From a virus: a stretch of DNA of 64,000 nt. The DNA is taken from the IMG/VR virus record IMGVR_UViG_3300032313_000664, positions 1 through 64,000 of that record. One strand, given 5' to 3'. The translations under genes were made by a program, and so were the position numbers. Under the pieces are notes generated by a model that did no database searches, was not told the origin of the DNA, and worked only from the letters and a program-made list of their open reading frames with translations. Shown piece after piece: positions 1-64,000 of this stretch; position 1 is the first letter of the stretch; each line of letters starts with the position of its first letter.

Positions 1-35
1 AGTAGGCTTTCGATTGTGTATAGTTTGGTAGCCAT
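1..35 (-). CDS. 5' end of a leftward gene, cut by the window edge
   Basis: Only the first 11 codons (MATKLYTIESL) are inside the window. The ATG at 35 is preceded on the minus strand by GAAGG, a good Shine-Dalgarno sequence, and by a TATAAT box about 36 bases upstream. The product cannot be identified from so little sequence. Confidence 0.6.
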   Translation of the reverse strand, partial: MATKLYTIESL

Positions 36-70
36 TGGCAGACCTTCTTTCGTTTGTTGTTATGTATGGA

Positions 71-76
71 ATTATA
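71..76 (-). promoter_or_regulatory. -10 box (TATAAT) of the leftmost gene
   Basis: A perfect TATAAT on the minus strand lies 36 bases before the ATG at 35. No good -35 hexamer is visible at 16-18 bases. A CRP-like palindrome sits about 84 bases upstream of the predicted start site, so activator dependence is plausible. Confidence 0.5.
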
Positions 77-140
77 CACGAACCCACTGACATTTTCACA
101 TTACTAGCCAGTAAATCCAAATACTGAGACGCTCAAGTCG

Positions 141-156
141 TGTGATAAGCATCACA
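141..156. promoter_or_regulatory. CRP/GlxR-type palindrome
   Basis: The sequence TGTGA-TAAGCA-TCACA matches the TGTGA-N6-TCACA consensus of the CRP/FNR family, including actinobacterial Crp and GlxR, at every consensus position. It lies in non-coding DNA upstream of the leftward promoter at 71-76. The palindrome is seen directly; regulation by a host CRP-family protein is inferred. Confidence 0.5.
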
Positions 157-161
157 CCGAA

Positions 162-194
162 ATGTCCGTTTTGTCTGTCAAATCGACACGCCGT
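162..194. repeat. Repeat unit with core GTCAAATCGACA, first copy plus inverted partner
   Basis: TGTCAAATCGACACGCCGT at 176-194 recurs exactly at 272-290. Just before it, ATGTCCGTTTTGTC (162-175) is a near inverted copy of the related repeat at 1626-1642. The unit may be an operator or a replication-protein binding site. The rest of 36-304 holds no gene I can support. Confidence 0.6.
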
Positions 195-271
195 AAATTT
201 CAGGGTTTTTTATAACAAATCCGTAACGACACGCCCGACGCCGCCACCTCTTGTGGGCGCAGCTGCCGATT

Positions 272-290
272 TGTCAAATCGACACGCCGT
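272..290. repeat. Second exact copy of the 19-base repeat
   Basis: Identical to 176-194 and in the same orientation, 96 bases apart. The shorter core CGACACGCC also appears at 227-235, and CGACACGCCGT at 1157-1167. Confidence 0.7.
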
Positions 291-304
291 TTATTTATTG
301 TGAG

Positions 305-505
305 TTATGTCTCATCTTCTAATTCTGCTAAATAATCTTGGTGTTCTACTAAACCAATCGCAAACGCAACGGGATCGCAACACTCTAAGATTTCGGCGGG
401 AGTAAAAGTTGAGTAACCGATTTTTACAGTTGGATAAATGTCATTTAGTAAATCAATAAAACTTTCTTTGATTTCTAAATCTTTTTCAAATTGTGATTTA
501 TTCAT
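305..505 (-). CDS. Small acidic protein of unknown function (66 aa)
   Basis: Last gene of the leftward micro-gene operon. The minus strand shows GGGGGA five bases before the ATG, a strong ribosome binding site. The protein is acidic at its end (LAELEDET), probably mostly helical, with a Cys-Cys pair near the middle and no membrane segment. It overlaps the end of the upstream membrane micro-gene by 8 bases, so translation is probably coupled. I do not recognise a family. Confidence 0.75.
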   Translation of the reverse strand: MNKSQFEKDLEIKESFIDLLNDIYPTVKIGYSTFTPAEILECCDPVAFAIGLVEHQDYLAELEDET

Positions 506-611
506 TTAGTCCCCCGTTTTTTATGTCTTTGATTACGGCGATTAGTAGCGGAATAGTTACTCCCGCTAATAGTAATTGGACGGCGGTAGTTAGTAGGCGA
601 TTAGTAGTCAT
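498..611 (-). CDS. Membrane micro-protein (37 aa)
   Basis: Reads MTTNRLLTTAVQLLLAGVTI and continues to ...KNGGLNE. One hydrophobic stretch (about residues 9-26) predicts a single membrane helix with a short polar tail. The ATG at 611 overlaps the upstream stop as TAATG, and its end contains the start of the next gene. Such tight packing supports a real gene despite its size. Function is unknown; a small membrane effector or holin-like protein is possible. Confidence 0.55.
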   Translation of the reverse strand: MTTNRLLTTAVQLLLAGVTIPLLIAVIKDIKNGGLNE

Positions 612-766
612 TACTTATTCTTCTTTCTCTTATAAATCTTATAAGCGATTAGTGCTAGGGCGGTGATAATAATAGTGTGCCAAGGTAGATAGATAGACCC
701 TAGAAAACTATCTAACTCAAATCCGTATTCGCTAGTTATGTATAAATCAAATCCGTTAGGTATCAT
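611..766 (-). CDS. Membrane micro-protein with basic tail (51 aa)
   Basis: Starts MIPNGFDLYITSEYG. A C-terminal hydrophobic helix (about residues 29-43) is followed by a lysine-rich end (KIYKRKKNK), which predicts a tail anchored in the membrane with a positive cytoplasmic end. It is coupled by TAATG on both sides. I do not recognise a family. Confidence 0.55.
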   Translation of the reverse strand: MIPNGFDLYITSEYGFELDSFLGSIYLPWHTIIITALALIAYKIYKRKKNK

Positions 767-939
767 TATTCGTATGCCTCCCAATCTAGTGTTAGTGATT
801 TAGATAGTTCATCTTCATCATAATCGGTAGCGCCTATTTCTAAGCCCTCTGCTAGTGCCTTGTTATAGGCTTCTTCTTCATCTAGATAGACATAAGCGTC
901 TGCTATATCCGCTTGGATAGTATCCCATTTAGTCATCAT
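766..939 (-). CDS. Small acidic protein (57 aa)
   Basis: Starts MMTKWDTIQADIADAYVYL. Highly acidic and probably helical, with a run of Asp and Glu near residues 40-46. The first ATG (939) is chosen because it overlaps the upstream stop as TAATG. It is the fourth-last gene of the operon. Function is unknown; small acidic phage proteins are often inhibitors or DNA mimics, but nothing here proves that. Confidence 0.55.
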   Translation of the reverse strand: MMTKWDTIQADIADAYVYLDEEEAYNKALAEGLEIGATDYDEDELSKSLTLDWEAYE

Positions 940-1091
940 TACTTTACCTCTACTTCTCTAATGTTATAAGTGAAACCCTTACCGAGTTTATTTAGTTCAG
1001 CGATTACCGCTAAGATTTCTTCAGGCTTACTAGCCTTTTGATTTACGGCTAATAGTTGAGAGCCTTGCCATAGTGTATAAGTGATAGTCAT
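939..1091 (-). CDS. Small soluble protein (50 aa)
   Basis: Starts MTITYTLWQGSQLLAVNQ. The minus strand has GAAAGAAGAA before the ATG at 1091, a usable ribosome binding site. The pattern of a beta strand, a helix (EEILAVIAELNKLGKG) and a final strand suggests a small alpha/beta fold. Its stop overlaps the next ATG. No family recognised. Confidence 0.55.
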   Translation of the reverse strand: MTITYTLWQGSQLLAVNQKASKPEEILAVIAELNKLGKGFTYNIREVEVK

Positions 1092-1166
1092 TATCTGTTC
1101 TTCTTTCGTTAGTAGTTATAGTAGGAATTGTAGCGCATAGCGCCGACATTGTATAGCGACACGCCG

Positions 1167-1271
1167 TTAGGCGTTAGTGTGATTATGGTCACACACGGAC
1201 TCGATTTCGTGTCCGAACTCCTCTACGAGTTCCTCGTAGATTTCGTCCATATAATCAAGATAATCGTTCAT
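1167..1271 (-). CDS. Acidic micro-protein with His/Cys end (34 aa)
   Basis: Starts MNDYLDYMDEIYEELVEEFG and ends with a short Cys and His-rich tail (VCDHNHTNA) that could bind a metal. GGGAG precedes the ATG at 1271. The DNA for the His-rich tail also forms a perfect CRP-type palindrome (1178-1193). No family recognised. Confidence 0.45.
   Translation of the reverse strand: MNDYLDYMDEIYEELVEEFGHEIESVCDHNHTNA
1178..1193. promoter_or_regulatory. Second CRP/GlxR-type palindrome
   Basis: TGTGA-TTATGG-TCACA, another full match to TGTGA-N6-TCACA. It lies inside the 3' end of the 34-codon gene and about 77 bases upstream of a -10-like TATAAC (1115-1120, minus strand) that could serve the genes from 1091 leftward. 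Confidence 0.4.
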
Positions 1272-1275
1272 TAGA

Positions 1276-1464
1276 TTACTCCCAACTTCTAGTAGTGGCA
1301 ATTACTACACGCTTGCTAGGCTTGTAGTTAGGTAACTCGGTTAGAGTTACTGTATCTATAACTCTAGTCTGTGAGACTAGGTCTAGATACTCGTTAGCGT
1401 ATTCCTCGCTAGGAACTAGGAGGGTAGTAGAGCCTAAGCCTACTGTGTATTTTAGTGAAAACAT
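1276..1464 (-). CDS. Small protein of unknown function (62 aa), first gene of the left operon
   Basis: Starts MFSLKYTVGLGSTTLLVPSE; predicted alternating strands and one helix, soluble. A strong ribosome binding site (AAAGGAAAA) precedes the ATG. The 5' leader contains an 8-bp hairpin (1482-1500) next to the binding site, and a TATACT -10 lies at 1510-1515. It heads the leftward micro-gene operon that runs to 305. No family recognised. Confidence 0.65.
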   Translation of the reverse strand: MFSLKYTVGLGSTTLLVPSEEYANEYLDLVSQTRVIDTVTLTELPNYKPSKRVVIATTRSWE

Positions 1465-1481
1465 TTTGTTTTCCTTTCTTT

Positions 1482-1500
1482 ATCAAGAACCTTTCTTGAT
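1482..1500 (-). promoter_or_regulatory. Leader hairpin before the left operon
   Basis: ATCAAGAA and TTCTTGAT pair over a 3-base loop, just upstream of the ribosome binding site of the 62-codon gene. No T-run follows, so it is more likely an mRNA-stabilising or translation-control hairpin than a terminator. Confidence 0.4.
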
Positions 1501-1509
1501 TTTCTTTAT

Positions 1510-1538
1510 AGTATAACTCTAGCAGGGGGGTCTGACAT
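1510..1538 (-). promoter_or_regulatory. Leftward promoter of the micro-gene operon
   Basis: On the minus strand ATGTCA (1538-1533), 17 bases and TATACT (1515-1510). The -35 matches 4 of 6 positions. A degenerate CRP-like site (AGTGT-N6-TCACA, 1586-1601) lies about 90 bases upstream of the predicted start. Confidence 0.5.
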
Positions 1539-1553
1539 TTATCAAGTCGCAAC

Positions 1554-1642
1554 TCGGTCAAATCGGACATTTTAGAAAAGTAATTAGTGTTTTACATCAC
1601 ATTTAGCCTATTTATGGGCGCACTATCGGACAAATCGGACAT
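1554..1642. repeat. Pair of 17-base direct repeats in the divergent control region
   Basis: TCGGTCAAATCGGACAT (1554-1570) and TCGGACAAATCGGACAT (1626-1642) differ at one base and are spaced by 72 bases. They share the CAAATCG-ACA core with the repeats at 176 and 272. They lie between the leftward and rightward promoters, where a repressor operator would be expected. The rest of 1465-1773 holds no gene. Confidence 0.6.
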
Positions 1643-1706
1643 CCCCAAAGGGGTGTATCGTACAAATTAAAAATATATTAACATTTTGTCAAAATTGAAA
1701 AAGCTA

Positions 1707-1736
1707 TTGACTTTCGAAAAAACTAAATGTTATACT
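1707..1736 (+). promoter_or_regulatory. Strong rightward promoter
   Basis: TTGACT (1707-1712), 18 bases, TATACT (1731-1736): one of the best -35/-10 pairs in the window. It faces the small-gene run that starts at 1774. The transcript leader would begin with a G-run (1749-1754). Confidence 0.75.
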
Positions 1737-1773
1737 TGGGAAGGTTTCGGGGGGTTACACTAAGGAACTCAAT

Positions 1774-1884
1774 ATGCCAAGTAATTCTTGGAAGTTGGAT
1801 CCAGACTCTCCTCTATCTTTCCAAAAAGATTTTTTAAATTTGGGGGGTAGGGGGGGTTTGCTAAAAAATCTAATTTCCAAGTAA
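1774..1884 (+). CDS. Micro-protein after the rightward promoter (36 aa)
   Basis: Starts MPSNSWKLDPDSPLSFQKDF and ends in a glycine-rich, basic segment encoded by two G-runs. AAGGA lies 8 bases before the ATG and a strong promoter lies 38 bases before it. No homologue recognised. The stretch 1885-2008 after it is very AT-rich with a GCAATAG tandem pair and no gene. Confidence 0.4.
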   Translation: MPSNSWKLDPDSPLSFQKDFLNLGGRGGLLKNLISK

Positions 1885-1996
1885 TCAATTAAAAGCAAAT
1901 ACAAATATATAATATATATAAGCAATAGGCAATAGCCAAAAAATATTTTATTAACATTTGAATATATCTAATATTGCAGTTGACTAGAATATATAG

Positions 1997-2002
1997 TACA
2001 AT
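1997..2002 (+). promoter_or_regulatory. -10 box of a leaderless gene (TACAAT)
   Basis: TACAAT ends 6 bases before the ATG at 2009, so the transcript should start at or next to the start codon. No Shine-Dalgarno sequence is possible at that spacing. The -35 region is weak. Confidence 0.5.
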
Positions 2003-2008
2003 AGAGAT

Positions 2009-2119
2009 ATGAAATGCAACTTCTGCGATAATGAAAAATACGTCCAACGATTAAATTCGAGGGGGGCACTAGAGAACTTCTGTGTCGAATGCATTTCCAA
2101 ATTAAGGGTGGTATACTAA
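2009..2119 (+). CDS. Zinc-ribbon micro-protein (36 aa)
   Basis: Starts MKCNFCDNEKY. Two CxxC knuckles (Cys3/Cys6 and Cys25/Cys28) with a basic stretch between them form a minimal zinc ribbon. Such proteins usually bind nucleic acid or modulate a larger enzyme such as RNA polymerase; the actual role is unknown. The gene appears leaderless (TACAAT six bases upstream). Its last codons contain the -10 box of the next gene. Confidence 0.6.
   Translation: MKCNFCDNEKYVQRLNSRGALENFCVECISKLRVVY
2112..2117 (+). promoter_or_regulatory. -10 box of a leaderless gene (TATACT)
   Basis: GGTATACT followed by 6 bases and the ATG at 2124, the same geometry as the preceding gene. The box overlaps the last codons and stop of that gene. 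Confidence 0.55.
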
Positions 2120-2123
2120 GATC

Positions 2124-2291
2124 ATGAATAACATATCAACTAACCTAGCTCCATGTGATGTATGCAATTTATCACACTGGGGAGTAACAATGGATGATCA
2201 AGGAATCTTGTCTCCATACTGCACATATTGCTCTGGGGATTATGCCCATACTAAAGAAGCAAGAAATGCTGCAGAAGGTATCAATCCATAA
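2124..2291 (+). CDS. Second zinc-ribbon micro-protein (55 aa)
   Basis: Starts MNNISTNLAPCDVCNLSHWG. Two Cys pairs, CDVC (11 and 14) and CTYC (33 and 36), again form a zinc-ribbon pattern, followed by a helical C-terminus. It is adjacent to another zinc-ribbon gene and probably also leaderless. The pairs are spaced like treble-clef or ribbon folds; no specific family is recognised. Confidence 0.6.
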   Translation: MNNISTNLAPCDVCNLSHWGVTMDDQGILSPYCTYCSGDYAHTKEARNAAEGINP

Positions 2292-2314
2292 TATTATAGT
2301 CGACTAGGATTATT

Positions 2315-2458
2315 ATGCATGATCATGAAAATATTGTTCTAGCCACAGGTTCAGGAATAACTGAGATGCAGCTAATGTGGATTTTAATGGGAGCAATGGC
2401 TATTCACCATATTTGGATGTGGTGGAAGATGAAAAAGAAAAATTGTAACTGCAAGTGA
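2315..2458 (+). CDS. Membrane micro-protein with His/Met/Cys-rich ends (47 aa)
   Basis: Starts MHDHENIVLATGSGIT. One membrane helix (about residues 19-36, rich in Met, Trp and His) is followed by a basic CNC end (KKKNCNCK). AGGA lies 5-6 bases upstream of the ATG. It begins a run of four overlapping membrane micro-genes. The His, Met and Cys residues could bind metal, but this is speculation. Confidence 0.5.
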   Translation: MHDHENIVLATGSGITEMQLMWILMGAMAIHHIWMWWKMKKKNCNCK

Positions 2459-2532
2459 ACTGGTTACAAGCAACAATAATATTTGGACCTATATTGGTTC
2501 TATTAATAGCATTTTGGGATGATATAAAATGA
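2455..2532 (+). CDS. Membrane micro-protein (25 aa), GTG start
   Basis: Reads VNWLQATIIFGPILVLLIAF then WDDIK: nearly the whole chain is one membrane helix. The GTG overlaps the upstream TGA as GTGA and its own stop overlaps the next ATG as ATGA. Only the packing and the clean hydrophobic profile support it. Confidence 0.4.
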   Translation: MNWLQATIIFGPILVLLIAFWDDIK

Positions 2533-2675
2533 AGAAGATCTATGCTTTAATTGCGTTAACTGCGACAGCAGTCTTCTCAGGTCTAGCTTTGTCTAAATTT
2601 TTAAATTGGGCGGGAAAGCAAGAAGATATCTTTGATTTTGACCTAAATGAAGATATAGACAATGAACAGTTCTAA
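2529..2675 (+). CDS. Small exported or membrane-anchored protein (48 aa)
   Basis: Starts MKKIYALIALTATAVFSGLA, a typical signal-like N-terminus (Lys-Lys then a hydrophobic core), followed by a very acidic C-terminal half (EDIFDFDLNEDIDNEQF). The acidic part would face outside if inserted with the usual topology. It could be a spanin-like or antiholin-like partner of the neighbouring micro-proteins; unproven. Confidence 0.5.
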   Translation: MKKIYALIALTATAVFSGLALSKFLNWAGKQEDIFDFDLNEDIDNEQF

Positions 2676-2742
2676 ATCATTCCTATGGTCATTGCTAATC
2701 ATCCTTGGTGCATACTACTCATTGGTGTATATAACTCTATAG
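2662..2742 (+). CDS. Membrane micro-protein (26 aa)
   Basis: Starts MNSSKSFLWSLLIILGAYYS; one membrane helix and almost nothing else. It overlaps the previous gene by 14 bases in another frame. It ends the rightward micro-gene run. The evidence is weak beyond position and hydrophobicity. Confidence 0.4.
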   Translation: MNSSKSFLWSLLIILGAYYSLVYITL

Positions 2743-2970
2743 GGTAAAATCCCTAGCTTTTTCTCTCCCGCCCTTTTAAGGGTTCAAGTATCGGAGATAC
2801 CAAATATGACCCAGTAGGGCTTTAGAGGCCTCATAGAGGCTGTTTAAGGCATATTCTGCAAATGATCACATATGGGAAAGAGGGTGTTCTATTTTCGGCG
2901 CACTTTTTTCGCACTTTTTGCACTATATGTCCATATTGCCCGTATTATATAAATACTATCTATAAAAAGA
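2743..2970. other. Non-coding stretch with several small hairpins
   Basis: No convincing gene. Small inverted repeats are visible: TAGGG/CCCTA (2740-2755) followed by a T-run, CCCTT/AAGGG (2771-2782), GTATC/GATAC near 2790 and direct copies of GCACTTTTT near 2900-2925. TTGGTG (2722-2727), 17 bases and TAAAAT (2745-2750) is promoter-like. A small non-coding RNA ending at the terminator is possible. Confidence 0.35.
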
Positions 2971-3008
2971 AAAAATCCCATTCAGAGGCGGATCCGAATG
3001 GGCTTTTC
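2971..3008. terminator. Bidirectional terminator between converging units
   Basis: CCCATTC (2977-2983) pairs with GAATGGG (2996-3002). On the minus strand the stem is followed by a run of six T, and on the plus strand by CTTTTCT. It lies between the rightward micro-genes and the leftward lysozyme operon, exactly where a shared terminator is expected. Confidence 0.8.
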
Positions 3009-3083
3009 TAGTGTATTACTACACATTATATAGGGAGACATGGTGGTGTCTCTAACCTACACATCTTTATTGTAGAATATGTT

Positions 3084-3395
3084 TTATTCTAAGTCAACTA
3101 CTTTCTCATCATTTTTTGATATGCTTTCTACAATGGCCTCAGCTGGAGGATAGCTAGTAATAAATCCATAAGGATCCTTGCTTGTCTCAGGATTGTTCCC
3201 CAGGTATTCAAGATACTCTGGAAGATTAGTAATTTCAGCCAAAAGAACCATAAGGTCTACGCATCTTTTATGGGTAAACATATGTGTAGTATGACACCTA
3301 TATGCTTCATCTACATTTGGGCAAACTTTAAGTATTTCCATAAGTCTAAAAACAATCTTATGGGCCATCTCCATTTGTTCTTGACTATAAGCCAT
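3084..3395 (-). CDS. Helical protein of unknown function (103 aa)
   Basis: Starts MAYSQEQMEMAHKIVFRLME. Mostly helical, soluble, with Cys and His scattered over the first half (CPNVDEAYRCHTTHMFTHKRC) that could hold a metal. Last gene of the leftward lysozyme operon, overlapping the upstream gene by 11 bases, with the operon terminator about 80 bases downstream. Not recognised. Confidence 0.75.
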   Translation of the reverse strand: MAYSQEQMEMAHKIVFRLMEILKVCPNVDEAYRCHTTHMFTHKRCVDLMVLLAEITNLPEYLEYLGNNPETSKDPYGFITSYPPAEAIVESISKNDEKVVDLE

Positions 3396-3630
3396 CTACT
3401 TCATCCTTTATCTCAATTGGAGTATATGCAGGTTCAGGCCCAAGCAAGAATCCTTTTTCGTGATATCCAACCATCTTTGATGTTTCTTCCCCTCCGACAA
3501 TTTTGTCAGCAATTAAAGAAAGAAGATCGTATATTCTATGCAGCATAATGTAGGTAACCATTGGAAGGTTCTCTTCAATAGTTCCAGCATCAGATATTAT
3601 AGCCCCATCAGGCAATTGTGATTCATCCAT
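3385..3630 (-). CDS. Small protein of unknown function (81 aa)
   Basis: Starts MDESQLPDGAIISDAGTIEE. A central helix (about residues 24-45) is flanked by loops; acidic and soluble. Its ATG lies inside the end of the upstream Cys-rich gene, and its end overlaps the next gene, so it belongs to a tightly coupled operon. Not recognised. Confidence 0.75.
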   Translation of the reverse strand: MDESQLPDGAIISDAGTIEENLPMVTYIMLHRIYDLLSLIADKIVGGEETSKMVGYHEKGFLLGPEPAYTPIEIKDEVDGL

Positions 3631-3796
3631 TTTTATTTATCCCTCCATCAGTATTAGGGAAGATTACAGGCATCTTCCATTCGTATGTTTCAAATCCAGA
3701 AGACTCATATTGCATCTCTTCTGCCGCCGACGCACTTTCTGTTGCAATTTGTAGTCCTTGACCACAGCTACAATTTCCACATCCACATTCTGACAT
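3623..3796 (-). CDS. Cys-rich N-terminus micro-protein (57 aa)
   Basis: Starts MSECGCGNCSCGQGLQ: four Cys (4, 6, 9, 11) in a compact cluster that could bind zinc, iron-sulfur or copper. The rest is acidic and unstructured. The ATG overlaps the stop of the upstream 233-aa gene as TAATG and the stop overlaps the start of the 81-aa gene, strongly supporting a real gene. Not recognised. Confidence 0.65.
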   Translation of the reverse strand: MSECGCGNCSCGQGLQIATESASAAEEMQYESSGFETYEWKMPVIFPNTDGGINKNG

Positions 3797-4497
3797 TAGT
3801 TGTATTCCTTTCTGTTCCAGTATTTGTTTTTATACCAACCAATAATATGTTTTACCGACTCGCTACGTGCCAACTTTGCTTCAGACAAAAGATTAGTATT
3901 TCTTTCAAGTTTCCAAGGCTCTGATTTAATCGGTATAATTTGTGCAATAGGAGTGCCAGCTTTAATTATTCCTTCAAATCCCATTTGAAGAAGAAAAGGC
4001 ATTTTTCCACCATTCATTGGATAGTTTGCATCAACCACGCCAGACATTGTTCTAAATGGAAGATCATCTCTATTTAATGGATGAGTTATCAATAAGCTAT
4101 ATCCGTCTTCTACTTTTAGTATTTGTTTTGTGCTCCATGAAAAATGATTTGAGTGAAAGCCTTGAGGAATTGGTAATGTTGGCACCATTCCTTTGTCTCT
4201 TTCAATAACAAAATCTGTTTCTGTATAATCAGAGTCAAAAAAGTTCCAGCTTATTCTAGGGCCTCCTGGAGTTTGTTCAACAAGAAGATCTACAGGAGCT
4301 GGAATGTAATATCCAGTTAAAAAGGCATCCATAAAAGGAGCACAACTTTTTACTGTTATTGTAGATGGAGAAATGCTTAGCTTTCCTCCTGAAAACTTTT
4401 CTATTTTTTTAAACCAATCAGGAATTACATTTTTCATGTACCCTATTGGTTCAAATACTGGGTGATATAAATCGTATTCTAATTTTTTAGATTTCAT
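3796..4497 (-). CDS. Member 1 of a three-copy phage family of unknown function (233 aa)
   Basis: Paralogous to the genes at 17172 and 17818. All three share a start region with P(D/E)W-K spacing, a central CxPFxD/EAxxSGY-like motif (here SCAPFMDAFLTGYY), an SxxT/HPLNRDDLPF-like segment, PFLLQMGFEGIIKAGTPIAQ and IIPIKxExW. The fold looks mostly beta. From memory it resembles the DUF6065-type phage proteins, but I cannot confirm that. This copy sits in the lysozyme operon; the others lie behind a glycosyltransferase. A role acting on small molecules or surface sugars is only a guess. Confidence 0.75.
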   Translation of the reverse strand: MKSKKLEYDLYHPVFEPIGYMKNVIPDWFKKIEKFSGGKLSISPSTITVKSCAPFMDAFLTGYYIPAPVDLLVEQTPGGPRISWNFFDSDYTETDFVIERDKGMVPTLPIPQGFHSNHFSWSTKQILKVEDGYSLLITHPLNRDDLPFRTMSGVVDANYPMNGGKMPFLLQMGFEGIIKAGTPIAQIIPIKSEPWKLERNTNLLSEAKLARSESVKHIIGWYKNKYWNRKEYN

Positions 4498-4696
4498 TTT
4501 TAATCGCTTCTACTATTTTGCTGTAAACTTCTAATCCTATGTTGTTTCTATATTCACAAGACAAACAATATAAAAATATATTATTGTCTAAATCCATGTT
4601 AGATTGAAGAGAGCCCTGATCCATTGGACATTCAAGTCTAGGAACAAGGCCCTCTTCTGATAAGGCTATGTACTTAGATACATACTGTATCTGCAT
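4487..4696 (-). CDS. Small zinc-ribbon-like protein (69 aa)
   Basis: Starts MQIQYVSKYIALSEEGLVPR. The motifs CPMDQ (Cys23) and YCLSC (Cys44 and Cys47) look like a zinc ribbon with one unusual ligand. The C-terminus is a helix. It follows the lysozyme gene by 5 bases and overlaps the next gene by 11 bases. Exact role unknown. Confidence 0.65.
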   Translation of the reverse strand: MQIQYVSKYIALSEEGLVPRLECPMDQGSLQSNMDLDNNIFLYCLSCEYRNNIGLEVYSKIVEAIKNEI

Positions 4697-4701
4697 TTGA
4701 C

Positions 4702-5253
4702 CTACTTTTTCTGATCAGTCGGGAATTGCAATAGCCATTCCTGCGCTTTTGGGGTCATACCCTTCCAAGCTGACCAATCAATACCGCCATTGGTCATATA
4801 ATACGTTATCTCTGCGTTTGTTACTGGGTCGAATAACTCTCTGTTACTCTTTAGGTCGAATTTCTCAAGTCTTTCAGGACCAAGATTTCCGATCATGTTG
4901 ATCTGGAATATTCCGTAGGAACTATCTCCAGTATTCTTATTCCCGTTATATGCAAGCGGTCTTCCGTTAGATTCACGCTTTGCTATTGACCAGGCTTTCT
5001 TAAGGCCTGACCCTTCGAATCCTACAGTCTCAAGTAATAGTTTTAACTCTTTGTCTGTAAGCATCTCAGATGGCTTGTAAATCTCTTTACTAAAACTATC
5101 TAAGACTTCTTGCATTAATTGGGCTTCAGTTTTCACTAAAGGTTTTACTACTAAGGCATTTGCAGGCTGTACAGGAAACAAAAATAATGTTATCATTACT
5201 ATTGTAACCAGGTTATGAGCCAAATCACTTACCTGTTGTTTTATTTTCTCCAT
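4702..5253 (-). CDS. Secreted lysozyme-like / lytic transglycosylase (183 aa)
   Basis: The start at 5253 (MEKIKQQ) is chosen because AGGAGG lies 8 bases upstream; the ATG six bases earlier is too close, and a longer open frame to 5340 runs through the promoter. The N-terminus has a hydrophobic segment (about 13-29) ending in ANA (31-33), a probable signal peptide or anchor. Then comes a goose-lysozyme/SLT-like domain with the catalytic Glu94 in AKRESNG, followed by SSYGIFQINM (111-120). It should cut peptidoglycan, either as the endolysin or as an exported muralytic enzyme. Being first in a leftward operon away from the virion genes favours lysis. Confidence 0.85.
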   Translation of the reverse strand: MEKIKQQVSDLAHNLVTIVMITLFLFPVQPANALVVKPLVKTEAQLMQEVLDSFSKEIYKPSEMLTDKELKLLLETVGFEGSGLKKAWSIAKRESNGRPLAYNGNKNTGDSSYGIFQINMIGNLGPERLEKFDLKSNRELFDPVTNAEITYYMTNGGIDWSAWKGMTPKAQEWLLQFPTDQKK

Positions 5254-5286
5254 TGGCATTTCCTCCTCTAGAGATAACGAACTATA

Positions 5287-5316
5287 ATAATAACATTGAA
5301 TACCTAAGCCTGTCAA
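5287..5316 (-). promoter_or_regulatory. Leftward promoter of the lysozyme operon
   Basis: On the minus strand TTGACA (5316-5311), 18 bases and TATTAT (5292-5287), followed 34 bases later by the start codon at 5253. The -35 is a perfect consensus. Confidence 0.75.
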
Positions 5317-5338
5317 GCCAGTCAACCAGAAAGAAAAC

Positions 5339-6340
5339 ATGAAAATATCTTATTATACGATTAAAGCAGGGTTAAACCCAGCTGTTGGCTTTGGTTATGC
5401 TGGAAAGAATATAGTTAAATCATTAAATAATTTAGGTCATTATGTTACATATGCTGATCCTAAAGCAGATATCCAAATTAATTTTACACAACCGCAACAT
5501 TTTAAAATGCATAGAGGGCAGTATCAAATTGGGTATACTCCTTGGGAATCAACATCGATGAGACCAGATTGGGTTGAAAGATTTAATTATTGCGACGAAG
5601 TCTGGACAACATCAGATTGGTGTGCTCAAGTATTTAAAGATAATGGAATAACAAAACCAATATATGTTTACCCTCACGGCATTGAAGATTTTTGGAAACC
5701 AAAAAGAAGAGTGCTTAATGATGGCCAGCCAATAAAGTTCTTACATATTGGAGAACCTTCACCAAGAAAAGACGGACAATTAGCAGTAGATACTTTTGCT
5801 AAAATGTTTGGAAATAATCCTGACTATCAGCTTACCCTAAAATGTCATAATTCTAATACTACAAGAATGTATAATTCAAATAACGAATTTGTTACACCAG
5901 ATGCTATTTATTCAAATATAAAAATTATAACTGATGAGTATACAGAACAACAGCTTTTAAGTTTATATTATAGTCATCATGTTCTTTTGTATCCAACCTG
6001 GGGAGAAGGCTTTGGCTTTATTCCACTTCAAGGACTTGCAACAGGTATGCCTGTTATATCAACATACGACTGGTGTCATTATAAAAATTATTTAGGCCCG
6101 CTTAAATTAAAATCTAAACTAACGGATGAGACTTTACCAAAGTCTGTAGGAGATGACTATATTGGAAAAATGTTTAAGCCAGATGCAAAACATCTAGAAG
6201 ATCAAATGTATGAAGCAGTAATTAACTTTAAAGCTTATTCTGGTTATTATTTTGCTCAAGCAAATCAAATACATAAAGATTATAATTGGGATCAGTTGAC
6301 TAAGAATGCATTTGAAAGATTGTCTAAAAAGTTTTCCTAA
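5339..6340 (+). CDS. GT4-type glycosyltransferase (333 aa)
   Basis: Two Rossmann-like halves. The acceptor half runs to about residue 125 (YTPWEST, then YPHGIEDFW) and the donor half follows, with FLHIGEPSPRKDG, where Arg/Lys bind the nucleotide-sugar phosphate, and WGEGFGFIPLQGLATGMPVI. That last segment is the EX7E region of GT-B retaining enzymes, here E223 and Q231 in place of the second Glu. It would transfer a sugar from an activated donor in the cytoplasm. It starts only 86 bases from, and divergent to, the lysozyme gene. Acceptor unknown: virion proteins, DNA or host surface glycans. Confidence 0.85.
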   Translation: MKISYYTIKAGLNPAVGFGYAGKNIVKSLNNLGHYVTYADPKADIQINFTQPQHFKMHRGQYQIGYTPWESTSMRPDWVERFNYCDEVWTTSDWCAQVFKDNGITKPIYVYPHGIEDFWKPKRRVLNDGQPIKFLHIGEPSPRKDGQLAVDTFAKMFGNNPDYQLTLKCHNSNTTRMYNSNNEFVTPDAIYSNIKIITDEYTEQQLLSLYYSHHVLLYPTWGEGFGFIPLQGLATGMPVISTYDWCHYKNYLGPLKLKSKLTDETLPKSVGDDYIGKMFKPDAKHLEDQMYEAVINFKAYSGYYFAQANQIHKDYNWDQLTKNAFERLSKKFS

Positions 6341-6367
6341 CCCCTTCCCCTATAAAGCCTTCTTTGG

Positions 6368-6373
6368 TAGAAT
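6368..6373 (+). promoter_or_regulatory. -10-like box before nrdJ (GGTAGAAT)
   Basis: TAGAAT preceded by GG, as in other -10 boxes of this phage, lies 57 bases before the nrdJ ATG. The -35 is poor. Downstream, CCGC-TAG-GCGG forms a tiny hairpin before a GGAG ribosome binding site placed rather far (about 15 bases) from the ATG. Confidence 0.35.
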
Positions 6374-6429
6374 AGGATCTTCACACTAAATTTAAATTAA
6401 CCGCTAGGCGGAGAAACAGGTACTCTAAA

Positions 6430-8364
6430 ATGTCTAAGACTATTGCAAACCCATACGAAAATTTTATTGCGTTATCTCGATATGCAAGATGGATATCAGA
6501 AGATAATCGTCGTGAGACATGGGGAGAAACAGTAGATAGATATTTTAACTTCATGCTTGGTCATTTAGAAAAAAACCATAATTATATTCCAAATGAGAAG
6601 CTTGTTGCGGAATTAAAAGAGTTTGTCTTTGAACGAAATGTCATGCCATCAATGCGTTCTGTTATGACTTCAGGAGCAGCATTGGAAAGAGACAATGTAG
6701 CTGGATATAACTGTGCTTTCTTACCAGTTGATTCCCCACGTTCATTTGATGAGACAATGTATATCCTTATGTGCGGTACAGGTGTAGGATTCTCCGTTGA
6801 GTATAAGTACATCAATAAGCTTCCTGCCGTCCCAGAAACTTTAGAGAAGTCAACTACAGTAATTACAGTAGAAGATTCAAAGCAAGGTTGGGCTAAGGCA
6901 TACCGTGAGTTGCTAGCACTACTTTGGTCTGGACAAATTCCAGCAATTGATGTTTCTAAAGTGAGACCAGCAGGAGCAAGACTTAAGACAATGGGTGGAA
7001 GATCTTCAGGCCCACAGCCACTTATTAACTTGTTTGATTTTACAATTGCAAAGTTTAAGAATGCTACAGGAAGAAACCTAAAGCCAATCGAATGCCACGA
7101 CATTATGTGCAAGATTGGTGAAGTAGTTGTTGTAGGAGGAGTTCGTCGTTCAGCAATGATTTCTCTTTCTAATATTAATGATATTGAAATGGCACAGGCA
7201 AAGTCAGGTAACTGGTGGGAAGCAAGCCCACAACGTGCCTTGTCTAATAACTCTGTTGCGTATTCACGCAAGCCAGAGATGGAGCAGTTTATTGCAGAAT
7301 GGAAATCTCTATATGATTCAAAATCAGGAGAACGAGGCATATACAATGTGGCCGCAGCTCAAGCCCAAGCAGCCAAGTATGGAAGAAGAGATCCAGATAT
7401 ACACTATGGAACTAACCCGTGTTCAGAGATTATTCTACGTCCTTACCAGTTTTGTAATCTTTCAGAAGTCGTACTACGTGAAAATGATACAAAGAAAGAT
7501 ATTGAACGCAAAGTAGAACTAGCAACTATTCTTGGAACCTGGCAGTCTACTCTTACAGACTTTAAGTATCTACGTAAAATTTGGAAAGATAACACAGAAG
7601 AGGAACGCCTGCTAGGAGTTTCTTTGACTGGACAGTTTGGGCATAAGTTTATGTCAGGCAAACAAGATTTGGTTGCGCTAGAGTCATTTTTGATGACTCT
7701 TAGAGAAGCAGCAAGAGCAAAGAATAAAGAAGAGGCTGGGAGAATTGGGATTCCTGAGTCTGCCGCTATTACTTGTGTAAAGCCTTCTGGAACAGTATCT
7801 CAATTGGTCGGGGTATCTTCAGGAATGCATGCTTGGCATTCTCCATATTATATTAGAACTGTTCGTGGTTCAAAGGGAGATCCAATTTCTACCTTCCTTA
7901 AAGAGGTGGGGATTCCAGTAGAAGATGATGTAATGAAGCCAAACGATACATACGTATTTTCATTCCCAGTAAAGGCACCAGAAGGTGCAATTGTCAGAAA
8001 TGATCTAACAGCTACTGAGCACCTTAATATTTGGTTGGTTTACCAACGTGCATGGTGTGAGCATAAGCCTTCAATTACAGTTTCTGTAAAAGAAGATGAA
8101 TGGATGGAAGTTGGAGCTTGGGTATATAAGCATTTTGACGAGGTGTCTGGAATTTCATTCTTGCCACACTCAGATCACTCATACAAGCAGGCTCCTTATC
8201 AAGAAGTAGATAAGGCTGAATATGATGCACTTGTTGCAAAGATGCCTAAAGAAATTCGTTGGGAAGATTTGTCATTCTATGAAACAGAAGACGGCACATC
8301 TACTAATGCTACCCTTGCCTGCAGTTCAGACGGAAATTGTGAGCTAGTAGACATTTCTGCCTAA
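6430..8364 (+). CDS. nrdJ: Adenosylcobalamin-dependent (class II) ribonucleoside-triphosphate reductase
   Basis: Makes deoxynucleotides from ribonucleotides using vitamin B12 instead of oxygen or a glycyl radical. Conserved residues: Cys95 in AGYNCAF and Cys342 in FCNL form the redox pair. Cys331 in NPCSEIIL is the thiyl-radical site, 11 residues before Cys342 as in the Lactobacillus enzyme. GTGVGFSVE lies at 117-125, and the C-terminal swinging Cys pair (Cys631 and Cys637) regenerates the active site. The length (644 aa) fits the monomeric RTPR type. It is complete and apparently functional, supplying phage DNA synthesis in a host that has or imports cobalamin. Confidence 0.95.
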   Translation: MSKTIANPYENFIALSRYARWISEDNRRETWGETVDRYFNFMLGHLEKNHNYIPNEKLVAELKEFVFERNVMPSMRSVMTSGAALERDNVAGYNCAFLPVDSPRSFDETMYILMCGTGVGFSVEYKYINKLPAVPETLEKSTTVITVEDSKQGWAKAYRELLALLWSGQIPAIDVSKVRPAGARLKTMGGRSSGPQPLINLFDFTIAKFKNATGRNLKPIECHDIMCKIGEVVVVGGVRRSAMISLSNINDIEMAQAKSGNWWEASPQRALSNNSVAYSRKPEMEQFIAEWKSLYDSKSGERGIYNVAAAQAQAAKYGRRDPDIHYGTNPCSEIILRPYQFCNLSEVVLRENDTKKDIERKVELATILGTWQSTLTDFKYLRKIWKDNTEEERLLGVSLTGQFGHKFMSGKQDLVALESFLMTLREAARAKNKEEAGRIGIPESAAITCVKPSGTVSQLVGVSSGMHAWHSPYYIRTVRGSKGDPISTFLKEVGIPVEDDVMKPNDTYVFSFPVKAPEGAIVRNDLTATEHLNIWLVYQRAWCEHKPSITVSVKEDEWMEVGAWVYKHFDEVSGISFLPHSDHSYKQAPYQEVDKAEYDALVAKMPKEIRWEDLSFYETEDGTSTNATLACSSDGNCELVDISA

Positions 8365-8382
8365 TGTGGTAGAATTATAGTA

Positions 8383-8399
8383 TTGGGGATATTCCCCAA
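8383..8399 (+). promoter_or_regulatory. Hairpin between nrdJ and the holin-like gene
   Basis: TTGGGGA and TCCCCAA pair over a 3-base loop, followed by a second small stem TGGGC/GCCCA (about 8406-8420). No T-run follows, so termination is unlikely; mRNA stability or attenuation is more likely. Confidence 0.4.
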
Positions 8400-8435
8400 A
8401 ATTCTGGGCACCCCGCCCAAAATGGAGATGATAAT

Positions 8436-8672
8436 ATGGCTAAATTCGATAAAGCGGATTTAAACAAAGATGGAAAGGTAACAATGACAGAACAAATTTT
8501 AGCAGCGCTTGGAACATATGCTCGTGCATTTCTTTCAGCAGCAATTGCTCTATATATGACTGGCAATACAAATCCAAGAGACCTTCTTCTAGGTGGCGTA
8601 GCAGCTGTTGCACCAGTAATCCTTAAGGCTCTAAGCCCAAGCAACAAGGAATTTGGATTCGTAGCAAAGTAA
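8436..8672 (+). CDS. Holin-like membrane protein with an EF-hand calcium loop (78 aa)
   Basis: The N-terminus carries a textbook 12-residue EF-hand loop (residues 8-19: D8, N10, D12, G13, V15, E19). It is followed by two hydrophobic segments (about 29-44 and 50-66) and a short polar C-terminus. Small two-helix phage proteins of this type are commonly holins, which time lysis by making pores for the endolysin. GGAG precedes the ATG. The EF-hand is unusual for a holin and may make the protein calcium-responsive. Holin function is inferred from size and topology only. Confidence 0.6.
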   Translation: MAKFDKADLNKDGKVTMTEQILAALGTYARAFLSAAIALYMTGNTNPRDLLLGGVAAVAPVILKALSPSNKEFGFVAK

Positions 8673-8696
8673 AAATTTAATATCGAATTAGGGACT

Positions 8697-8726
8697 CTCC
8701 TGTGCTAAAATAAGTACAGGAGTTTT
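8697..8726 (+). terminator. Terminator with alternative antiterminator pairing
   Basis: CTCCTGT (8697-8703) pairs with ACAGGAG (8716-8722), followed by TTTT. An alternative stem CTAAAATA (8705-8712) with TATTTTAG (8729-8736) would disrupt the terminator loop and cover part of the next ribosome binding site (TAGGAGAG). Confidence 0.6.
8703..8711 (+). promoter_or_regulatory. Extended -10 promoter of the tail-fibre region
   Basis: TGCTAAAAT (TGn plus TAAAAT) with a weak -35 TCGAAT 17 bases upstream (8683-8688). It overlaps the terminator loop and precedes the first tail gene, so the adhesin operon can be transcribed independently of nrdJ. Confidence 0.5.
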
Positions 8727-8743
8727 CCTATTTTAGGAGAGAT

Positions 8744-9091
8744 ATGTCAGCGCAGAAAAATTTTGAAATTGACCAAAACACTACATTTTCATTTATTGTC
8801 GAGTACAAAGACAATGCTGGACTTCCAATTGCGCTAACCTCAGCATCTGCAAAAATGCAGGTTAGGGATACAAAAGGCGGATCTAAATTAGCATTTACAT
8901 TATCATCACCAACAAGCGGAATTGTTATAGATCAGCCAGCAGGCAAATTGACAGTAACAATGTCTCAAGCACAAACGAATAGTCTTTTTTATCCAAAATC
9001 TTCTTACGACATAATGGTCACAGATTCAAATGGAAATAGAACAAAGCTTCTTGAAGGATACATCACATTAAGTAGGTCGGTGACAATATGA
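8744..9091 (+). CDS. Small structural protein, immunoglobulin-like (115 aa)
   Basis: Starts MSAQKNFEIDQNTTFSFIVE. Nearly all predicted beta strand with alternating hydrophobic residues; resembles N-terminal beta-sandwich domains of phage baseplate or tail fibre proteins (BppU-like). TAGGAGAG is its ribosome binding site. It overlaps the next gene by 4 bases. Probably a virion attachment module for the fibre that follows. Confidence 0.55.
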   Translation: MSAQKNFEIDQNTTFSFIVEYKDNAGLPIALTSASAKMQVRDTKGGSKLAFTLSSPTSGIVIDQPAGKLTVTMSQAQTNSLFYPKSSYDIMVTDSNGNRTKLLEGYITLSRSVTI

Positions 9092-9531
9092 GCAACGAAA
9101 GAGTAATAGTAACTGAAATTAAAAATGATGTAGTAATCTCTACATCTGGCCCCCAAGGCCCAAGAGGAAAAACAATCCTCAATGGAACAGGAGCCCCATC
9201 AAATGAAATTGGCCTAGAAGGCGATTTCTATTATGACAAAAACACCACTAGATTTTATGGTCCAAAGCTAAACAGTTTAACATGGGAAGGCTCAGCAAAT
9301 TACTTGCTAAGCACAATGACTCTGACCTACCCATGGATGCTAAATCAAGTAACAGGACCCGTAAATGGGGTTTATTCACTTCAAATAACTCACAACTTAG
9401 GATATAATCCAAACGTAACTATTAAAAATAGCGCAGGCGACTTATTAGAAACGGGAATAGACTATAATAGTATTAACCAGATAACACTGACAATGGCACA
9501 ACCATTTTCAGGGACAGCGTACCTGTCCTAA
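9088..9531 (+). CDS. Short tail fibre with collagen-like segment (147 aa)
   Basis: Residues 20-27 read GPQGPRGK, a short collagen-like run, followed by a typical GDFYYDKNTTRFYGPK trimeric-fibre segment. The C-terminal beta domain contains ITHNLGYNPNVTI, a tip motif that recurs in the next gene. It is coupled to the upstream gene by ATGA. Most likely a host-recognition fibre subunit. Confidence 0.65.
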   Translation: MSNERVIVTEIKNDVVISTSGPQGPRGKTILNGTGAPSNEIGLEGDFYYDKNTTRFYGPKLNSLTWEGSANYLLSTMTLTYPWMLNQVTGPVNGVYSLQITHNLGYNPNVTIKNSAGDLLETGIDYNSINQITLTMAQPFSGTAYLS

Positions 9532-9544
9532 AGGAGAATAAAAA

Positions 9545-10933
9545 ATGGCAAGATTATTTGTAACCAACATTGACCTCAACAAGAATGAGCTGCTCAATGC
9601 ACGAATCCAGAATTTAAGTTCAGCACCATCAAATCCAGTATCGGGTCAAATTTACTATGACTCAACCAGTAATACAATGTATTACTATAACGGCCTTCCT
9701 TCTCCAAATGGCCCATGGATGCCGATGTCTGGATCTACAGAGGTCATTCAAGATGTAATTGGTTCAGCAATCGTAGGTGGCGTAGGTTTAACATCAACAT
9801 ATAACGACACTGCAGGCACAACAACAATTGATTTAGATAACACCGCAGTAACTGCTGGCTCATACGGATCCACAACAAAGATCCCAACATTTACAGTAGA
9901 TGCACAAGGTCGTTTAACTGCTGCAAGCGAAGCAGACGTAGCAACAAACCTTTCAATAGCAGGAGACACTGGAACAGATACAGTTAACCTATTAACTGAC
10001 ACACTAACTGTTGCTGGTGGAGAAGGAATTGACGTAGCTGTAACAAATAATACAGTTACAGTATCAGCAGAAGATGCAACTTCAACTAATAAGGGTGTAG
10101 CAAGCTTTGACGCAACAGACTTTACAGTAACATCAGGCGCAGTAACAATAAATGCTGAGCGTGTACAAGATATTGTATCTTCACAAATTGTTGCAGGCGA
10201 AGGCATTGATGTAACATACGATGATGCAGCAGGAACTCTAACAGTAGATGCAGAAATTGCAACAACTACAAATCGTGGTGTCGCTTCTTTTGCTACAGCA
10301 GATTTTACCGTAACAGACGGTGCAGTAAGTGTTAAGAATGTAAACCTTGGAACACAAACAACAGGAGATTATGTTGCTAATATTCAAGGTACAGCAAATG
10401 AAATAACAGTAAGCCCTACAACAGGAGAAGGCACAACAGTAACAATTGGTCTTCCAGATGATGTAAGCATTACTAACAACTTAACAGTAGGCGGAAACCT
10501 AAATGTAACTGGAACAATTAACTCAGTAAATACTACACAGGTAAACATAGTTGATAATAAAATTAATCTTAATACTGACTTTACAGGAGCACCCACAGCA
10601 GACGCTGGTATCCGTGTAGAGCGTGGCACAGGAGCAGATGTAGAAGTTCTGTGGAATGAAGCGGATGATCGCTGGACACTTACAAATAATGGTACAAATT
10701 ACCACGCAATTGCAAGAAAATATGCAGCAGACCTTCCAAATCCAGACACAGCAACATCCTTAGTAGTTACACATAATTTAGGAACAGATGATGTAACCGT
10801 TAATGTTTTTGAAACAGCAGGATCAAAAGCCTTGGTTGAAACAGACGTAGAGCGCACATCAGCAAATACAATTACATTAAGATTTGCAACAGCACCAGCA
10901 AGTGGAGCATACAGAGTCGTAATTACTGGTTAA
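9545..10933 (+). CDS. Modular tail fibre protein (462 aa)
   Basis: Starts MARLFVTNIDLNKNELLNAR, then SGQIYYDSTSNTMYYYNG, a segment seen in trimeric fibres of T4-like phages. The middle has repeated beta modules built on GVASFxxxDFTVTxGAV and GxGIDVxYDDAAGTLTVD. A VGGNLNVTGTINS segment precedes the C-terminal tip, which has LVVTHNLGTDDVTVNVFETAG. It is Thr and Asn rich with no Cys, as expected for a trimeric beta-helical fibre. Confidence 0.75.
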   Translation: MARLFVTNIDLNKNELLNARIQNLSSAPSNPVSGQIYYDSTSNTMYYYNGLPSPNGPWMPMSGSTEVIQDVIGSAIVGGVGLTSTYNDTAGTTTIDLDNTAVTAGSYGSTTKIPTFTVDAQGRLTAASEADVATNLSIAGDTGTDTVNLLTDTLTVAGGEGIDVAVTNNTVTVSAEDATSTNKGVASFDATDFTVTSGAVTINAERVQDIVSSQIVAGEGIDVTYDDAAGTLTVDAEIATTTNRGVASFATADFTVTDGAVSVKNVNLGTQTTGDYVANIQGTANEITVSPTTGEGTTVTIGLPDDVSITNNLTVGGNLNVTGTINSVNTTQVNIVDNKINLNTDFTGAPTADAGIRVERGTGADVEVLWNEADDRWTLTNNGTNYHAIARKYAADLPNPDTATSLVVTHNLGTDDVTVNVFETAGSKALVETDVERTSANTITLRFATAPASGAYRVVITG

Positions 10934-10943
10934 GGAGATTTAA

Positions 10944-11249
10944 ATGTCTGTAAAAAGATTAGTTCCCCTTAATGCCGCAGAATTATCCGCAAACCCAGCA
11001 TCTGGCAGACCTGGCGACATATACTATAATACAGCAGCACAAGAATTACGTGTCTATACAGGAGTAGAGTGGATTGCTGTAGGATCAGCTTCTGAAACAT
11101 ATATATTAGAAAATCACATTCATACATATGATGGAGATATTCATACTGTATACGCAGGCGCATACAACCCAACCTTAACAATATTTGACGGTGGAACTTC
11201 ACAATCTCAATATGATGAAACTAAAGACATTGATGCAGGTTCATTATGA
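10944..11249 (+). CDS. Short fibre-associated protein (101 aa)
   Basis: Starts MSVKRLVPLNAAELSANPAS and shares the GDIYYNTAAQELRVYTGVEW segment of the fibre N-termini. The rest is short and aspartate rich. It overlaps the following fibre gene by 4 bases (ATGA). It may be the attachment piece of that fibre encoded as a separate chain. Confidence 0.6.
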   Translation: MSVKRLVPLNAAELSANPASGRPGDIYYNTAAQELRVYTGVEWIAVGSASETYILENHIHTYDGDIHTVYAGAYNPTLTIFDGGTSQSQYDETKDIDAGSL

Positions 11250-12679
11250 CATATAGCTCAGTAAAACATAAAAGAGGAACATCTGCACAATGGGATGCCG
11301 CCACATATGTATTAAAAGATGGCGAAATTGGAATTGATAAAACTTTAAATAAAATTAAAGTTGGAAATGGCTCAGCTTTATGGGCAGCACTTCCTTTTAT
11401 AAATGTTTTGCCTAGCGAATTAACTGAACTTGCTCAAGATGCTGTAGAGTTAGCAATTACTGCTGGCACTGGAATAACAAAAACTTATAACGATACCGCA
11501 AATACAATTACTCTTGCGATAGATAGTACAATTGCAAATAAGACCTACGTAGACACCGCAGTCTCTGGATTAAGCAGTACATCCGCAACAACTTATATCC
11601 CATTAAGTTTATTGGGACAGGTTGATGGAGTAGCAGAACTAGACTCAGATGGTTTTGTTCCAGAGTCACAAATACCTGCTTCAATTGCAAGAGATACAGA
11701 AATCTCATCAGCTATAAGCGCCGAAGTAACAAATAGAAATACCGCAATTAGCACAGCAATATCAAATCTTGTTGATACAGCACCTGACGCTTTAAACACA
11801 TTAAATGAACTAGCAGCTGCAATAAATGACGATGCCTCATTTGCTTCAACAATTACTACAGCACTGGGAACTAAAGAACCAGCTCTTCCTTCGCAAACTG
11901 GAAACGCTGGTAAATTTTTAACTACAGACGGAACATCTAAATCTTGGTCTACGGTTGCACAATATACATTACCTGCTCAAACATCTAATAGCGGTAAATT
12001 TTTAACTACAGATGGCACAGTAGAATCTTGGGGAACAATTCCAGTTACATCAACAGCAACTGCAACTTCAAAAGGAACAGTGTATGGATTTAGTTCTGAT
12101 ACCGATGCTGGTTCAGCAAATGTTGCATATGGCTGGAGAGCAATGGCAAATGTTACCTCTGGAATAGATAATTTAGCAATTGGATTTCAAACTTTATATG
12201 GAAATACAACTGGTATTAACAATTTAGCTATTGGCAAATATGCATTGCTATCTCCTTCTTCGGCTTCAAACAATACTGCTATTGGAATGTGGACACTTCC
12301 TAATGTTACAGCGGGATCAGCAAATATTGCAATAGGCCCATTTGTTATGTATAACACTACAATTGGAAATGACAATGTTGCTATAGGAACCAATGCTTTA
12401 AATTATACAGATGGTGATGGAAATATTGGAATTGGGTCGTCTACAGGAGATGCTTTAACAACAGGTTCTAACAATATAATTATTGGAACATATGCAGATC
12501 CATCATCACCAACCATATCTAATGAAATTACCCTTGGTAATTCAAATATTACAAAATTTAGAATACCAGGACTTGCAGTAAACTGGACAACATCAGCTTA
12601 TGGAAGAGCTACTTATGCTTCCACCTCCGCACCTTCTGGTGGTGCTGACGGGGATGTTTGGCTAGTATATACTCCGTGA
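11246..12679 (+). CDS. Large tail fibre with YadA-like head repeats (477 aa)
   Basis: The N-terminus (VKHKRGTSAQWDAA, then LKDGEIGIDKTLNKIKVGNG) matches the major-tropism-determinant type N-terminal domain. Next come modules shared with the genes at 13628 and 18909 (TAGTGITKTYNDTANTITLA, PLSLLGQVDGVAELD). From about residue 295, repeats of the NxAIGxxxL type (LAIGFQTL, LAIGKYAL, IAIGPFVM, VAIGTNAL) form a left-handed beta-roll as in trimeric autotransporter heads. It should be a surface-binding fibre. Confidence 0.75.
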   Translation: MTYSSVKHKRGTSAQWDAATYVLKDGEIGIDKTLNKIKVGNGSALWAALPFINVLPSELTELAQDAVELAITAGTGITKTYNDTANTITLAIDSTIANKTYVDTAVSGLSSTSATTYIPLSLLGQVDGVAELDSDGFVPESQIPASIARDTEISSAISAEVTNRNTAISTAISNLVDTAPDALNTLNELAAAINDDASFASTITTALGTKEPALPSQTGNAGKFLTTDGTSKSWSTVAQYTLPAQTSNSGKFLTTDGTVESWGTIPVTSTATATSKGTVYGFSSDTDAGSANVAYGWRAMANVTSGIDNLAIGFQTLYGNTTGINNLAIGKYALLSPSSASNNTAIGMWTLPNVTAGSANIAIGPFVMYNTTIGNDNVAIGTNALNYTDGDGNIGIGSSTGDALTTGSNNIIIGTYADPSSPTISNEITLGNSNITKFRIPGLAVNWTTSAYGRATYASTSAPSGGADGDVWLVYTP

Positions 12680-12683
12680 TAAT

Positions 12684-13616
12684 ATGACAAAACATATAAA
12701 AGTAAATGGAGTATGGAAAAACGTTTCTTCTCAATCTGTAAAGGTTGCTGGAGTTTGGAAAAATGTTACTCAAGAGTGGATAAAGATAAACGGCGTCTGG
12801 AAACAAGCCTATCAATATCTTGCACCATCATATACACTTTATTCAACATTTACATCTAGCGGTACATTTACAATGCCTTCTGGATACTCTCAAATTGCAG
12901 TAAAAGGAATTGGTGCAGGTGGCAATGGTGCAACTGGTGCAAATTCAGATGGTGGTTCTGGAGCAACTGGTGGAAGAGGCGGCGGCGGCGGTGGCGGATT
13001 TATTTTTAAAGATTATCCAGTAAACCCTGGAACTCAGTATTCAGTTAACATTGGATCTGCTGGACAAAATACAAGTTTTGGATCTTTAGCAACAGCAACA
13101 TCTGGTTCTTCATCTGGCGGTGGTGGAGTTTCAGCAAGCATTGCTTTAGAAGCTTCTAGCGGAGGTCCAGGTGGTGGAACTGGAGGTACAGGAGGAAGTT
13201 ATAGCTATAACTATGGAACTCCATCTGGCGGACAATCAGGAAATCCTGGTTCTAGCGGAACAACTTTAACTTCTTCTGCCGCTGGCGTAGGATCAATAAC
13301 ATTAGGCGGAGGCGGTGGCGGAGGCGGTGGCGGTGCAGTTGGAAGTACAAACGGTCCTGCCTCTGGAGGACAAGGAGGAAATCCTGGCTCTGGTGCTGGT
13401 CGTGGAGGAAATGGTGGAAGTGGTGCACAACCTGGATCTGGCGGAGGAACAAGTTCTGGTTCTGTAGGATCTGGTGCAACTTCCCGTGGTTCTGGTGGCG
13501 GTGGAGGTGGTGGAGGTTCTTTATCAAGAGATTCTGGAACTGGTGGAGGAACCGCAACACAAGGCGGAGCTGGTGGAGCAGGACAACCAGGTATAATTTA
13601 TGTATATGTTAGATAG
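12684..13616 (+). CDS. Glycine-rich tail protein with three KxxGVWK repeats (310 aa)
   Basis: The N-terminus has three near repeats of VxGVWKNV type (residues about 7-38), then a beta segment (SSGTFTMPSGYSQIAVKGIG). A long glycine-rich region (about 75-295) contains pure Gly runs and ends with GGAGQPGIIYVYVR. Glycine-rich phage adhesin tips of this sort form polyglycine helix bundles that bind host receptors. Paralogous in style to the genes at 32568 and 34092. Confidence 0.7.
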   Translation: MTKHIKVNGVWKNVSSQSVKVAGVWKNVTQEWIKINGVWKQAYQYLAPSYTLYSTFTSSGTFTMPSGYSQIAVKGIGAGGNGATGANSDGGSGATGGRGGGGGGGFIFKDYPVNPGTQYSVNIGSAGQNTSFGSLATATSGSSSGGGGVSASIALEASSGGPGGGTGGTGGSYSYNYGTPSGGQSGNPGSSGTTLTSSAAGVGSITLGGGGGGGGGGAVGSTNGPASGGQGGNPGSGAGRGGNGGSGAQPGSGGGTSSGSVGSGATSRGSGGGGGGGGSLSRDSGTGGGTATQGGAGGAGQPGIIYVYVR

Positions 13617-13627
13617 GGGGCAAAAAA

Positions 13628-14992
13628 ATGGCAGTTAGATTACAAGTAAGAAGAGACACCTCTACTAACTGGTCAACCAATAATCCAATATTACAAGTTG
13701 GAGAATTTGGCTTTGATATAACAGTAAATAGGTTTAAGGTTGGAATTGCTTCAGGAGAATCCTCTAGATGGAATGCTTTGCCATACTTAAATGTTATTCC
13801 AAGTGAATTATCAGAGCTTGCTCAGGATGCAGTCGAAGCGTCACTCACAGCTGGCACTGGAATAACAAAAACTTATAACGATACTGCAAATACAGTTACG
13901 CTTGCAGTAGATACGACCACAATTGCCAATAAAACTTATGTTGATACTGCAGTATCAGGATTAAGCAGCACATCCGCAACAACTTATATACCCCTTAGCC
14001 TTCTTGGAAATGCTGATGGTGTTGCAGAACTTGATGAAAATGGTTTTGTTCCAGATGCTCAAATCCCAGCAGGAATAACAAGAGATACAGAATTATCTTC
14101 AGCAATTACTACAGCAATTACTAATTTAATTGATGGATCTCCTGCAGCACTAGATACTCTAAATGAGTTAGCTGCCGCAATAAATGATGATTCATCATAT
14201 GCTGCAACAATTACTACAGCTTTAGGATTTAAAGCACCTCTTGCGTCTCCAGCCTTTACAGGCACGGTTACTGGTATAGACAAGACAATGGTTGGGTTAG
14301 CAAATGTTGATAATACAACTGATGCTCTTAAGCCAATATCTACTGCAACACAAAATGCGCTAGATTTAAAATTAAATTTATCAGAACCATCAATTGACTA
14401 CTACATCACTAATTCTGGGTCTGGGTCATACCTAGTAAATGGAGTATCCAACGCATTAATTTTTTTTGAAAAAGGAAAAAAATATAGAATTCATGTTAAT
14501 GCTACAGGACACCCATTTTGGATTCAAGCCGTATCTGGAGCTTACAATTTAGCAAACGTATATTCTTCTGGAATAACAAATAACGGAGCCCAATCAGGTC
14601 ACATTTTAGTAGAACTTCCTCAAGGCGCACCAGATAATTTATACTATGCTTGTGAATATCACTCATCTATGGCGGGATCAATTTCGGTACAGAGTGATGA
14701 TACTATAACAATAAATTCTAAATCTGCAAGCTACACCATTTCACCAATAGATTCTGGAAGACTTATTGAAATGTCTGCAGGCGGAACTTTAACAATAACT
14801 GACTCTGCTTCTTTTCCAGTTGGATTTACTGTAGATGTATTGCAAACAGGAGCTTCACAAGTTACTATAGCTGGAACTTCATTTACTCCTAATGCCACCC
14901 CTGGATTAAAATTACGTACTCAGTGGAGCAGCGCTACACTTATTAAACGAGCACTTAATTCTTGGGTTGTATTGGGTGATTTGAGCGCCTAG
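13628..14992 (+). CDS. Tail fibre with embedded cupredoxin-like domain (454 aa)
   Basis: The N-terminal half repeats the modules of the 11246 gene (LQVRRDTSTNW, VGEFGFDI, TAGTGITKTYNDTANTVTLA). Residues about 257-355 form a cupredoxin-like beta domain with the complete type 1 copper ligand pattern: His295 in GHPFW, Cys342, His345 and Met348 (C-x2-H-x2-M). The C-terminus (360-454) is a beta tip domain (YTISPIDSGRLIEM, then WVVLGDLSA). It would sit on the virion surface; the copper site may bind metal or only stabilise the fold. Confidence 0.75.
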   Translation: MAVRLQVRRDTSTNWSTNNPILQVGEFGFDITVNRFKVGIASGESSRWNALPYLNVIPSELSELAQDAVEASLTAGTGITKTYNDTANTVTLAVDTTTIANKTYVDTAVSGLSSTSATTYIPLSLLGNADGVAELDENGFVPDAQIPAGITRDTELSSAITTAITNLIDGSPAALDTLNELAAAINDDSSYAATITTALGFKAPLASPAFTGTVTGIDKTMVGLANVDNTTDALKPISTATQNALDLKLNLSEPSIDYYITNSGSGSYLVNGVSNALIFFEKGKKYRIHVNATGHPFWIQAVSGAYNLANVYSSGITNNGAQSGHILVELPQGAPDNLYYACEYHSSMAGSISVQSDDTITINSKSASYTISPIDSGRLIEMSAGGTLTITDSASFPVGFTVDVLQTGASQVTIAGTSFTPNATPGLKLRTQWSSATLIKRALNSWVVLGDLSA

Positions 14993-15715
14993 ATGTTACG
15001 TCGCAAAGCGGGAAAATCCAAAAAGTCTACAGTAAGAAAAAATCAAGTTCCCAACTTATCTGGACTTACAAGGTCTCAAGCTCAAGCAGCATTAACAGCA
15101 GCGGGTTTTACTTATTCAGAATCTACAGTAACAACTAACTATTCTGCAGAAAACAATAAAATTAATTCTCAATCAATTTCTTCAGGATCTCTTAAAATAC
15201 TGGGAGATACTATTCCGTTTGTATATAACTCTTATGTGCCAATAACAGTACCCAACCTATCTGGTCTTTCACGGTCTGCGGCACAATCTGCAATCACAGC
15301 AGCAGGATTAGCTTACAGCGGAGAAAGCTCAACTGCATCAGGTTCCAGCGCTGGAAATAATGGGACTGTTTCATCTCAATCACCAGCATCAGGCTCACAA
15401 GTAGATGCAGGCACTTCTGTTTCTTACATTTATTATAATTATGTTGCACCATATTATGCTCCATATTATGCGCCTCCATACTATGAACCATATTATGCAC
15501 CACCTGTTTATCACGCACCACCTGTTTATCACGCACCAGCACCATTTCATCAGGTATACCATGAGCCTCCAGCAGGACCATACTATGCACCAGCACCATA
15601 TTATCAACCAACACAAAACTGCTCAGGATTCTATCGTGAATTTGGAAACCCTAACTGTGGTGGATATGCAGCGCTATACAACAATTGTGGACAGTTCTTG
15701 GGATGCGATGATTAA
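14993..15715 (+). CDS. PASTA-domain tail protein with Tyr/Pro/His-rich tail (240 aa)
   Basis: Two PASTA domains (about residues 19-80 and 86-150), each opening with VPNLSGLxRxxAQxAxxAAG. PASTA domains bind peptidoglycan stem peptides in Ser/Thr kinases and penicillin-binding proteins. Residues 150-206 are repeats of YYAPxYYxP and PPVYHAP type, extended and sticky. The end has four Cys (210, 222, 232, 238). The basic N-terminus (MLRRKAGKSKKS) has no clear signal. The gene starts directly after the stop of the cupredoxin fibre. It probably binds the Gram-positive cell wall during adsorption. Confidence 0.75.
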   Translation: MLRRKAGKSKKSTVRKNQVPNLSGLTRSQAQAALTAAGFTYSESTVTTNYSAENNKINSQSISSGSLKILGDTIPFVYNSYVPITVPNLSGLSRSAAQSAITAAGLAYSGESSTASGSSAGNNGTVSSQSPASGSQVDAGTSVSYIYYNYVAPYYAPYYAPPYYEPYYAPPVYHAPPVYHAPAPFHQVYHEPPAGPYYAPAPYYQPTQNCSGFYREFGNPNCGGYAALYNNCGQFLGCDD

Positions 15716-15727
15716 TTCATCAACATC

Positions 15728-15756
15728 TAGACAAAATCTTTTTAAAGGGGTATAAT
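15728..15756 (+). promoter_or_regulatory. Promoter of a leaderless transcript
   Basis: TAGACA (15728-15733), 17 bases, TATAAT (15751-15756), then 7 bases to the ATG at 15764. A near-consensus promoter with no room for a Shine-Dalgarno sequence. Confidence 0.7.
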
Positions 15757-15763
15757 ATATAAT

Positions 15764-16156
15764 ATGATAAAAAACTTTTTTGCCAACCTAGACGGAGATA
15801 AGATAAACTTTTTATCTATTGAGGTAAACCCCGATGGATCAGCTATAGACCCAGCACAAGATGACAAATGCTATGTTCTTTCAAATAATCCGACTGCTTT
15901 AAATATAACTTATTTAAATTATTTTCCAGCAAGAAGAAGTATTTGGGACGGGTCATCCTTTATTGCTCCAGAGGGCCAGGAGCATAAGTTACCATGCAAT
16001 CCAATAGATCTTTGTTTAGATGGATGTGAATCTATTGCGTTTTTAGTAGATAACGTTTATTACGGAGGAATAGGGCTTTGCGTAGGCGTTGCTAACAATG
16101 ATATGCTTATTGCTATTTTAAGTAGCAATCCTGTAATAACTTTCGAAATAGAGTAG
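15764..16156 (+). CDS. Protein of unknown function (130 aa)
   Basis: Starts MIKNFFANLDGDKINFLSIE. Predominantly beta, with Cys residues clustered at 85-93 (CNPIDLCLDGC-type spacing). It follows a strong leaderless promoter and heads a unit with a glycosyltransferase and two paralogous proteins. Probably structural or an accessory to the glycosyltransferase. Not recognised. Confidence 0.65.
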   Translation: MIKNFFANLDGDKINFLSIEVNPDGSAIDPAQDDKCYVLSNNPTALNITYLNYFPARRSIWDGSSFIAPEGQEHKLPCNPIDLCLDGCESIAFLVDNVYYGGIGLCVGVANNDMLIAILSSNPVITFEIE

Positions 16157-16162
16157 GTGTAA

Positions 16163-17179
16163 ATGAATAGTAAAATATTTGTTTGCACTTCTGCTTACAA
16201 CGATACAGACATAGAGCTAACTCTAGAAACAGCTTATTTAAATGCCAGCAGTCCAACAGGTATATATTTTGGAATTGCTATGCAATATCCAGATATACAG
16301 AAACCAGACCTATCGTCATATAAAAATGTTAGAACAATTGACATATTAGATCCCCACCCGATTGGCACAAGCCCAAGCAGAGCAGTGGCGGCAAAATTAA
16401 TAAAAGATGAACATTATTTTTTATCAATAGATGCACACACAATATTTAAAAAGGACTGGGATAAAAACCTAATACAATATTTTTCTGAAATTAAAGAAAA
16501 ATATAAAAAACCAATTATTAGCACCTACAGCCCATACTGGTACAGAGATGAGCAAGGCTGTATATTTAATCAAAATAAAAAGTTGTCGTTTGAAGAGGAA
16601 ATGGAACAACACACTTTAAATTTTAAAATGGATGATGATTTTTTTCCAGGAAACTATACTATGCCAACCCCAACATGGGGCAAAAAGGTTACTTCTAGGT
16701 ATGAAGAGCATTATTTAATTGGAGCGCATCTTTTATTTGCTGAATCTTCTTATTTAGAAGAAGTTCCGTTTGACCCATACATTACTTATCATGAAGAAAA
16801 TACTACAGCTATGAGAGCATGGACAAGAGGGTACAGAATTTTTGCAATAGACAAGGACATATTGTGGACAAGAGAAATGTATCATGGAGTTGCTGATGCC
16901 GAGTCCTGGAGAAAAAAAATTGAAAGAAAAAGTTCAGACGGCTTTAGTTATGCAGACAAGATATCTCTTGGAGCGCTAAGATGTAAAGATATACTTTTAG
17001 GAAAAGAGTTAGGGCTATACGGATCTCCAAATATTAATTTATTAAAAGAATATGAAATTGCCGCTGGAGTAGATCATGAATCTATATATAAAAAAATATA
17101 TGATCGTGTAGAAGCAAGCTTAGATGTGAATACTCCAGCTAGATCTATGTACAATTTTGACAAGGCAAGAAATGCCTAA
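16163..17179 (+). CDS. GlcNAc-type glycosyltransferase, GT60-like (338 aa)
   Basis: Starts MNSKIFVCTSAYNDTDIELT and has a GT-A fold pattern: IYFGIAMQYPDIQ, GTSPSRAVAAKLI, then the metal-binding DAH (Asp90-His92) in YFLSIDAHTIFKKDWD. Further on is HEENTTAMRAWTRGYRI. These match the Skp1-type GlcNAc transferase family (Pfam Glycosyltransferase GlcNAc), known to modify hydroxylated or Ser/Thr residues of proteins. Lying between fibre genes, it may glycosylate a virion protein. The substrate is not visible in the sequence. Confidence 0.8.
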   Translation: MNSKIFVCTSAYNDTDIELTLETAYLNASSPTGIYFGIAMQYPDIQKPDLSSYKNVRTIDILDPHPIGTSPSRAVAAKLIKDEHYFLSIDAHTIFKKDWDKNLIQYFSEIKEKYKKPIISTYSPYWYRDEQGCIFNQNKKLSFEEEMEQHTLNFKMDDDFFPGNYTMPTPTWGKKVTSRYEEHYLIGAHLLFAESSYLEEVPFDPYITYHEENTTAMRAWTRGYRIFAIDKDILWTREMYHGVADAESWRKKIERKSSDGFSYADKISLGALRCKDILLGKELGLYGSPNINLLKEYEIAAGVDHESIYKKIYDRVEASLDVNTPARSMYNFDKARNA

Positions 17180-17825
17180 GCTAAACTTTGTAACTTTATC
17201 TGATAATAGCAACTACCCTATACCAGCAATTAAAGCTCTTCCAGAATGGTATAAGTCTGCAAAAAAATATTTTAGCGATGGAGAAAGCACTTATAAAAAC
17301 TGCATTCCTTTTTTTGAGGGCATGTATTCAGGATATGTAATGCTTATGCCTTGCGACGTAGAATTTTACATTGATAATGATATACCCAGATTTAAAATAG
17401 ACAAGGAGTATAGTTTTTTTATATCTTCCAGGTCCCCGATGTCAGATTTTAAAACACCTTTCGGATATTACGATGATCATTTTGCCTGGAAGCCTCAGTG
17501 GGGGGTCGAGTCGCCAGAAGGGTACAATGTGTTGTATATGACTCCATTTAATGGATATGATGTTCCATTTCTTAATACATCAGGAATAATAAATAATGAT
17601 AAAACTTCTCACCCAGGAAACATACCGTTTTTCTTAAGAAAAGGTTTTTCTGGTATTATTAAAGCAGGAACTCCATTCTTACAGATAATACCTATTAAAA
17701 GAGAAAGTTGGGAATCAGGAAATAAAGTTCTTGATCCAGAAACTATAGATCATTTTAAGCCAGGAACCCCAAGAATACAAGATCATTACAAAAAGGCGAT
17801 ATGGGAAAGAACAAGATATGAATAA
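17172..17825 (+). CDS. Member 2 of the three-copy family (217 aa)
   Basis: The start at 17172 (MPKLNFV) is preferred because AAGG lies 7 bases upstream; a TTG five codons earlier is possible. It shares with the genes at 3796 and 17818 an LPEWYKSAKKYF-type N-terminus, CIPFFEGMYSGY, FAWKPQWG, TPFNGYDVPFLNTSG and FSGIIKAGTPFLQIIPIKRE. It overlaps the glycosyltransferase gene by 8 bases and the next paralogue by 8 bases, so the three are probably made together. Function unknown. Confidence 0.75.
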   Translation: MPKLNFVTLSDNSNYPIPAIKALPEWYKSAKKYFSDGESTYKNCIPFFEGMYSGYVMLMPCDVEFYIDNDIPRFKIDKEYSFFISSRSPMSDFKTPFGYYDDHFAWKPQWGVESPEGYNVLYMTPFNGYDVPFLNTSGIINNDKTSHPGNIPFFLRKGFSGIIKAGTPFLQIIPIKRESWESGNKVLDPETIDHFKPGTPRIQDHYKKAIWERTRYE

Positions 17826-18507
17826 AATAAAGTTCTATGCGTGGGATGAAAAAGCTGAAGAAATTACATTGCCTCCTGTTCCTGCAATAAAAAATGTTCC
17901 AGACTACTGGAGGAAAAGCGAAAGGTTTGTGGGTTCAAAAGACTTAGAGCTTTTAAATAACGGAATGCCAAACCTAGGGCTAAAACACTGTATGCCATTT
18001 TTAGATGCAATAACTTCAGGCTATCACTACAGACTTCACTGTGATGTAGAATTTAAAATAATTAATGGCATTCCAAATGTTTTTTTTGATTCTGTTTTAA
18101 ATCCAGCATATCCAAGATCTAAAGATGATCTTCCAACCCCAGCTGGTTGTCACGACCAAGGATTTTTTTGGCAAATGTGGTGGGGCACAAGCCTACCAGA
18201 AGGCTGGTCTGCATTGGTAACTAGTCCATTAAATCGCCCAGATCTGCCATTTGTAGTAAACAGCGGAATAGTTGACTATGACAAGTATGTAGCGCCAGGA
18301 AATATTTCCTTTTATATTAAAAAAGATTTTGAAGGGGTCATAAAAGCAGGTACTCCTATTTTTCAAATAATACCAATTCGCAGAGAACCATGGGAGATGG
18401 AAATTGATCAGTCCCTAAGAGATATTGGCCATAGCAATTTTAAAAAAAAGGTAGAGAATGTTTATGGATATTACAAAAAAATATTAAGGCAAGATAAGCA
18501 ATATTAA
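17818..18507 (+). CDS. Member 3 of the three-copy family (229 aa)
   Basis: Same architecture as the genes at 3796 and 17172: VPDYWRKSERF, CMPFLDAITSGYHYRLHCDV, FFWQMWWGTSLPEGW, SPLNRPDLPFVVNSGIV and FEGVIKAGTPIFQIIPIRRE. The tandem arrangement suggests local duplication followed by divergence. The conserved aromatic and Cys residues suggest a binding pocket, but the ligand is unknown. Confidence 0.75.
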   Translation: MNKIKFYAWDEKAEEITLPPVPAIKNVPDYWRKSERFVGSKDLELLNNGMPNLGLKHCMPFLDAITSGYHYRLHCDVEFKIINGIPNVFFDSVLNPAYPRSKDDLPTPAGCHDQGFFWQMWWGTSLPEGWSALVTSPLNRPDLPFVVNSGIVDYDKYVAPGNISFYIKKDFEGVIKAGTPIFQIIPIRREPWEMEIDQSLRDIGHSNFKKKVENVYGYYKKILRQDKQY

Positions 18508-18519
18508 TAATTTTTATAG

Positions 18520-18525
18520 TATAAT
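18520..18525 (+). promoter_or_regulatory. -10 box (TATAAT) before the zinc-ribbon gene
   Basis: TATAGTATAAT at 18515-18525, 77 bases before the ATG at 18603. No clear -35. The leader 18526-18602 is AT-rich and ends in AAAGG, a ribosome binding site. Confidence 0.35.
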
Positions 18526-18602
18526 TGTAAGTGTCAGTATAAAAAAATAAAATTAATCAGTTAAACAGCCGTTGCTTAACTTATTGTAAGAAAGGCTTTA
18601 AG

Positions 18603-18872
18603 ATGCCAAATGAAAAAAGCGCCTGGCAAAGATACAAAGAAAACTTAGGAGAGACCCGCCCATGGGACATAGTCAATCCAAACACCCAATGGGCTTCTGA
18701 AGAAGAGGCCAATAAGAGGTATAGCATCTGTAACACGTGCCCAGAACTTATAAGCCTTACAAAACAATGTAAAAAATGTGGTTGCTTTATGGCCGCAAAG
18801 ACTAAGATTGCCTCAGCGTCTTGCCCTATTGGTAAATGGGGCAAAGAAGAGATTCCTGAAGACATTATATAA
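18603..18872 (+). CDS. DUF6171-like zinc-ribbon protein (89 aa)
   Basis: Characteristic phage zinc-ribbon: RYSICNTCPEL (Cys43, Cys46), QCKKCGCFM (Cys56, Cys59, Cys61) and ASCPIGKW (Cys74). This pattern is common in large tailed phages and cyanophages. The function is unknown; metal-binding structural role is likely. It stands alone between the two-paralogue unit and a large fibre gene. Confidence 0.8.
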   Translation: MPNEKSAWQRYKENLGETRPWDIVNPNTQWASEEEANKRYSICNTCPELISLTKQCKKCGCFMAAKTKIASASCPIGKWGKEEIPEDII

Positions 18873-18895
18873 AAGAACTATAATCTAGTAGGGGG

Positions 18896-18901
18896 TATAA
18901 T
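18896..18901 (+). promoter_or_regulatory. -10 box of a leaderless fibre gene (GGTATAAT)
   Basis: GGGGGTATAAT, then 7 bases to the ATG at 18909. The same AGGGGTATAATATA context occurs at 15746-15760. The -35 is weak. Confidence 0.6.
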
Positions 18902-18908
18902 ATAACAT

Positions 18909-21080
18909 ATGGCCATTCTATTCCCAATTACTCTAGATCAACTGGTAAACCCAACAGGTGCTGATTCTGTTCAACTTGTTTCACATGCCGCACAGCACTC
19001 AAATGCCAACGACGCAATTGAAGCCTTAGAGGCCAAAGTTGGAGTCAATAACTCTACAGATGTTACAAGCATAGACTATAAGGTTCGGGATTTAATATCT
19101 AAGATTTATACCAATGAGATGGCGCAAGATACAATTGCCGCCGCATTGGCAGCAGGAACTCATACTAATATAACTGTCGGATACGACGACGTTGCAAACT
19201 CATTAAGCTTAACAGCAACCTATGACGATGAAGAGGTCATGGATGCAATTGCTACATCCCTAACGGCTGGCACAGGAATTACAAAAGTTTATGATGATGT
19301 TGCAAACACAATTACAATTTCAGTAGATACCACAGTTATAGCAACAAAAACATATGTAGATGCAGCGGTGTCAGGTTTTGGGAATACAGCAGCTAACACC
19401 TATGTTCCGCTCTCCCTGCTTGGAAATGCAGACGGTGTTGCAGAGCTTGACGAAGCTGGATTTGTACCTGCATCTCAATTAAACATAGATGAAAAAATTC
19501 AAGATGTAGCAGCAAAGCTAATCACAGACGGAACCCACTATAACATTACCGTCTCATATAATGATACTAATGCAACATTAAGTTTAAGTGCAAATTATGA
19601 TGATGAAGAGGTAATGGACGCAATTGCCACATCTCTAACGGCGGGCAATGGAATAACAAAAACTTATGACGATGTTGCTAATACAATAACCTTAGCAGTA
19701 GACACATCGGTAATGGCAAATAAAACATACGTTGATACCGCAATATCTAATCTTGTTGATGCAGCCCCAGGTCTGTTGGACACCCTAAATGAAATTGCTG
19801 CAGCCATCGGCGATGATGCAAATTTTGTAACAACTATAACTACTGCTTTAGCTACTAAGCTAAATATAACTACTGCAGCCAGTACATATCTTTCAATAGC
19901 TGATGCCCCAGAAACCATATCTGATACAGCAGGAGCAATGTTTGCTCACGCAGGGCATACAAATGTAACCGCAACATATGATGATACTACAAATAAAATT
20001 AACCTTGCTGTTACAGCACAACTAACTCAAGAACAAGCACAAGACTATATAGCTCCATTATTTACACACGGATTAAATCCTAACATAACAGCAACATACG
20101 ATGATACAAATAATCGGCTTATTCTTGAAACAATTATTCCACCTTCAAAGGCTATTATGTCCGCCTCTGCTCCAGCTTCTCCAGCAGACGGAACTTTCTG
20201 GTTTGATACAGATGAATATAGAAGCGGTAACACATGGGCACTGAAGGTTTGGCAGGCATCAACATCATCTTGGCAATATGTTTCTTCAGATCTTTCTTTG
20301 TCCACAACAAATACATGGACATCTAAGAATACTTATACTAATGGTGTAATTATTGGATTAGACTCTCCGCCTGAGTCTCCAGTACATGGACAAATTTATT
20401 ATAACAAACCTTTAGATAAGTTAAAGGTTTGGGACGGACTTCTTTGGCAAGACATTCAAGGCTCTGGCGGAGGCGGAGGCGGATTAACTTTAATTCCAAC
20501 AGACGTAACTGCACCACCAAGCACATTCTTTGTTGGCTTAATTGCACCGCCAACTGGAGCAACGGCAAATGGTGACCTGTGGATTGATGTTGATGATATT
20601 GATACTCCATTTAATCAATTTTACACAGGTGGAGTTTCTCCAGATCCAGCTCAATATGAATTTTGGGTTGACAATGTTGAGCCAATTCAAGAATTAATTT
20701 ATAGCGCAAATGAACCAAGCACACCGTCCTACCCTGGAGAGCTTTGGATTGATACAGATGATTACGACGGTGCAATTGTAGAATTTGGTGCCACTGCGCC
20801 TAATCCAAATAACGTTCAGCTGTGGGTAGACATAAATGAAAATGAGTCTCCAAGTTTTTATAAAGATTTAACATTTACTAATTATGCAACAGTTGCAGAT
20901 TTTCCACAAAATGCACCAAATGGGTTTGTTGCCTCAGACGCATCAAGCGGTCTGGCATACGTGAGAAGCCAGGGTCAATGGTTAGCAATAGTAACTGCAT
21001 CTAATATAAACAGTATTATTTCTTCAAACTCAACAATATTTGAAGATTTAAAAGCTTTAGCCTGGATGGGATTTGAATAA
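18909..21080 (+). CDS. Very large modular tail fibre (723 aa)
   Basis: Starts MAILFPITLDQLVNPTGADS. A DDEEVMDAIATSLTAGxGITK module occurs twice, and AAALAAGTHTNITVGYDDVAN and related NxTATYDDTTNKINL repeats occur at least five times. SLLGNADGVAELDEAGFVPASQ is shared with the fibres at 11246 and 13628. The C-terminal third has several PxxGELWIDTDD/GDLWIDVDD segments, each a small beta hairpin, before a short tip. Predicted trimeric fibre shaft; leaderless transcription is likely. Confidence 0.75.
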   Translation: MAILFPITLDQLVNPTGADSVQLVSHAAQHSNANDAIEALEAKVGVNNSTDVTSIDYKVRDLISKIYTNEMAQDTIAAALAAGTHTNITVGYDDVANSLSLTATYDDEEVMDAIATSLTAGTGITKVYDDVANTITISVDTTVIATKTYVDAAVSGFGNTAANTYVPLSLLGNADGVAELDEAGFVPASQLNIDEKIQDVAAKLITDGTHYNITVSYNDTNATLSLSANYDDEEVMDAIATSLTAGNGITKTYDDVANTITLAVDTSVMANKTYVDTAISNLVDAAPGLLDTLNEIAAAIGDDANFVTTITTALATKLNITTAASTYLSIADAPETISDTAGAMFAHAGHTNVTATYDDTTNKINLAVTAQLTQEQAQDYIAPLFTHGLNPNITATYDDTNNRLILETIIPPSKAIMSASAPASPADGTFWFDTDEYRSGNTWALKVWQASTSSWQYVSSDLSLSTTNTWTSKNTYTNGVIIGLDSPPESPVHGQIYYNKPLDKLKVWDGLLWQDIQGSGGGGGGLTLIPTDVTAPPSTFFVGLIAPPTGATANGDLWIDVDDIDTPFNQFYTGGVSPDPAQYEFWVDNVEPIQELIYSANEPSTPSYPGELWIDTDDYDGAIVEFGATAPNPNNVQLWVDINENESPSFYKDLTFTNYATVADFPQNAPNGFVASDASSGLAYVRSQGQWLAIVTASNINSIISSNSTIFEDLKALAWMGFE

Positions 21081-21089
21081 GCATTCTGG

Positions 21090-21095
21090 TATACT
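21090..21095 (+). promoter_or_regulatory. -10 box (GGTATACT) before a collagen-like fibre
   Basis: TATACT preceded by GG, 21 bases before the ATG at 21117, followed by the ribosome binding site AGGAGGG. No clear -35. Confidence 0.45.
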
Positions 21096-21116
21096 TTAGG
21101 ATAGGAGGGTCATAAT

Positions 21117-21737
21117 ATGTCATTAAAAAGATGGAACGGTACAGCGTGGGTAACCGTCGCTGGTTCAAGACCAGGACCCCAAGGTGCAACAGGACCGACA
21201 GGTGCAGCGGCAACTATTTCTGTAGGAACAGTAACAACTGTTGCAGCAGGAACATCAGCAGCAATTACAAACGGCGGAACATCATCTGCTGCAATATTAA
21301 ATTTTCAAATTCCAGCGGGACCAACAGGTGCAGCAGGATCAGCGGGAGCACAAGGTGTGGCGGGACAAAGAGGTTCTTATACATTTACAGGAATTGCTAA
21401 TCCAACAGGATCAAATCCAGCAAGCAAGCTAGGGCTCGACACATATTTAAACACAACAAGCGGAGACTACTTCCAATATAATTCTACAAACTCTACATGG
21501 GTACTTCAAGGAAACTTAAAGGGCCCAGTAGGAACAGCTGGTACACAAGGTATCACTGGCCCAACTGGAGCAACTGGTCCAGCGGGAGAAACAGCAGTAC
21601 AAAATGTAATAACAGAGCTAGAAAGCTGGAAGGCAGACCAGATACTAAATCTTGGTGTATACTATCCAAAGTACGAGTTCTTAACAAATATGTCACAAAA
21701 CAATGCAACACTTTTAGCAACAAGCATGATATTCTAG
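21117..21737 (+). CDS. Collagen-like tail protein (206 aa)
   Basis: Gly-X-Y runs (GPQGATGPTGAAA, GPTGAAGSAGAQGVAGQRG and GPTGATGPAGET) alternate with VGTVTTVAAGTSAAITNGGT modules that also occur in the 36687 gene. Ends in a helical segment. Phage collagen-like regions form triple helices that stiffen fibres. The ribosome binding site is AGGAGGG. It precedes the largest tail protein of the region by 12 bases. Confidence 0.7.
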   Translation: MSLKRWNGTAWVTVAGSRPGPQGATGPTGAAATISVGTVTTVAAGTSAAITNGGTSSAAILNFQIPAGPTGAAGSAGAQGVAGQRGSYTFTGIANPTGSNPASKLGLDTYLNTTSGDYFQYNSTNSTWVLQGNLKGPVGTAGTQGITGPTGATGPAGETAVQNVITELESWKADQILNLGVYYPKYEFLTNMSQNNATLLATSMIF

Positions 21738-21749
21738 GAGAAAAAAACT

Positions 21750-24700
21750 ATGGCAAGAAAAATTTTAAACCTAACAGGAATTGAGTTTGCACCACTAACA
21801 GGAACTCTAAAGCTTCCTCAACTCGTTCGCAGAGAAAAGCTTCTATTAATTACAAATACAACAGCGAATAAGATTGTTTATAATTTTGCAGACCCAGCAC
21901 TTGGCCTATACAGCTTTAACCTAGATACAGATACAGACCAATCACACGGAAGTACAACGCTTGTTTTAAAGTACAATACAGCAAATATGTTGCCAACAGA
22001 CAACTTCCAAATTGTCTACGATGAGAATAATGAAAGATTTGAGCCAGCAGACTATATGGTAGATGCTGTAGGAAAGCTTCGTACAGCAAACCCTACATCT
22101 CTTATTGATACTGACTTTGAATATGGTATTCAGAACTCCAAGTGGGAAACACTTACAATGATTCAAAACTACCCAGGTTTCTTTGGAAGATCATCTGGAG
22201 GAAATGCACTAGATCTATTACAAGTTGTAGGTAACAATGCATTCCCACTTTCAACTGTTACAGTGACAACAAATTCCCCACACGGAATTAGCTCAGGAGA
22301 TGTTATTTCTGTTCAAGAAACAACATCAGATGCAGCAGATGGAACATTCTTAGCTACTCCGCTTACTTCTACTACATTTTCCTATGTTGCAAAAGGCAGA
22401 GTTAACGGAAACGTACTAGATGGAACTCTAACATCTATTTACGGCGGAGGCATTTTTGACAATGCTCACATTATGGGCGGAATTACTGGACAGCTAGGAT
22501 CATTTTCTGCAGTATCAGATCAAGCAACTCCATCAAGAATTACAATTGTTTCTCCAAAACCACACGGACTTCTTCCAGGTACACCAATTCTTATTACACA
22601 AAAAGAAGGAAGCAATTTCTACGGAAGCTTTTTTATTGATACAGTAGATACACCAAATTCAATGTCCTTCATGGCATCTGGACAAATTCTTAACCCAATT
22701 AATACAAATGATCAAGGAGTTTATGCAAAGCCAGAAGGCTATGTAAACCATAGACCACATGATGGCGGAGTTATTCTTTCAACAGGCAATAACGTATGTG
22801 GAACTCAAACAATGCGTCAGACACGTAGATACTTTAGATATCAGTCAGGTAAATCAATTCAATTCTCAACAGGAACAAAGTTTACACCAACATTCCAGGT
22901 AGAATATATCGCTGCAACAGGCATTGTGCCAGGATCTCAACAGATTACAGTAACAACAAATGCTTCTCACAATTTACAACCAGGAGCTTATGTAAAGATT
23001 GATGGTGTTGAAGTTTCAGGTTCATATAATCCATTTAACGGAATTCACCTTGTAACATCAATTATTGACGCTACAACATTTAAGTATATTGTGGTATTTA
23101 CAAATACATTATCAGCAATTGACCAAATTCCAGGCGGAGTAAATGTATTCTGCACAGCTTACATCTGGAAAGGTGCATCAACAAGAGCTGGTTTATATTC
23201 AGAGCAAGATGGATTCTTCTTTGAATATGACGGACAAGGAATCTTTGTTTGCCGCCAATGGGCAACAAACACCCTAAGAGGAAATATTTCAGTAATAAAG
23301 TATAACTCAACCGTTACAGGAACGGATACAATATTTAGAAAGCAACTTGTTTCAGGAGACAAGATTGTAATTCGTGGCCAAACCTATAGAGTTCTTCAAA
23401 TTGCATCAGATACATCTATGACAATTGCTCCAGCATATCGTGGTGCATCTCAATCAAGCGTTAAGGTGCGTAAGGTTCAAATTATTAAGGTTAAGCAGTC
23501 GGACTGGAATCTTGATAAATTTGATGGAACTGGTCCTTCAGGGCACAAGTTTGATCCATCAAAGATGCAGATGACTTACATTGATTACTCATGGTATGGC
23601 GCTGGAACCATTAGATATGGATTTAGAGGCCAAGGCGGAAAGATCACATGGTGTCATGAAATTTCAAACAACAATACTAATTATGCAGCGTATCAGAGAT
23701 CAGGTAACCTACCTGCAAGATACGAAGCAATCAACGAGCCTACTAAGTTCTCAAAGCTAGTTGCAGGCGGAACAGCAGTAAGAGGCTCAAATCTTCTTCC
23801 ACAAGATACAATTATGTATGTTGATAACGTAGACTACTGGCCAGCAGACGGCTACATTAGAATTCAAGATGAAAACTATGTAGAAATTGCAAAGTACACG
23901 TCTATTGGAGCATATAACCAAACGGCAAAAGGTTATGCTATGAATCTTATTCGTAGACAGCCTTATGTAACATACTATTCAGGTCAAGCGTATAGCTTAA
24001 ATGGAACATATGTTGCAGCAACTTTTAGACCAGACGCAACAATCCCTGGTGGTTCAGGTTCTGCTCAGGTTTCAGTTCAAGTTATTTCTCAAGAATGTGC
24101 TCCAGTTATGAGCCACTGGGGATCTTCAGTAATTATGGACGGAGGCTTCGATGATGATGCTTCCTTTATCTTTACAGCTGGTATGCAGCGTTACTTGCAG
24201 GTTGGTGGTTCTGGATCTGTTTCAGCAACTATTGTTTCTAGAGTAAGAGCATCTGGTGTTGCAACAATTACAACTTCAGCTCCTCACTCTTTGCTTGCAG
24301 GATATAATGCAACTATATCAGGTGTAGACGATGTTTCTGTAATTACATACAAGCAGTTACAAAACAATACAGCAACCTTGACAACTTCTGTTGCACACAA
24401 GCACAGATCTGGACAAACAATTACAGTTACAGGTGTAGACGGTGTGTTTAATGGAACTTGGACAGTTACTGGTGTTACTTCAAACACAGTTTTGTTTGCT
24501 AGAACATCAAGCAATATTCCATTCCAATCAGCAGGAACCGCTGGAAGAATAACTTCATCAAGTTATTATAACGGAACATTCCTAGTTTCTCTAGTTACTG
24601 CAAATACAATTTCTTATCCAATTCCACAGGCTGACGAAGTTTCATCAGCAGTTAGCCCTAACGGAGCCGTGGTTCAGACATTTGGAGCCACACAACAGGC

Positions 24701-25235
24701 ACGTCCTCTAATTTCACTTAGAGTAGCACCTTCAGTCGATAATGGTACAGGACGTAATTTTGGTCTTCGTGAACTATCAAACAATATGCAGCTGAAGCTT
24801 TACAGTATTAACTTGCTAGCACAAGGACAGTTCCTTGTGGAAGGAATTCTAAATGCACAGTCTCTAAACGGTGTAAATGTTCCAACTGCTTGGGCAACCG
24901 ATAGAGTAGGATCAGGATCCCTAGCACAAATTATTTATCACGACGGAACTGGAGTCCCTGGATCACCAGTTCTTTCTCCTACAAATACAGTTTCTGGAGG
25001 AGATCGTGTGTTTGCTTTCTATACAGATAACGGTGGAGGTACAAACTACTCCGTAACACGTATTGATCTTACAAAAGCAAGAGACCTAGGAAACTCTATT
25101 CTAAATGGAGATGGCAGCACAGCTGCACCAGGCTTCCCTAATGCACCAGATATCCTTACAATCGTTGCTACAAATCTTGGCTCTTCAGCAGCCAACATTT
25201 CAGCAGTGCTTGCATGGACGGAAGCGCAGGCCTAA
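21750..25235 (+). CDS. Giant tail or baseplate structural protein with five beta repeats (1161 aa)
   Basis: The N-terminus (TGIEFAPLTGTLKLPQLVRR, then LLLITNTTANKIVYNFADP) resembles large structural proteins of cyanomyoviruses. Five repeats of a beta module follow, each with a (P/S)HGL/HxL-xxG pattern ending in FNG-type turn (for example TTNSPHGISSGD, SPKPHGLLPGTP, TTNASHNLQPGA). The last part (RPLISLRVAPSVDNGTG, then WATDRVGSGSLAQIIYHDG) is a beta-rich assembly domain. Probably the hub of the adhesin complex. Confidence 0.65.
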   Translation: MARKILNLTGIEFAPLTGTLKLPQLVRREKLLLITNTTANKIVYNFADPALGLYSFNLDTDTDQSHGSTTLVLKYNTANMLPTDNFQIVYDENNERFEPADYMVDAVGKLRTANPTSLIDTDFEYGIQNSKWETLTMIQNYPGFFGRSSGGNALDLLQVVGNNAFPLSTVTVTTNSPHGISSGDVISVQETTSDAADGTFLATPLTSTTFSYVAKGRVNGNVLDGTLTSIYGGGIFDNAHIMGGITGQLGSFSAVSDQATPSRITIVSPKPHGLLPGTPILITQKEGSNFYGSFFIDTVDTPNSMSFMASGQILNPINTNDQGVYAKPEGYVNHRPHDGGVILSTGNNVCGTQTMRQTRRYFRYQSGKSIQFSTGTKFTPTFQVEYIAATGIVPGSQQITVTTNASHNLQPGAYVKIDGVEVSGSYNPFNGIHLVTSIIDATTFKYIVVFTNTLSAIDQIPGGVNVFCTAYIWKGASTRAGLYSEQDGFFFEYDGQGIFVCRQWATNTLRGNISVIKYNSTVTGTDTIFRKQLVSGDKIVIRGQTYRVLQIASDTSMTIAPAYRGASQSSVKVRKVQIIKVKQSDWNLDKFDGTGPSGHKFDPSKMQMTYIDYSWYGAGTIRYGFRGQGGKITWCHEISNNNTNYAAYQRSGNLPARYEAINEPTKFSKLVAGGTAVRGSNLLPQDTIMYVDNVDYWPADGYIRIQDENYVEIAKYTSIGAYNQTAKGYAMNLIRRQPYVTYYSGQAYSLNGTYVAATFRPDATIPGGSGSAQVSVQVISQECAPVMSHWGSSVIMDGGFDDDASFIFTAGMQRYLQVGGSGSVSATIVSRVRASGVATITTSAPHSLLAGYNATISGVDDVSVITYKQLQNNTATLTTSVAHKHRSGQTITVTGVDGVFNGTWTVTGVTSNTVLFARTSSNIPFQSAGTAGRITSSSYYNGTFLVSLVTANTISYPIPQADEVSSAVSPNGAVVQTFGATQQARPLISLRVAPSVDNGTGRNFGLRELSNNMQLKLYSINLLAQGQFLVEGILNAQSLNGVNVPTAWATDRVGSGSLAQIIYHDGTGVPGSPVLSPTNTVSGGDRVFAFYTDNGGGTNYSVTRIDLTKARDLGNSILNGDGSTAAPGFPNAPDILTIVATNLGSSAANISAVLAWTEAQA

Positions 25236-25238
25236 AAA

Positions 25239-25904
25239 ATGCCAGACTACTCATCATTATCTACGCAAATAAGTCAATTTAAAACAGCAGCTTCTGCTTT
25301 AATGACAAGCGATGCGCTTAATGCCAATGAACTACAGTTAGTCGGAGCGGCATTAAATGCAATAGGTAATACTTTAGGTGTTGCTGATATTAATAACTCT
25401 GTTGTTGATGGAGTTGCAACAATTAATGCGGCAAAAGATGCAGCACTTACAGCATTTAATGGCGGCACTAATGGAACAAGATTAACAGAAGCAGAATCAG
25501 ACATATCTGTTCTTGAAGGAAAAGTTACAAACATTGAAGGCTTTGTTTCTACAAATGGAGCTCAATATACAACACTTCAATCTACTGTAGCAGCACTTCA
25601 AGCATCTTTATCTACAGTTCCAGCAGTCTGGAAAATAGTTTCAACAGCATATACAGCTCTTAATAATGATAGATTATTAGTACAACCAACTTCAGGATTG
25701 GTTATAACATTGCCACAAAGTCCTAGCACAGGATTTACAGTTGAGCTTCTAGATGCAAATGGAACTGCGGCAACAACTAACTTTACAATTGCAAGAAATT
25801 CACAACCGATACAAGGAGTTGCACAAAACCTTGTATTTAACGTAAGTGGTGCCTATATCAGATTAATCTATGTAGATGCAACAAGAGGATGGGTAAGAGC
25901 ATAA
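25239..25904 (+). CDS. Fibre with coiled-coil N-terminus and beta tip (221 aa)
   Basis: Starts MPDYSSLSTQISQFKTAASA; this first domain recurs in the 31897 gene. Residues 85-125 look like a trimeric coiled coil (LTEAESDISVLEGKVTNIEG). The C-terminal domain (VQPTSGLVITLPQSPSTGF, then GAYIRLIYVDATRGWVRA) is a compact fibre tip. It is coupled to the next gene by TAATG. Confidence 0.65.
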   Translation: MPDYSSLSTQISQFKTAASALMTSDALNANELQLVGAALNAIGNTLGVADINNSVVDGVATINAAKDAALTAFNGGTNGTRLTEAESDISVLEGKVTNIEGFVSTNGAQYTTLQSTVAALQASLSTVPAVWKIVSTAYTALNNDRLLVQPTSGLVITLPQSPSTGFTVELLDANGTAATTNFTIARNSQPIQGVAQNLVFNVSGAYIRLIYVDATRGWVRA

Positions 25905-26281
25905 TGGCAAATTTAAGCGAAGTTTTAGCAGAAACATCAGTAAAGACAAACCTTGATCTACAGACGTATCGGACTGGAAGAAGAGATTTAGGAACAGTAA
26001 ATGGTGCAGTTAACCTTGATCTGTCTCTTTCAAATGACTTTACCGCAACAGTAAATGCAAATACTACATTTACAATTACAAATTGCCCAACCACTGGAGT
26101 TGTAGGTTTTTCTTTACAGCTAATTGGCGGCGGAGCATATACAATAACATTTGCAAATGGAAAATACCCATCCGCAACAGCACCAGCTTTAACATCAGGT
26201 GGAATTGATGTTATAACATTTATCACTTATGATAATGGAGCAAACTGGCGTGGAACTCTAGCAATGAAGGACTCAAGATAA
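25904..26281 (+). CDS. Fibre tip-type protein (125 aa)
   Basis: The start at 25904 (MANLSEVL) overlaps the upstream stop as TAATG and is preferred to an ATG five codons earlier. The C-terminal GGAYTITFANGKYPSATAP, then FITYDNGANWRGTL, is the same beta domain as in the 35055 gene, found at the ends of many phage fibres. It is followed by the chaperone-like gene at 26281. Confidence 0.65.
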   Translation: MANLSEVLAETSVKTNLDLQTYRTGRRDLGTVNGAVNLDLSLSNDFTATVNANTTFTITNCPTTGVVGFSLQLIGGGAYTITFANGKYPSATAPALTSGGIDVITFITYDNGANWRGTLAMKDSR

Positions 26282-26781
26282 TGTACGCACAAGTTATAGA
26301 CGAAGAAATTGTAAGAATCATTGATGAGCAGTCTTTAAGAGAGATGTACTCATCTACACATTTCCCAGCAACAATAACTCAGGCATCCTTAGAAGGATTT
26401 GATAACTGGTACGTTGTAGAAGATTCTTCAGAGTTTCCAGAATACAACAAGGCATCTGAAAAGTTAGAGTTTACAAGAGTATTTAATGGCACATCAGTTG
26501 TAGGTCAATACGTAGTTGTTGATCTTTCAAATGCAGAAAAGGCGGCAGCAAAAGAAGCAAGAACTAGCGAAGTTAGATACCACAGAGATAATACATTAAA
26601 CTCAACAGACTATCTAATGACATCAGATATATTTAATTCTTTTTCTGCAGCAGATCAGCAAAAGATCATTAATTACAGACAAGCACTAAGAGATTTGACA
26701 GATCAGGCAGACCCATTTAATATCACATGGCCAGTCCTTGGAATAGAGTCAATTAATTTAAAGTATAAAGTAGAGATCTAA
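26281..26781 (+). CDS. Tail fibre assembly/chaperone-like protein (166 aa)
   Basis: N-terminal beta domain (MYAQVIDEEIVRIIDEQSL) followed by a helical domain with RYHRDNTLNSTDYLMTSDIF and YRQALRDLTDQ. That is the pattern of the Phage_tail_APC family (tail assembly chaperones). Such proteins guide trimerisation of the preceding fibre or cap it. It overlaps the upstream fibre gene by one base. A similar protein is encoded at 35511. Confidence 0.7.
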   Translation: MYAQVIDEEIVRIIDEQSLREMYSSTHFPATITQASLEGFDNWYVVEDSSEFPEYNKASEKLEFTRVFNGTSVVGQYVVVDLSNAEKAAAKEARTSEVRYHRDNTLNSTDYLMTSDIFNSFSAADQQKIINYRQALRDLTDQADPFNITWPVLGIESINLKYKVEI

Positions 26782-27696
26782 ATGCCATTTCCACCAGCCA
26801 GATACTCAACAGCTTCAGGAGTAAAATCTTTCTTTTTAAGACAGGTTATTACAAAGGGCTACGTTCTTGCTGGTTATAGAAACGGTCAGCCATGGACAAG
26901 CGTTAATGAAGTAACACACTCAACTGATACAACAATTGATTTGGGCGGTCCATTAAATAACTCTACTTCTTATCCAGGCGGGATGTGCGATGACACATTT
27001 GCATATGTTCTTAAGGCAAATAATACAGTTGGTGGAAACAGCAGCCAAACAAACAAATATAATATGAGAACAAATGTATCAGTAATTGGCCCATCTGCCC
27101 CATACAATGTGGGAAATGCTGGAACAATTATGCATAAAGAGCAAACAACTGCATGGGGTAAGCCTGCTGATGGAAATGCAGCACTTATGAGATTTAATTT
27201 TGCAACACAATCGTGGCTAAGTTCAATTGGCGCAGCCTATGGAAATAACGGCGAAACAATGTCAGCTTTTTATCATGAAACAAAAGGATATCACTACGGC
27301 GATAACAATGGGCTTAAGCTTACTTTTGCAACAGAAACTCAAGCATCTTCACCAATGAATGGTGCTCATGGACAACAAAAAGCAATTTCTTCAAAGTTAT
27401 CACACCTGTATGCAGGAAATGAAGGTAGCTACAATGGAGGCTACAACCTTAGAAGATTTAGTGTTGCTACAGAAACAAATGTAGGAAACGTAGCAAAGCC
27501 AATTGGAAACTGTGGAGAAGAAGATTTTGATATGGGGCAAAACTGGCAGTATATGCTAGGTAATTATAATGGTGAGCAAAACAATAGATCTTGGAGATTT
27601 AACTATGCTACAGACTCTGGCTATGAAGGCGGAGGAACAATGCAATCTAAGGGAGTTCCAGGCAGAAGTTCTGCCTACTCAGCACAACGTTCTTAA
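26782..27696 (+). CDS. Beta-propeller-like tail protein (304 aa)
   Basis: Repeating blades are suggested by KYNMRTNVSVIG, MRFNFATQSWLSS, KLTFATETQASSP, LRRFSVATETNVGN and WRFNYATDSGYEG, each about 45 residues apart and containing the F(A/S)T pattern. The protein starts MPFPPARYSTASGVKSFFLR. Beta propellers in phage tails commonly bind sugars or receptors. Not assignable to a named family. Confidence 0.6.
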   Translation: MPFPPARYSTASGVKSFFLRQVITKGYVLAGYRNGQPWTSVNEVTHSTDTTIDLGGPLNNSTSYPGGMCDDTFAYVLKANNTVGGNSSQTNKYNMRTNVSVIGPSAPYNVGNAGTIMHKEQTTAWGKPADGNAALMRFNFATQSWLSSIGAAYGNNGETMSAFYHETKGYHYGDNNGLKLTFATETQASSPMNGAHGQQKAISSKLSHLYAGNEGSYNGGYNLRRFSVATETNVGNVAKPIGNCGEEDFDMGQNWQYMLGNYNGEQNNRSWRFNYATDSGYEGGGTMQSKGVPGRSSAYSAQRS

Positions 27697-27711
27697 CAGA
27701 TAGGCAATAAA

Positions 27712-28440
27712 ATGAGATATATAAACGACCTAACATCGGATGTTTCTGGCTACACAAAATCACAAAAAGACATCCTTCTTTATGCTACCAATAGACATTG
27801 GGGTGTTCCAACATTTAAAATAGATAATTTTGTTGGTGGGGCTCAATTTACACCATTTGGAAAGTTAAGACAACTCTTGCTAGAACTTGGCGCAAGAGAA
27901 AACATGATTGTTGAGCAAGAGCTGAAGATTGAGAGAACCAAACTAGAGATTGAGCTAGAGAAAGAAAGAATAACTTTAACTAACTCTCCAACTGAAATAA
28001 AGATTCATGAGCTTAATATTAAAGAAAAAGAAAGAACTCTTTTAAATCAAAAAAATGGAGTTAGCTCAGTCTATGAAGAGCGAGATAAGTACATGGTGCT
28101 TATAGACAAGTTTAATAATTCAGAAGAAGGCAAGTTGCCAGATGGAAGATTTATTATGGATATAATCGGCAACTACGAAGAAGAAGAAAGACTAGAAGCA
28201 GAGCTTTGGGGAATTAGACTAGGTGCTCAAGCAGCCTACGATTTAATGTTTTATGGCAGAGTCAATGGCGGAAATATGGAAGCTATTGATCAGCTACCAA
28301 AAGAAGTTAGAGAAATAGCTCTTGAAACTGCAGTAGCCAAAGCAATAGAGACAAACAAGCACCTAGACGCTCTTCAAATTGAAACAAGAAAAAGACTAGA
28401 GCTGTCTGACTCAGAGCAAGGACTTTGGGAAGAAGTTTAA
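27712..28440 (+). CDS. Coiled-coil protein of the tail region (242 aa)
   Basis: Starts MRYINDLTSDVSGYTKSQKD. Residues 68-130 are a long charged coiled coil (heptads of E, K and L), and the second half is helical with GRFIMDIIGNYEEEERLEAE. It is preceded by AGGCAATAAA as a weak ribosome binding site and its stop overlaps the next ATG. Such proteins occur in tail regions of large phages; function unknown, possibly assembly or structural. Confidence 0.65.
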   Translation: MRYINDLTSDVSGYTKSQKDILLYATNRHWGVPTFKIDNFVGGAQFTPFGKLRQLLLELGARENMIVEQELKIERTKLEIELEKERITLTNSPTEIKIHELNIKEKERTLLNQKNGVSSVYEERDKYMVLIDKFNNSEEGKLPDGRFIMDIIGNYEEEERLEAELWGIRLGAQAAYDLMFYGRVNGGNMEAIDQLPKEVREIALETAVAKAIETNKHLDALQIETRKRLELSDSEQGLWEEV

Positions 28441-28997
28441 TGATATATTTTTTGTTTGACCCCGTAGATAAAACGGAGAAAAATAATTACATCCAGCATA
28501 TTGGTGAATGGAACAATTTGTTCATAGGGGCAGTAGATGAAAGCCAGATGCTGTATATGAACCTTCCAAGAATGACGGTGGTAACAAAAGAAGTTGCTCT
28601 TGCGTATAAGTTTGTTGGAAAGTATAAAGGCTATATAAAGCTTAGACCAAATACTTTGCATCTATCACAATTAGAGGGCAAGCCATTTGAGCAGGTAGAG
28701 GGTAAGTTTAAGTATACCTTGACTGAAGAAGATAAACAAAATGCATGCCTTTTCCAAAAAGCTGCAATGATATTTATGCTAGAAAAATACTATTCAAATA
28801 AACTTTTGTTATTAAAATCTACACCAGAGTTTTTAAAACAGGACGACTTTCAATGTGAAAAGTTTCATTTAAATAAAAAGAATGAAATCTATCAAAAAAT
28901 TATCTCTTGCCAAGATTGGGTAGAAGCTGGTATACTATTAAATAATCATTTTGGCGTTCATTATGATGCGGATACTTTATCAAAAATAGATTTGTAG
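28440..28997 (+). CDS. Protein of unknown function (185 aa)
   Basis: Start at 28440 (MIYFLFDPVDKTEKN), coupled by TAATG to the coiled-coil gene; an ATG five codons upstream lies inside that gene. Mixed alpha/beta with an aromatic N-terminus and a helical C-terminus. It precedes a U32-like/methyltransferase fusion by 5 bases, so may work with it. Not recognised. Confidence 0.6.
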   Translation: MIYFLFDPVDKTEKNNYIQHIGEWNNLFIGAVDESQMLYMNLPRMTVVTKEVALAYKFVGKYKGYIKLRPNTLHLSQLEGKPFEQVEGKFKYTLTEEDKQNACLFQKAAMIFMLEKYYSNKLLLLKSTPEFLKQDDFQCEKFHLNKKNEIYQKIISCQDWVEAGILLNNHFGVHYDADTLSKIDL

Positions 28998-29002
28998 GAT
29001 AA

Positions 29003-30649
29003 ATGTTTAGCGTACCATTAAACCCAAAGCTAAATGAGAATCAGATAAATGAATTTATTTCTTTCTTAAAAGACTATAAAGACTACATATATGATTTTTA
29101 TTTTACCTGTAGGGTTGCCCCATTTAATCAAGACGCCATGGGCGATATTTTTCAGGGTGGAAAAGAAGACCATGACTATTTAATTGATCTTGCATTACAT
29201 ATTCAGCAAGAGACAGGTGTGCTTGCCTCCGCCGTATTTAACAACACAGAAGTTAGACCAGATCAACAAAACCTAGATCTATTTATTAAAAACTTTTTGC
29301 CAGTGTATGAAATGGGAATTAGGTCTGCTACGATACCCCATACTCATTGGATGGCAACGGGCCAAATTAAAAAAGCATTCCCAGAGCTATTTGTAAAGAA
29401 TACTATCCTTAGAAATGTTTCAGAACCAAGGGATATAGAAAAGCTAGCCAAAGCTGGATTTGACTATGTCAACCTTGATCGTGACCTAATGCGTGATCAT
29501 GCAAAGCTAAAGCTTTTTAAAAAGGCAAAGACGCAGTTTGGTGTAAAATTATCACTGCTTGCTAATGAGGGTTGCTACGGCGGATGCATAATGATGGATG
29601 AACATTATCAGTTTAATAATACCCGCACAGATGGACCTCAGTATTTTAATGACCCAATAAGCAGGGTTTCCTGCCCAAAGTGGGATCATGAAGATTTTGC
29701 GGTATCTTTAAAAACAGCTAATTTCCCACCATGGCGTGAGGATTGGCAGGAGTTCCTAGATGATCTTGGTATTGATGTTATTAAGATGCACGGTAGAGAG
29801 TCGCATACAAGACTTAAAGAGACTATGGATATAATCAGGAGGTATGCCAATAATGAAGAAATTCTATTTGACAGCTTTAATGATTTTATTGAGGAAACTA
29901 ATATGGTTGACAAACCAATTACCATCTGGCGCAATAAGATCAAAAATTGTAAATTTGATTGCTGGGATTGTGGTTATTGTGACAAGATAATGGCTGCCAA
30001 ATATGGCAACCATATAAATCCAAAGGTTTCCTTTGTGGCACAGGAATTAGTTAATTCTGTCAATGATCCAATTGAGATTAATATTCCAGGACTAACATCT
30101 ACTAGAGTCCAGTCATTAATAAATGGTTTAGCAAAGAACTCTTCTAAGTACCTTGAGATTGGTTCTTATCAGGGCGCTACAGCCTCTGCCGCCTTGATGG
30201 GCAATAGACTAGATGCATACTTTGTGGACATGTGGCAGGAGGCCCCACAAGCCGTTAGAGAAGGTTGGGATATTCCAACTACAAATACCCTTGAGGAATT
30301 TAAAAACAATATAGCTCCTTATAAAGGTAATAATAAAATATTTATATCTAACTCAGATATGTTCAAGGTTAATTTGTCAAAAATGTCAGATATTGATTTA
30401 TTCTTTTATGACGGTCCTCATGATTTTGAATCAACAAAGAATGCCGTAAAATACTACTCTCCAGTATTTGCAGATCAAGCAATTTTAATATTTGATGACG
30501 CAAACTGGACGGAAGTTGTAAAAGGTGCTCATAAAGGAATAATTGAATCTGGATTAAAAATATTGTATAGTAAGAAGATATTAAATTCATTAGAGTCTGA
30601 TGCAGACTGGTGGAACGGCTTATACATAGTTGTTGTAAGCAAAGAATAG
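29003..30649 (+). CDS. Fusion of a U32-peptidase-like barrel and a SAM methyltransferase (548 aa)
   Basis: Residues 1-340 look like a TIM barrel of the peptidase U32 type (FDYVNLDRDLMRD, then LSLLANEGCYGGCIMM). It has Cys191, Cys195 and Cys224 plus a C-terminal cluster C316, C320, C323, C326 (NCKFDCWDCGYC), likely for an iron-sulfur centre. U32 relatives hydroxylate tRNA, rRNA or ubiquinone precursors. Residues 375-548 are a class I methyltransferase (LEIGSYQGATASA, FVDMW, FFYDGPHD, LIFDDANW). The fused protein could modify RNA, sugar or a small molecule. Identification of the N-terminal half is tentative. Confidence 0.65.
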   Translation: MFSVPLNPKLNENQINEFISFLKDYKDYIYDFYFTCRVAPFNQDAMGDIFQGGKEDHDYLIDLALHIQQETGVLASAVFNNTEVRPDQQNLDLFIKNFLPVYEMGIRSATIPHTHWMATGQIKKAFPELFVKNTILRNVSEPRDIEKLAKAGFDYVNLDRDLMRDHAKLKLFKKAKTQFGVKLSLLANEGCYGGCIMMDEHYQFNNTRTDGPQYFNDPISRVSCPKWDHEDFAVSLKTANFPPWREDWQEFLDDLGIDVIKMHGRESHTRLKETMDIIRRYANNEEILFDSFNDFIEETNMVDKPITIWRNKIKNCKFDCWDCGYCDKIMAAKYGNHINPKVSFVAQELVNSVNDPIEINIPGLTSTRVQSLINGLAKNSSKYLEIGSYQGATASAALMGNRLDAYFVDMWQEAPQAVREGWDIPTTNTLEEFKNNIAPYKGNNKIFISNSDMFKVNLSKMSDIDLFFYDGPHDFESTKNAVKYYSPVFADQAILIFDDANWTEVVKGAHKGIIESGLKILYSKKILNSLESDADWWNGLYIVVVSKE

Positions 30650-30651
30650 AT

Positions 30652-30751
30652 TTTGTATCATATACGGATTCGAGCATATAAAAGACCGTATTTTGCTACA
30701 AAGGCACACGTGCCTATTATATTTGTACGTCTTAATGACACGAATTAAGAC
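30652..30751 (+). promoter_or_regulatory. Structured leader with mutually exclusive hairpins
   Basis: TACAAA (30697-30702) can pair with TTTGTA upstream (30652-30657) or TTTGTA downstream (30722-30727). The upstream fold is extended by ATACGG/CCGTAT (30662-30667 and 30686-30691, then TTTT). The downstream fold is extended by GGCA/TGCC (30703-30714). A third stem GTCTTAAT/ATTAAGAC lies at 30729-30751. This is an attenuator or riboswitch-like layout in the 174-base gap before a membrane protein gene. No known riboswitch class recognised. Confidence 0.45.
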
Positions 30752-30823
30752 CTCAAAGATGCTAGCGCTTGTGTTTATATAGGTATCTAAATTAGATTCT
30801 ATAAATACTGAAAGGTTATAAAG

Positions 30824-31774
30824 ATGGAAATTACACCCTCTTTGTTTTTAAATAATCAGCAGTTCTTAATACTGCTAGCGTCAGTAATGGCATTGGCCTT
30901 TGCTGCAAAGAAAACCCAGGTGTTCCTGCCCTTTTACAGCTGGATTGCCAAAAATGTTAAATCTAAAAGAGCAGTAGTTGCTCTTATTTCTCTGTTCTCT
31001 GGCGTACTGCCGATTTCAGGTCGTGTCGCTGTTTCGGCTGGTGCACTAGATACAATTGCCCCAGAAGATCAAAAGAAGCGTAAAAATTACGGAATCATTG
31101 ATTACCTTTCTACGCATCATTTCTACTTTTGGTCACCACTAGAAGCAACAGTTCTTCTCCCAATGGCGGCACTAAGTATTAGTTACTGGGAGTTGATGAG
31201 CAGAGTTTGGCCACTTATTGCTACAGCATTAATAGTAATCCTTTTCTATATATTTAAGATTTTAAAGGAAGATGATATTGAAATTAATATCCCAGACAAG
31301 CCTTTAAAGAAAAGAGATAAGCAGCCATGGCAACTTGAGGCAGATGCAAAGCGTGATCGAAAGCAACTGCTTGATTATGCAAGAGTAATTCTATTTACTG
31401 GAATTGTTATTATCCTGAGCAATATTGTAAAGGCTAATTTTGATACAATAAATGCATGGGTAGAAAATGCCCATAAAAATAATCTATTAATCTTAGTTGC
31501 TTTTGCTGGATTCTTGGCAAGTTTTGCCTTGGGAAGTTCTAGCAAGTTTGCTGGATTTGTCGTCCTCTCAGTAGGAGTATTTGGCATAGAAACTTTGCCA
31601 CTATTCTTTGCAGTCGACTACGCAGGATATATGCTGTCTCCAGCACATAAGTGTTTAGTTGTAGGTAAGAGCTACTTTAGAACCCCTCTCAAGGATTACT
31701 ATAAGGCAATTTTTGCTTTGGTGATTCCAGTGGTTCTAATGGGTATAACTTTGTACTACGGCGGGACCCTCTAA
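30824..31774 (+). CDS. Polytopic membrane protein, transporter-like (316 aa)
   Basis: About eight hydrophobic segments with a charged cytoplasmic loop in the middle (KEDDIEINIPDKPLKKRDK). The segment LFSGVLPISGRVAVSAGA, then NYGIIDYLSTHHFYFWSPLE, resembles the conserved core of the DUF401/GntP-like permeases. Complete and in frame. It is unusual inside a virion gene region and is most likely a host-derived accessory gene acting in the host membrane. The transported substrate is unknown. AAAGG lies upstream of the ATG. Confidence 0.7.
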   Translation: MEITPSLFLNNQQFLILLASVMALAFAAKKTQVFLPFYSWIAKNVKSKRAVVALISLFSGVLPISGRVAVSAGALDTIAPEDQKKRKNYGIIDYLSTHHFYFWSPLEATVLLPMAALSISYWELMSRVWPLIATALIVILFYIFKILKEDDIEINIPDKPLKKRDKQPWQLEADAKRDRKQLLDYARVILFTGIVIILSNIVKANFDTINAWVENAHKNNLLILVAFAGFLASFALGSSSKFAGFVVLSVGVFGIETLPLFFAVDYAGYMLSPAHKCLVVGKSYFRTPLKDYYKAIFALVIPVVLMGITLYYGGTL

Positions 31775-31785
31775 AAACCTATTGT

Positions 31786-31852
31786 CCCCACTGGCTTCTA
31801 GAAGGCCAGTGGGGTATAATAAGTTAGGCAAAGGTAGATAATACTACCTTTG
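31786..31852 (+). promoter_or_regulatory. Two strong hairpins and a -10 box between membrane protein and fibre genes
   Basis: CCCCACTGGC (31786-31795) pairs with GCCAGTGGGG (31805-31814), directly followed by TATAAT (31815-31820). CAAAGGTAG (31829-31837) pairs with CTACCTTTG (31844-31852). The first has no T-run on either strand, so a plain terminator is uncertain. Confidence 0.55.
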
Positions 31853-31866
31853 ATAATAAATATTTA

Positions 31867-31875
31867 TGATATACT
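31867..31875 (+). promoter_or_regulatory. Extended -10 box (TGATATACT)
   Basis: TGn followed by TATACT, 21 bases before the ATG at 31897, with TAGGAGA as the ribosome binding site in between. No good -35. Confidence 0.45.
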
Positions 31876-31896
31876 TTTAGGTATAGGAGATACAAC

Positions 31897-32229
31897 ATGC
31901 CAGATTATGCAAGTTTAACAGCCCAAGTAGAATTATTCAAGACCAAGGTGGGAGCCCTCAGCGGATCAACACTTGGAGCACAAGAATTGGTTTATCTAGC
32001 CAAAGCTATTGAATCAATGGGAAATCTTTTGGGAGTCAACGACGTTTTGGCAGCTACAAATACAAAGCTAAATGATATCTCAACTGCAGTAACAGGTGCC
32101 GTAACAACTGTTTCAAGCGCAGGAAGCACACAAGTAGCAGCAGTAGCTGCAGCAGGAGCAACACAGGTAGCAGCTGTTGCGAATGAATTAAATAACTTTA
32201 CAATCTATCAGAATATGGGAGTAATATAA
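31897..32229 (+). CDS. Short coiled fibre protein (110 aa)
   Basis: Starts MPDYASLTAQVELFKTKVGA, clearly paralogous to the first domain of the 25239 gene (both carry LGV(A/N)D after an MG/IGN(T/L)LGV segment). The second half is an Ala/Val-rich tandem repeat (GSTQVAAVAAAGATQVAAVA) likely forming a coiled coil. A minimal fibre shaft lacking a tip; the following gene may supply it. Confidence 0.65.
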   Translation: MPDYASLTAQVELFKTKVGALSGSTLGAQELVYLAKAIESMGNLLGVNDVLAATNTKLNDISTAVTGAVTTVSSAGSTQVAAVAAAGATQVAAVANELNNFTIYQNMGVI

Positions 32230-32230
32230 A

Positions 32231-32551
32231 ATGCCAACAACAGTCAGTTTACCAGCACGTTTTTACGCAGGAACACTTACAAACAACGAAACAGGAGTTT
32301 GGACAGTACCAGCAGCAGAAACAGATGTTATCACATCAATCACAGTTCAAAACATTACACTTGCAGCACAAACATTTAACGTAAAAATGGCAGGAACATT
32401 CTTGGCCTATCAGCTAAGCCTTCCACCACAAACTTTTATGACATTAGATATTAAGCAAGTTCTTAACACAGCAGAAAGCATTCTCGTAACAGCGTCAAAT
32501 AATAACGCAGTCACAATGTTTATCTCTGGCGTAAAAATAACATCATCATAA
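32231..32551 (+). CDS. Small beta-rich virion protein (106 aa)
   Basis: Starts MPTTVSLPARFYAGTLTNNE. All-beta with TVPAAETDVITSITVQN, VKMAGTFLAYQLSLPPQTF and a final VTMFISGVKITSS. It is similar in style to the first domain of the 36687 gene. One base separates it from the previous stop. Likely a capsid or tail decoration or a fibre head; not assignable. Confidence 0.6.
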   Translation: MPTTVSLPARFYAGTLTNNETGVWTVPAAETDVITSITVQNITLAAQTFNVKMAGTFLAYQLSLPPQTFMTLDIKQVLNTAESILVTASNNNAVTMFISGVKITSS

Positions 32552-32567
32552 TTTAAAGGAGTAAAAA

Positions 32568-33563
32568 ATGTCACAAGTTTCCAACACTACAAGTTCCATT
32601 TATTTGCCAGGACTAACTACAACAATTAATGCTGCCGTAACACAGGGATTGCAAACTGGTATTACAGCACAAGCTATTGCAGCAGGTGGAGTAAGCTCAA
32701 TGTACATGCCTCTTGAAGAAAGAATTTATTCATCAGGCACATGGACAAGACCAGCAAATTCAGGACCAGTTATTAAAATGATTCTTGTTGGCGGAGGAGG
32801 TTCAGGCGGAGTTGGAGTTTCATGGTCCCACAGCGGAGCAGGTGGTGGTGGCGCAGGACAACTTGTTGAAAGATGGCTAGACATTTCTTCAGTACCAATT
32901 GGATCAACTATTTCAGTAACTATCGGAGCAGGTGGCGCAGCAGTAGGTGGAAATGCAAACGGAAATAATGGAGGAAACTCTTCATTCGGTGTTAACGGAC
33001 AACCATTTTATTTAATTGCATACGGCGGTGGCGGTGGCGGTTACCCAGATGGTACAGGTAACAATGGCAACAGCGGAAGCATGGGTCCAGGATACAATAA
33101 TCAAAATGGTGGAGGATCTGGTGGCGGTGGCGGATCTAACTACAACTGGCAATACGGCGCAGGCGGAGGCGGAGGCGGATCATCTAGCGCAGGAATGCCA
33201 GCAAGAAATACAACATCAAGCAATGGAACTGGAAGCGCAGGGCGACCAGGAGGATTTGGTTGGGGTCCTGGAGCATCAGGCGGAGCAACTGGAACTAACC
33301 ACAGCTGGACATCATGGATTGGAATGGGCGGAGGCGGCGGTAATGGTCAATACGGAATTGCAGGCGGCGGAGGCGGAGGCGGAGGAGTAGGCGGAGGAGG
33401 ATCTTGTGGTGGTGGCGCAGGAGGATCCCCAGTAACAGATAACAATGGTGGATCAGGAATGGACGGAACAGGTTCAGGTGGTGGTGGAAATTCACACACA
33501 GGTGGTGTCGGTCAAAAAGGAGGTTCTGGCGTAGCTATTATTACATACTACGTTAAGGCATAA
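32568..33563 (+). CDS. Glycine-rich tail adhesin 2 (331 aa)
   Basis: The N-terminus (SSIYLPGLTTTINAAVTQGL) is followed by SSGTWTRPANSGPVIKMILV and a glycine-rich domain from about residue 75 to the end, which closes with GGSGVAIITYYVKA. It is paralogous to the 34092 gene, sharing RPANS, LDISSVPIGS and GGNS(S/T)FGxxGQPFY. Gly runs suggest packed polyglycine helices, as in glycine-rich adhesins of large phages that determine host range. Confidence 0.75.
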   Translation: MSQVSNTTSSIYLPGLTTTINAAVTQGLQTGITAQAIAAGGVSSMYMPLEERIYSSGTWTRPANSGPVIKMILVGGGGSGGVGVSWSHSGAGGGGAGQLVERWLDISSVPIGSTISVTIGAGGAAVGGNANGNNGGNSSFGVNGQPFYLIAYGGGGGGYPDGTGNNGNSGSMGPGYNNQNGGGSGGGGGSNYNWQYGAGGGGGGSSSAGMPARNTTSSNGTGSAGRPGGFGWGPGASGGATGTNHSWTSWIGMGGGGGNGQYGIAGGGGGGGGVGGGGSCGGGAGGSPVTDNNGGSGMDGTGSGGGGNSHTGGVGQKGGSGVAIITYYVKA

Positions 33564-33565
33564 TT

Positions 33566-33847
33566 ATGAGAGACTACGTATTTATTAATGAAGATGGTAC
33601 AGTAAAAAACATACTGAACCTAGTTGGACCAGAAGCAATTGAAGCAAATGATGATTTAAAAGATTTGCTTTGGTTTGATTACACTGACTGGGACTATGAC
33701 GATAAGCCAGGTCCACAATGGACATACAACAAAGAAACAGAAGTGTGGACTAAATATGTTCCATTTAATTCTGCACCAATCCCAGAAGATATTATTGAAG
33801 CAATTGCAGCATCAGTTGAAGCTGAACCAATAGAGGGTGATATCTAA
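33566..33847 (+). CDS. Fibre partner protein (93 aa)
   Basis: Starts MRDYVFINEDGTVKNILNLV. The N-terminal beta domain is of the kind found in fibre-assembly proteins; the middle is aspartate and tryptophan rich (LWFDYTDWDYDDKPGPQW). It directly follows a glycine-rich adhesin and overlaps the next gene by one base. Probably a cap or chaperone. Confidence 0.6.
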   Translation: MRDYVFINEDGTVKNILNLVGPEAIEANDDLKDLLWFDYTDWDYDDKPGPQWTYNKETEVWTKYVPFNSAPIPEDIIEAIAASVEAEPIEGDI

Positions 33848-34092
33848 TGTCAAGAATATGGGCACTATTAGTAGATAATGTTATTGGAAATGTAATCATT
33901 GCAGAAGAAGATTTTATTGAATCTCATCCAGATTTTTCAGGATTGGGTCGGATTGACATTACAGACTATGATCCACAACCAGGAATTATGTGGATACTAG
34001 AGGATAATAAATTTAAAGCACCAGAATCAGTAAGACCAAAACCAGAACACGTAGTACCAGAAAATAATCTTGAAATCGAGGTAAAGGCATAA
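33847..34092 (+). CDS. Fibre partner protein (81 aa)
   Basis: Starts MSRIWALLVDNVIGNVIIAE and carries YDPQPGIMW, matching the PGPQW segment of the 33566 gene. The rest is proline and glutamate rich. Overlaps both neighbours by a single base (TAATG). Probably a chaperone or capping protein for an adjacent glycine-rich fibre. Confidence 0.6.
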   Translation: MSRIWALLVDNVIGNVIIAEEDFIESHPDFSGLGRIDITDYDPQPGIMWILEDNKFKAPESVRPKPEHVVPENNLEIEVKA

Positions 34093-35027
34093 TGGCAACA
34101 TATGGAACAATTAATCAAATATACGTACCAGGACTAGATACTCAAATTTTAGCATCAACAACAGCTCTTTCAACATCTATTGCTATTCCATTAATTGCAG
34201 CAAACCTTTCAGGTTTTTATAATGCGTATGAAGTTAGTATTTTAAGCGGTGGGTCATGGACACGTCCAGCAAACAGCGCACCACAAATTAACGTAACGCT
34301 TGTTGGCGGAGGCGGAGGCGGTGGATGCACCAACTATAGCGCAAACCACGGCGGTGGTGGAGCAGGACAACTATTAAGAAGAACTCTTGATATTTCATCA
34401 GTTCCAATAGGATCAGGAATTTCAATCGGTATTGCTAATGGCGGAACATGTAATGCACAAGGAGGAAACTCAACATTTGGAACTTCAGGACAGCCATTCT
34501 ATATGATTGCATACGGTGGAGGTTCAACACAGGGTAATGGACAATCAGGTTCAAATGGACCAGGGGCTAACAATAGAACTGGAATCGGATCTGGCGGTGG
34601 CGGACAAGGAGAATGGATTAACTCATGGGGCGCTGGCGGTGGCGGTGGTGGAGCAGGCGGAGCAGGCATGCAAGGCAACGTTCACTTTACAAGCTCTGGA
34701 GGATACTCTGGATACTTTGGAGGATCAAGAAACTCATCAGAAGGTTCATCAGGCGGAGGACCAGGTTCTTCCAATGGAAATGACTCTGGTAACAGAAGCC
34801 AAGGAGGACAGGGCGGTAATGGTCTATACGGACTAGCAGGTGGCGGAGGAGGCGCAGCAAGAGGCGTTGGTGGCGGAGGATCTTGTGGCGGAGGTCAAGG
34901 ACACGGAGACCACATTGGAACTCCAAGAGCAGACGCTATGCCAAACTCAGGATCTGGCGGTGGCGGTGGTGGAGCAAACACTGGTGGTTCAGGAATCTGC
35001 AAGATTATCTATTGGGTAAAAGCTTAA
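34092..35027 (+). CDS. Glycine-rich tail adhesin 3 (311 aa)
   Basis: Starts MATYGTINQIYVPGLDTQIL, a close paralogue of the 32568 gene. The glycine-rich domain from about residue 75 to 300 contains multiple pure Gly runs and ends GGSGICKIIYWVKA. The hypervariable insertions between Gly blocks are where such adhesins usually contact receptors. Two glycine-rich genes with small partners between them suggests a duplicated cassette. Confidence 0.75.
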   Translation: MATYGTINQIYVPGLDTQILASTTALSTSIAIPLIAANLSGFYNAYEVSILSGGSWTRPANSAPQINVTLVGGGGGGGCTNYSANHGGGGAGQLLRRTLDISSVPIGSGISIGIANGGTCNAQGGNSTFGTSGQPFYMIAYGGGSTQGNGQSGSNGPGANNRTGIGSGGGGQGEWINSWGAGGGGGGAGGAGMQGNVHFTSSGGYSGYFGGSRNSSEGSSGGGPGSSNGNDSGNRSQGGQGGNGLYGLAGGGGGAARGVGGGGSCGGGQGHGDHIGTPRADAMPNSGSGGGGGGANTGGSGICKIIYWVKA

Positions 35028-35054
35028 TAATTAAAGAAATAAAAGGAGAATAAA

Positions 35055-35492
35055 ATGCCAGTATCAATGACCCCACAAGCTGTTACACCATCTTTGTGGA
35101 CATACACATACCTTCAGGCCCCAATTAATGGCCAAGGGTTTACATACTTTAACATTCCAGTTGAATTTTCTGATAAAGGAACAATCAATGCTGGAGGAAC
35201 AGCATCATGCGATTTAGCTGCAGCTGGTGTATTTAAGATGATTGCAAACGGTAACATGACAGTAGCTTTCACAAACTATCCAGGAACAGCAAAGGCTGCT
35301 TTTTGGCAAGTTGAGATTAAAGCTGGCGGATCATATACAATTACATGGCCAGGAGTTGTTAAGTGGGATGGTGGCGGAGCTGCAAACGTAGCACCACTCC
35401 TATCAACAAATACAACACTCTTGAACTTCTACACAAAAGACGGTGGAACAACTGTCTACGGCGGATACGCATTCGCTGATTTATACGTATAA
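35055..35492 (+). CDS. Fibre tip-type protein (145 aa)
   Basis: The C-terminal part (AGGSYTITWPGVVKWDGGGA, then LNFYTKDGGTTVYGGYAFAD) matches the beta domain in the 25904 gene. The N-terminal part has NAGGTASCDLAAAGVFKMIA. AAAGGAG is a good ribosome binding site. It is followed by a chaperone-like gene, reproducing the order seen at 25904-26781. Confidence 0.65.
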   Translation: MPVSMTPQAVTPSLWTYTYLQAPINGQGFTYFNIPVEFSDKGTINAGGTASCDLAAAGVFKMIANGNMTVAFTNYPGTAKAAFWQVEIKAGGSYTITWPGVVKWDGGGAANVAPLLSTNTTLLNFYTKDGGTTVYGGYAFADLYV

Positions 35493-35510
35493 TAATTAAA
35501 AGGGGGATCC

Positions 35511-35954
35511 ATGTACGCAATAGTTACAAATAATGAAGTTACAAATATTGGTGAAATAACAGTATTGTTTCCAAATACTTCATTCCCATCTAATGGCGAC
35601 TACGGAGACTTCCTAGAAGAAAATAACGTATACCCAGTTATAACTGATTTGGAGTATGATTCCAACACTGAAAGATTAGTTCCATGCACACCATATGTTA
35701 GAGCTGGTAAGGTTTATAATGTAGAAGTACAGCCAATCTCTGAAGAAGATCAAAAAGATATTTTGCTGGCGCATATCGATTTTGAATTAATTTCTACAGA
35801 AGGTCTTGAAACCAAATCAGATTTGTCTGCTAAAGACAAGCAGGCTTGGGTTAAGTACAGAGAAAAGCTAAACTTATTAAAAGAATATTCAAATGTATCA
35901 GAGATTACTTGGCCAGAAAAGCCTGTAGTCTATGGTGGAACAGAGGAAAACTAA
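35511..35954 (+). CDS. Tail fibre assembly/chaperone-like protein (147 aa)
   Basis: N-terminal beta domain MYAIVTNNEVTNIGEITVLF is shared with the 26281 gene. The C-terminal helical domain (KDKQAWVKYREKLNLLKEYS) fits tail assembly chaperones. AGGGGGATCC precedes the ATG. Its position after a fibre-tip protein supports a partner role. Confidence 0.65.
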   Translation: MYAIVTNNEVTNIGEITVLFPNTSFPSNGDYGDFLEENNVYPVITDLEYDSNTERLVPCTPYVRAGKVYNVEVQPISEEDQKDILLAHIDFELISTEGLETKSDLSAKDKQAWVKYREKLNLLKEYSNVSEITWPEKPVVYGGTEEN

Positions 35955-36671
35955 TTGCTACCTAATCAGCGTTCAAATTTTCGTAGAGCTAGATTTACAA
36001 CAACAGGTCTACGTCTACATCTAGACGCAGCATTGCCTGGTACAGTAATTAGAGACGGATCTGATTTTGTTTCCGCTTGGAACGACAAGTCTGGTGCAGG
36101 TCGGCACATGGTTCAAGCAACACAGGCAAATAAGCCACAATTTCTTGCTACTGGTCTAGGTGGACTAGGAGCCCTTCAGTTTGACGGAACAGATGACTTT
36201 ATGACATTCTCAGATCAAACACTAGCATATATCGCTGGAAGATCTTTTACAGTTTTTTATGTGGCTTCAAAACCAGCAAATACTAATACCTGGATTTTTG
36301 GCGGAACTAATACTGGAACAAGAACAAATTTTTTTGCAGGTAACTTAACAGCAAATACACATAGATCAGGATTTTATAATGACGACCAAGGTTCTATAGT
36401 TACAGCCGCAGCATCGGGAACAACAGAGATTTACACAATTGTTTATGATTCATCAAATAACCAAAGAACTATAAGAAGAAATAGAGTAGAAGTTTCACGT
36501 GCCGTAACAGGCGGATCAGTAGCTTCAATGACGGGACAAGCAATTGGCAGATATGTTTCATCCTATGGAAACTTTAAAATTGGAGAATTCTTAATTTACG
36601 ATAGAGCTTTGCAGTTCTCAGAACAAGAAACTGTTGAAAAAGATCTAATATCTAAGTGGTCTATAGTCTAA
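35955..36671 (+). CDS. LamG / concanavalin-like lectin domain protein (238 aa), TTG start
   Basis: The TTG directly follows the upstream stop; GAGGAAAA is the ribosome binding site. The protein has the hallmarks of a LamG jellyroll: LRLHLDAALPGTVIRDGSDF, VSAWNDKSGAGRHM, LQFDGTDDFMTF, RSFTVFYVASK and a final KIGEFLIYDRALQFSEQE. These domains bind sugars or proteins on the host surface. No signal peptide. Confidence 0.8.
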   Translation: MLPNQRSNFRRARFTTTGLRLHLDAALPGTVIRDGSDFVSAWNDKSGAGRHMVQATQANKPQFLATGLGGLGALQFDGTDDFMTFSDQTLAYIAGRSFTVFYVASKPANTNTWIFGGTNTGTRTNFFAGNLTANTHRSGFYNDDQGSIVTAAASGTTEIYTIVYDSSNNQRTIRRNRVEVSRAVTGGSVASMTGQAIGRYVSSYGNFKIGEFLIYDRALQFSEQETVEKDLISKWSIV

Positions 36672-36686
36672 GGGAGGAAGTAAAGT

Positions 36687-39086
36687 ATGTCATATGCTCC
36701 AATTAGATTTGCAGGACCTTCATTAATTCCAGCATCTCCAGCCAAAATATACACGGCTGTATCTACAATAATTATTAAAGAATTTACTGTAACAAACTTC
36801 AGTGGTTCAACATTGCCATTTAGCATATTTTTGCTTGGAGAAAATGGCGATCAGGTTATTAACCTATACGGAGTAAATAGATCAAGCCTAGACCCATATA
36901 CACTTTATGGAAATGTTAACGTAGCAAATAACACAACTCTTAAGCTAGAGCACTCATTAATTTTAAATGCTGGAGAATCAATTGCAGCAGTTACAACAAC
37001 ACCAAATTGCTACTCATTAACAATATCTGGAGTAGATCTTTCAGGAACACTCTCTGGCGGAGGATCAACAGGCGGAACCACAGGAGCTTCAGGGGCAGGG
37101 TATTCTGATGTAACATCAATAACAACAAACCCAGTAACTACAGGCTCAAAAGTATTTTATGTAAACAATAGCGGTGCCTATACAGCGGGACAACGTGTTC
37201 GTGTAATTAATCCACTTGCACTAACAACATACGTTGAAGGAACTATTACGCAAGTTGTAAAGAATGTCAGCATTACAGTAGCTGTTGATGCAACAAATGG
37301 AACAGGAACATACTCTGAATGGGTATTTGCCGTTACTGGAAATCCAGGAACGTCTGGAACTTCAGGATCAAATGGTGCAACAGGTGCTACGGGTGCTACG
37401 GGAGTAGGTGCCACAGGCGCAACAGGAGCAACTGGCCCAACTGGAGCCAATGGAACATCTTTGACTTCGCAGGGAACAGTTCCAAATGTTGCTTCGCTAC
37501 CAACAACAAATGTATTTGTAGGTGCAACATATTTAGTGACAGATACTCAAGAAATGTATGTTTGGAATGGAACAGCGTTTTCAAATGCTGGTGTTTATAG
37601 GGGGCCTATCGGAGCAACTGGACCAGTAGGTGCCACAGGCGCAACAGGAGCAACTGGTCCAACTGGCGCAGCTGGAAGATCTATTAATATTAAAGGAACA
37701 AAAGCAAATATTGCTGCACTACCATCTTCAGGAAATACGTCTGGAGATTCATGGATTGTATTAACTGATTTACATCTTTATGTTTGGGACGGAGCAACTT
37801 GGCTAGATGCTGGGCAGTTCCAAGGCCCAACAGGTGCAACTGGACCAGCAACTATTTCAGTAGGTACAGTTTCTACAACTGGCCCAGCTGGGACACCTTC
37901 AGTAACAAATTCAGGAACATCATCGGTTGCAGTATTTGATTTTATTTTACAGCAAGGCCCAACTGGAATTACTGGTCCAACTGGAACTTCTGGCTCTGTT
38001 CAAATAGGAACAGTTGGATCCACTGGACCAACTGGAAATGCGTCTGTAACAAATTCAGGAACAGTAAATGCTGCAACGTTAGATTTTGTTTTAAAGCAGG
38101 GCCCAACAGGGCCTACAGGCCCAGCGGGACCTACAACAATAACTATAGGTACAGTATCTGCAACTGGCCCAACAGGAGTTCCTACAATAACAAATGTTGG
38201 AACAACAACTGATTTAATTTTAAATTTTGCATTACAACAAGGACCAGCAGGACTAACAGGTGCTACTGGCCCAACGGGTGCAGCAAGCACTGTAGTTGGA
38301 CCAACAGGACCAACAGGTTCAACTGGCCCAACAGGAGCTAACGGACAAGCTGGAGCCGATGGAAGCTCAGTTAGAATTTTAGGATCATATCCAACCGAAG
38401 CAGCGCTAAACGCTGCTAAACCATCAGGAAACATTTTAGGAGATGGTTATCTAGTTGCTGGAAATCTATTTGTATGGACTGGAACAGTTTGGACAGATGC
38501 TGGAAACATTCAGGGTCCAACAGGACCAACAGGTGTAGCGGGCCCAACAGGTGCAACAGGTGCAACGGGTGCAGTAGGTCCAACAGGAGCTAACGGATCT
38601 AGCATTCAAGGCCCAACAGGTGCAACAGGTGCAACAGGTTCTACAGGCGCAACAGGCGCAACAGGTGCTACAGGAGTAGGATCCCCAGGTGCAGCAGGAC
38701 CAACAGGACCAACAGGAGCAGACGGACCTGCAGGAGGACCAACAGGACCAACGGGACCAGCAGGTATAAGTATCACTGCTAATTATATTGTCACAAGTCC
38801 AGCAGGCGGCAGTTATAGTATAGACGGAGCTTCAGGAAATCCAACATTGACTTTATTAAGAGGACATACATATGTCTTTACGGTAAACGCCCAAGGACAC
38901 CCATTCTGGTTTCAAACAACTAGCGGTGCATACAACTCAGCAAATACTTTTGCTACTGGTGTAACAAACGGGGGAGACGATGTAGGAGGAATTACATTTA
39001 CTGTTCCACTTAGTGCGCCAAACAATTTGTATTACATTTGCCAATTCCATGCAAGTATGAACGGAATCATTAACATAATCGGTTAA
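36687..39086 (+). CDS. Long collagen-like tail protein ending in a cupredoxin-like domain (799 aa)
   Basis: N-terminal beta domain (about 1-125), then extensive Gly-X-Y collagen-like blocks (GATGATGPTGA and GPTGPTGPAG types) alternating with short beta modules (VGTVSTTGPAGTPSVTNSGT, WDGATWLDAGQFQGPT). The last ~110 residues form a cupredoxin-like domain with His738 in GHPFW, and Cys785, His788 and Met791, the type 1 copper set with the same 47-residue spacing as in the 13628 gene. Probably a stiff fibre with the copper-protein-like domain at its tip. GGGAGG precedes the ATG. Confidence 0.8.
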   Translation: MSYAPIRFAGPSLIPASPAKIYTAVSTIIIKEFTVTNFSGSTLPFSIFLLGENGDQVINLYGVNRSSLDPYTLYGNVNVANNTTLKLEHSLILNAGESIAAVTTTPNCYSLTISGVDLSGTLSGGGSTGGTTGASGAGYSDVTSITTNPVTTGSKVFYVNNSGAYTAGQRVRVINPLALTTYVEGTITQVVKNVSITVAVDATNGTGTYSEWVFAVTGNPGTSGTSGSNGATGATGATGVGATGATGATGPTGANGTSLTSQGTVPNVASLPTTNVFVGATYLVTDTQEMYVWNGTAFSNAGVYRGPIGATGPVGATGATGATGPTGAAGRSINIKGTKANIAALPSSGNTSGDSWIVLTDLHLYVWDGATWLDAGQFQGPTGATGPATISVGTVSTTGPAGTPSVTNSGTSSVAVFDFILQQGPTGITGPTGTSGSVQIGTVGSTGPTGNASVTNSGTVNAATLDFVLKQGPTGPTGPAGPTTITIGTVSATGPTGVPTITNVGTTTDLILNFALQQGPAGLTGATGPTGAASTVVGPTGPTGSTGPTGANGQAGADGSSVRILGSYPTEAALNAAKPSGNILGDGYLVAGNLFVWTGTVWTDAGNIQGPTGPTGVAGPTGATGATGAVGPTGANGSSIQGPTGATGATGSTGATGATGATGVGSPGAAGPTGPTGADGPAGGPTGPTGPAGISITANYIVTSPAGGSYSIDGASGNPTLTLLRGHTYVFTVNAQGHPFWFQTTSGAYNSANTFATGVTNGGDDVGGITFTVPLSAPNNLYYICQFHASMNGIINIIG

Positions 39087-39112
39087 TGTTTATAGCTAAA
39101 GCAAGGAAATAA

Positions 39113-40174
39113 ATGAAAATAGCAGTATATACAATTGCTTTGAATGAAGAGCAATTTGTTAAGCGTTGGTACGAGTCTGCACAAGATGCAGATTATTTGT
39201 TGATTGCAGATACAGGGTCAACTGATAAAACAAAAGAAATAGCATTAAATCTAGGCATAGAAGTTTATTCTATATCCGTGGCCCCCTGGCGATTTGATGA
39301 TGCTAGAAATGCAGCTCTTGCACTAATACCGTCTGATATAGATTACTGCATATCTTTAGACATGGATGAGGTGTTGTCAGAAGGATGGAGAGAAGAATTA
39401 GAAAAACTTCCTTCTTCGGTAACAAGGCCAATACATAGACTAGTTACTTCATTTGATGAAGATGGGAAACCAGGTGTAGAATTTGATGCACTAAGAATTC
39501 ATTCAAGACATGGTCATAGATGGAAATACCCAATACATGAATCTGTTGCATTTTACGGAATAGATGAAGTAAGACAAAATGTTGATATTAAGATATACCA
39601 CTACCCAGATAATAATAAATCAAGAGGGCAATATCTTCCGTTGTTAGCAATGGCGGCACAAGAAGATCCTACAAGCGACAGGTGTGCACATTATTATGCA
39701 AGAGAGCTTTTCTATTATGCCAGATATGAAGAAGCAGCAATTGAGTTTAAAAGGCATCTAGAATTACCTTCGGCTTTCTGGAAGCCAGAGAGATGTGAGT
39801 CTATGAGGTATATTGCAAGGTGTGAGCCAAACAACAAAGAGTACTGGCTCAGGCTGGCTATTGCAGAATGCCCAGAAAGAAGAGAGCCTTTTGTAGATCT
39901 TGCTCAATATTTTTATGAGCTTCAAGAATGGGATAGAGTAAAAGAATATTCAGAGCTTGCCTTAAATATAAAAGAAAAATTTCTAGGATATTTCTGCGAA
40001 GCAGATGCCTGGGGATGGAAGCCACACGACCTATTAGCGCTGGCTAACTTTAATTTAGGACTAGACGAAGAGGCACTACTTCATGGTAAAATTGCATTAG
40101 ATCTTAATAATGATGACAGGCTAAAAAAGAATGTAGAGTTCTATCAGCTAGCTCTGTCAAATACTGGAGAATAA
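39113..40174 (+). CDS. GT2-type glycosyltransferase with C-terminal TPR repeats (353 aa)
   Basis: Residues 1-190 are a GT-A glycosyltransferase: IALNEEQFVKRWYES, DTGSTDKT (33-40), SVAPWRFDDARNAAL and the metal-binding DMDE (83-86) in SLDMDEVLSEGW. Residues 195-345 are TPR-like helix pairs (YARELFYYARYEEAAIEFKR, YSELALNIKEKFLG), which bind protein partners. The combination resembles SunS-type enzymes that glycosylate peptides. It sits between two adhesin genes, which supports modification of virion proteins, though host targets are possible. Confidence 0.85.
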   Translation: MKIAVYTIALNEEQFVKRWYESAQDADYLLIADTGSTDKTKEIALNLGIEVYSISVAPWRFDDARNAALALIPSDIDYCISLDMDEVLSEGWREELEKLPSSVTRPIHRLVTSFDEDGKPGVEFDALRIHSRHGHRWKYPIHESVAFYGIDEVRQNVDIKIYHYPDNNKSRGQYLPLLAMAAQEDPTSDRCAHYYARELFYYARYEEAAIEFKRHLELPSAFWKPERCESMRYIARCEPNNKEYWLRLAIAECPERREPFVDLAQYFYELQEWDRVKEYSELALNIKEKFLGYFCEADAWGWKPHDLLALANFNLGLDEEALLHGKIALDLNNDDRLKKNVEFYQLALSNTGE

Positions 40175-41934
40175 TGTCATACAGATTAAAGGTAATAAAA
40201 GATAGCCCAATCGGGTTTTGGATGCTTGACGAATCTTCGAGTAGCTCAGTAGCCATGGACTATTCAGGCTGCAATAACAATGGTGCTTATACTGGATCTC
40301 CTGCTACAAATATTTTGCCACTTGTTCCAGGCGGGGGATCAGGAACAAAGATTACAAACCTATCCTATATAACTTTCCCTATAACAAATAACTATTACAC
40401 AACAACCTCCACTCCAGGAATGGCAACAAAGTATTCCTCAGATAACGACTTTACAGTAGAGTGCTGGATTAATCAATCAATTGAGTCTACTTCAAAAACA
40501 ACATTATTTGCAGACGATACCAGCAAGATCGGTCTCTACTGGGATAGAGGAGATATTGTATTTAGGGTTTCTCAGGATGATGAAATAAGATACCCAGTAA
40601 CGTATTCAAAAAGATCAATGCACATAGTTGGAGTGTATTCAATTTCTTCAATTTCCTTATATGTTGACGCAAGGCTCGTGGCAACAAAATCTTTATCCCC
40701 TGACTTTAAATTTACAAATACATTAATTGCATTTACAGCGGGGCCAACATCGAATGTATCAGACTCATTTATAATTGATGCTCCAGCAATATACAGATAT
40801 TCTATTTCTCCACAATCAATACTAAGCCATTTCAATGCAGGAAGCGTTTCATCTTCTGCAATACAAATTGTTGCTCCAGATCAAGGTATATTGTTTTCAG
40901 GCACAGACGCATCTATTAGAGCTCAATTCCAATACTCATATCCTATCAATAGAAGATGGACGGAATTCCTAGACGAAAATACATACTATGATGAAGCGGC
41001 AGGATATATTTCATTTTATAAGACCGATACCCCTGTAGCTAAAACATTTATCATAGAAGACTTCTTTATGGTTCCAAGCGGGATCCCGTATGTAACCTCA
41101 AAGGTTGAGTGGAGAAATGATTTAAATATATCTGTTGAGTCAAGCGTAGATGGATTGGCATGGCAAAATTGTACAAATGGAATGCCATTACCTCAATATA
41201 CAAAAGATGGATTTAGCACAACAGGTCTAGTCTATTTAAAGATAACCATGACAACTTCAGATGCTAGTAAATATCTTCCAAGACTTGCATATTTTGCAGT
41301 AAGCTTTTATACAAATAAAGATGTATATGCAGATAACTTTGGATACAAGATATCATCTCCAGCTGAATACTATATTGGATCATTAAATTACCCAGTTCTT
41401 TCAAGACATTATGATAATGGAATAAGAACAAAGGCAGGGTCTGGATTTAACCTGTCCGCCTCCTCACCTGTTAACTCTACAGAAATGCTCTTCACGCCCT
41501 CTACAAGCGCCGCTAACACCCTAATCTATTTACCTGCGGCTGAAGGTGTGCCAGAAACAAAGTATGCCTGGAACGGCTCTGGGACGGTCTCAAAGGCAAA
41601 CATCCTATCAATATTTATAAACGGAGTTGACAGAACATCGGCAACGAACATAAGCTCGTTTTTAGTAGAAGAAGAACTTCATCATATAGTAATTAACTTT
41701 ACTGCACCAATTTTAGGTGATATACAGTTTAACTATTTAGTATCTGGCGGGCCAACATCCCTATATAATAATATTGCCGTATACCCAAATAGCTTTACTC
41801 AGCAACTTGTAAACACCCACTACGGTTTATATATAGGAAAGGCTTCTGTATCTGTTTCAGATCCGTCCATATCTGTGACAGAAAAACCATTCAGGGCATA
41901 CAATAACGACTGGATTGTGTTACAAAGTATATAA
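40174..41934 (+). CDS. LamG-domain minor tail protein (586 aa)
   Basis: Starts MSYRLKVIKDSPIGFWMLDE, a classic phage LamG N-terminus (GFWxLDE...DYSGCNNNG). The jellyroll runs to about 220 (FTVECWINQS, LYWDRGDIVFRV, SISLYVDARLV). The rest is beta-rich with DEAAGYISFYKTD and an FINGVDRTSATNI segment, probably the virion-attachment part. It overlaps the glycosyltransferase stop as TAATG. It ends the adhesin region; the head genes begin 63 bases later under a separate promoter. Confidence 0.75.
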   Translation: MSYRLKVIKDSPIGFWMLDESSSSSVAMDYSGCNNNGAYTGSPATNILPLVPGGGSGTKITNLSYITFPITNNYYTTTSTPGMATKYSSDNDFTVECWINQSIESTSKTTLFADDTSKIGLYWDRGDIVFRVSQDDEIRYPVTYSKRSMHIVGVYSISSISLYVDARLVATKSLSPDFKFTNTLIAFTAGPTSNVSDSFIIDAPAIYRYSISPQSILSHFNAGSVSSSAIQIVAPDQGILFSGTDASIRAQFQYSYPINRRWTEFLDENTYYDEAAGYISFYKTDTPVAKTFIIEDFFMVPSGIPYVTSKVEWRNDLNISVESSVDGLAWQNCTNGMPLPQYTKDGFSTTGLVYLKITMTTSDASKYLPRLAYFAVSFYTNKDVYADNFGYKISSPAEYYIGSLNYPVLSRHYDNGIRTKAGSGFNLSASSPVNSTEMLFTPSTSAANTLIYLPAAEGVPETKYAWNGSGTVSKANILSIFINGVDRTSATNISSFLVEEELHHIVINFTAPILGDIQFNYLVSGGPTSLYNNIAVYPNSFTQQLVNTHYGLYIGKASVSVSDPSISVTEKPFRAYNNDWIVLQSI

Positions 41935-41960
41935 TTCTGTCACAACAGTTGACAAAAAGC

Positions 41961-41989
41961 TGGACTTGAGTAGACAATAATGGTAAAAT
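41961..41989 (+). promoter_or_regulatory. Promoter of the head module (leaderless)
   Basis: TGGACT (41961-41966), 17 bases, GGTAAAAT (TAAAAT 41984-41989), then 8 bases to the ATG at 41998. A consensus TTGACA also lies at 41949-41954, but it is too far from this -10. Confidence 0.55.
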
Positions 41990-41997
41990 AAAGTCCT

Positions 41998-42339
41998 ATG
42001 GATATCAATAATACTAAATACAAGGTTCTTGATGAAGAGAGCACCCTAGGCATATATGTCTGGGAGATGCCTGACGGCAGATGGATTGGAGACGACGATG
42101 GGAATTTTCTTTCAGTCACGTCAAAAAAAGGCAATAGATCCAGAATCGATGCTTTGGCTAGAGAAGTTCGCACATTCGGTATATATGAAGGCGGGCCTAA
42201 ATTTCTTTCTGCAAGAAGAAAAATTGATGACGAAGAATTTGAATACCAAAAACAAAGACTTAACTGGGGATTAATTCCAGACCCTATGGATATTGGTAAC
42301 TATAAAGATGAAATGAAAAAGATGGGTGGCATGAAATGA
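41998..42339 (+). CDS. Conserved small protein before the portal gene (113 aa)
   Basis: Starts MDINNTKYKVLDEESTLGIY with VWEMPDGRWIGDDDGNFL, a beta-hairpin motif, then a charged helical C-terminus. It overlaps the portal gene by 4 bases (ATGA). It occupies the place where a terminase subunit would usually be but shows no Walker or HNH motif. Possibly an accessory to packaging or portal assembly; not recognised. Confidence 0.7.
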   Translation: MDINNTKYKVLDEESTLGIYVWEMPDGRWIGDDDGNFLSVTSKKGNRSRIDALAREVRTFGIYEGGPKFLSARRKIDDEEFEYQKQRLNWGLIPDPMDIGNYKDEMKKMGGMK

Positions 42340-43907
42340 TTGAGGTTCAAGAAGAAGACGGAAATACAATTGATATATCTAACACAGCCGACTGGTTTTC
42401 TTTTAAAAAAGAGCAGCCAACAAGTGACCCATTTGCAATAAGCGGAGATGACCTAAAAAAAGTAAGAGGCTTAGGAACAGCATTTAAAAGAAAAATTAAC
42501 CGAGAGTTTTCAAAAGCTTTTACAGGAATTGAAGGCGTAGGCACACAACAAAATCTTCTTGCACAGGCTATTAGTGGCTATGCAATGTTTGACCTTATTG
42601 AGCCACCATACAACCAAGAATATCTATCGAAAATTTATGAAGTGTCAACATATAACTATGCAGCAATTAATGCAAAGGTTGCAAACATTGTTGGGCTAGG
42701 ATACGATTTTGTTGAAACAAAAAAGACAAATGATGCATTTGATTCAATAACAGATGAGAAGCAATTAGAAAGAGCCCGCAAAAAGCTTAACAGGTTGCGC
42801 CAAGACCTACACGAATGGTTGGATACAACAAATGAAGAAGATACCTTTACTCAAACATTAATTAAGGTGTACACAGATTTAGAGGCAACAGGAAATGGCT
42901 ATATTGAAATAGGCAGAACTACAGGCGGAAACATCGGATACATTGGGCATATTCCTGCAAAGACAATGCGTGTACGTAGACTAAGAGATGGCTTTGTTCA
43001 ATTGCTTTACGGCAAGGCAGTCTTCTTTAATAATTTCGGAGACACAGAAACAGAGAATCCAATTGCTGGACAAGAAGATCGACCAAATGAAATTATACAT
43101 TTAAAGAAGTACACACCAATGAACAACTACTACGGCATACCAGATATTGTGGCTGCTCAGGTTGCTCTAACTGGCAATGAATTTTCTGGAAGATATAACC
43201 TAGATTACTTTGAAAATAAGGCGGTCCCAAGATATATTATTACAGTAAAGGGAGCAAAGCTTTCACCAGAGTCAGAAAGAAAGCTGCTTGAATTTTTCCA
43301 GGTGGGGTTAAAGGGCAAAAACCATAGATCTCTATATGTCCCACTTCCATCAGATACCCCTGACTCAAAAGTTGAATTTAAGATGGAGCCAATTGAAGCT
43401 GGAAACCAAGAAGGCTCATTTGAGAAATATCGTAAATCAAATAGAGATGAAATTTTGCTAGCCCACCGTGTTCCAATTAATAAAATAGGAACACCAGAGG
43501 GAGTTAATTTGGCTGTTGCTCGTGACGCAGATAAGACATTTAAAGAGCAAGTCTGTAGACCCGCCCAGATGATTCTGGAAAAGAAAATTAATAATATATT
43601 CGGCGAGAAGACAGACGCATTGCTTTTAAAGTTTAATGAATTAACATTGACTGACGAAGATACCCAGTCTAAAATTGACGAAAGATATTTAAGAATGCAG
43701 GTCATTACCCCTAATGAAGTTAGAATTAGAAAAGGCATGATTCCAATTGATGGCGGAGATAAGGTCGTAGACCTTCAAGCCCAAGCAGCAGAAATTAGAG
43801 CCCAAGCTGGGAACACCAGACAAAGGTCTCAAGATCGCCAAGCAAATTCCCCAGATGTTTCTGGAGAAGGAAGAAATGCTAAAGGCGACGGCAGACAAGT
43901 TGACTAA
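42336..43907 (+). CDS. Portal protein (523 aa)
   Basis: Forms the dodecameric DNA gateway of the head. The portal pattern is visible: YNYAAINAKVANIVGLGYDF, DLEATGNGYIEIGRTTGGN, HIPAKTMRVRR, NEIIHLKKYTPMNNYYGIPD and a C-terminal wing (IRKGMIPIDGGDKVV, then Gln/Arg-rich tail). PBSX/SPP1-type portals have this order and length. It precedes the protease and capsid genes as usual. The last 35 residues are low-complexity. Confidence 0.9.
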   Translation: MIEVQEEDGNTIDISNTADWFSFKKEQPTSDPFAISGDDLKKVRGLGTAFKRKINREFSKAFTGIEGVGTQQNLLAQAISGYAMFDLIEPPYNQEYLSKIYEVSTYNYAAINAKVANIVGLGYDFVETKKTNDAFDSITDEKQLERARKKLNRLRQDLHEWLDTTNEEDTFTQTLIKVYTDLEATGNGYIEIGRTTGGNIGYIGHIPAKTMRVRRLRDGFVQLLYGKAVFFNNFGDTETENPIAGQEDRPNEIIHLKKYTPMNNYYGIPDIVAAQVALTGNEFSGRYNLDYFENKAVPRYIITVKGAKLSPESERKLLEFFQVGLKGKNHRSLYVPLPSDTPDSKVEFKMEPIEAGNQEGSFEKYRKSNRDEILLAHRVPINKIGTPEGVNLAVARDADKTFKEQVCRPAQMILEKKINNIFGEKTDALLLKFNELTLTDEDTQSKIDERYLRMQVITPNEVRIRKGMIPIDGGDKVVDLQAQAAEIRAQAGNTRQRSQDRQANSPDVSGEGRNAKGDGRQVD

Positions 43908-43924
43908 CCCCACTCAACTGTTAT

Positions 43925-43953
43925 TTGCCTTTTTATCTATAAGTCGCTAAAAT
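43925..43953 (+). promoter_or_regulatory. Promoter of the protease-capsid genes (leaderless)
   Basis: TTGCCT (43925-43930), 17 bases, TAAAAT (43948-43953), 7 bases to the ATG at 43961. The same TTGCCT-17-TAAAAT arrangement occurs at 49571-49599. Confidence 0.65.
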
Positions 43954-43960
43954 TAAGCAT

Positions 43961-45301
43961 ATGAATATTGAAAAGTCTTTGTGGTCCAGTCATGGCGACA
44001 ACATCAGTCTATCGGTTCCCTTTACAAAGGTTAACCGTGAAAAAAGAACGGTGTCAGGATTCGCTACATTAGATAATGTTGATCAGACAGGCGACGTTGT
44101 CACAGCAGAAGCAAGCCTAAAAGCTTTTGAAGGCTTTAGAGGAAATCTTCGTGAGATGCATAACTCAACAGCAGTTGGCAAGGTTGTTTCATTTAAGCCA
44201 GAAACATACTACGATCCAAAATCAAAAGAATTTTATAACGGTGTATATGTAGATGCATATATCTCAAAAGGCGCACAGGACACTTGGGAAAAAGTTTTAG
44301 ACGGAACCCTATCTGGATTCTCAATCGGCGGTAAGATTAATGAGTCAGACAATGAAGTCAATAAGGCAAATGGCAAGACAGTAAGATTTATTAAGGATTA
44401 CGATTTGATTGAATTGTCAATTGTAGATTCTCCAGCAAATGAACTTTGCAATGTTCTGTCTATTCAAAAGGTAAACGGCCAATTGATATTTAAAGGAATT
44501 GCAACTGAAGTAGTAACAGAAAATATTTTTTATTGTGAAGAAAGCAATTCTGTTTTTATCTCAACAGAAAAAACATATGACTCTCCAGTATCTGGAAAGC
44601 CAGCACAACTAATTGGTTGGGTTGAGAGCTCAGATGTTAACAAGTCAAAAGAGATTGATAAGATTCTTGATGCATATAAGCATTCAAGATTTACGTTGCC
44701 TGATACACAAATAGCAAAACAGGCAAACGCAGAAGGAGGTAATGAAGTGTCAGAAAATACAGAAAACGTAGTTGTTGAAGATGCAGCTGTTGAAGCAGCA
44801 CCAGAAGCAACCGTAGAAGAGACAACAGAAGTTGCAGCAGATGCAGCACCTGCAGTCGAAGATGCTCCTGCAGAAGATGCAGTAGCGGAAGACACAGCTG
44901 CCGAGACTCTGGAAAAAGTAGCCGACGTATCAGAAGATAAGGTTGAAGAACCTGATTTTGCAAAGATGTTAGGCGACCTAAAGGGCTTTTTCTCAGAAAC
45001 TCTAAATAAGGCATCAGAAGTTAATGCAGCACAAGTAACAACAATCCAAGAGACTGTTGAAGCTTTCAGCAAGAGCGTAGACGCTAGAATTTCAGAGTTG
45101 GCAGAACAACACACAGTGCTATCAAGTGCTGTAAAAGATATCAAGAGCACGATTGATGGTGTACAAAAGCGTGTCGATGCAGTAGAGTCCGAGACTGCAA
45201 TTAAGAAGTCTTCTGATCTTGGCCGATCAGAGGAAGTAACAATCAAGAAATCTAAATGGAACGGTTCTTTCCTCGGTTCCGTGAACGAAATATTTAACTA
45301 A
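43961..45301 (+). CDS. XkdF-type prohead protease fused to a scaffold-like tail (446 aa)
   Basis: The N-terminal 170 residues are a phage serine protease of the XkdF/S78 type. The likely His is His67 in REMHNST and the Ser is in GTLSGFSIGG (Ser118 or Ser121), followed by LIELSIVDSPANELC. The rest is acidic and Ala-rich (about 245-315), then a coiled coil (330-420), as expected of an internal scaffold. It would shape the prohead, then cleave the scaffold during maturation. Preceded by a leaderless promoter; the capsid gene follows after 15 bases. Confidence 0.85.
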   Translation: MNIEKSLWSSHGDNISLSVPFTKVNREKRTVSGFATLDNVDQTGDVVTAEASLKAFEGFRGNLREMHNSTAVGKVVSFKPETYYDPKSKEFYNGVYVDAYISKGAQDTWEKVLDGTLSGFSIGGKINESDNEVNKANGKTVRFIKDYDLIELSIVDSPANELCNVLSIQKVNGQLIFKGIATEVVTENIFYCEESNSVFISTEKTYDSPVSGKPAQLIGWVESSDVNKSKEIDKILDAYKHSRFTLPDTQIAKQANAEGGNEVSENTENVVVEDAAVEAAPEATVEETTEVAADAAPAVEDAPAEDAVAEDTAAETLEKVADVSEDKVEEPDFAKMLGDLKGFFSETLNKASEVNAAQVTTIQETVEAFSKSVDARISELAEQHTVLSSAVKDIKSTIDGVQKRVDAVESETAIKKSSDLGRSEEVTIKKSKWNGSFLGSVNEIFN

Positions 45302-45316
45302 GGTAGGTATAATAAT

Positions 45317-46366
45317 ATGAGCAATGAACTATTAGAAAAAGCAGCCGCAGCTGGTGCAACAGTATCAACTGGATTTGGCTCAACAACTGGTGGAACAGGA
45401 GTACACAGAGCTTCCGAAAACGGAAACGGTGGACTACTTAACCCAGAACAATCTGCTCGCTTCCTAGACTATATGTTCGACGCAACCGTAATCGGTAAGG
45501 TTGCCCGCACAGTTAGACTTAAGGCAGACACAGCAGAGATTGACCGTATGTCAATCGGCGAGAAGCTTATGCGTCTCGCATCAGAAGGAGAAAACACTGG
45601 AGAAAACAGTGCAGTAACTTTCTCAAAGATCTCTTTGACAACAAAGAAGCTTCGTATGGACTGGGAGCTTTCAACAGAGTCTCTAGAAGACAACATTGAA
45701 GGTGCAGACCTAGAAGATCACATTGCCCGCTTGATGGCAACACAAGCAGGAAATGACATCGAAGATGTTATCCTTAACGGAAACACATCACTTTCTTCAG
45801 ACGCACTTTACAAGTCATTTGATGGCGTTGTAAAGAAGGCAAAGACACACGGACGTGTTGTCGATGCAAACGGCGCTGGAGTTTCTCGTGAAGTATTCAA
45901 CAAGGCACTTAAGGCTATGCCACGTAAGTACAAGCAACGTCGTGGAGACCTTCGCTTCCTTGCTGGATCAAACTTGATTCAGGACTTCCTATATGCTAAC
46001 AGCATTGGAACAAACCAAACAATTCCACAAGATATCGCTTCAAGCGTTATCCGTGGTGGAGTTGCACCACTAGGTGGACCTGCAGGATATGTGGCACCAT
46101 TCGCATTCGGTATTCCGATTGTTGAAGTTCCACTTCTTCCAGAGACACAAGCTGGAGATTACTCAGGACAAACTGGTTCACACGGAGATATCCACTTGAC
46201 ATTCCCAAATAACGTAGTTATTGGTATCAAGCGTGATGTAACTGTTTACCGTTTCTTCTGGCCACGTAAGGACTCAATCGAGTACACAATGTACACACGT
46301 GTTGGCGTCCAAATCGAACAAGCTGACGCTTGGGTAGTCGTAAAGAACGTTAAGGTTGCTTCTTAA
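45317..46366 (+). CDS. Major capsid protein, HK97 fold (349 aa)
   Basis: Gene order (protease then capsid), length and features fit. An N-terminal arm (to about 45), an E-loop region with TAEIDRMSIGEKLMRLA, a spine helix (EDHIARLMATQAGNDIEDVI) and a C-terminal P-domain part (NNVVIGIKRDVTVYRFFWPR) are visible. Codons include more C-ending ones than in neighbours, consistent with high expression. AAGGTAGG precedes the ATG. A strong terminator follows. Confidence 0.9.
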   Translation: MSNELLEKAAAAGATVSTGFGSTTGGTGVHRASENGNGGLLNPEQSARFLDYMFDATVIGKVARTVRLKADTAEIDRMSIGEKLMRLASEGENTGENSAVTFSKISLTTKKLRMDWELSTESLEDNIEGADLEDHIARLMATQAGNDIEDVILNGNTSLSSDALYKSFDGVVKKAKTHGRVVDANGAGVSREVFNKALKAMPRKYKQRRGDLRFLAGSNLIQDFLYANSIGTNQTIPQDIASSVIRGGVAPLGGPAGYVAPFAFGIPIVEVPLLPETQAGDYSGQTGSHGDIHLTFPNNVVIGIKRDVTVYRFFWPRKDSIEYTMYTRVGVQIEQADAWVVVKNVKVAS

Positions 46367-46386
46367 TTAGAATTAACCCAAGAAAG

Positions 46387-46412
46387 GCCCCCAATTAATT
46401 TTGGGGGCTTTT
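46387..46412 (+). terminator. Terminator after the capsid gene
   Basis: GCCCCCAA (46387-46394) pairs with TTGGGGGC (46401-46408), followed by TTTTCATTTT. A strong intrinsic terminator that insulates the highly expressed capsid gene. Confidence 0.9.
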
Positions 46413-46437
46413 CATTTTAATTTAACAATGCTATAAT
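46409..46437 (+). promoter_or_regulatory. Extended -10 promoter after the capsid terminator
   Basis: TGCTATAAT (46429-46437) is an extended -10 with full consensus TATAAT. TTTTCA (46409-46414) lies 17 bases upstream, inside the terminator's T-run. It restarts transcription for the connector and neck genes. Confidence 0.65.
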
Positions 46438-46462
46438 TGAAGAACCTAACAAAGGAGAATAT

Positions 46463-46870
46463 ATGTCATTTGAGACATTAAAAGTTGCAGAACTCAGAAA
46501 GATTGCAGAAGACTTTGCAGTCGATACTGATGGAATTAAAAATAAGGCAGACATTATTGCCACTCTTGCCGAAGAGGGCGTTACCTGGTCTGTATACCAA
46601 AAGACAATTAAAGATGTTGAAGAAGCGGCTGAAGAGTTTGCTGAGACAGAAGAAATTCTTCCTCGATTTGATCCAAAGTCGGATAAGCCAGAAGATACAG
46701 TTCTAGTTAGAATGACTAGAGAGAATTACAGATACGATATAGTTGGTTATACGTTTACAAAAGAGCACCCTTTTGTTGCAATGACAGAAGAAGATGCTCA
46801 GAAAATTTTTGACAAGGAGGAAGGTTTCCGCATAGCAACCCCTAAAGAAGTTCAGGATTACTACGCTTAA
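46463..46870 (+). CDS. HeH/LEM-like domain protein, head-associated (135 aa)
   Basis: Residues about 5-40 (LKVAELRKIAEDFAVDTDGI, then KADIIATL) fit a helix-extended-helix fold as in Rho N-terminus or HeH domains, which bind nucleic acid or proteins. The second half is acidic, then alpha/beta. Such proteins often follow the capsid gene in actinobacteriophages. AAAGGAG precedes the ATG. Confidence 0.7.
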   Translation: MSFETLKVAELRKIAEDFAVDTDGIKNKADIIATLAEEGVTWSVYQKTIKDVEEAAEEFAETEEILPRFDPKSDKPEDTVLVRMTRENYRYDIVGYTFTKEHPFVAMTEEDAQKIFDKEEGFRIATPKEVQDYYA

Positions 46871-46880
46871 CCTTTATTAA

Positions 46881-47861
46881 ATGGAGATATTAGTAGGTAC
46901 AAACTCGCCAGTAAAGCACAAGGTTTATTGGAAAGGCTCTCCAAAAGATGCTGATGCCCTTCCTGTTGTTCGGGTATATGACATAACAGAGGACCCAGCA
47001 ATAACTCCTGCTATTAACCCAGGTACACTTATTACAACACTTACTCCAACAAAGTTGGAAACAGACATAGGTGTTTACGAAGTGTACCCTCCACACTCAT
47101 TAACAAATAGAAATAAACAACTTAATCTTGTATGGCAATATTCAGTCGAAGGAACTGCTATTACAAAAGAGCATAAGCTTTTTGTAGTTACTCCGTATGT
47201 TGATATTACACAAGCAGGAGACGTTTTGAAATTAGGCTCTGACCCGTCTGATCCAAACTATAAGTCTTATTTTGAAATTGCTGAAGCTGAAAGATATGCC
47301 AGAAAGATAATTGAAAACTACACTGGCCAAGTATTTAGCTTGTATGACGATGTGCATACTGTGTACGGGGCAGGAGCAGATGTTTTGCCGCTACCATTTA
47401 AACTAGCAGACATACACGAATTGTATGAGAATGACATACTACTTTTAGATAACATTAATAATATAAATAACTGGAACTATGACACCATCATATCCGAGAG
47501 TGGATTTGGAATAAGAGTTAACAAGGCTACCATGCTAGACAATACTGTTTATGTAGCAAATGGAATGGTTCCCCCATCAATTAATTACTCTACAGGTGGA
47601 GCATTTGGAAAAGACTCAGTATACAGAGTTGCTGGTAGATATGGATGGGAACGTGTTCCTGACGAAGTAGAGCTTGCAGCAATTGAACTCATGAAGGATT
47701 ATTTCTCAAAAGACAAGGTCTGGAGAGACAAGTACATGAAGAGCATATCAACATTTGACTGGAAGTTTGAATACAATGCAGAGACCTACAGAGGGACTGG
47801 CAATGTATATGTCGATCAAATTCTGCTACCTTATATCATTAATCAGATGGTAGTAATATAA
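46881..47861 (+). CDS. Head-tail connector (adaptor Ad1-like) with extra N-terminal beta domain (326 aa)
   Basis: The N-terminal ~110 residues form a beta-sandwich (EILVGTNSPVKHKVYWKGSP). The rest matches connector adaptors of the HK97 gp6 type (YFEIAEAERYARKIIENYTG, a typical helix with RxxIExxTGxxF, later RYGWERVPDEVELAAIELMK). It would bind under the portal. The stop overlaps the next ATG as TAATG. Confidence 0.75.
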   Translation: MEILVGTNSPVKHKVYWKGSPKDADALPVVRVYDITEDPAITPAINPGTLITTLTPTKLETDIGVYEVYPPHSLTNRNKQLNLVWQYSVEGTAITKEHKLFVVTPYVDITQAGDVLKLGSDPSDPNYKSYFEIAEAERYARKIIENYTGQVFSLYDDVHTVYGAGADVLPLPFKLADIHELYENDILLLDNINNINNWNYDTIISESGFGIRVNKATMLDNTVYVANGMVPPSINYSTGGAFGKDSVYRVAGRYGWERVPDEVELAAIELMKDYFSKDKVWRDKYMKSISTFDWKFEYNAETYRGTGNVYVDQILLPYIINQMVVI

Positions 47862-48289
47862 TGTTTAACATCATAGATTCAGTTTTGACTATGAAGATGG
47901 ATGTCTACAAGCAAGTTGATTACCAAGATCCAGACACTGGTGCGCTTAAAAGAGAATGGCAATATGACAGAACAATGTCTTGTCATGCTAAAGGAGTTAT
48001 ATCAAACTCTGCATCTACTAGAACAGGTGATAAGCAAGTTATTTCAAATAGGTACACCAATGATCAAATTTTACAATTAAGAACAACCGACAAGGTTTCA
48101 TTGCGTGAAAAGATTACAAATATATCTGATTCATCGGGCAAAACTATCTGGGTGGAAGCAAATTTTCCAACAGACACCGCAACTGTTTTTGAAGTAATGG
48201 GGTCAACACCAATGACAGACCCATTTGGAACAGTGGTAGGATATAACACATCTGTAAAGAGATCGGAGAACCAGACGATTGGATACTAG
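47861..48289 (+). CDS. Head closure protein (142 aa)
   Basis: Small beta-barrel-like protein (MKMDVYKQVDYQDPDTGALK, then DKVSLREKITNISDSSGKTI) in the position of head closure proteins of siphoviruses. Coupled to the adaptor gene by one-base overlap and overlapping the next gene by 11 bases. Confidence 0.65.
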   Translation: MFNIIDSVLTMKMDVYKQVDYQDPDTGALKREWQYDRTMSCHAKGVISNSASTRTGDKQVISNRYTNDQILQLRTTDKVSLREKITNISDSSGKTIWVEANFPTDTATVFEVMGSTPMTDPFGTVVGYNTSVKRSENQTIGY

Positions 48290-49073
48290 TGCCGTATTAG
48301 TTAAAGCAGCCAGTGGGTTACAAAAAAACATGGGCGGAACTAAAGGCGCAGTTTTGCAGGATAGCACAGTTGCTCAAATATCAGCAGCTATATATTATCA
48401 GGCATCAGTTATCTCAAAGGTTACAACTAATAAACAATTTCAATCAAAATTTCAAAGCATACTATTTAATCAAATAAAAAAAGACTTTGGAAATTATGTA
48501 GACTCTCAGTCCAGAACAAACCCTAAAACATTACACCATGTTTATGAATGGAAAAAGGTTGGAACCCCTTCAGCAAGACTGTTTGATTTAAAAGTAGTAG
48601 GAACTGACGGTCTTTCTTTTAAGATCTCTTCTGAATTTAAACCTTCTAAATCTATGGTCCCAACAAATTTTGGTAAGGCAAGGCATGTGTTTACAAACAA
48701 AGCTTCCGTCATGGAGGCGGGAATGCCATTAGTAATAAGACCTAAGAATGCAGAAAGACTTGTGTTCGAGATGGATGGGGTCGTTATTAGAATGCCTAAA
48801 GGTATGCCTGTAACAGTTAAAAAGCCAGGAGGCGGCAAGGCAACTGGCAGGTACAAGATAGCCTATGCTCAATTCTTTACTGGCAACCTAGTAAACCTAT
48901 CAATTAAGAATTCAAAATTTCAACAAATATTTAATTCATCTATTACCAAAGCAATGAAATTACCAGTAGATGTTAAAAAAGTTAAATACTCTTTTTCACC
49001 AAATACATTAAATATGCAGGCTGGCTCAGCACTAGCAGCAGCTTTTGGAGGTTCAGATGCCAACGGATTATAA
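48279..49073 (+). CDS. Neck protein, HK97 gp10-like position (264 aa), TTG start
   Basis: The TTG at 48279 overlaps the end of the head closure gene; CGGAG lies about 11 bases upstream. Basic, mixed alpha/beta with a Lys/Gly loop (MPVTVKKPGGGKATGRYKIA). In this position siphoviruses encode the HK97 gp10-like neck or head-tail joining protein. A GTG start out of frame was excluded. Family identity is inferred from context. Confidence 0.6.
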   Translation: MDTSAVLVKAASGLQKNMGGTKGAVLQDSTVAQISAAIYYQASVISKVTTNKQFQSKFQSILFNQIKKDFGNYVDSQSRTNPKTLHHVYEWKKVGTPSARLFDLKVVGTDGLSFKISSEFKPSKSMVPTNFGKARHVFTNKASVMEAGMPLVIRPKNAERLVFEMDGVVIRMPKGMPVTVKKPGGGKATGRYKIAYAQFFTGNLVNLSIKNSKFQQIFNSSITKAMKLPVDVKKVKYSFSPNTLNMQAGSALAAAFGGSDANGL

Positions 49074-49569
49074 TTATGATGTAATGCTTGATCTACGCAA
49101 GCACATATGGAGCCAATTAAAGTCTAATAGTTTATTTGAGGCTTCAGATTATTACAGTGATAATTTAGGAGAAGAGCTAATTCCTATTATCCCAGTACAG
49201 CAACAACCAGAAATGAATCAATTTTTGAGCGGTAAGAAGCATATAGTATATGACAAGATAGGAATGTCTTACGAGGATAACTGGGTAATATGCTGTGAGC
49301 AAATCCTATTTACAATATACTCAACAGACGTATCTGAGATTAATCAAATAAGAAATTTAATGATGGATTTATATAGAAGAATGGATGAGTCAGCAAGGGA
49401 TGCAAACCTGTATTCGGGCATATCTCAGAAGTTTAAGTTCTATAGCATATTTGTTGCAGACATATCCCCTACAGCCCCTTCAGAGGAGCTAGCAGGCTTC
49501 CTGTCAACCGATGTAGTGCTTGAGGTAAAATACGCAAGGCACGTGGATTCAAACGGCAGATTCCTCTAG
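49057..49569 (+). CDS. Tail terminator protein (170 aa)
   Basis: The start at 49057 (MPTDYNYDVM) is chosen because GGAGG lies 6 bases upstream; a TTG four codons earlier overlaps it. The protein has a helix (YDVMLDLRKHIWSQLKSNSL), then IIPVQQQPEM and a beta-rich half with DISPTAPSEELAGFLSTDVVLEV. It fits tail terminator (gpU/Tc1-like) proteins that end tail tube growth. Directly before the tail tube gene. Confidence 0.65.
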   Translation: MPTDYNYDVMLDLRKHIWSQLKSNSLFEASDYYSDNLGEELIPIIPVQQQPEMNQFLSGKKHIVYDKIGMSYEDNWVICCEQILFTIYSTDVSEINQIRNLMMDLYRRMDESARDANLYSGISQKFKFYSIFVADISPTAPSEELAGFLSTDVVLEVKYARHVDSNGRFL

Positions 49570-49570
49570 T

Positions 49571-49599
49571 TTGCCTTTTAGGGCATTATACACTAAAAT
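49571..49599 (+). promoter_or_regulatory. Promoter of the tail tube gene
   Basis: TTGCCT (49571-49576), 17 bases, TAAAAT (49594-49599). Same boxes and spacer as at 43925. The 87-base leader ends in AGGAGG, a near-perfect ribosome binding site. Confidence 0.65.
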
Positions 49600-49685
49600 T
49601 AGATTTAGAGGAAAGGCCTAGCCAGCCAAGATTTCAAAAAAGTTTAACAATATATATATATTTTTAAAACAGGAGGTAAGACACA

Positions 49686-50372
49686 ATGGCATTTAACTCA
49701 GCCAAAAATATTCTTGTGGGAGCTTCACCGCTTTACATCTCGAATTCAGATTCAACTGTAACAGGTTATGTTGAAAACCAAGAGCCAGGAGTTGCAAAGA
49801 CTGCAACAGCTGGAAAGAAGGACGGTGTTCCAGCATTTAACGCTGCAACATCATACCGTACAACTCTTGACGCAGCACAAGCTGTAACAGACAATGCTTA
49901 CCGTAACGTAGGGTTTACAAACAATGGTCTTCAGATCACTTACAACCCAACTTACGATTCAGTAACTGTTGACCAGTTACTTGATACAGCAAAGCTTTTC
50001 AAGTCTGCGATGGAAGTTATGATCGCAACAGAAATGGCAGAAGGAACACTAGAGAACGTTCTAGTGGTTTTCGGACAAGGACAAGGAACTCTTACAAACG
50101 CAGGTAAGACACTTGGACTAGAAGCAGGTTCTCTTGGTATTGCACCAACAGAGCGCCAGCTAGTAGCAATTGGACAAGCTCCAACTGACACTTCAGCCAC
50201 AACAGAGCGTATTTACTATGCACGTCGTGTATTGTCTGTACAACAGTCACAATTCTCACTTGCACGTAATACACCAACATCATTCCCAGTAACATTCCGT
50301 TTGCTTCCAGACGCAGGTTACACAGGTTCAGAATACGGTAAGATTATTGACCGTACTTGGACACCAGCTTAA
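49686..50372 (+). CDS. Major tail tube protein (228 aa)
   Basis: Starts MAFNSAKNILVGASPLYISN. Beta-rich with TSYRTTLDAAQAVTDNAYRN and a C-terminal RTWTPA; position between tail terminator and tail assembly chaperones is diagnostic. It has the strongest ribosome binding site in the module and its own terminator, as expected for the most abundant tail protein. It should form the hexameric tail tube rings. Confidence 0.85.
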   Translation: MAFNSAKNILVGASPLYISNSDSTVTGYVENQEPGVAKTATAGKKDGVPAFNAATSYRTTLDAAQAVTDNAYRNVGFTNNGLQITYNPTYDSVTVDQLLDTAKLFKSAMEVMIATEMAEGTLENVLVVFGQGQGTLTNAGKTLGLEAGSLGIAPTERQLVAIGQAPTDTSATTERIYYARRVLSVQQSQFSLARNTPTSFPVTFRLLPDAGYTGSEYGKIIDRTWTPA

Positions 50373-50388
50373 TTAAAATTAAGTAGAT

Positions 50389-50412
50389 AAAGCCCCCATT
50401 TATGGGGGCTTT
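50389..50412 (+). terminator. Terminator after the tail tube gene
   Basis: AAAGCCCCCA (50389-50398) pairs with TGGGGGCTTT (50403-50412) over a 4-base loop. Strong stem with a short T-run at its 3' side. Confidence 0.85.
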
Positions 50413-50416
50413 ATTG

Positions 50417-50445
50417 TTGTGCTGGTAAATGCTTTATGTTATAAT
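50417..50445 (+). promoter_or_regulatory. Extended -10 promoter before the tail chaperones
   Basis: TGTTATAAT (50437-50445) is an extended -10 with perfect TATAAT. The -35 TTGTGC is 17 bases upstream. It repeats the terminator-then-promoter arrangement seen after the capsid gene. Confidence 0.6.
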
Positions 50446-50472
50446 AATTAAGACGATCCTAGGAGGATTAAA

Positions 50473-50805
50473 TTGGCAAATACAGTATATAGTGTAGAAG
50501 AGATTACACTGCAAGACGGCTCAACAGTTAAGCTAAAGCCACTAAGCATCAAAGAGCTTAGAGATTTTATGAAGGCTCTACAGGGTGCGGCAGACTCAAC
50601 ATCAGAAACCGAAACACTAAATGTTTTGATTGATGCAGTAGCAGTAGCACTAAAAAAGCAACTACCAGATTTGGTAGCAGATAGAGATGCATTAGAAGAT
50701 GCACTTGATGTACCCACAATAAATCGCATCCTTGAAGTATGCGGTGGGATTAAGATGGATGACCCAAACCTACTAGCGGCAGCGGTTCTGGCTGGTCAGA
50801 ACTAG
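50473..50805 (+). CDS. Tail assembly chaperone, short form (gpG-like, 110 aa), TTG start
   Basis: AGGAGG precedes the TTG by 6 bases. Helical protein (LSIKELRDFMKALQGAA, VAVALKKQLPDLVADRDALE) of the type made just before the tape measure protein in nearly all siphoviruses. Near its end the sequence CCCAAAC (50763-50769) is in the correct frame (C CCA AAC) for -1 frameshifting into the next reading frame. The short form ends at TAG 50803-50805. Confidence 0.8.
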   Translation: MANTVYSVEEITLQDGSTVKLKPLSIKELRDFMKALQGAADSTSETETLNVLIDAVAVALKKQLPDLVADRDALEDALDVPTINRILEVCGGIKMDDPNLLAAAVLAGQN

Positions 50806-51143
50806 ATCTAGCCGCTTTAGAGGGTGAAGTATTTCTTCTGGGAAACTGGAAGAATTATGAAGAACTAGAAGAAAGTCTTTCAATGCCAGAGCTAATACAA
50901 ACATTGAAATCCTTTAAGAAGCAAAAAGCAGAAGATAGAAAATTTGCAGCAGGACTTAAAGGCATAGAAATAAATATTGATGAAGACGAAGAAGAAGTTC
51001 AAGAAGGAAAAACCTTTGAAGATATTCAAAGAAAAGCATTAGGTATTAATGCATCAGGTGATGATATACTTTCATTACAAGGTCCATTAGCAGCAAGTGC
51101 AGGATTTGGAATCGGAGCTGGTTTAGGTTATTCAAAGGAGTAA
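50473..51143 (+). CDS. Tail assembly chaperone, predicted -1 frameshift product (gpGT-like, 223 aa)
   Basis: Reading join 50473-50769 with 50769-51143 gives 99 residues of the short form, then PTSGSGSGWSELDLAALEGE as a flexible linker and the helical second domain (MPELIQTLKSFKKQKAEDRK and on). The -1 frame is open from the slip site through 51143. The classical G/GT pair assists tail tube assembly on the tape measure protein. The slip site is predicted from sequence only; an independent start at 50883 is less likely as no ribosome binding site is seen. Confidence 0.75.
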
Positions 51144-51154
51144 TGTATAGATAA

Positions 51155-54100
51155 ATGGCTGATGAAAATATTGTAACTAATATAGTTGCCAATGCTGATT
51201 TTTCAGGTCTTATTGCAGATGTCAATAAGGTCACAGCCTCACTATCTAAACTACAAGCTCAGTTAATTGCTTCAGACGCAAAGCTTGCAAATCAAGTTGC
51301 GGTAATGAACAGATCCTTCTCAGAAAATTTGAGAAGAACTGGGCAGTTTTCTACACACTTTGTTACACTAACTTCAGATACTGAAAAGTTTGGTAAGAGT
51401 CTTGATGGCGGAAAGCTTAAGCTACGAGACTACTTTAGAACGTTTCAAGAACATACAAAAACTTCAGGCGGAATCGTTAGAGATCTTGCTAAGCAACAAG
51501 TAGCACTACAAAATGCCATCATACAACCCTTGGGTAAAAACGCCCAAGGGCTTATGCAGTTTAACGTACAGGTTCCACAAGGTCTAGATAATATAAAAAA
51601 CAAAACAGCCATAGCAAGACAAGAGCTTCAGATATTAAATAAGGTTGTTCAAGATGGCGGAGTTCAGCTTATTAACTGGGGTAAGAACACTCAGTGGGCA
51701 GGACGTCAGCTAACAGTAGGATTAACAGTACCACTAGCGGCATTTGGTAAAGCAGCAGCAGATGCATTTAGAATGGCAGACGCAGAGTTGGTAAGACTTA
51801 CAAAGGTTTATGGCGGAGTAGCAGCAACATCCTCAGCAGAATTATCTAAAATAAGAACTGAAGTTTCAGCAACCGCTAAAGAAATTTCAAAAGCTTATGG
51901 AGTTTCATTTAAAGATACAATTACACTTGCAGCAGATATAGCAGCAACAGGTAAACAAGGCGATGAGCTTTTGTCTTCAGTCAAAGAAACAAGCAGACTT
52001 GCAGTTCTTGGTGAAGTAGATAGACAAGAAGCCATGAAGGCCACACTGGCAATTCAAACAACATTTAAACAAAACACTGATCAACTTTCTGAGTCGATTA
52101 ACTTCCTTAACTCAGTTGAAAACCAAACATCAACAACTCTTAATGACTTAGTAGAAGCAATTCCAAAAGCTGGTCCAGTTATTCAAGGATTAGGCGGAAG
52201 CGTACAAGACTTAGCGTTGTATTTAACTGCAATGAAGGAAGGTGGAATTAATGCTTCAGAAGGAGCCAACGCTCTTAAATCAGCACTAGCATCTTTAATT
52301 AATCCTACAAAAGTAGCAAAAGAAAAGTTTTTTGAAATGGGAATTGATCTCGGTGGAATTGTAACAAAAAATGCTGGAAATTTAACAGGAACAATAATGG
52401 CTCTTCAGGCCGCACTAGATAGCCTAGACCCACTACAAAAGCAACAGGCAATTGAGCAGTTGTTTGGTAAGTTCCAGTTCTCTAGACTTAATGCTTTGTT
52501 TGCAAACTTAGGCAAGCAAGGAAGCCAGACTCTTCAGGTAATGGATTTAATGAAAGCAAGTTCTCAAGAGCTAGCCCAAGTTGCTGACCGAGAATTATCA
52601 ATGGTAACAGAATCTGCTTCTGGAAAGTACAGAAGAGCAATAGAGGGATTAAAGGCAGACCTAGCTGGAATAGGAGAAGAGTTCCTTAAGGTACAAACAT
52701 TCTTTATCAATGTTGTAGACGGAATTATTGATTTTACAACCAAACTTCCAAAGCCTATTAAGCAGATCTTAACTTTTGCTGGTGGATTAACCGCAGTAAT
52801 CGGTCCAGTTATTATGTTGACTGGTGTTCTCGCTAACTTCTTTGGCTACGTTATAAAAGGAGTTTCTCACTTTAAAGCCTTGTTTAAAGGTGGAGAAGGC
52901 TGGAAGATGCTTACTCCAGAAATTCTTGCTGCACAAAAAGCAGGAAGCCTTGTTGAAAAAACATTTTACAGTGATGCACAAGCGGCAACAGTATTAAAAA
53001 CAGCAATTGAAGGCTTAGTAGCAGAGTTTACTGTATTGCAATCTAAGGCTCAGTCAGGGGCAATATCAGTTGCTCCAGCATTAAATAATTTTGTAAGCGG
53101 GGTTACTGGAAGAGTAGTTAATCCAAACCATCCAATGCTAAGCCCAACAGACACAAGATCAATGTCTCACATGAATCCAGTTGGTGGGATGACGGCAGAT
53201 CAAAAGACTGGCCAAACAATATTTGGAGTAGTACCTGGAGCACCAAGAGTTAATCAGACAATAGGTAATAACCCACAGATTTATGCAAATGCAGATTTAC
53301 CAGAAGTACAGGGTCTTACAAGAATTGGAAAAGCTTCAACTGGAGTAGTTGCAGCCGAAGCTGCTAAGTGGCATGCAATGACAGGCGCATTAGCAATGCA
53401 ATCAGAAACAGAAATAAAAGCATTGAAAACAGAAGTTTCCAGAACAGGATTAATTACACACGAGCTTTCTGCTTCGTATCAAGCTTTGTTGCCAGAAATG
53501 ACAAAGCTAACACAACGAGCAGCCCTTGAGTCAGCAGAAATTGTTGCTCAATTACAAGCAAGTAAAATAACAATAGATCAAGCAAGAGCAAAAATTATTG
53601 CATTGAATGCACAAATTGAAGCTGCTATGGGAGCTGCTGCTACAGATATTGCAGGACAGCAAGGAAGATCTATTGCCTTAACGTCTGTTCCTTTGCTAAG
53701 TCAACCAGTGGTAGACAGAGCTGGTAAATCAAATATGAAAGAGCTTGCTCGTCCAGGAAGAACAAGAGGTCTTCTTAATAAAATTGCAGGAGGCCTCGGA
53801 GTTAAAACTTTTGGCGCACCGTATAGCATTGAAACAACAATGCCAAAGAAGTTTCATACGGGAGGCACAGTCAGTGGTCCAGGAACTGGAACATCTGATT
53901 CAATTCCTGCAATGGTTTCTAATGGAGAGTTTATTGTTAAAGCGGGATCAGTAAATGCAGAAACCCTTCCAATTCTTCAAGCAATAAATGATAACCCAGA
54001 CAATACAAGACCATTCCTATCTGCCTTTATGACACATCAAGGAACTGAAATAAATCAAGGTCTTGAAGGTAAAGCAAAAGGAAAAGTGGTACCAACTGGA

Positions 54101-57100
54101 ATATCGATTGCAAATGATATGCAGAACCTTCATTCTCGTGGCCTGCACCCAATGGGCGTTTTTTATGATCAAGGAACAAGATTAGGTTACGATAAGAATG
54201 AATTAAAAATTGCACTTAACGGTGCACACGAAGAACTGCAAAGAACTTTTTCTGCAAAAGGATCTGCTACAATTAATAAGCTATATTACGACAAAGTGGC
54301 TTCATCTACTATACTTAAATACTTAAAAGATGTTAAAAGATTAAGTCCAGCAATAGGCAGACAAGTTTCTATGGCAGAAGAACTTATGTTCTTAGGTCAT
54401 CAAAGACTATCTTCAGGTAAAGGTTTTGAAAAAGGAACAATGCGTCAAGTTGGATTTGATGGCGTCAAGCTACCCAGAGAAATTATCGGCACTGGAAGTG
54501 GATTCTCTAAAGATTCAAATCAAAGACATTTTAATTTAATACAAGACCTATACGACGAAGAACCTTCAAATAAGTATACAGGTAAGTTAGGTAAGGGCAA
54601 TACTATATCTCAAGTATTTAAAACTCAAAAAGGTCATATGGGTGTGGCACGACCAATTTCAAAAATGAATTTCTTAATGAGCATGGTAAAAAACAAACTA
54701 AGTCGTGCACCACTTGCGCCAGACCCAAGATCAATTGCTTTGAATCAAAAATGGAGAAGAGGATACAAAGACGGCGGATTAGTTGGATACAAGAACGGCG
54801 GTATGGTTGGAGGAATGGATATCCCACGCTTTCATGATGGCGGCTTTGTTTCTGGATTTCAATCTCAAGCTAGCAAGGGGTTTGTTGGACAAGGAATGCT
54901 AAAGCGCCCTGAAGGCGGCGGAATGGGCATCGGTGCTCAAATGGGAATGATGATGGGCGGATCAATGCTAGGACAATCTATAGGCGGCAACGTTGGCACT
55001 GGAATAACAATGGCTGCAAATATTCTCCCATGGCTTCCCCTACAAAAAATTATGCCATTAATTGGCAAGCTAATGACAAACCTAAGAACACTTTCTGGAA
55101 TAGCAAATATTGCTGGTAAAGCAATGGGTCTATTATTTAGAGTTGGTCCAGTTGGTGCAGTTGTTACTGCAGTTGGACTTGCTGTATTTGCTTATAAGAA
55201 GTGGCGCAAAGAAGTAGAAGAAACTCAAAGAGAACATGTAATGCTAAACGGCATTACTGAAAAGGGTGCTAAAGAAGCAGGAATTAGCTACAAGAATGTA
55301 GCAAACTCAATTAAGGATGTAAGAGAGCAGTTTAAGCTTCAACAACAACAAGGTATATCCGCATACGAATCAATGACTGGTTCTGGAGTACAAGGGCTTA
55401 CATTAACAATTGCACAACTAAAAGAATTAAAGAAAACTGCAAAAGATACTATGCCAGAGTTAGTCGGAACTTTTAATAGCATAGATACAAGCAAGGTAAA
55501 TGATCTTGCTGCAAACCTAAAGGCACAATTTGTATCTGCAGGTATGTCTGCACAAGATGCAACAAATAAAATTTATGCAATCATAGAAGCATCAAATAAG
55601 GCTGGCGCAGGACTTGGTGCTATAACTAGCACAGGATTTACTGCAATAACAGACAAGGGAAGCGCTGCTTCTGCTATCGTTAAAAATTTAATTGATAGTC
55701 TTGCAGATATTGAAAATGTTGATCCAAAAGCATTTGCATCAAATATTGATACCGTTATATCAAGCCTAGATGCAGCAACTGCTGCACTTGTAGGAACAAA
55801 AGATGCACAAGGAAATACAATTGATGAATCTATGGCAATGACAATGCAATGGGAAAAGCTTGTCAAACTTGGTGCCGACTATACTCAATTAGGAGAAAAA
55901 GCTCTTGCTAACCTAAAGAAAGAAAGACCTGAACTTGCTGCAATATTAAAGAGCACAGATACTGTTGCAGGAATGTATGCCAAGTGGAGAGTACTTTTGG
56001 CTGGAGTTAATATTGATCTTAAGAATATAACATCTCAACAAGCAATGGGAATTGCAGCTTATCAGCAAGCACTTTCTATGGCAGCATCTGCTTCAACATC
56101 AAATGAAAACACAAAAGGCGCATTGGGCACAGCTAATAAAGCAACAAAAGATTTAACAGATAGCATTAAAAAAGGCGAGAATGCAATAAAGAAGTATTCA
56201 AATACTGAAGCTGGATTAAGCAAGGCCAGAATAAAAGCATATCAGGATGAAATTAAAGCTATCCGTGATCGTGCTGATGCAAAGAAGAAAGCCCTAAGAG
56301 ACACTGTAGAAACTGAAAACACTGAGCTTGAGCTACAAAAGCTTAAGTTAGAAGCCCAAGCCGCACTAGCACGTGGAGACAGAGATGCTTATGAAGCTGC
56401 AAACATTGCAATTGCTCAGCTTACGAAAGAAACTCAGTTAAAGAAGGCTGAAGATAAAATTGATGCTAATGCTAAAAAAGAAGAAGCAAAAATTCAAGCC
56501 ATTCTTGATGCAGATCAAGCAAAGAAAGATGCAGCAGCAGATGCAGTTACTAAGGCACAAAATACAGGCGCTTCAGCGACACAAACACTTGGAGAAATAA
56601 ATAGCATTAAGTCGTTGCTTGCCCAGCTGGCAATAGATCAAATTGAAAACGATAAGCTTAAAGACCCAACTAAAAAAGCAGATGGTCAAAAAGCTCTAGA
56701 CGGAAGACTTCAAACTATAATTGGATCACTTGAAAAAGCTTCAGATGCTGTTCAAAAAGCATTCCCAGAATATGTTGATGCAAAAACAAATAAAGGAATT
56801 CCTACAAAAATTTATGGAATGCCTGGAGGTGAAGGTGCTCGAACTGGAGCTGGTGGAGCATTTGATAAGCTTGTTGCAGAAGTTGCAACAGGCGCAGAAA
56901 AGAATTTTAATAAATTATCTTCAGAAATTAGAGGCGGGGCATCACTTGGAGATGTTGTTAAAGCAATGGGCGGGACAGTAAGCAAGAGTAAAAAAATTGA
57001 GCAAGCAGATGTTACTGCTGCAATAAAAGCACAGCCTGGAGGTAGCAGTTCAGGATACCTTAAAGATCAAACAAAGGATGACGGTTCTCTTGAAGAGGGA

Positions 57101-57574
57101 GTGAGAAACGCTATCATACAAAAGTATGGGTTTAAAGATGGAGATTCATTTGAATTCCAGGGCAAGACATATAATGTAAAGAAGAAGGCCTGGTACAACG
57201 GTAAAGGCAACGAAGCTGTTCTTGTAAAGAAGTGGGGCGGCGGTGCCGTAGTTGCTGGACAAACCTACGGTGTAAATGATAGAATTAACTCATTGGGAGT
57301 ACAGCAAGAAGGCTTTATGCCGTTTACTCCAAAGGTAAGCGGAATAATTTATCCAAATGTTGATACTATGCCAAAGTATAATATCCATAGCGGAGAAGTA
57401 ACTGGAATGCGTGGCGGAGTAAACAGTTCTTACAATAACAATTCATACTCAATTAACATTGCGCTTAATGGAACCAACGTGACAGCAGACGATGTAATGA
57501 GAAGATTTAAGACAGAGATGGCTTTGGTTCATGCAAAAGAAGGAAGATCTAGATCAGTTGGGGGACAAGTTTAA
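51155..57574 (+). CDS. Tape measure protein (2139 aa)
   Basis: The longest gene. The N-terminus (MADENIVTNIVANADFSGLI) and long helical regions with PhageMin_Tail-type patterns (TALAIQTTFKQN-like, FGKFQFSRLNALF) are typical. There are hydrophobic segments near residues 540-575 and 1275-1345. An HTGGTVSGPGTGTSDSIPAM segment is followed by SNGEFIVKAGSVN, a conserved tape measure feature. Charged coiled coils occupy about 1680-1800. By the usual rule of about 1.5 angstrom per residue the tail would be about 320 nm. No clear lytic domain is seen. Confidence 0.95.
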   Translation: MADENIVTNIVANADFSGLIADVNKVTASLSKLQAQLIASDAKLANQVAVMNRSFSENLRRTGQFSTHFVTLTSDTEKFGKSLDGGKLKLRDYFRTFQEHTKTSGGIVRDLAKQQVALQNAIIQPLGKNAQGLMQFNVQVPQGLDNIKNKTAIARQELQILNKVVQDGGVQLINWGKNTQWAGRQLTVGLTVPLAAFGKAAADAFRMADAELVRLTKVYGGVAATSSAELSKIRTEVSATAKEISKAYGVSFKDTITLAADIAATGKQGDELLSSVKETSRLAVLGEVDRQEAMKATLAIQTTFKQNTDQLSESINFLNSVENQTSTTLNDLVEAIPKAGPVIQGLGGSVQDLALYLTAMKEGGINASEGANALKSALASLINPTKVAKEKFFEMGIDLGGIVTKNAGNLTGTIMALQAALDSLDPLQKQQAIEQLFGKFQFSRLNALFANLGKQGSQTLQVMDLMKASSQELAQVADRELSMVTESASGKYRRAIEGLKADLAGIGEEFLKVQTFFINVVDGIIDFTTKLPKPIKQILTFAGGLTAVIGPVIMLTGVLANFFGYVIKGVSHFKALFKGGEGWKMLTPEILAAQKAGSLVEKTFYSDAQAATVLKTAIEGLVAEFTVLQSKAQSGAISVAPALNNFVSGVTGRVVNPNHPMLSPTDTRSMSHMNPVGGMTADQKTGQTIFGVVPGAPRVNQTIGNNPQIYANADLPEVQGLTRIGKASTGVVAAEAAKWHAMTGALAMQSETEIKALKTEVSRTGLITHELSASYQALLPEMTKLTQRAALESAEIVAQLQASKITIDQARAKIIALNAQIEAAMGAAATDIAGQQGRSIALTSVPLLSQPVVDRAGKSNMKELARPGRTRGLLNKIAGGLGVKTFGAPYSIETTMPKKFHTGGTVSGPGTGTSDSIPAMVSNGEFIVKAGSVNAETLPILQAINDNPDNTRPFLSAFMTHQGTEINQGLEGKAKGKVVPTGISIANDMQNLHSRGLHPMGVFYDQGTRLGYDKNELKIALNGAHEELQRTFSAKGSATINKLYYDKVASSTILKYLKDVKRLSPAIGRQVSMAEELMFLGHQRLSSGKGFEKGTMRQVGFDGVKLPREIIGTGSGFSKDSNQRHFNLIQDLYDEEPSNKYTGKLGKGNTISQVFKTQKGHMGVARPISKMNFLMSMVKNKLSRAPLAPDPRSIALNQKWRRGYKDGGLVGYKNGGMVGGMDIPRFHDGGFVSGFQSQASKGFVGQGMLKRPEGGGMGIGAQMGMMMGGSMLGQSIGGNVGTGITMAANILPWLPLQKIMPLIGKLMTNLRTLSGIANIAGKAMGLLFRVGPVGAVVTAVGLAVFAYKKWRKEVEETQREHVMLNGITEKGAKEAGISYKNVANSIKDVREQFKLQQQQGISAYESMTGSGVQGLTLTIAQLKELKKTAKDTMPELVGTFNSIDTSKVNDLAANLKAQFVSAGMSAQDATNKIYAIIEASNKAGAGLGAITSTGFTAITDKGSAASAIVKNLIDSLADIENVDPKAFASNIDTVISSLDAATAALVGTKDAQGNTIDESMAMTMQWEKLVKLGADYTQLGEKALANLKKERPELAAILKSTDTVAGMYAKWRVLLAGVNIDLKNITSQQAMGIAAYQQALSMAASASTSNENTKGALGTANKATKDLTDSIKKGENAIKKYSNTEAGLSKARIKAYQDEIKAIRDRADAKKKALRDTVETENTELELQKLKLEAQAALARGDRDAYEAANIAIAQLTKETQLKKAEDKIDANAKKEEAKIQAILDADQAKKDAAADAVTKAQNTGASATQTLGEINSIKSLLAQLAIDQIENDKLKDPTKKADGQKALDGRLQTIIGSLEKASDAVQKAFPEYVDAKTNKGIPTKIYGMPGGEGARTGAGGAFDKLVAEVATGAEKNFNKLSSEIRGGASLGDVVKAMGGTVSKSKKIEQADVTAAIKAQPGGSSSGYLKDQTKDDGSLEEGVRNAIIQKYGFKDGDSFEFQGKTYNVKKKAWYNGKGNEAVLVKKWGGGAVVAGQTYGVNDRINSLGVQQEGFMPFTPKVSGIIYPNVDTMPKYNIHSGEVTGMRGGVNSSYNNNSYSINIALNGTNVTADDVMRRFKTEMALVHAKEGRSRSVGGQV

Positions 57575-58044
57575 TGCCATTAACATTACCAAGAGGTTCA
57601 ATCTTTAGCATAGAGGCTAAGGATCTTTTAGCAACTCCCGCAGGAACTGTAAATCAATTTAATAAGGTTACTGAGCATAACCGTACAGACTTTAGCATTA
57701 ATGTTGAAAGAATTGAAAAAGTAGTAAGAACATCAAACGGAACTTTAAGAAAGAATTTTATTAAAGATAAGCGCAAGTTCTCAACATCCTGGGACATGCT
57801 TCCATCATATAGAACTCTAACCGTGGACGGTGCATGGGGAGCAGAAGACTTAAGATCATTCTACCTAGGAGAACAAGGACAGGGTAGTTTTAAAATTAGA
57901 TTAAACATAGCAAAAAATGGAGTCTCACAAGAGTCATCTGGATATGAAGAGTATACGGTTGTTATTACAGACTGCAGCTTTGCAATTGCCAAAAGAGGCT
58001 TACAGCCCCACTGGAACGTATCCCTGAGCATGGATGAAGTCTAA
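57574..58044 (+). CDS. Distal tail protein-like (156 aa)
   Basis: Starts MPLTLPRGSIFSIEAKDLLA, overlapping the tape measure stop by one base. Beta-rich with WDMLPSYRTLTVDGAWGAED and QPHWNVSLSMDEV. Small proteins in this position link the tube to the hub (Dit-like). Family membership is inferred from location. Confidence 0.6.
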   Translation: MPLTLPRGSIFSIEAKDLLATPAGTVNQFNKVTEHNRTDFSINVERIEKVVRTSNGTLRKNFIKDKRKFSTSWDMLPSYRTLTVDGAWGAEDLRSFYLGEQGQGSFKIRLNIAKNGVSQESSGYEEYTVVITDCSFAIAKRGLQPHWNVSLSMDEV

Positions 58045-59912
58045 TGCCAGTATATGCAAGCCCTGCAGCCAAAACAAAGCTTGAGCAAAGCACAAACCTA
58101 AATTTAAATATAGGTTGTACTATTGAGTACAACATGAATAGACTTGTAGATAACATTGTTGTTACTGGTGCAGATATTGTTAAGCCAGACGGAAGTAAGC
58201 CTTTTAAAAAGTTATTCCCCGTAGATTCAATCATCAAGGCTAACCGACCAATTGGAGCGGGAGTTAAATATGGAATCACAGGAGATATTGGGTCTGGAAC
58301 ATATAGAGATCCAAGAGCTAGTACATACCCGTTAGACTATAGAACATACTACCCAGGAGCAGACACATATTACAAGTACTGGCTAAGCGCAGTTAGCACG
58401 GGTGTAGATTTAACCATTACATATCCAAAAGCAGTATTAACAAATAAAGTAGTTGCAAGATTTGAGATATCACATTCAACTCCAGGAACCTGGAACATAC
58501 TTTTAAATGGATCATCTGTTGCACAAGGAACAAGTTCACAGATAAAAGCATTCGGTGCTGGAACATATGATGCTGGAACTTTGACTATTTATTATAATGG
58601 AACTGCATGGGTAACTACAGAGCCAGCAGTGCTAGGTGCTCCAGTAAGCATAACCACATTAAAGATAACCACTGCAGGAGTTGCAGGTAAGTACATTGGT
58701 GTTATTGAGCTTTGTCCTAAATGGGTAGTTGATATATCAGATGCCATTACAGATATGTCTATCTCAAAAGAGTCATCTACAAGCTCAGAAGATATCCTAC
58801 CAATCGGAAAGGTTTCAGCAAACTCTTTATCTTTAGGTCTTGTATCCTACGAAACCACACGTAAAATAATTTCCTTTGATAAAACATTTACTTTTGATGC
58901 CTCTAAGATTTATCTATACAAGCAGATTGAATTAAACCCATACTACAAGTTATATAATTCTGACCAAACTTATGAAAAAATTAATCAAGGTGTGTTCTAT
59001 CTAGACAACTGGTCTTCCTCAGAATATGGAGAGATATCTTTAACGGCACTTGATGGAGCAAAAATTTTGCAAGAAGTAATTGCACCAAGTATTATTTGTG
59101 AAGGATATTCAACAACTGCAATATTAAGAAGACTGCTTGATACGGTAGGTTTTACAAACTATAAATTTAATATGTCTGCAACAGACACTTCAATATTTAC
59201 TCCAAAGTTCTGGTGGACAGATGACAGTAAGCCAGTGTGGAATGCCATACAAGAGCTTTGCCGAGACTCTCAAATGACAGCTATCTTTGATGAAAATAAT
59301 GTGCTTCAATTTTACACAAGAGACTACATGTTCTCTTCAGCAAAATCCGTAGACTGGTCATTTAGATATAATGCAGATGGATCAAATCTGCCTAACATAA
59401 TTTCTTTTTCTAAAAACGAGTTAGCAAGTGCAAATCAGGTTAAGGTCTTATGGAATAGCGTAACTACTTCAGAGTTTACTGGAAACTCTCAGCCACTGTG
59501 GAAGTCTGGCAACACTTCAATGGGAGCCCTATCACTTGATCAAGATCTCCCAGCGTCTATTGGGGAAGGCGGATATATCAATCTTTCTCCAATTACAGTA
59601 AATAGCTACGAAAGCAAAAGAGTTCTATACGAGTATAACGGATACCTTGTAATTGATTCAGAAATTATAGAGTATGATGCAATTCAATATGAATATGTTT
59701 ATAATGGTGTCAAGACGCAAGTGTGGATAACAACTGAATCAGATGTATTAAAATATTTAGGTCTGTCAAATGTTGGTTCTGCAAACTATCAGCCTACAGG
59801 AAAATATAGAATTAAAACAAGAGGTGCATTTAATACAACCGTTGCAAATCATTATGCTGCGGCGTCTACTATATTAAATTCATGGAGTGGATATGAGGTG
59901 AAGTGGGTATAA
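58044..59912 (+). CDS. Tail hub protein with inserted beta domain (622 aa)
   Basis: Contains a galactose-binding-like beta segment (about 100-225) and then hub-type repeats (DMSISKESSTSSEDILPIGK, GVFYLDNWSSSEYGEISLTA, ILRRLLDTVGFTNYKF, FTPKFWWTDDSKPVWNAIQE) as in Tal/gp27-like baseplate hubs. WNAIQELCRDSQMTAIFDEN is a conserved hub motif. It lies after the distal tail protein. Probably the core of the tail tip. Confidence 0.8.
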   Translation: MPVYASPAAKTKLEQSTNLNLNIGCTIEYNMNRLVDNIVVTGADIVKPDGSKPFKKLFPVDSIIKANRPIGAGVKYGITGDIGSGTYRDPRASTYPLDYRTYYPGADTYYKYWLSAVSTGVDLTITYPKAVLTNKVVARFEISHSTPGTWNILLNGSSVAQGTSSQIKAFGAGTYDAGTLTIYYNGTAWVTTEPAVLGAPVSITTLKITTAGVAGKYIGVIELCPKWVVDISDAITDMSISKESSTSSEDILPIGKVSANSLSLGLVSYETTRKIISFDKTFTFDASKIYLYKQIELNPYYKLYNSDQTYEKINQGVFYLDNWSSSEYGEISLTALDGAKILQEVIAPSIICEGYSTTAILRRLLDTVGFTNYKFNMSATDTSIFTPKFWWTDDSKPVWNAIQELCRDSQMTAIFDENNVLQFYTRDYMFSSAKSVDWSFRYNADGSNLPNIISFSKNELASANQVKVLWNSVTTSEFTGNSQPLWKSGNTSMGALSLDQDLPASIGEGGYINLSPITVNSYESKRVLYEYNGYLVIDSEIIEYDAIQYEYVYNGVKTQVWITTESDVLKYLGLSNVGSANYQPTGKYRIKTRGAFNTTVANHYAAASTILNSWSGYEVKWV

Positions 59913-61723
59913 TGGCAGGCGCATACGATTACTGGAGTAGTTCATTTTTACCAATACCAACCCCAGCACCAGGGACTCTAGTCATACCTTGGATCTCAAT
60001 TCAGACAACATCTACAACAAGAGCAGTTATAACTTTAGGTACTCCAACGCAAACTCCAGGAAGCTACGCTGGGTCAGCAGCAAGCACTGGTAATTTTAAT
60101 GATCCAGATTTTACATTTACAACATCAAGCGGAGTTCATGTCCGTGAAAATTTAACTCCAGGTGCAAAATATACAGTTAGAGCACGTGCATACACAGGAG
60201 CAAATGCTACTGGAACAGCAGGTCCTTATATTACTGAAAGTTTTACTATGCCTTCATCATATAACCCCCTTACTGGAATTGTTTCAACAGCTACGCCAGT
60301 TACAACACCGCCAGTGTCAACTGGGTCAAAAGTTAATACAACAACGCTTTCGGGCATTGCTGCAGCAAGTGGAACTAATGTAGCTCTAGACAGCACCGCA
60401 GCAGCAGATACTGGATCAGATGAAGTCGCTGGACCAGTACAATACGTAACAGGATCCTCATCGGCAACTAGCGGAAATAGACAAGTTGAAAAATCTTTAT
60501 TTAGAGTTACAAATAATTCAAAAGATCCTGCTGAATTTTCAATAGCAGCAAAGAATTTTGAAATTTCAACATCTTATTCGCACTATACCTTTGGAACAGG
60601 GATGTTTTTTCAAAGCAGTATTTCTGATGTAAACGCATCGGGTGGTATGGGATTTTTTACAGATTTATTAGGAATGTCAGGATATTACGTTCTTATGCAA
60701 ACAACTTCTAACATGAATAAAACTGATGATAAAGAAGTAAAAATTATAAAAGTAGTTAATGGTAGAGTTAAAAAGCTTAATGACAGTCAAAAGGGTATTT
60801 CAAAAACCCTTACTGGAATCTTAGGCGCAACATCTTATAAAGTAGACATAAAGGTAAAATGCGACACTGGGGTAAGAGTAATTGATGTTTATATTAACAA
60901 CTTTAAAATAACAGCAACAGATGTTACATCTGCTACAAGTACAGACCCTTTAGATAAGGTTCTTCCTATAACACCCAATGTATCTATGTGTGCCACTACA
61001 GGATCAGCATATTATGATTATGTTTATGCTATGCCTCTTGAGGAAGCTCAATATAACTCAGGAGTGTTGCAAAATGTATATAATGGTCAATTTAATGATA
61101 CGATGCTAAGCTTTTTATACGGAGAAAAGGTTTTAAATAATTTTAATAAAACAAATCTTACAAATGGAAAGCTAGAAGAGTTTGGCACAGTTGCTAGAGA
61201 ACTTAGAAAAGTTAGTATTAAGTATGAGTCTAGGCCAGGATATCCCCTCTACCCAAGCTTAGGAATAAATAAATTTGTCAACGTACTAGGGTCCAGACTT
61301 ACGTCGTTTGGTGCGGAGGTTTACCTAGTAAATAACGCTGGAACCTGGGTACCTTTAGATGACTCATCACTGCACTCATTTAGTGTTATTGGTAACTACG
61401 TAGTTACATCTGGTCAACATGAGTATACAGACAAAACTGTAAATGAGTATTCAAACCCAGAACCAGTAATATTTCAGTCCTCTTGGATACAAAAAGAAGA
61501 TGATGCCAAAGCAGTGTCTAACTGGATTAAGACGTTATGGTCAAAGCAGCAGTCTGTTATAAATATGCAGGTATTCGGAAACCCGCTTGTCTCAGTTGGA
61601 GACATTATAACAATTAATTATCCTTCAAATGGGCTTGACGGAACGCAGAAATTTGTTGTTATGAATGTAAGTAATTCATTTATGGATGGATTGGAGACAT
61701 CAATTACAGCTAGGACATTGTAG
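59912..61723 (+). CDS. Tail tip protein with FN3 and lectin-like domains (603 aa)
   Basis: The start at 59912 (MAGAYDYW) overlaps the upstream stop as TAATG; a GTG three codons earlier lies inside that gene. The N-terminal FN3-like domain (LENLTPGAKYTVRARAY-type strands) is followed by a jellyroll insert (ISTSYSHYTFGTGMFFQSSI, GGMGFFTDLLGMSGYYVLMQ). The C-terminal region continues the hub (RELRKVSIKYESRPGYPLYP, WIKTLWSKQQSVINMQ). Could bind host glycans at the tip. Confidence 0.7.
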   Translation: MAGAYDYWSSSFLPIPTPAPGTLVIPWISIQTTSTTRAVITLGTPTQTPGSYAGSAASTGNFNDPDFTFTTSSGVHVRENLTPGAKYTVRARAYTGANATGTAGPYITESFTMPSSYNPLTGIVSTATPVTTPPVSTGSKVNTTTLSGIAAASGTNVALDSTAAADTGSDEVAGPVQYVTGSSSATSGNRQVEKSLFRVTNNSKDPAEFSIAAKNFEISTSYSHYTFGTGMFFQSSISDVNASGGMGFFTDLLGMSGYYVLMQTTSNMNKTDDKEVKIIKVVNGRVKKLNDSQKGISKTLTGILGATSYKVDIKVKCDTGVRVIDVYINNFKITATDVTSATSTDPLDKVLPITPNVSMCATTGSAYYDYVYAMPLEEAQYNSGVLQNVYNGQFNDTMLSFLYGEKVLNNFNKTNLTNGKLEEFGTVARELRKVSIKYESRPGYPLYPSLGINKFVNVLGSRLTSFGAEVYLVNNAGTWVPLDDSSLHSFSVIGNYVVTSGQHEYTDKTVNEYSNPEPVIFQSSWIQKEDDAKAVSNWIKTLWSKQQSVINMQVFGNPLVSVGDIITINYPSNGLDGTQKFVVMNVSNSFMDGLETSITARTL

Positions 61724-61740
61724 TCTGTAAATGGTATAAT
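61712..61740 (+). promoter_or_regulatory. Promoter of a leaderless tail gene
   Basis: AGGACA (61712-61717), 17 bases, GGTATAAT (TATAAT 61735-61740), 6 bases to the ATG at 61747. Same GG before the -10 as the other leaderless genes. Confidence 0.6.
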
Positions 61741-61746
61741 AAAAAT

Positions 61747-62145
61747 ATGGTAACTAAAAGAGTATCTACAACCAGCGTCACGGCAGACGCACCCATTGCT
61801 CTATACTCAAACTCTCCAGAAAACAGTGATTTGGGGCCAAACTATAAAAAAGTAATACCTGGTAATACAATTGGAGCAATGTATCTTTCTTCAGGAGATA
61901 TTAATTATAACGAAGTAGATGGCACCACAGTTGTTGTAGAGGAAGCAGCCGCAGCTGCAGCCGCAGCAGATGGAACAAAACCTACAGAGGCTCCAGGGGC
62001 TCCATCTCTTTCAGACATACAGGTTGTATCAAAAGAAGTTGTATATGATGCAGCAGGTAATCCATCAGTTCAGGTGGTATTTAAAATTAAAAATTCAAGT
62101 GGTCAAAAGCTAAAGGCCATCAATTCAAGAGTGGAGCTATTATGA
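61747..62145 (+). CDS. Small tail protein with Ala-rich linker (132 aa)
   Basis: Starts MVTKRVSTTSVTADAPIALY. A beta-type N-terminus, then a low-complexity Ala block (EEAAAAAAAADG) and a C-terminal FN3-like strand set (QVVSKEVVYDAAGNPSVQVV). Leaderless. It overlaps the next gene by 4 bases. Likely part of the tail tip assembly. Confidence 0.65.
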   Translation: MVTKRVSTTSVTADAPIALYSNSPENSDLGPNYKKVIPGNTIGAMYLSSGDINYNEVDGTTVVVEEAAAAAAAADGTKPTEAPGAPSLSDIQVVSKEVVYDAAGNPSVQVVFKIKNSSGQKLKAINSRVELL

Positions 62146-63227
62146 TAACAAAGTTTGGAAAAAGATTTTTAACAAGCCACCTAGCAGGTTTAGTTGATTT
62201 TACAACAAAAGACCTAGCACTAGGAATAGGAAGCTCTGCTGTAAATCAATTTGGAAATGATACCAGACTAGAATTTGAGTTTTATAGACTGCCAGCAACA
62301 TTGAGCAGCATTGATATTAGGTCTGCAGACATAACAGGTCTTTCCTCTACAGGATCAGCTGTAACTTATACTGCACAAAATAATTTCAGCCCAGGACAGA
62401 CAGTTAAAATAACAGGAGTCGTTCCCACACAATATAATGTTTCATCAGCAGTAGTTACATCTGCATCAAATTCCCAATTTACAATTGCATCTTCTTCAAC
62501 TGGGAATTACACATCTGGCGGATACGCTTCTTCTTATTCAGCAATATTTTCTGCAACTATACCGCAGGATATCTCAGGTGTAATATCTGAAATTGGTTTG
62601 TATCCAGGAGCAAGAAAATCTACTAATAGTTTTGATAGTCAATTTATAACTTCATTTGATAATAATTTAAATTGGACAGACGGGTCATTTAATCCTGAAA
62701 CAACTTTTAATTCAGAATCATTTCAATCTAAAATCGGAGAGAATATGATTGGCATTAGGGCGTTTGCAAGTGAATCAAAAGAGTACACCAATTCACAAAC
62801 ATTCTATGACATATCGGGATATAGCGTAAATGATAGTATAGCAATTGCATACAAGAAAATGGATACAAACTTATCAAAAATTAGAGTAAAGTTTTATAGC
62901 TCTGATTCCTCATATTGTTGGGTTGATTTTACCCCAGAGTCTGGAACTGGAGATAAGATAACATCATTAACCTTAAATAATTTATTTAGCAACACAACGG
63001 CAACTCCACCAGATCTTACTTCTATTGTTAAGGTTGGAGTAGAAGTCACGGCAGGATCTGGCGGAAATACAATTGTATACTTAGACAGCATTAGAATTAA
63101 TGACGAAGACACCTTTGACCCATACTTTGGCTTAATTAGTAGATCAGTTCTAACTGGAGCAGACATCTTAACAAAAGTTTCTGGAAGACAAGTAGATATA
63201 GAATATAAGCTAGCGCTGGAGTTTTAA
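62142..63227 (+). CDS. Tail tip or fibre protein with recombinable beta module (361 aa)
   Basis: Starts MITKFGKRFLTSHLAGLVDF. It contains NNFSPGQTVKITGVVPTQYN, then VTSASNSQFTIASS, one copy of the module found five times in the 21750 gene. A carbohydrate-binding-like beta domain follows (IGENMIGIRAFASESKEYTN, VKFYSSDSSYCWVDFTPESG). The end (GRQVDIEYKLALEF) is the baseplate-attachment type. It is coupled to the previous gene by ATGA. Confidence 0.65.
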   Translation: MITKFGKRFLTSHLAGLVDFTTKDLALGIGSSAVNQFGNDTRLEFEFYRLPATLSSIDIRSADITGLSSTGSAVTYTAQNNFSPGQTVKITGVVPTQYNVSSAVVTSASNSQFTIASSSTGNYTSGGYASSYSAIFSATIPQDISGVISEIGLYPGARKSTNSFDSQFITSFDNNLNWTDGSFNPETTFNSESFQSKIGENMIGIRAFASESKEYTNSQTFYDISGYSVNDSIAIAYKKMDTNLSKIRVKFYSSDSSYCWVDFTPESGTGDKITSLTLNNLFSNTTATPPDLTSIVKVGVEVTAGSGGNTIVYLDSIRINDEDTFDPYFGLISRSVLTGADILTKVSGRQVDIEYKLALEF

Positions 63228-64000
63228 ATGTCAGATGCATTAAAAGACCTAGCCATTGTTCCAGTAACTAGTAGTGATACTAATTACTTTCTTCGTAAAG
63301 TAACTGGATTAAAAATTGACAAGACTTATTCATTTAAGTTTCAGTGGGTTTTTGAAGATGATACTAAAAGCGATTGGTCTCCAGGGTATCAAATAAATAC
63401 ACCAACAGAAAACGTGCCTGGGGCACCTTCAGTAACGGTACCTGCAACAGCAATAGGAAACATACCAGTAACACTTTCTGTTTTCCCACCAAATACAAAG
63501 CGTGTAGATATATATATTATAGGCGGAGTGTACGGTACGGGCAAAGTAGCAGATAGTTTTCTGAGCGCTGGAACAAAAAATATTTCAGTAGCAGCAGGAG
63601 TTTATCAGGTAAGCTTAATAGCAGTAACCCCTTCTGGAATTAATGGAGATCCAACTAATACATTTACAATTACCATATCTAATGTTGTAACGGAGGACAC
63701 GGTTGCACCAGATCCAATTTCTGCAGGAGTTGTAACTGGAGGAGTTCATCCACAAGATTCTAGCGGTCAATTAGGATATTTAAACGTTGCTGTAACTAAT
63801 GCAACGATACCCGCAGACTTTGCTGGATATATCGTAAAGATAGTCAGCAGCACAAATACTTGGACTCAAACATTTAATAGCTCAACAGCGTTATCTAATT
63901 TATATATAACTGGTGGGCTATTTGTTGGTCAATCATATACATTATCTGTAGCCACAACTGACGGTAAAAATATATCTAGCTATGTTAACTGCACACCAGC
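63228..64000 (+). CDS. FN3-rich tail protein, cut by the right window edge (first 257 aa)
   Basis: Starts MSDALKDLAIVPVTSSDTNY directly after the previous stop, and stays open to the last base. At least two fibronectin type III-like repeats are visible (YSFKFQWVFEDDTKSDWSPG, then GYIVKIVSSTNTWTQTF and QSYTLSVATTDG). FN3-rich proteins are usual in tail tips and fibres. The real end lies outside the window. Confidence 0.75.
   Translation, partial: MSDALKDLAIVPVTSSDTNYFLRKVTGLKIDKTYSFKFQWVFEDDTKSDWSPGYQINTPTENVPGAPSVTVPATAIGNIPVTLSVFPPNTKRVDIYIIGGVYGTGKVADSFLSAGTKNISVAAGVYQVSLIAVTPSGINGDPTNTFTITISNVVTEDTVAPDPISAGVVTGGVHPQDSSGQLGYLNVAVTNATIPADFAGYIVKIVSSTNTWTQTFNSSTALSNLYITGGLFVGQSYTLSVATTDGKNISSYVNCTP

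What the first reader, a model, noticed from the sequence alone, without database searches (positions are those of the whole stretch)
15764..18507. Leaderless unit coupling a GlcNAc transferase to the unknown family
From one strong promoter come a Cys-containing 130-aa protein, a GT60-like transferase and two family members, the last three with 8-base overlaps. This compact unit looks like a modification pathway of its own, set among adhesin genes, and is a good candidate for an undescribed system.
Basis: inference. Interest (0 to 1): 0.65.

Follow-up and report, generated by a model that had tools for sequence, protein, structure and literature searches.

The report
Phage fibre tailoring gene cassette
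Between two tail-fibre genes this actinobacterial virus carries a swappable cassette, made of a sugar transferase and a pair of proteins with a dUTPase-like fold, that probably decorates the proline-rich stalk of the fibre next door; this gives a testable answer to what the many 'cryptic' proline-hydroxylase-like and sugar-transferase genes of environmental phages are for.

Summary
The genes, 8-base overlaps and promoter-like site are real. The 130-aa protein is not co-conserved with the rest: the recurring set is DUF6171 Zn-ribbon-like protein, GT60-like transferase, and one or two members of the unknown family F. The GTs closest to this one are all followed directly by F, and 5 of 15 GT lineages have F adjacent. 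F (phrog_7084, related to DUF6065) is predicted with high confidence (pLDDT 91.6) to have the dUTPase / dCTP-deaminase fold, but lacks dUTPase motifs II and V, so it is not filed as a dUTPase. F loci are rich in 2OG-Fe(II) oxygenases (35 of 80). The gene upstream is a PASTA fibre ending in a Pro/Tyr/His-rich stalk; in relatives this slot carries GT60+F or 2OG oxygenases, and Pro-rich genes have tailoring enzymes nearby far more often than other genes (11/14 versus 10/75; cassette-blind sample 5/5). Best reading: an exchangeable cassette that hydroxylates or glycosylates the fibre stalk. 'Leaderless' is well supported: GGTATAAT lies 7 nt before ATG, conserved in orthologues (9/37 starts versus 3/658 other ATGs). 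Substrate and F's activity are inferred, not shown.

The parts
14993..15715 (+). PASTA-domain fibre protein, proposed substrate (240 aa)
   Evidence: PF03793 PASTA E 2.3e-19; C-terminal Pro/Tyr/His repeats
15446..15616 (+). Pro/Tyr/His-rich repeat stalk (YYAPPYYEPYYAPPVYHAPP...), proposed acceptor region
   Evidence: comparable stalks in L001, L002, L037-L039, L043, L046, L047, L051, L250-L255
15617..15712 (+). Cys-containing tip after the stalk
   Evidence: sequence
15751..15756 (+). TATAAT -10 element, 7 nt before the start codon of ORF1 (leaderless architecture); weak -35-like TAGACA at 15728-15733
   Evidence: conserved in L038-L043; pooled enrichment
15764..16156 (+). ORF1, 130 aa, Cys-containing, function unknown; part of the constant slot, not of the GT-F set
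   Evidence: no Pfam, PHROG, NCBIfam or PADLOC hit; orthologues L037-L043, a remote one in L255; AF2 model unusable
16163..17179 (+). GT60-like glycosyltransferase (PF11397, GlcNAc transferase family), 338 aa
   Evidence: invariant D90/H92 (IDAH, DxD-like) and conserved EENTTAMRAWTRGY region in the five closest GTs
17172..17825 (+). FA: phrog_7084 family, dUTPase-like fold inferred from FB, 217 aa; carries Asn at the position of the conserved Asp153
17818..18507 (+). FB: phrog_7084 family, predicted dUTPase-like beta-clip fold, 229 aa; conserved Asp153, Gln183, Lys56, Cys58
18603..18872 (+). DUF6171-like small Cys-rich (Zn-ribbon-like) protein, recurrent companion of the cassette
   Evidence: PF19668 E 2.6e-5 just under its cut-off, phrog_13558 E 1e-16; next to GT or F in L001, L002, L047, L051, L181, L186
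18896..18901 (+). second TATAAT element 7 nt before the next fibre gene (18909); marks the probable downstream edge of the unit
3796..4497 (-). third F-family member, unlinked to GT

Best explanation
The unit is one version of an exchangeable fibre-tailoring cassette. It sits directly behind a PASTA fibre gene whose C-terminal part is a Pro/Tyr/His-rich repeat stalk with a Cys-containing tip. The GT60-like enzyme adds a sugar (GlcNAc by family precedent) to residues of that stalk or of a neighbouring fibre. FA and FB, a tandem pair with a dUTPase-like beta-clip fold, act on or bind the same substrate as partners of the transferase; FB keeps the conserved acidic residue and FA does not, so FB is the likelier active subunit. 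Related phages fill the same slot with 2OG-Fe(II) oxygenases or other sugar genes, so the common purpose is chemical diversification of the host-contacting fibre. Shown here: gene order, recurrence, fold prediction, stalk-cassette association, promoter conservation. Inferred: the substrate, the sugar, the role of F, the single leaderless transcript.
For: GT is a strong PF11397 member. In a scan by GT alone, 5 of 15 GT lineages (60% clusters) have F adjacent, mostly with overlapping start/stop codons, and the closest GTs (L001, L002, L046, L047/L071, L051, L011, L014) all have F directly downstream. F loci found by F alone have a 2OG oxygenase within 2 kb in 35 of 80, DUF6065 in 27, DUF6171 in 13; halogenase, P450, sulfotransferase, methyltransferase and GT genes also occur near F. 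The same slot holds PASTA-ORF1-GT-FA-FB-DUF6171-fibre here, PASTA-x-DUF6171-GT-FA-FB-fibre in L001/L002, PASTA-ORF1like-DUF6171-2OG-2OG-2OG-fibre in L254/L255, PASTA-F-x-DUF6171-2OG in L251, PASTA-2OG in L250. Genes with a Pro-rich stretch have a tailoring gene in the next three genes in 11 of 14 cases versus 10 of 75 for other genes of the same contigs (P 2.4e-6); in loci chosen by the PASTA part only, 5 of 5 close ones with downstream sequence do (L250, L251, L252, L254, L255). Fold: AF2 pLDDT 91.6, all 50 listed PDB hits dUTPase or dCTP deaminase. Precedent: GT60 Gnt1 of Toxoplasma adds GlcNAc to hydroxyproline made by a prolyl hydroxylase (PMC6939170).
Against: No 2OG oxygenase was found in this 89.8-kb record (one search had no positive control), so a hydroxyproline acceptor would need another source; the record may be incomplete. 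GT60 also includes a T. cruzi polypeptide GlcNAc transferase (PMC6939170) that by general knowledge uses Thr. Other fibre genes nearby could be the substrate. Part of the association sample was collected through cassette genes, and L254/L255 are near duplicates; the more distant PASTA locus L253 has no cassette. F occurs without GT in haloviruses and cyanophages, so its role is not tied to GT60.
Confidence: 0.5

Rival explanations
1. The cassette modifies the host: GT60 and F alter cell-wall or surface glycans during infection, to exclude superinfecting phages or release progeny, and lie beside fibre genes because both evolve with the receptor.
For: Phage glycosyltransferases are commonly read this way, e.g. 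for Nanopelagicales phages E7/F5 (PMC10202952). The slot lies in a fibre region with collagen and Mtd_N domains.
Against: Does not explain the specific link to Pro-rich stalk genes or the exchange with 2OG oxygenases and DUF6171. No membrane or secretion signature was seen in GT, FA or FB on reading the sequences.
Confidence: 0.2
2. F is a nucleotide enzyme (dNTP, NDP-sugar or nucleoside) of dUTPase type that supplies or controls nucleotides; the GT link is secondary.
For: dUTPase fold; Asp153 aligns with the catalytic Asp of dUTPase motif III and Gln183 with motif IV; F lies near ribonucleotide reductase in HF1, Hardycor2, S-RIM4 and L167.
Against: dUTPase motif II Arg-Ser is replaced by an invariant Pro and a hydrophobic residue, and motif V is absent. 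RNR is near F in only 4 of 80 loci against 35 of 80 for 2OG. Tandem copies and fibre location are not typical of nucleotide enzymes.
Confidence: 0.15
3. F proteins are structural: a trimeric beta-clip collar or chaperone that clamps the trimeric fibre, itself part of the virion, with GT decorating it.
For: dUTPase-like folds form trimers and fibres are trimeric (general knowledge); F lies next to baseplate/tail genes in the haloviruses examined.
Against: Near-strict conservation of Lys56, Cys58, Tyr69, Asp76, Asp/Glu153, Thr179, Gln183 and Trp192 across very different phages looks like an active site or ligand pocket; orphan chromosomal copies occur in Gammaproteobacteria MAGs.
Confidence: 0.1
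4. DNA base modification: GT60 glycosylates a hydroxylated base and F handles the modified nucleotide.
For: 2OG oxygenase plus GT pairs exist in DNA hypermodification (general knowledge); F has a nucleotide-enzyme fold.
Against: Placed among fibre genes, away from replication genes; the DUF6171 and stalk association points to protein; characterised PF11397/GT60 enzymes act on polypeptides (PMC6939170).
Confidence: 0.05

Closest known systems
CAZy GT60 / PF11397 polypeptide alpha-GlcNAc transferases (Skp1 Gnt1)
   Same: Pfam match far above cut-off; conserved DxH motif; GT60-like genes beside 2OG oxygenases in some related loci
   Different: Phage-encoded, overlapping F genes; no 2OG partner found in this record; acceptor unknown
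dUTPase / dCTP deaminase superfamily
   Same: Predicted fold; Asp153 and GTPIxQ align with motifs III and IV
   Different: Motif II Arg-Ser and motif V missing; extra N- and C-terminal parts; near-invariant Lys56, Cys58, Trp192, Tyr219; tandem pairs next to tailoring enzymes
DUF6065 (PF19541) and phrog_7084
   Same: F is phrog_7084; profile-profile match to the DUF6065 cluster P 1.8e-10
   Different: No function recorded for either; no paper in the library mentions DUF6065
Phage virion glycosylation genes, e.g. the two putative glycosyltransferases of mycobacteriophage Maravista (PMC11256854, abstract)
   Same: Phage-encoded transferases thought to modify virion proteins
   Different: There the proposed target is the capsid and no dUTPase-fold partner is mentioned; here the cassette is tied to a Pro-rich fibre stalk
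Viral prolyl 4-hydroxylases (P4HA among the most widespread auxiliary genes in Baltic Sea water viruses, PMC9301287)
   Same: 2OG oxygenases in the same slot beside Pro-rich repeats
   Different: PMC9301287 says their use by viruses 'remains cryptic'; here a concrete candidate substrate gene is adjacent. The window's version has GT60+F instead.

Membership tests
GT60 / PF11397 | Profile match above the curated cut-off | tested here: met
   88.2 bits vs 21, E 9.9e-25
GT60 / PF11397 | DxD-like metal/nucleotide-sugar motif conserved | tested here: met
   IDAH, D90 and H92 invariant in the five closest GTs; motif role from general knowledge
GT60 / PF11397 | Transfers GlcNAc to Hyp or Thr of a polypeptide | not testable with these tools
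   needs enzyme assay
dUTPase superfamily (fold) | dUTPase-like beta-clip fold | tested here: met
   AF2 pLDDT 91.6; Foldseek E 1.6e-5, prob 1.00, TM 0.71 by target, all 50 listed hits dUTPase/dCTP deaminase; a prediction, not a solved structure
dUTPase (enzyme) | Motif III catalytic Asp and motif IV Gln | tested here: met
   Asp153 (Asp/Glu in 156 of 160; Asn in FA of this clade) and Gln183 align in hhalign; alignment P only 4e-4 to 1.5e-3
dUTPase (enzyme) | Motif II Arg-Ser | tested here: not met
   Aligned position is invariant Pro137 followed by L/M/F/I
dUTPase (enzyme) | Motif V C-terminal Gly-rich arm | tested here: not met
   Absent; C-terminus is a helix and basic YKKxxWxKKxY
dUTPase (enzyme) | Profile match to PF00692 | tested here: not met
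   No match at E up to 1 for FA/FB nor anywhere in the own record
phrog_7084 | Profile match | tested here: met
   1.1e-30 and 2e-29
DUF6065 (PF19541) | Profile match above the curated cut-off | tested here: not met
   FA/FB none; relative L031 19.6 bits vs 26.6; homologous by profile-profile
Leaderless transcription unit | -10 element 6-8 nt before the start codon, conserved | tested here: met
Leaderless transcription unit | Mapped 5' end at the start codon | not testable with these tools
   needs RNA 5'-end mapping
Hydroxyproline glycoprotein pathway | Prolyl hydroxylase encoded by the same phage | tested here: inconclusive
   None in this record (97 without positive control), 2OG oxygenases present in the same slot of relatives

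The most novel reading that the evidence does not exclude
A bacteriophage analogue of hydroxyproline-rich glycoproteins: PASTA fibres with Pro-rich repeat stalks are tailored by swappable sets of 2OG oxygenases, GT60 transferases and a new class of dUTPase-fold tailoring proteins (F) that act on polypeptides rather than nucleotides.
Probability: 0.28. Interest if true: 0.85.

Novelty: new variant of a known kind. Interest (0 to 1): 0.62.

Why it matters
It also names a concrete substrate candidate for the prolyl-hydroxylase-like and glycosyltransferase genes that are abundant in aquatic phages and whose use has been called cryptic (PMC9301287). Decorated fibre stalks would matter for adsorption, stability and receptor choice, and the hypothesis can be tested by mass spectrometry of one phage.

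Tried and rejected
F as cupin/2OG (jelly-roll) enzyme: rejected, all listed PDB fold hits are dUTPase/dCTP deaminase. F or GT as known defence protein: no PADLOC hit. ORF1 as part of the GT-F set: rejected by relatives. ORF1 structure: model unusable (pLDDT 39). GT in PDB by sequence: none. RNR linkage of F: seen in several phages but weak in numbers. Promoter strength alone as evidence: an 11/12 site is expected by chance; only position and conservation count. Search with the broad GT alignment A2 failed. Papers on DUF6065: none.

Full report
OBSERVATION. The four ORFs, their coordinates and the two 8-base overlaps are as described. GT is a PF11397 member (E 9.9e-25); FA and FB are phrog_7084, function unknown. 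A third F gene lies at 3796-4497 on the minus strand, and these three are the only ones in the 89.8-kb record. The record is an actinobacterial phage by inference: its portal protein is 58% identical to Streptomyces phages such as BillNye and Genie2, and it encodes PASTA and DUF3107 domains.

LEADERLESS START. The site TAGACA-17-TATAAT is the best promoter match locally, but as a consensus match it is not rarer than chance. TATAAT followed by exactly 7 nt and ATG is conserved before ORF1 orthologues in L038-L043, although the -35 is not. In the related contigs L037, L038, L039 and L043, 9 of 37 gene starts against 3 of 658 other ATGs have TATAAT 5-8 nt upstream (P 2.5e-10); in the window it is 3 of 57 against 4 of 1240 (P 0.0025). 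So leaderless initiation from an extended -10-like element is likely a general device of this phage group. GT-F-F relatives without ORF1 (L001, L002) have a promoter-like site at the same place but with a leader and an AAGGAG ribosome site.

WHAT IS CO-CONSERVED. Scanning viral contigs with GT only and then asking for F shows F adjacent in 5 of 15 GT lineages (60% identity clusters), mostly with overlapping start/stop codons. The nearest GTs (L001, L002, L046, L047, L071, L051, L011, L014) all have F directly downstream, and L013, L063, L181, L184 and L186 show other GT/F orders. The DUF6171-like gene joins GT or F in L001, L002, L047, L051, L181 and L186. ORF1 does not: L001/L002 lack it, and its orthologues lie next to 2OG, epimerase or no cassette downstream (L037). 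The real set is therefore DUF6171-GT-F(-F), and ORF1 belongs to the slot in front. No annotated phage record was found with both: F hits are haloviruses and a few cyanophages, GT hits are XacN1, CM1 and RAS14.

THE UNKNOWN FAMILY. From the motif order P-GYS, GIVDxD, GTPIxQ I suspected a dUTPase-like beta-clip before folding (note). AlphaFold2 on 36 family members gave pLDDT 91.6. Foldseek against the PDB returned only dUTPases and dCTP deaminases among the 50 listed (best E 1.6e-5, prob 1.00, TM 0.71 by target), and the viral library gave the own family plus dUTPases. Profile-profile alignment places Asp153 on the motif III Asp and Gln183 in motif IV; dUTPase and dCTP deaminase rank above the 39 other profiles not known to be related, though with modest P (1.5e-3, 3.4e-3), while DUF6065 is a clear homologue (P 1.8e-10). 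Motif II (Arg-Ser) and motif V are missing, so F is not filed as a dUTPase. Lys56, Cys58, Gly68, Tyr69, Asp76, Pro137, Thr179, Gln183, Trp192 and Tyr219 are nearly invariant in 160 sequences, and position 153 is acidic in 156; FA of this clade has Asn. Upstream and downstream members of tandem pairs form largely separate lineages (26 label changes against a shuffled minimum of 47), which fits a two-subunit arrangement. Halovirus HF1 carries one F copy near tail genes and RNR.

NEIGHBOURHOOD. Of 80 loci found with F alone, 35 have a 2OG-Fe(II) oxygenase within 2 kb, 27 DUF6065, 13 DUF6171 and 4 a tryptophan halogenase; P450, Asp/Asn hydroxylase, sulfotransferase, methyltransferase and GT genes also occur near F. 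F is thus a companion of enzymes of the kind that tailor side chains.

THE STALK. The gene in front of the cassette is a PASTA protein ending in Pro/Tyr/His repeats and a Cys-containing tip. Counterparts carry YHAP (L001), YYAPP (L002, L051), QYYAAP (L047), PVGVS (L046), PPPYDN (L037), PTPT (L038, L039) or PPPFPPPF (L254, L255) repeats. In 17 contigs Pro-rich genes had a tailoring gene among the next three genes in 11 of 14 cases against 10 of 75 for other genes (P 2.4e-6). Because some contigs were found through cassettes, I also fetched loci by the PASTA part only: all five close ones with downstream sequence (L250, L251, L252, L254, L255) have 2OG and/or F next to the stalk; L249 and L256 end too early, and the distant L253 has none. 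L254/L255 are near duplicates.

MECHANISM. Shown: slot structure, exchange of GT60+F with 2OG oxygenases, association with Pro-rich stalks, predicted fold of F. Inferred: GT60 glycosylates the stalk or a neighbouring fibre, F assists as partner enzyme or substrate-binding subunit with FB the likelier active one. The eukaryotic GT60 enzyme Gnt1 needs hydroxyproline made by a prolyl hydroxylase (PMC6939170), which fits the stalk-2OG-GT60 triangle; but no 2OG gene was detected in this record, so here the acceptor may be Thr/Ser/Tyr, or the hydroxylase may be supplied otherwise.

NOVELTY. Virion glycosylation by phages is a known kind; the dUTPase-fold partner, its tie to GT60/2OG genes and the Pro-rich fibre stalk as common denominator were not found in the papers or family libraries searched. 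Viral prolyl hydroxylases are abundant in aquatic phages, with their use described as cryptic (PMC9301287); this finding makes that question testable.

Noticed in passing
window 18896-18901, 61735-61740 and L039:1249, 2204, 5001, 6905, 7445, 8096: Recurrent (G)GTATAAT element 6-8 nt before start codons, without a conserved -35: probable leaderless promoters of this phage group.
   Followed up: yes
window 1-3084: No ORF above 66 aa on either strand for 3 kb, unusual in a dense phage genome; may hold small genes or a non-coding region.
   Followed up: no
L211-L214, L216, L225 (Gammaproteobacteria and Ponticaulis MAGs): F-family genes occur as apparently chromosomal orphans or tandem pairs in bacteria, away from phage genes.
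   Followed up: partly
L200 (HF1), L248 (Hardycor2), L247 (cyanophage S-RIM4), L167, window 6430-8364: Ribonucleotide reductase lies near F in several unrelated viruses, but in only 4 of 80 F loci overall.
   Followed up: partly
L154:2408-3205 cluster (19 loci): A further family beside F pairs with a weak profile similarity to F (P 0.0077), possibly a third F-like paralogue.
   Followed up: no
L167:6639-8264, L063:2199-3755: Tryptophan halogenase genes in phage contigs close to F-family genes.
   Followed up: no
window 21117-21737: Collagen-like (Gly-X-Y) fibre protein downstream of the unit, a second possible substrate for hydroxyproline or GlcNAc modification.
   Followed up: no
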